From Clostridia bacterium (lineage in GTDB: Bacteria > Bacillota_A > Clostridia > Christensenellales > CAG-138): a DNA stretch of 10,415 bases. A model generated the notes under the pieces. The model was not told the DNA's origin. It saw nothing but the letters and a program-made list of their open reading frames with translations, and made no database searches. The stretch lies in NCBI GenBank assembly GCA_017459315.1, contig JAFUDD010000079.1, positions 1 to 10,415 of the forward strand. Direction: 5' to 3'. The translations under genes were made by a program, and so were the position numbers. The stretch's first letter is position 1. Each line of letters starts with the position of its first letter. This document shows positions 1 to 10,415 of the stretch, one piece after another.

Positions 1-265
1 CCATGACCGGCATACCGGCTTCGGGGCCGATATCGCCAAGGCCCAATACCGCGCTGCCGTCGGTGATGACGGCGCAGAGGTTGTGGCGGCGGGTCAGCTC
101 ATAGGACTTGTTGACGTCCTTTTGAATCTCCAGACACGGCTGCGCGACGCCGGGCGTATAAGCAAGGCTCAGATCCTCTTTCGTGGCGACCGGGACCTTC
201 GAAATGACCTCGATCTTGCCCTTCCACTCTCCGTGCAGACGGAGCGACTCTTTTGCGTAATCCAT
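1..265 (-). CDS. Malic enzyme, N-terminal part (cut by left window edge)
   Basis: Malic enzyme oxidatively decarboxylates malate to pyruvate and CO2 with NAD(P)+, in the cytosol. The first 88 codons are in the window with no stop before the left edge. The translation begins [20 protein letters not shown] and contains [11 protein letters not shown] (residues 34-44), the N-terminal signature of bacterial malic enzymes, with Tyr36 at the expected catalytic tyrosine. It is followed by [20 protein letters not shown] and AGMPVM, also typical. The catalytic lysine and the NAD(P)-binding domain would lie beyond the edge. The ATG at 265 is preceded by AAGGAGAG with a suitable spacer, and the gap to the larA-like gene upstream is 13 bases, so the two are probably co-transcribed. 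Family assignment is firm; cofactor preference and length cannot be judged from this fragment. Confidence 0.95.
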
Positions 266-278
266 GAAAGCTCTCCTT

Positions 279-1535
279 TTATTTTTCGGTAACGACCGTC
301 GGCAGCGTCGAGCCGCCGTACGGCATGGCAAGGATCGTCGCGTCCCTGCCCAATTTTTCCAAAGCGGCGTCCAGCGCCGCCTGCGCGGACGGCTGCGGCA
401 CCAAAAACAGCGAGCGCACAAAGTCCGGGTCGAGCTCGGACACGAGATCGACCTCGGCGCGCTCCAGCACCATGGCAATCGCCGCGGCCTTGTGCCCGCC
501 GAGCTTGAATTCCCGTTCGATGCGCTCGATCAGGCTGTGCGCCGTCGGCGCGGTCGTCATCCATTCCTCAAAGGTTTTCTCCCCAAGGCCCTCCTTGCAG
601 GAGCCGATCAGAATGATCACGCCGCCGTCGCGCACGGCATGCTTGGCATTGTCCAGCGCCTTCTGCGTCTGATACAGGTTCAGATCCTTCGGCGCGCCGC
701 CCTGCGATACCAGTACGATATCGGCGGGCTGCCTGAGCTCCTTGCGATACAGCGTATCCAGGAATTTGCAGCCCTCGCGGTGGGCCTTGGTCACATCGCC
801 CGCCACCGCGCGTAAAATTTCCTTATGCTCGCTCAGCACGACGTTCACGATAAAGTCGATGCCGAGCATGTCGCCCGCCTCCTCGATATCGAGGCGCAGC
901 GGGTTCGTTTCGAGCGCGCCGGCCTTGGCTTCGGGCAGGATCATGCGACTGTGGTTCGCCTGAATCGCGGCGCGTGTCGAGCAGCCGGGCATGACGGCCT
1001 TTGCACCGCCGGAATAGCCCGCAAAATAGTGATATTCGATGTTGCCGAGGCAGATCCTGCGGTCGGCTTCCGCCACGACGCGCGTGATATCCACGGGCGT
1101 CCCGCGCGAGGTCGTGCCAAACGACACGCAATCGTCCGGATCGCTGTCCACGCAGCGGATTTCGGCATAGGCGCGCTCGCCCGCCAAGCGGCGCTGCTCC
1201 TCCGGCGTTTGCTTCCGATGGCTGCCGAGCGCAAAGACAAGCGTGATATCCTCTTTCCGGATGCCCGCCGCATACAGCTCGTCGAGCAGCGCGGGCATGA
1301 CCTTATAGGTCGGCATCGGGCGCGTGATATCGCTCGTGACGATGGCAACCGTTTCCCCGGGATGCACGATCTCCTTGAGGCGCGGCGAACCGATGGGGTC
1401 GGCCAAGGCGCGACGCACCTCAGCCTCCCCCACAAGACCTACCGGAACCTCGTTTGCGTGCAATTCCCCCAGGAAATGCTCCTCCGGCACCTCAACCTCC
1501 TGGCAGCCCGTGCCGAATCCGAAACGCAGTTTCAT
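279..1535 (-). CDS. larA: LarA-family nickel-pincer 2-hydroxyacid racemase/epimerase
   Basis: This 418-residue protein matches the LarA family at full length. LarA enzymes interconvert 2-hydroxyacid stereoisomers by hydride transfer with a nickel-pincer nucleotide (NPN) cofactor. All key residues known from Lactobacillus plantarum LarA have counterparts: Asp69 and Arg72 in SDITRP, His106 in LGSHR, His169 in [13 protein letters not shown], Lys179 (covalent cofactor lysine), His195 (nickel ligand), and Gln289/Lys292 in LNLYQTQK. It should therefore be able to bind NPN and be active. LarA homologs differ in substrate (lactate, malate, 2-hydroxyglutarate, aryl-lactates, sugar acids), so lactate should not be assumed. 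A malic enzyme follows 13 bases downstream, which makes malate a reasonable guess (inference). LarB, LarC and LarE, which make NPN, are not in the window. The start is the ATG at 1535 behind AAAGGAAAG; the gap after the transketolase C subunit is 33 bases. Confidence 0.93.
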
Positions 1536-1568
1536 ATTCGTTATGCTTTCCTTTTCTGTACAGTCGGA

Positions 1569-2534
1569 TTATTTCTTCCGCGCGACGACGGCCTTGATCT
1601 GCTCCTCGATGTGCTTGGCGGTCAGGCCGAAGCGTTCCTGCAGATAGCTCTGGGTGCCGACCTCGCCGAACTCGTCCTCAACCGCAACGCACGCGGCGGG
1701 AACCGGGCAGCGCTCGCCGAGCACTTCCAGCACGGTGTCATACAGACCGCCGTGACGGTTCGCGTTCTCCGCAACGACGACGGCGCCGGTCTTTTCGGCC
1801 CATGCAGCCACGGCGTCCGCGTCGATCGGCTTGATCGTGAAGCAATCGACGACCGCGACGGAGATGCCCTCTTTTTCGAGAGCGGCCGCCGCCTGCAGCG
1901 CCTCATGCAGCATAATGCCCGCCGCGAACACGACGGCGTCGGTGCCTTCGCGCAGCGTAACGGCCTTGCCGATCTCGAGCTCGCTGCCGTCCTCATAGAT
2001 GCGGGCGAGCAGCTTTCTGCCGACGCGGATATACTTGATGCCCGGACGGTTCACGCACTGCTTCAGCACGGAGATGAGGCAGGTCGGGTCGGACACGTCG
2101 ATGATCGTGGAGTGCGGCAGCACGTTGTACAGCGCGACATCCTCGAACGGCATGTGCGTGCCGCCGTTCATCGTGGCGGTGACGCCGGGGTCGGTGCCGA
2201 TGACCGTGATATCGTTCTTGCCGTAGCCGCCGGACAGGAAGATCTGGTCATACATGCGGCGCGACGCGAACGGGCCGAAGGAGTGGATGATCGGCTTGAA
2301 GCCCGCGACGGCAAGACCTGCCGCCACGCCCGCCATGTTCGCTTCGGCGATGCCGCAGTCGATGGCGCGCTCGGGGTTCTTCTTCGCCCACTTCAGCGTG
2401 CCGGAGCAGCTCATCAGGTCGGCGTCGAGATAGATCGTGTCGGGATCGTTGTCCACGATCTCGGCAATCGTTGCACCAAGGACCTCTTTGCAAAGACGGG
2501 GGTCCATTTCTCCGTTATAAACGATCTTCTTCAT
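1569..2534 (-). CDS. Transketolase, C-terminal subunit
   Basis: This is the pyrimidine-binding plus C-terminal half of a split thiamine-diphosphate transketolase, 321 residues from the chosen start. Glu64 in DCGIAEANMAGVAAGLA is the conserved glutamate that activates the ThDP aminopyrimidine. The transketolase C-terminal domain follows from about residue 185 (KAVTLREGTDAVVFAAG, then TGAVVVAEN). The partner half is encoded immediately upstream with one intervening base, and the two presumably form a heterodimer or heterotetramer in the cytosol. The loop usually reading DGPTHQP or DGASHQ is NGGTHMPFED (residues 123-132) and the common EEH/ENH motif is ENANRHGG, so donor or acceptor sugar specificity may differ from ordinary transketolase. 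The start is ATG 2534, because GGAGG lies 6 bases before it; an ATG at 2555 would add seven residues and overlap the partner gene without a better ribosome site. Confidence 0.93.
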   Translation of the reverse strand: MKKIVYNGEMDPRLCKEVLGATIAEIVDNDPDTIYLDADLMSCSGTLKWAKKNPERAIDCGIAEANMAGVAAGLAVAGFKPIIHSFGPFASRRMYDQIFLSGGYGKNDITVIGTDPGVTATMNGGTHMPFEDVALYNVLPHSTIIDVSDPTCLISVLKQCVNRPGIKYIRVGRKLLARIYEDGSELEIGKAVTLREGTDAVVFAAGIMLHEALQAAAALEKEGISVAVVDCFTIKPIDADAVAAWAEKTGAVVVAENANRHGGLYDTVLEVLGERCPVPAACVAVEDEFGEVGTQSYLQERFGLTAKHIEEQIKAVVARKK

Positions 2535-2535
2535 G

Positions 2536-3378
2536 TTACGCCTCCAATGCCGCAAGCTCCGCTTTGAGTTCGGCGGTCCACTTTGCGTACCGCTCGTCGT
2601 TCACGGGCATGCTGTGGTTCATTTCGGTGTTCTCAACGTCCGCGATGCCGTGACCCTTCACGGTGTCCAGCACGATCGCATACGGCTTGTCGCCGCCCTT
2701 GCGGGTGCGCTCAAGCGCCTCGGCAATCGCCTCCACGTCGCTGCCGTCCACCTTAACGGTGTCGAAGCCGAACGCCTGCATCTTCACCACGAAATCGCCC
2801 TGCGGCAGCACCTCGTCGGTGTAGCCGTCCAGCTGACGCTTGTTCCAGTCAATCAAAACGACCAGATTGCCGAGCTTCTTCGCGCTGGCGAACATGTAGG
2901 ACTCCCAGCACTGGCCTTCGTCCGATTCGCCGTCGCCGACGATCAAAAACGTGCGGCAGTTGCGGCCCTTCAGCTTGTCGCCGAGCGCCAGTCCCGCGGC
3001 CTGCGAGGTGCCCTGGCCCAAGGAACCGGTCGTCACGTCGACGCCGGGCGTCTTGTTGCGGTCGCAATGGCTCGGGAGCCGCGTGCCGCCGCGGTTCATC
3101 GTCAGCAGCTCTTCATAGGGGAAGAAGCCCTTGACGGCCAGCGTGCCGTATACGGCGGGGCCGGCATGACCCTTGGAGACGACGAGCTTGTCGCGCTCCG
3201 GCCACTTGGGGTTCTTGGGGTCATAGCGCATTTCACGCCCGTAGAGCACCGCGAGCACGTCGCCGATGCTCATCGCGCCGCCGATATGGCCGGAGCCGAT
3301 GCCGTGGATCGCATCGAGCGCCGCCATGCGGATACGGACCGCAAGCGCCTGCAATGCTTTCTTTTCCTGTAATTCCAT
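2536..3378 (-). CDS. Transketolase, N-terminal (ThDP diphosphate-binding) subunit
   Basis: Transketolase moves a two-carbon ketol unit between sugar phosphates, yielding glyceraldehyde 3-phosphate in the pentose phosphate pathway. This 280-residue subunit carries the diphosphate-binding half: the ThDP/Mg motif begins at GDGESDEG (148-155) and ends at Asn179 in LIDWN. Active-site histidines are visible as His31 in SGHIGG, His71 in VVSKGHAGPA and His104 in PSHCD. TTGSLGQG (116-123) is the usual substrate-channel motif. Length and split architecture match two-subunit transketolases of archaea and many anaerobic bacteria. The ATG at 3378 follows a purine-rich GGAGAGAGGG stretch, and the gene begins 20 bases after the PGK stop. 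Its last codons include the ribosome binding site of the C-subunit gene, so the two halves are probably translationally coupled. Split enzymes for unusual sugars (apulose-4-phosphate or sulfosugar transketolases) have the same layout and cannot be excluded. Confidence 0.93.
   Translation of the reverse strand: MELQEKKALQALAVRIRMAALDAIHGIGSGHIGGAMSIGDVLAVLYGREMRYDPKNPKWPERDKLVVSKGHAGPAVYGTLAVKGFFPYEELLTMNRGGTRLPSHCDRNKTPGVDVTTGSLGQGTSQAAGLALGDKLKGRNCRTFLIVGDGESDEGQCWESYMFASAKKLGNLVVLIDWNKRQLDGYTDEVLPQGDFVVKMQAFGFDTVKVDGSDVEAIAEALERTRKGGDKPYAIVLDTVKGHGIADVENTEMNHSMPVNDERYAKWTAELKAELAALEA
2541..2545 (-). promoter_or_regulatory. Ribosome binding site deciding the transketolase C-subunit start
   Basis: GGAGG lies 6 bases before ATG 2534 and within the last sense codons of the N-subunit gene (stop at 2536-2538). 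It supports the MKKIVYNG start and coupled synthesis of the two subunits. Confidence 0.8.
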
Positions 3379-3398
3379 ACTGTGTTTCCCTCTCTCCT

Positions 3399-4652
3399 TT
3401 ATTTCAGCGGCAATGTAGAGCCGTGCCGCAAGGCTTTCACAACGGGCAGCTCCTCCCCGCTCAGGAAGCGGATCAACGCGCCGCCGCCCGTGCAGATGTA
3501 ACCGATCTTATCGGTGAGCTTGTATTTTTCGGTCGCGGTGATGCTGTCGCCGCCGCCGAGCACCGTGAAGCCCTCGGTATCGGCCAGCGCCTGCCAAAGC
3601 GCCTTGGTGCCGTATTCGCTCGGCGCCTGCTCGAACACGCCCATCGGGCCGTTGACGAACACGGTCTTGGCCGCAAGGATGCGCGCGCGGTAGTCCGCCG
3701 CCGTCTCATGGCCGATGTCGATTGCGCCGATCTCGGCGGGAATTTCGCCGATCTTCGCTTCATGCCGCTCGCCGTCCGTCACCCACGCAAGGTCCGTCGG
3801 CAGAACGATCTTGTCGCCGTAGGTCTTATACAGCTCGCGCGCGACCTCGTAGTATTCGGTATAGTTCGATTTTTCGATAAACGCCGCGCTGCCCGCGCCG
3901 ATGTCGTTGCCGAGCGCGATCAGGAAGATGTTCGCCACAAGGCCGCCGGTTAAGATCTCGTCGGCCACGCCGCGCTCCAAAACGGTCTTCATCATCTGGA
4001 ACGCGTCGGAAATCTTCGCGCCGCCCAGCGAGAACACGCAGGGACGTTCGGGCTGCTCCATGACGGAGGACACGGTGCAGTATTCTTTTTCAAACAGGCG
4101 ACCCATCGCGGAGGGCAGGACCTGCTCGAACCCGCAAAGGCTCGGCTGATCGCGGTGCGCCGCCGCAAACGCGTCGCATACGTACAGGTCGGCAAGCGGC
4201 GCCAGCTTTTCGACCAGCTGCGTCTTGGCCTGCTGCTCGTGCGTTAAGCGGAGCTTCATTTCAAAGAGCGTCTGCTCCTCGCTCATGAAGCGTACGTTAT
4301 CCAAAAGCAAAATTTCGCCGTCTTGTAAACTGCGAATCGCTTCCCTCGCCGCCGGGCCGCAGACGTCGTCGATCCAACGGACTTCCCTATGGAGAAGTTC
4401 GGACAAGACCTTGGCATGGGGCTTGGTCGTATAAAAGTTTTTGTACTCAATATCGCTGCCCTGATGCGCCATGAGAACAACCTTGGCGCCCTTGTCGGAC
4501 AGCTCACGAATTGTCGGCACGCAGGCCGTGATGCGGTTGACGCTTTTCAGCGTCCCCGCATCACGATCCACGGGTTGATTGATGTCTACACGGCACAGAA
4601 CCGTTTTCCCGCGCACCGAAAGTTCGTCCAGCGTTCTGATTCCGAATCGCAT
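3399..4652 (-). CDS. pgk: Phosphoglycerate kinase, archaeal-like
   Basis: PGK transfers the acyl phosphate of 1,3-bisphosphoglycerate to ADP, the first ATP-yielding step of lower glycolysis. The 417-residue protein has the two-domain PGK layout: RVDINQP (21-27), LLLDNVRF (115-122, Arg121), CDAFAAAHRDQPS (159-171, Arg167), SLGGAKISDA (208-217, Lys213), FVNGPMGVFE (332-341) and the nucleotide-site loop VLGGGDS (364-370). The wording MAHQGSD, DAFAAAHRDQPSL and GGAKISDAF (rather than SHLGRP and GGAKVSDK) resembles archaeal PGKs. One oddity is that the HxxR motif near the substrate phosphate reads His63-Gln-Gly-Ser66, losing the arginine. The start at 4652 follows GAGAGG. It sits 25 bases after the archaeal-type GAPDH gene, consistent with sequential enzymes in one operon. 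Function as PGK is well supported; the archaeal affinity is from motif comparison by eye. Confidence 0.94.
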   Translation of the reverse strand: MRFGIRTLDELSVRGKTVLCRVDINQPVDRDAGTLKSVNRITACVPTIRELSDKGAKVVLMAHQGSDIEYKNFYTTKPHAKVLSELLHREVRWIDDVCGPAAREAIRSLQDGEILLLDNVRFMSEEQTLFEMKLRLTHEQQAKTQLVEKLAPLADLYVCDAFAAAHRDQPSLCGFEQVLPSAMGRLFEKEYCTVSSVMEQPERPCVFSLGGAKISDAFQMMKTVLERGVADEILTGGLVANIFLIALGNDIGAGSAAFIEKSNYTEYYEVARELYKTYGDKIVLPTDLAWVTDGERHEAKIGEIPAEIGAIDIGHETAADYRARILAAKTVFVNGPMGVFEQAPSEYGTKALWQALADTEGFTVLGGGDSITATEKYKLTDKIGYICTGGGALIRFLSGEELPVVKALRHGSTLPLK

Positions 4653-4677
4653 GTGACAACCTCTCTTTTAACGCGTC

Positions 4678-5733
4678 TTATTTTTTGAATCTGCCGATGT
4701 GCAGATACTCGTTCGTCTTGGCGGTGCCTTCCTCGCGGGTGAGCTGCATCTTCATCGAAGCGCGGATCGCGTCGATGGTCTCGGGGATCGTGACGCTCTC
4801 CTGCGGGATGTTGATGGCATACATGATGTCGTTGCCGCTCTCGACGATGCTGTCCTCCCAAAGGCCGATCTCATACATATCGCCGCGGCGGTTGCCGAGA
4901 TCACGCGCATACTTGAACAGGCTCGCATTGCCCTTGAAGCCCTCGTCGATGGTGACGGTGCGGATACGCGGATGCGCGCGGAACGCTTCGAGCGCCATCT
5001 CGCGGGTGATCTTCTTGCCGTCCTTTGCGGTGGCGAGCACGGTGATGATGTGGCCGTGCGTGACCGGCGTGTGGACGAGGATGCCCGTCGCTTGGATGTG
5101 CGGCATGATCGTCATGAGGTCAAGCGCCTGATGCGACGGCGCCTTGTCGATCTGCAGCGCGTTGGTGAGGCCGCGATGATAGTCGCCGGGATCCGCAACG
5201 CGGCGGATGATCGTGATGGCGACCTTTTCGAGCGGGATCACGCGGTCGAGGCAGTCTACCGTGCGGATGAGGCCGGTGGTGTTGCAGCTTGTCAGCTTCA
5301 GGTATTCCTGACCGACGCCCTTTTCATAGTTGGCATAGCCGTGGAAGAACACGTCCGCGACGGAGTTCTTTTCGCCGCCCTGGAAGATGGCCTTGACGCC
5401 GATCTTCTTATACAGCTCCTTGTTCTTTGCGCCGACGCCGCCGGGGGAGGAGTCGAGCATGATATCGACCTTGCGGCAAAGCTCCTCGAAGCTGCCCGCG
5501 ACGGGGATATCATACTTGTCGAACGCTTCCCGATCCGCGCCGTCCACAAGGTACAGATCGTACTTCACGCCGTTCACGCCGATCATATCGTTCTCGCGCA
5601 GCGCGCGGATCGACAGGGTGGGCGCAAGGTCCGCGATGCCGACAAGCTCCATGTCGCCCTGCATCGCCACGCCGTCAGCGAGACGCTGACCGATGGTGCC
5701 GTAACCGGCTACACCGACTTTAATCTTTGCCAT
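4678..5733 (-). CDS. Type II (archaeal-type) glyceraldehyde-3-phosphate dehydrogenase
   Basis: This 351-residue protein belongs to the archaeal class of phosphorylating GAPDH, which makes 1,3-bisphosphoglycerate from glyceraldehyde 3-phosphate, phosphate and NAD(P)+. Visible signatures are the Rossmann motif GVAGYGTIGQRLAD (7-20), SSPGGVGAKNK (95-105), AIFQGGEK (115-122), the catalytic Cys150 in TSCNTTGLIRT, RRVADPGD (177-184) and a histidine-bearing THGH (225-228) where archaeal enzymes have the catalytic histidine. Near the C-terminus are WEDSI and QESVTIPETIDAIRA. These differ from ordinary bacterial GapA, which has SNASCTTN. The residue after the second beta strand is Asp35, where NADP-preferring methanogen enzymes carry a lysine nearby, hinting at NAD+ preference (inference). 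It lies between the IolG-like gene (33 bases upstream) and pgk (25 bases downstream). The ribosome site is the modest AAAGGAAG ahead of ATG 5733. Confidence 0.93.
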   Translation of the reverse strand: MAKIKVGVAGYGTIGQRLADGVAMQGDMELVGIADLAPTLSIRALRENDMIGVNGVKYDLYLVDGADREAFDKYDIPVAGSFEELCRKVDIMLDSSPGGVGAKNKELYKKIGVKAIFQGGEKNSVADVFFHGYANYEKGVGQEYLKLTSCNTTGLIRTVDCLDRVIPLEKVAITIIRRVADPGDYHRGLTNALQIDKAPSHQALDLMTIMPHIQATGILVHTPVTHGHIITVLATAKDGKKITREMALEAFRAHPRIRTVTIDEGFKGNASLFKYARDLGNRRGDMYEIGLWEDSIVESGNDIMYAINIPQESVTIPETIDAIRASMKMQLTREEGTAKTNEYLHIGRFKK

Positions 5734-5766
5734 ACCGAATTGCTTCCTTTCGTATACTTTCGATGT

Positions 5767-6780
5767 TCAGATTTCGTCCACGCGAACGGGGCGATTTTCC
5801 TTCAGAGACTTGTTGCACGCCAAGGCGAGCTTGATGGAAACGAGGCCGTCCTCGATGCCGGTCTTGGGCTGCTCGCCCTTCAGAATGCACTCGATGAACT
5901 CGCGGACCTCCGCCTGATAGGAGCCCATGTAGCGTTCGAGGAAGAACCACAGCGGCTTCTCGCCGGTCACGCCGTCCACGTTGGACAGGACGACGTTGGA
6001 CGCGGTGTCGTTCTGCGTGGTCGCGCAGCCCTTGGAGCCGAACACCTCGCCGCGCTGATCATAGCCGTATACGGCCTTGCGGGAGCCGTCCACGGTCGCC
6101 AGAGCGCCGTTGGCAAGCTTCATCGTGATCGTGCAGGTATCCACGTCGCCGGCTTCGCCGATGGCGGGGTCGATCAGGCAAGCGCCCTGCGCATAGACCT
6201 CGACGACCTCCTGACCGGACAGGTAGCGTACCATGTCGAGGTCGTGGATCATCATGTCCATGAAGATGCCGCCGGAAACCGCCGCGTATTCAGCGGGTGG
6301 GGGCTCCGGATCGCGCGAGGAAACGCGAACGTACTGCACCTCGCCGATCTTGCCGTCCTCGACGACCTTGCGCAGCGCACGGTAGTTGTGGTCATAGCGA
6401 CGGTTGAAGCCGACCTGATAGATCAGCTTTTTCGGGGACGCGAGCAGCGCCTTTTTGACCTCTTCGATCTTCTCAACGCTCTGGTCGATGGGCTTCTCGC
6501 AGAAAATGTGCTTGCCGGCGGCAATCGCTTCGAGGGAGATCTTTGCATGCAGGTTCGTGGATGCGCAGATCAGAACCGCGTCGATACGCTCGTCGTTCAG
6601 AATCTTGGTGTAGTCCTCATAGACGCCCTCGATGCCGACCGACTTTGCCCATTCCGCCACGGCGGGCTTCATGTAGGGATCGGCAATCGCAAGGATGTGC
6701 GCTTCGGGAACACCGGTGAGGATGCTCTTGGCGTGAACCTGTCCGATGCGGCCCGCGCCGATAATGCCAACGTTAATCAT
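5767..6780 (-). CDS. Gfo/Idh/MocA oxidoreductase, inositol 2-dehydrogenase-like
   Basis: This 337-residue NAD(P)-dependent sugar or polyol dehydrogenase resembles IolG, which oxidises myo-inositol to 2-keto-myo-inositol. The N-terminal Rossmann fold has GIIGAGRIGQVHA (6-17) and Asp34 at the end of the second strand, which favours NAD+. The catalytic lysine is Lys96 in CEKPID, and the DxxxH pair is Asp175/His179 in GGIFMDMMIHDLDM. Both match residues essential in Bacillus subtilis IolG. The start is ATG 6780 behind GGAGG with a 7-base spacer, 50 bases after the mutase stop. No other inositol-catabolism gene is in the window, so the true substrate may be another polyol, sugar or sugar acid; the fold and chemistry are clear, the substrate is not. 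Its position inside a glycolytic cluster is unusual. Confidence 0.9.
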   Translation of the reverse strand: MINVGIIGAGRIGQVHAKSILTGVPEAHILAIADPYMKPAVAEWAKSVGIEGVYEDYTKILNDERIDAVLICASTNLHAKISLEAIAAGKHIFCEKPIDQSVEKIEEVKKALLASPKKLIYQVGFNRRYDHNYRALRKVVEDGKIGEVQYVRVSSRDPEPPPAEYAAVSGGIFMDMMIHDLDMVRYLSGQEVVEVYAQGACLIDPAIGEAGDVDTCTITMKLANGALATVDGSRKAVYGYDQRGEVFGSKGCATTQNDTASNVVLSNVDGVTGEKPLWFFLERYMGSYQAEVREFIECILKGEQPKTGIEDGLVSIKLALACNKSLKENRPVRVDEI

Positions 6781-6830
6781 AGTTCTTCCTCCGTATGATG
6801 TTGAAATAATACCCTTTCGGGGAATTTCCG

Positions 6831-8399
6831 TTATGCTTCGGTATACGCCGCGCCCGCGCCGTCCACCAAGGACGCGTAGGTGCGTTGGATCTTCGCCCAG
6901 TTCTGGTCGCGGTCAAGCGCGACGCCGCGGCCGACGCCGGACACGATCAGGCCGACGCCCTTCTTCTGGATCGTCTCGCCGAATTCCCGCAGCAGCGCGG
7001 GCGCGCTGCCGGGCTGCGTCGAGCGGCCGTCGAAGATGATGTGTACGTATACGTTTTTGAGCCCCGCTTCCTTTGCCATATCGACCAGCGCCAGCGGATA
7101 GTCGATGGAGCCGTGCGAGGACTTCTTGGTCAGCAGCGCAAACAGATGCAGCGCCGTGCCGCGCTCCTTGACGGTCTTGAGCGTCTCCAGGAACACGGGG
7201 TTCTTGGCAAACGAGCCGTCCTTCATCGCGTTGTCCAGGCGCACATCGTCCTGCAGAACGACGCGGCCGGAGCCGAGGTTGATATGGCCCGCTTCCGAGT
7301 TGCCGGTTTTGCCCTCCGCAAGACCGACCGCGGGGCCGCTCGCTTCGAGCTCCGCCCACGGATAGTCGCGCAGCAGGCCGTCCCAGTCCGGCGTGCTCGC
7401 CGTGAAGATCGGGTTGTTTTCGGTGGGCGCGTCGAGGCCCCAGCCGTCGCAGATCAGAAGCAGCACCTTGCCCGTGTTCGCAAAGCGGAACAGCGGCTCA
7501 CCGGTCATTTCCGCGGGCTGCTCGAGGCCCATGGCGGACAGCACCGTCGGGGCTACGTCGCAGAGCTTGCCGTGGTTTTTGAGCTTTTCGGTGCCCTCGC
7601 CGAGCGCGATGCAGGCGACAAGATTCGTCGTGTGCGAAACGTGCGGCTTTCCCTCCGGCGTATGCAGCACTTCGATGTTGCCGTGGTCTGCGGTCACAAG
7701 TACAGTATACCCCTTTTCGCGCGCGTGCGCAACCGTTTTTCCGACGTATTTGCTGATCGCTTCGCAGGCAACCGGCTTGGCGGCGTCGGACGAAGTGTGG
7801 CCGATCACGTCGCCGTTGGCGAAGTTCGTCACGATGAAATCATAGCCCTTGTCGATGCCTTCCTCCAGCTTTGCGGCAACCTCCGGCAGCTTCAGCTCCG
7901 GCACCGTCTCAAACGGCACGCCCTTGGGCGACGGGATGCGGAAATCGTCCTCGCCGTCGAACGGCTTCTGGTTGCCGCCGTTGAAGAAGAACGTGACGTG
8001 CGCATACTTTTCGCTTTCGGCAAGGTGCATCTGCGTCTTGCCGTTGGCGCTCAGCACCTCGGCGAGCGTCTTTTGCACCTTGGACGGCGCAAACGCGATC
8101 GGCAGGTACGTATATTTTTCGCTGTACATCGTGAGAATCACAAAGTCCAACGGCTTGAGCATTTCCCGTTCGAAGCCCTTGAAGTTCGGGTCGGTGAACG
8201 CGTCGGTCAGCTCGGTTTCGCGCTCGCCTCTGCGGCAGCAGAAGATCACGCCGTCGCCCGGCTTCACGGTTCCTTCCGCCTTGCCGTCCTTGTCCACTAA
8301 GTTCATCGGCTCGAAATGATACTCCGAACCGCCGTTCTCGTACAGCTTTTCGACCGCGCGGGCGAGTGCGTCGCCGCCGGACAGTTTGTATTCCGCCAT
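6831..8399 (-). CDS. Circularly permuted cofactor-independent phosphoglycerate mutase (iPGM)
   Basis: iPGM interconverts 3- and 2-phosphoglycerate through a phosphoserine intermediate with two Mn/Mg ions. The 522-residue protein has all iPGM parts in swapped order. Residues 1-305 match about 205-511 of a normal enzyme: Arg57/Arg60 in RRGER, Lys131 in ESEKYAHVTFFFNGG, Asp197/His201 in NFANGDVIGHT, Asp238/His239 in TADHGN, His256 in SHTTN, then APTVLSAMGLEQPAEMTG. Residues 307-522 match about 1-216: Asp318 in ICDGWGL, nucleophile Ser368 in GNSEAGHINLGSGR, His429, Arg459 in DGRS, Arg491 and Arg497 in LDRD. Offsets from Bacillus stearothermophilus numbering (recalled) are constant in each block: +204 to +206, then -306. 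The Asp normally after Arg459 is Ser460. The start is ATG 8399, since AGGAGG lies 7 bases upstream; an ATG at 8432 adds 11 unlikely residues. The gene precedes IolG, GAPDH and PGK genes, supporting a glycolytic role. Confidence 0.9.
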   Translation of the reverse strand: MAEYKLSGGDALARAVEKLYENGGSEYHFEPMNLVDKDGKAEGTVKPGDGVIFCCRRGERETELTDAFTDPNFKGFEREMLKPLDFVILTMYSEKYTYLPIAFAPSKVQKTLAEVLSANGKTQMHLAESEKYAHVTFFFNGGNQKPFDGEDDFRIPSPKGVPFETVPELKLPEVAAKLEEGIDKGYDFIVTNFANGDVIGHTSSDAAKPVACEAISKYVGKTVAHAREKGYTVLVTADHGNIEVLHTPEGKPHVSHTTNLVACIALGEGTEKLKNHGKLCDVAPTVLSAMGLEQPAEMTGEPLFRFANTGKVLLLICDGWGLDAPTENNPIFTASTPDWDGLLRDYPWAELEASGPAVGLAEGKTGNSEAGHINLGSGRVVLQDDVRLDNAMKDGSFAKNPVFLETLKTVKERGTALHLFALLTKKSSHGSIDYPLALVDMAKEAGLKNVYVHIIFDGRSTQPGSAPALLREFGETIQKKGVGLIVSGVGRGVALDRDQNWAKIQRTYASLVDGAGAAYTEA

Positions 8400-8406
8400 G
8401 ATTTTT

Positions 8407-8412
8407 CCTCCT
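8407..8412 (-). promoter_or_regulatory. Ribosome binding site deciding the iPGM start
   Basis: A perfect AGGAGG on the minus strand lies 7 bases before ATG 8399. It shows that the permuted mutase is translated as its own gene from MAEYK, not as a fragment or as the tail of an upstream reading frame, and it argues against the longer ATG at 8432. Confidence 0.9.
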
Positions 8413-8441
8413 ATTACCATGAAATGAAACAATGATGCTTC

Positions 8442-9218
8442 TCAGTTGATGCGGGGCGTCGGGTCCTCGACCGTTTCGGGGCAGAACCTGCCCTCGCCGG
8501 GAAAGACCTTCAAAAGCTCGTCGAAGTGATGGATGATGCCGTCCGGCTTGTTTTCCTCGGTCAGCTTGAATTCCAGTCCGCCGGGGTACTCCGCGCCGAT
8601 GGTGCCCGCAAAGTTCGACTGCTTGGCGCCGATGATGTCGCGCTTCAGATTGTCGCCCACAAACGCGCTGTGCTCGGGTCTTACGCCCGCTTCCTGCAGG
8701 GCGAGGAAGTAGATCGCGGGGTGCGGCTTGCGGAGCATCGTGACGCTCGACTGCTGCACCGTGCAGAACAGGTCGCGGATGCCGTCATGGTCGAGCCACT
8801 CGTCGATTTCGAGCGTGCCGATAAGGTCGCTGATGATGCCGACCTTATAGCCGCGCCGTCTCAGTTCCTTGACCGTCTCGATGCCCTTCGGCACGACGAC
8901 GCGTTCACCCTTGGCGCGGCGGAAGCAGTAGGTCAGCTCCTTCGCATGCTTTTCGATGTGCGCCTTGTCAAGCTCCGGCACCAGCCAGCGCGTCCAGAGC
9001 ATTTCCTCCGGCGCTTCGCACATGTATTTCAGCGCCCAGTTGCGGTAGGTATCATACCGCTTGTTGAGCAGATTATAGTAGTCGTCCGGGTCCATGTCGG
9101 TGCCGCAGATGTCGGCGATCCGCGTGCGCGCCTCGACGATGAACGGGCGGTTGTCCTCGTCCACGATGCGGAACGTGCCGCCGAGATCGAGGAAGATGGC
9201 TTCGATGTTTTCCTTCAT
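8442..9218 (-). CDS. HAD-superfamily hydrolase, third of a tandem trio
   Basis: This 258-residue haloacid-dehalogenase-fold protein is probably a small-molecule phosphatase. Motif I is LDLGGTF with nucleophile Asp11; the second aspartate of the usual DxD is Gly13. Motif II is GIISD (Ser130), motif III is LRKPHP (Lys164), and motif IV is VGDNLKRD (Asp189, Asp194). Residues about 20-110 form a helical C1-type cap with EAPEEMLWTRWLVPELD, a segment nearly repeated in the upstream paralog. The core motifs place it with subfamily I HADs. The start at 9218 follows GGAGGG, which lies inside the last codons of the upstream hydrolase gene, two bases separating the two frames, so translation is probably coupled. 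A 42-base gap separates it from the mutase gene. No substrate can be named; a phosphorylated sugar or acid from the same pathway is an inference from context. Confidence 0.9.
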   Translation of the reverse strand: MKENIEAIFLDLGGTFRIVDEDNRPFIVEARTRIADICGTDMDPDDYYNLLNKRYDTYRNWALKYMCEAPEEMLWTRWLVPELDKAHIEKHAKELTYCFRRAKGERVVVPKGIETVKELRRRGYKVGIISDLIGTLEIDEWLDHDGIRDLFCTVQQSSVTMLRKPHPAIYFLALQEAGVRPEHSAFVGDNLKRDIIGAKQSNFAGTIGAEYPGGLEFKLTEENKPDGIIHHFDELLKVFPGEGRFCPETVEDPTPRIN

Positions 9219-9220
9219 CG

Positions 9221-9988
9221 TTATACCCTCCGAACCTTATCCCACGCGACGTGCGGCGCCTTCGGGAAGATCTCTTTCAGTTCGTTGAAATCGAAGATGA
9301 CCGCGTCCGGGCGGTTCTCGTCGGTGATCTTCTCCTTGGCGAGCTTTTCGGGCGTGGTGTAAAGAATGAACATGCCGTAGCCCGCCAGACGCGTGCCCTC
9401 GACGTCGCGGTTCAGGTTATCCCCGATGTAGACGCAGCGTTCGGGCTTGACGCCGAGCAGGTCGCAGGCCTTGTTGGAGATCGCGGGGTCGGGCTTGCGG
9501 ATGCCCTCGACGCAGGACAGCAGCACCGCGCCGAAATACTTTTCGAGATCGTCGTGCTTCAGCCAGCGCGGGATCTCCTGCGAGGTGACGAGGTTCGAGA
9601 TGATGCCGAGCTTATAGCCGTTGGCATACAGATCCTTGATCGACTGCGCACCGTTCGGAGCGACGACGCGGCGGCCGTCCTTGTTGCGATACTCGATGGT
9701 CAGCTCGATCGCGTTCTTCTTGATCAGCTCGCGGTCGTATTCCGGGGTGAGCCACTTGGTCCAAAGCTCCTCCTCCGGCGCTTCCTTCATCGTCTCGAAG
9801 CACCATTTGCGGTAGCCCGCATAGCGGTAGTCGAGGAACTTGCAGAACTCGTCCGGGTCGCCCTTCTCGCCGCACATTTCGGCGATCTTGCGGCGGGCTT
9901 CGGCTTCAAATTCCGCGTCGCGCTCGACAAGGCGCAGCGTTCCGCCGAGGTCGTAAAAGATTGCATCAAATTCGCGTTCGTTTGCCAT
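9221..9988 (-). CDS. HAD-superfamily hydrolase, second of a tandem trio
   Basis: This 255-residue protein is a clear paralog of the next gene downstream. Motif I is YDLGGTL with nucleophile Asp13 and Gly15 in place of the second aspartate; motif II is GIISN (Ser131); motif III is IRKPDP (Lys165); motif IV is IGDNLNRD (Asp190, Asp195). The cap (about 20-110) contains EAPEEELWTKWLTPEYD, shared with its neighbour, and the C-terminal end has FDFNELKEIFP, matched by HFDELLKVFP in the downstream copy and ISELLDIFP in the upstream copy. The start at 9988 is set by AAGGAGG 7 bases upstream, which overlaps the final codons of the preceding gene; two bases separate stop and start. A phosphatase-like role is likely from the fold, but the D-x-G motif I and lack of any known close relative leave the reaction open. 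Confidence 0.9.
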   Translation of the reverse strand: MANEREFDAIFYDLGGTLRLVERDAEFEAEARRKIAEMCGEKGDPDEFCKFLDYRYAGYRKWCFETMKEAPEEELWTKWLTPEYDRELIKKNAIELTIEYRNKDGRRVVAPNGAQSIKDLYANGYKLGIISNLVTSQEIPRWLKHDDLEKYFGAVLLSCVEGIRKPDPAISNKACDLLGVKPERCVYIGDNLNRDVEGTRLAGYGMFILYTTPEKLAKEKITDENRPDAVIFDFNELKEIFPKAPHVAWDKVRRV

Positions 9989-9990
9989 GA

Positions 9991-10415
9991 TTAAGCCTCC
10001 TTGTTTTCATTGAGCGGCGGGAAGATATCCAAAAGCTCGGAAATACGCGTGATCGTGTAGTCCGGCTGCAAAATGATTTCCTGCGGTTCCTTTTTGATCG
10101 TGTCCGGCTCGTCGATGCGGACCATCGTACTAAAGCCCGCCTTGCGCGTGCCCTCGACGTCGCGGATCGGGTTGTCCCCGACGTAGGCGCATTGCTCCGG
10201 CTTCTTGCCGATGGCGCGGCAGGCGAGGAAATAGATTTCCGGGTCGGGCTTACGGAGCCGCACCTTGGAGGACAGGATCACGGCCTTGAAGTAGTGCGCG
10301 ACGCCGTCGGCGATCATCCAGTCCGGAATCTCGGTCTCGGTGATCGTATTCGCAATGATGCCGAGAGTGTAGCCGCGGCGATCCAGCTCGATGATCGTGG
10401 ATTTCACATCGTCGC
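9991..10415 (-). CDS. HAD-superfamily hydrolase, first of a tandem trio (cut by right window edge)
   Basis: Only the C-terminal 141 codons or so are present. The frame is open through the right edge, and the GTG at 10407 is an internal valine rather than a start (DDVKSTIIELDRRGY aligns with SIKDLYANGY and TVKELRRRGY of the two paralogs). Motif I and the cap are therefore outside the window. Motif III is RLRKPDPEIYF and motif IV is VGDNPIRD. Motif II reads GIIANT, with alanine where the other two copies have serine, a residue that normally helps position the phosphoryl group. The gene ends NENKEA, and these codons carry the ribosome site of the next gene. The subfamily assignment is secure, but whether this copy is fully active cannot be judged from the fragment. 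Confidence 0.88.
   Translation of the reverse strand, partial: DDVKSTIIELDRRGYTLGIIANTITETEIPDWMIADGVAHYFKAVILSSKVRLRKPDPEIYFLACRAIGKKPEQCAYVGDNPIRDVEGTRKAGFSTMVRIDEPDTIKKEPQEIILQPDYTITRISELLDIFPPLNENKEA
9996..10002 (-). promoter_or_regulatory. Ribosome binding site embedded in the end of the first HAD gene
   Basis: AAGGAGG on the minus strand sits 7 bases before ATG 9988 and lies within the last codons of the upstream hydrolase. The same arrangement recurs at 9226-9231 (GGAGGG) before the third hydrolase. This indicates coupled translation of the three paralogs. Confidence 0.8.

What the first reader, a model, noticed from the sequence alone, without database searches (positions are those of the whole stretch)
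6831..8399. Naturally circularly permuted cofactor-independent phosphoglycerate mutase
Seen directly: one uninterrupted frame encodes the C-terminal portion of iPGM (equivalent to about residues 205-511) followed by its N-terminal portion (about 1-216). The metal ligands, nucleophile serine and nearly all substrate-binding residues are found at constant offsets from the normal numbering (+204 to +206 for residues 1-305, -306 for the rest), so the order is swapped but nothing essential is missing. The old C- and N-termini are fused around residues 305-311 with almost no linker (near 7468-7487). The new termini fall inside the transferase domain instead of the phosphatase domain. I am not aware of a described natural permuted iPGM. 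Moving the termini could alter the hinge motion between the two domains that the enzyme uses during catalysis.
Basis: partly seen in the sequence, partly recalled or inferred. Interest (0 to 1): 0.9.

Follow-up and report, generated by a model that had tools for sequence, protein, structure and literature searches.

The report
Inside-out relative of a glycolysis enzyme
A bacterial gene, close kin of which come from ruminant guts, encodes a glycolysis-enzyme relative whose two halves have swapped order; the swap is shared by a whole family in several bacterial groups, where it sits beside phosphate-handling and often inositol-use genes and probably does a new job.

Summary
Confirmed. Minus-strand gene 6831-8399 (522 aa) is a natural circular permutant of cofactor-independent phosphoglycerate mutase (iPGM): residues 15-303 match 219-508, and 312-520 match 6-214, of the B. 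stearothermophilus enzyme. It is no assembly error: all 244 relatives fetched as proteins (two capped lists plus loci) share the order, and loci come from Clostridia, Lachnospiraceae, Spirochaetales, Peptococcaceae and Anaerolineaceae; a quick tree splits them from 22 canonical iPGMs with one branch (SH-aLRT 100). The phosphatase domain now sits inside the transferase domain, the reverse of normal. It is probably not the cell's phosphoglycerate mutase: substrate-contact Asp154 is Asp in 22/22 canonical but Ser in 239/244 permuted proteins; 36 of 41 genomes with the permutant also carry a normal-order iPGM or apgM; a HAD-hydrolase gene lies just upstream in 50 of 51 loci, often with an ABC importer and myo-inositol genes. 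Best reading: a neofunctionalised phosphomutase/phosphatase acting, with HADs, on an imported phosphorylated polyol, perhaps inositol phosphates. Substrate and activity are untested. No permuted iPGM turned up in the papers searched. New variant of a known kind.

The parts
6831..8399 (-). Permuted iPGM-family gene (cpPGM), 522 aa
   Evidence: AGGAGG at 8412-8407
7491..8399 (-). Residues 1-303: old C-terminal part (15-303 = canonical 219-508): second half of transferase domain plus most of phosphatase domain
7467..7490 (-). Residues 304-311: fusion of old C- and N-termini, no added linker
   Evidence: alignment; model pLDDT block means 97 and 98 here
6840..7466 (-). Residues 312-520: old N-terminal part (canonical 6-214)
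7296..7298 (-). Ser368 = nucleophile Ser62
   Evidence: S in 244/244 permuted, 22/22 canonical
7020..7022 (-). Ser460 at the place of substrate-contact Asp154
   Evidence: S in 239/244 permuted; D in 22/22 canonical
8442..9218 (-). HAD-family hydrolase HADa, directly upstream
   Evidence: conserved position
9221..9988 (-). HAD-family hydrolase HADb
9991..10413 (-). HAD-family hydrolase HADc, cut by the window end
5767..6780 (-). IolG, inositol 2-dehydrogenase (TIGR04380, 450.9 bits, cut-off 355)
4678..5733 (-). Type II (archaeal-type) glyceraldehyde-3-phosphate dehydrogenase
3399..4652 (-). Phosphoglycerate kinase paralogue
   Evidence: 35-39% to PGKs near canonical iPGM genes
2536..3378 (-). 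Transketolase N-terminal subunit
1569..2534 (-). Transketolase C-terminal subunit
   Evidence: scanned as 1572-2540; start inferred
279..1535 (-). LarA-type nickel-dependent malate racemase (LarAH6)
2..265 (-). Malic enzyme N-terminus, cut by the window end

Best explanation
The gene belongs to a family of naturally circularly permuted iPGMs, most simply of single origin. An old event, most simply tandem duplication and trimming, moved the termini from the phosphatase domain into the transferase domain (order shown by sequence; the route is inferred). The enzyme keeps the two-metal site and the serine nucleophile of iPGM, but its substrate pocket is remodelled (Asp154->Ser, GGVHSH->KSSHGS, NFRPDRA->CRRGERE). 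It works not as the housekeeping glycolytic mutase but as a phosphomutase or phosphatase in a catabolic module: an ABC importer brings in a phosphorylated polyol, HAD hydrolases and this enzyme move or remove its phosphates, and in many hosts the freed myo-inositol enters the IolG/IolE/IolB/IolD route. The catalytic chemistry, the substrate class and the order of steps are inferred, not shown.
For: Permutation; family-wide order; model mean pLDDT 94.4, pTM 0.84. One split of 47 permuted and 22 canonical iPGMs, SH-aLRT 100 (quick tree). Seven metal ligands/nucleophile kept in 244/244; Asp154 replaced in 242/244. Permuted gene in 16 of 19 genomes of the nearest genus, 14 of them with a canonical iPGM too; 12 of 12 genomes from other families of the order show only the canonical one. 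Over (16 of the 21 hosts checked in the last two), 36 of 41 different host genomes have a canonical iPGM or apgM. HAD gene directly upstream in 50 of 51 loci; in 37 loci with >=5.5 kb on both sides: HAD 37, Iol-type 29, ABC permease 20. Of six canonical iPGM loci five have a PGK nearby and none a HAD, ABC-permease or Iol match. iolD in 13 of 21 permutant-bearing and 19 of 126 other genomes of the L037 family, Fisher p 1.6e-5.
Against: No activity or substrate is known. Eight of nine substrate-contact residues are kept, so phosphoglycerate may still bind. In the window's own lineage the gene shares an operon with GAPDH and PGK, which fits a pathway-dedicated phosphoglycerate mutase. 8 of 21 permutant-bearing genomes in the L037 family lack an iolD match, so free inositol is not always the product. 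The Fisher test ignores relatedness. The HADs carry D-x-G-x-T, not DxDxT (179 of 184), so phosphatase activity of the partners is itself unproven. The importer's parts fall below the cut-offs of every NCBIfam transporter model shown; its solute-binding proteins match solved iron-binding proteins only over a short stretch or no Pfam family. Five of the 41 hosts showed no other iPGM and were not searched for apgM or dPGM.
Confidence: 0.6

Rival explanations
1. It is a real phosphoglycerate mutase, permuted but unchanged in function, dedicated to the triose phosphate that inositol breakdown releases (GAPDH-II, PGK, cpPGM in one operon).
For: GAPDH and PGK in the window operon; 8 of 9 substrate residues and all seven metal-site residues kept; TIGR01307 score 469.7 over its cut-off 330.65.
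Against: Asp154 changed class-wide; GAPDH and PGK were found near the gene in 19 and 18 of 37 loci, HADs in 37 of 37; a canonical iPGM or apgM is usually also there, apgM close to the permutant in 12 of 15 loci of the L037 family.
Confidence: 0.25
2. It is a phosphatase rather than a mutase: without Asp154 the phosphoserine is hydrolysed instead of handing phosphate back, so it acts like an alkaline-phosphatase-superfamily phosphatase on the imported ester.
For: Metalloenzyme (alkaline-phosphatase superfamily) core; among the nine substrate contacts only Asp154 is altered class-wide; HAD neighbours.
Against: The other transferase-domain contacts are kept in nearly all members, which hydrolysis alone would not need. 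That Asp154 decides between transfer and hydrolysis is a guess.
Confidence: 0.3
3. Assembly artefact or broken gene.
For: Nearest relatives are MAG contigs; one relative (L038) is split in two frames.
Against: Same order in 244 fetched proteins; conserved active site; proper start, Shine-Dalgarno and open frame.
Confidence: 0.01

Closest known systems
GpmI / cofactor-independent phosphoglycerate mutase (1ejj, 1o98; TIGR01307)
   Same: Both domains, two-metal site, nucleophile Ser62, 8 of 9 substrate-contact residues; 36-41% identity per half to four of five canonical iPGMs, 30-32% to the fifth
   Different: Order of halves swapped; nesting of domains inverted; Asp154->Ser; different gene neighbourhood; usually present beside another iPGM-type gene in the genome
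apgM (archaeal-type iPGM, TIGR00306 / NF003160)
   Same: Same metalloenzyme superfamily; lies beside or near the permutant in 12 of 15 loci of the L037 family
   Different: About 400 aa, different transferase part (PF10143), canonical order; the permutant scores 23 bits against a 320 cut-off
Human PGM3 (passages of PMC5570346 read)
   Same: Precedent for a natural circular permutation in a phosphomutase family
   Different: Alpha-D-phosphohexomutase superfamily, another fold; about 60 residues within one domain are moved, not half of the protein
Phytate / inositol utilisation by gut bacteria (PMC7618129, PMC12482443; passages read)
   Same: Ends in myo-inositol catabolism
   Different: 'phosphoglycerate' has 0 occurrences in either main text

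Membership tests
iPGM (GpmI) | Metalloenzyme core plus iPGM_N transferase domain | tested here: met
   PF01676 191.2 bits, PF06415 157.8 bits
iPGM (GpmI) | Metal ligands D12, D403, H407, D444, H445, H462 and nucleophile S62 | tested here: met
   kept in 244/244 permuted and 22/22 canonical
iPGM (GpmI) | Nine substrate contacts S62, H123, R153, D154, R185, R191, R261, R264, K336 (list from PMC3886921) | tested here: not met
   eight kept in the window protein; D154 is S there and in 239/244
iPGM (GpmI) | Collinear order, transferase domain inserted in phosphatase domain | tested here: not met
iPGM (GpmI) | TIGR01307 curated cut-off | tested here: met
   469.7 vs 330.65 bits, summed over two swapped stretches; the stricter NF003897 is not met (405.9 vs 862)
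iPGM (GpmI) | 3-PG/2-PG mutase activity without 2,3-BPG | not testable with these tools
   needs assay
apgM | TIGR00306 cut-off | tested here: not met
   23 vs 320 bits
phosphopentomutase | NF009049 cut-off | tested here: not met
Inositol-phosphate catabolic enzyme | Activity on an inositol phosphate | not testable with these tools
   genome context only

The most novel reading that the evidence does not exclude
The permutant is an inositol-phosphate phosphomutase in an intracellular phytate (or inositol-phosphate) route: an ABC importer brings in inositol phosphates, up to five HADs with an unusual D-x-G-x-T motif remove equatorial phosphates, and the permutant shifts the stubborn axial 2-phosphate to a neighbouring hydroxyl so that a HAD can take it. 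The lost aspartates, in both this enzyme and the HADs, would be made good by neighbouring phosphates of the substrate itself.
Probability: 0.2. Interest if true: 0.88.

Novelty: new variant of a known kind. Interest (0 to 1): 0.72.

Why it matters
A textbook glycolytic enzyme fold has been turned inside out in nature: the inserted domain and the host domain have swapped roles, yet the metal site is kept. That gives a natural test of how much connectivity matters in a two-domain enzyme that works by closing around its substrate. The family spans several phyla, is called phosphoglycerate mutase in many of the records that name it (others say alkaline phosphatase family or sulfatase-like), and probably is not one; correcting it would expose an unrecognised phosphate-ester catabolic module in gut and other anaerobic bacteria, often linked to inositol.

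Tried and rejected

Counting caveats: loci include near relatives and a few pairs from one genome; 56 loci were considered, 5 left out of the upstream count for under 600 bases upstream, and L042 (canonical) left out throughout. 'Iol' and 'LacI' counts include weak Gfo/Idh/MocA and LacI-family matches (some at 22-35% identity), so 29/37 and 30/37 are upper figures; ABC counts are lower figures, since in one genome the importer lies about 18 kb from the permutant. One canonical locus (L102) has a weak ABC-ATPase match (24%), and one (L100) has no PGK match. The 244 proteins include some fragments and a few duplicates between loci and database hits (P0122 and P0125 are one protein).

Full report
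What is there. The finding's span 6831-8399 holds one gene on the minus strand, ATG at 8399, 522 residues, with AGGAGG seven bases before the start. Pfam places the Metalloenzyme domain first (best stretch 103-293) and iPGM_N second (389-518), the reverse of a normal iPGM. Against 1ejj the query residues 15-303 match 219-508 and 312-520 match 6-214. The same crossed pair of segments appears against five canonical iPGMs, including the one from the nearest held genome (39.5% and 38.9% identity). The join spans residues 304-311, eight residues, equal to canonical 509-511 plus 1-5. In the 177 proteins in which both flanking motifs were found, the MTG-to-DGxG spacing is 17-20 in 176; 67 proteins were not measured, and some of the family (P0106 and kin) run about ten residues longer between the two halves' motifs.

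It is real and old. 243 of 244 proteins showed the swapped order by simple motif search and the last, P0197, by a relaxed one. These are the 120 listed hits of each of two searches, the window protein and three from loci; the true number is larger. The 42 loci bear titles from Clostridia, Lachnospiraceae, Sphaerochaetaceae/Spirochaetales, Peptococcaceae, Clostridiaceae and Anaerolineaceae; one of them, L042 (Helicobacter), is a canonical iPGM by its gene start. In the family of L037 (an Anaerolineaceae MAG) 21 of 147 genomes have the permutant; in an even sample of the nearest genome's class only that genome has it (1 of 291). A quick maximum-likelihood tree of 47 permuted and 22 canonical proteins, the permuted ones reordered for alignment, puts all permuted on one side of one branch, SH-aLRT 100. 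That fits one permutation event.

Active site. PMC3886921 (passages read) lists nine residues that touch 2-PG/3-PG: S62, H123, R153, D154, R185, R191, R261, R264, K336. In 22 canonical proteins all nine are kept. In 244 permuted ones S62 and H123 are kept in 244, R153 in 241 (S 2, Q 1), R185 and R191 in 243, R261 and R264 in 241 and K336 in 242 (the rest of these five are gaps), while D154 is S 239, D 2, N 2, I 1; the two D are one protein seen twice. Fourteen positions, D154 included, are nearly fixed in each class and differ between them; eleven lie within two residues of a catalytic or contact residue (which lists a fifteenth, the start Met). So the pocket is remodelled in a class-wide way. 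A role of D154 as acid or base is recalled and was not confirmed in a paper here (one search found none).

Neighbourhood. In the window the gene follows three HAD hydrolases and precedes IolG, type II GAPDH, PGK, a split transketolase, a malate racemase and malic enzyme. In longer relatives the operon goes on to IolE, IolB and IolD (L003's IolB-like protein did not reach the NCBIfam threshold used and rests on BLAST). Of 51 loci with at least 600 bases upstream, 50 have a HAD gene directly upstream on the same strand; the exception is L035, which has two permuted genes. In 37 loci with 5.5 kb on both sides: HAD 37, LacI 30, Iol-type 29, ABC permease 20, PfkB 20, GAPDH-II 19, PGK 18, PHP 16, apgM 11. 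The importer resembles phosphonate-, iron- and polyamine-type systems but stays below the NCBIfam cut-offs shown; in one 97% complete genome it lies about 9 kb beyond iolD with a fifth HAD. By contrast, of six canonical iPGM loci five have a PGK nearby, and none has a HAD, ABC-permease or Iol match.

Redundancy. Among 19 genomes of the nearest genus, 16 have the permutant and 14 of those also a canonical iPGM; 12 genomes of other families in the order show only the canonical. Of ten more distant hosts, six also have a canonical iPGM. Of 16 hosts in the L037 family (16 of the 21), 4 have a canonical iPGM and 12 an apgM. G329 is in both sets, so 41 different genomes, of which 36 have another iPGM-type enzyme. 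The other five (G003, G006, G321, G323, G328) were not searched for apgM or dPGM; G003 and G006 are incomplete (71% and 79%). In the L037 family apgM is also found in 31 of 126 genomes without the permutant, so it is no mark of this module.

Link to inositol. iolD occurs in 13 of 21 permutant-bearing genomes and 19 of 126 others in the L037 family (Fisher p 1.6e-5, relatedness ignored), in 13 of 17 other permutant hosts over the family cut-off, and in 1 of 12 order-mates without the permutant. The link is strong but not strict, so the shared substrate may be a wider class of phosphorylated polyols.

How it probably works. Shown: fold order, kept metal/serine site, class-wide loss of Asp154, gene company. 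Inferred: an ABC system imports a phosphorylated polyol; the permutant uses its serine to take phosphate from it and either hand it back at another position or release it; HADs remove phosphates; where iol genes are present, inositol is then oxidised by IolG. Rivals are a pathway-dedicated phosphoglycerate mutase and a plain phosphatase.

Known or new. No permuted iPGM was found in three literature searches aimed at it; of their hits, passages were read in PMC5570346 (about PGM3) and PMC11046441 (the permutation there is in GH70), and the other four were seen only as listings. Natural permutation of a phosphomutase has a precedent in PGM3. I rate this a new variant of a known kind.

Noticed in passing
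window 8442-10413 and loci: The HAD matches in these loci (E<=1e-20) carry motif I as D-x-G-x-T: 179 of 184 have Gly where DxDxT phosphatases have the second Asp. Their chemistry may be unusual.
   Followed up: partly
L035:2372-4027: Second permuted gene in one locus, of a sister type with DGSD (Asp154 kept, Arg153 changed to Ser), 46-47% identical to the window protein.
   Followed up: partly
window 3399-5733: An archaeal-type (type II) GAPDH and a divergent PGK sit in a bacterial inositol operon; related genomes have another PGK near their canonical iPGM.
   Followed up: partly
window 1569-3378; L007, L012, L027: Split transketolase is found in some operons and was not detected in otherwise similar ones.
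   Followed up: no
window 2-1535: Nickel-type malate racemase (LarAH6) next to malic enzyme inside an inositol operon suggests a D-malate step.
   Followed up: no
L037:11557-12762: In 12 of 15 loci of this family an apgM gene follows the permutant, then an RpiR regulator and the importer; each of these genomes searched has one apgM match only.
   Followed up: partly
L037:19630-21336: HAD domain fused to a xylose-isomerase-like barrel.
   Followed up: no
L038 (G330:C217): The permuted gene is split into two frames, residues 7-411 and 405-516; sequencing error or decay.
   Followed up: no
L037:5688-6767: A transaldolase-type protein (PF00923) sits among the iol genes, and no IolC or IolJ match was seen among the neighbours scanned; an altered end of the inositol pathway is possible.
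   Followed up: no
G001 contigs C34 and C59: The nearest genome carries two permuted genes, 100% and 87% identical to the window protein; duplication or mixed bin.
   Followed up: no
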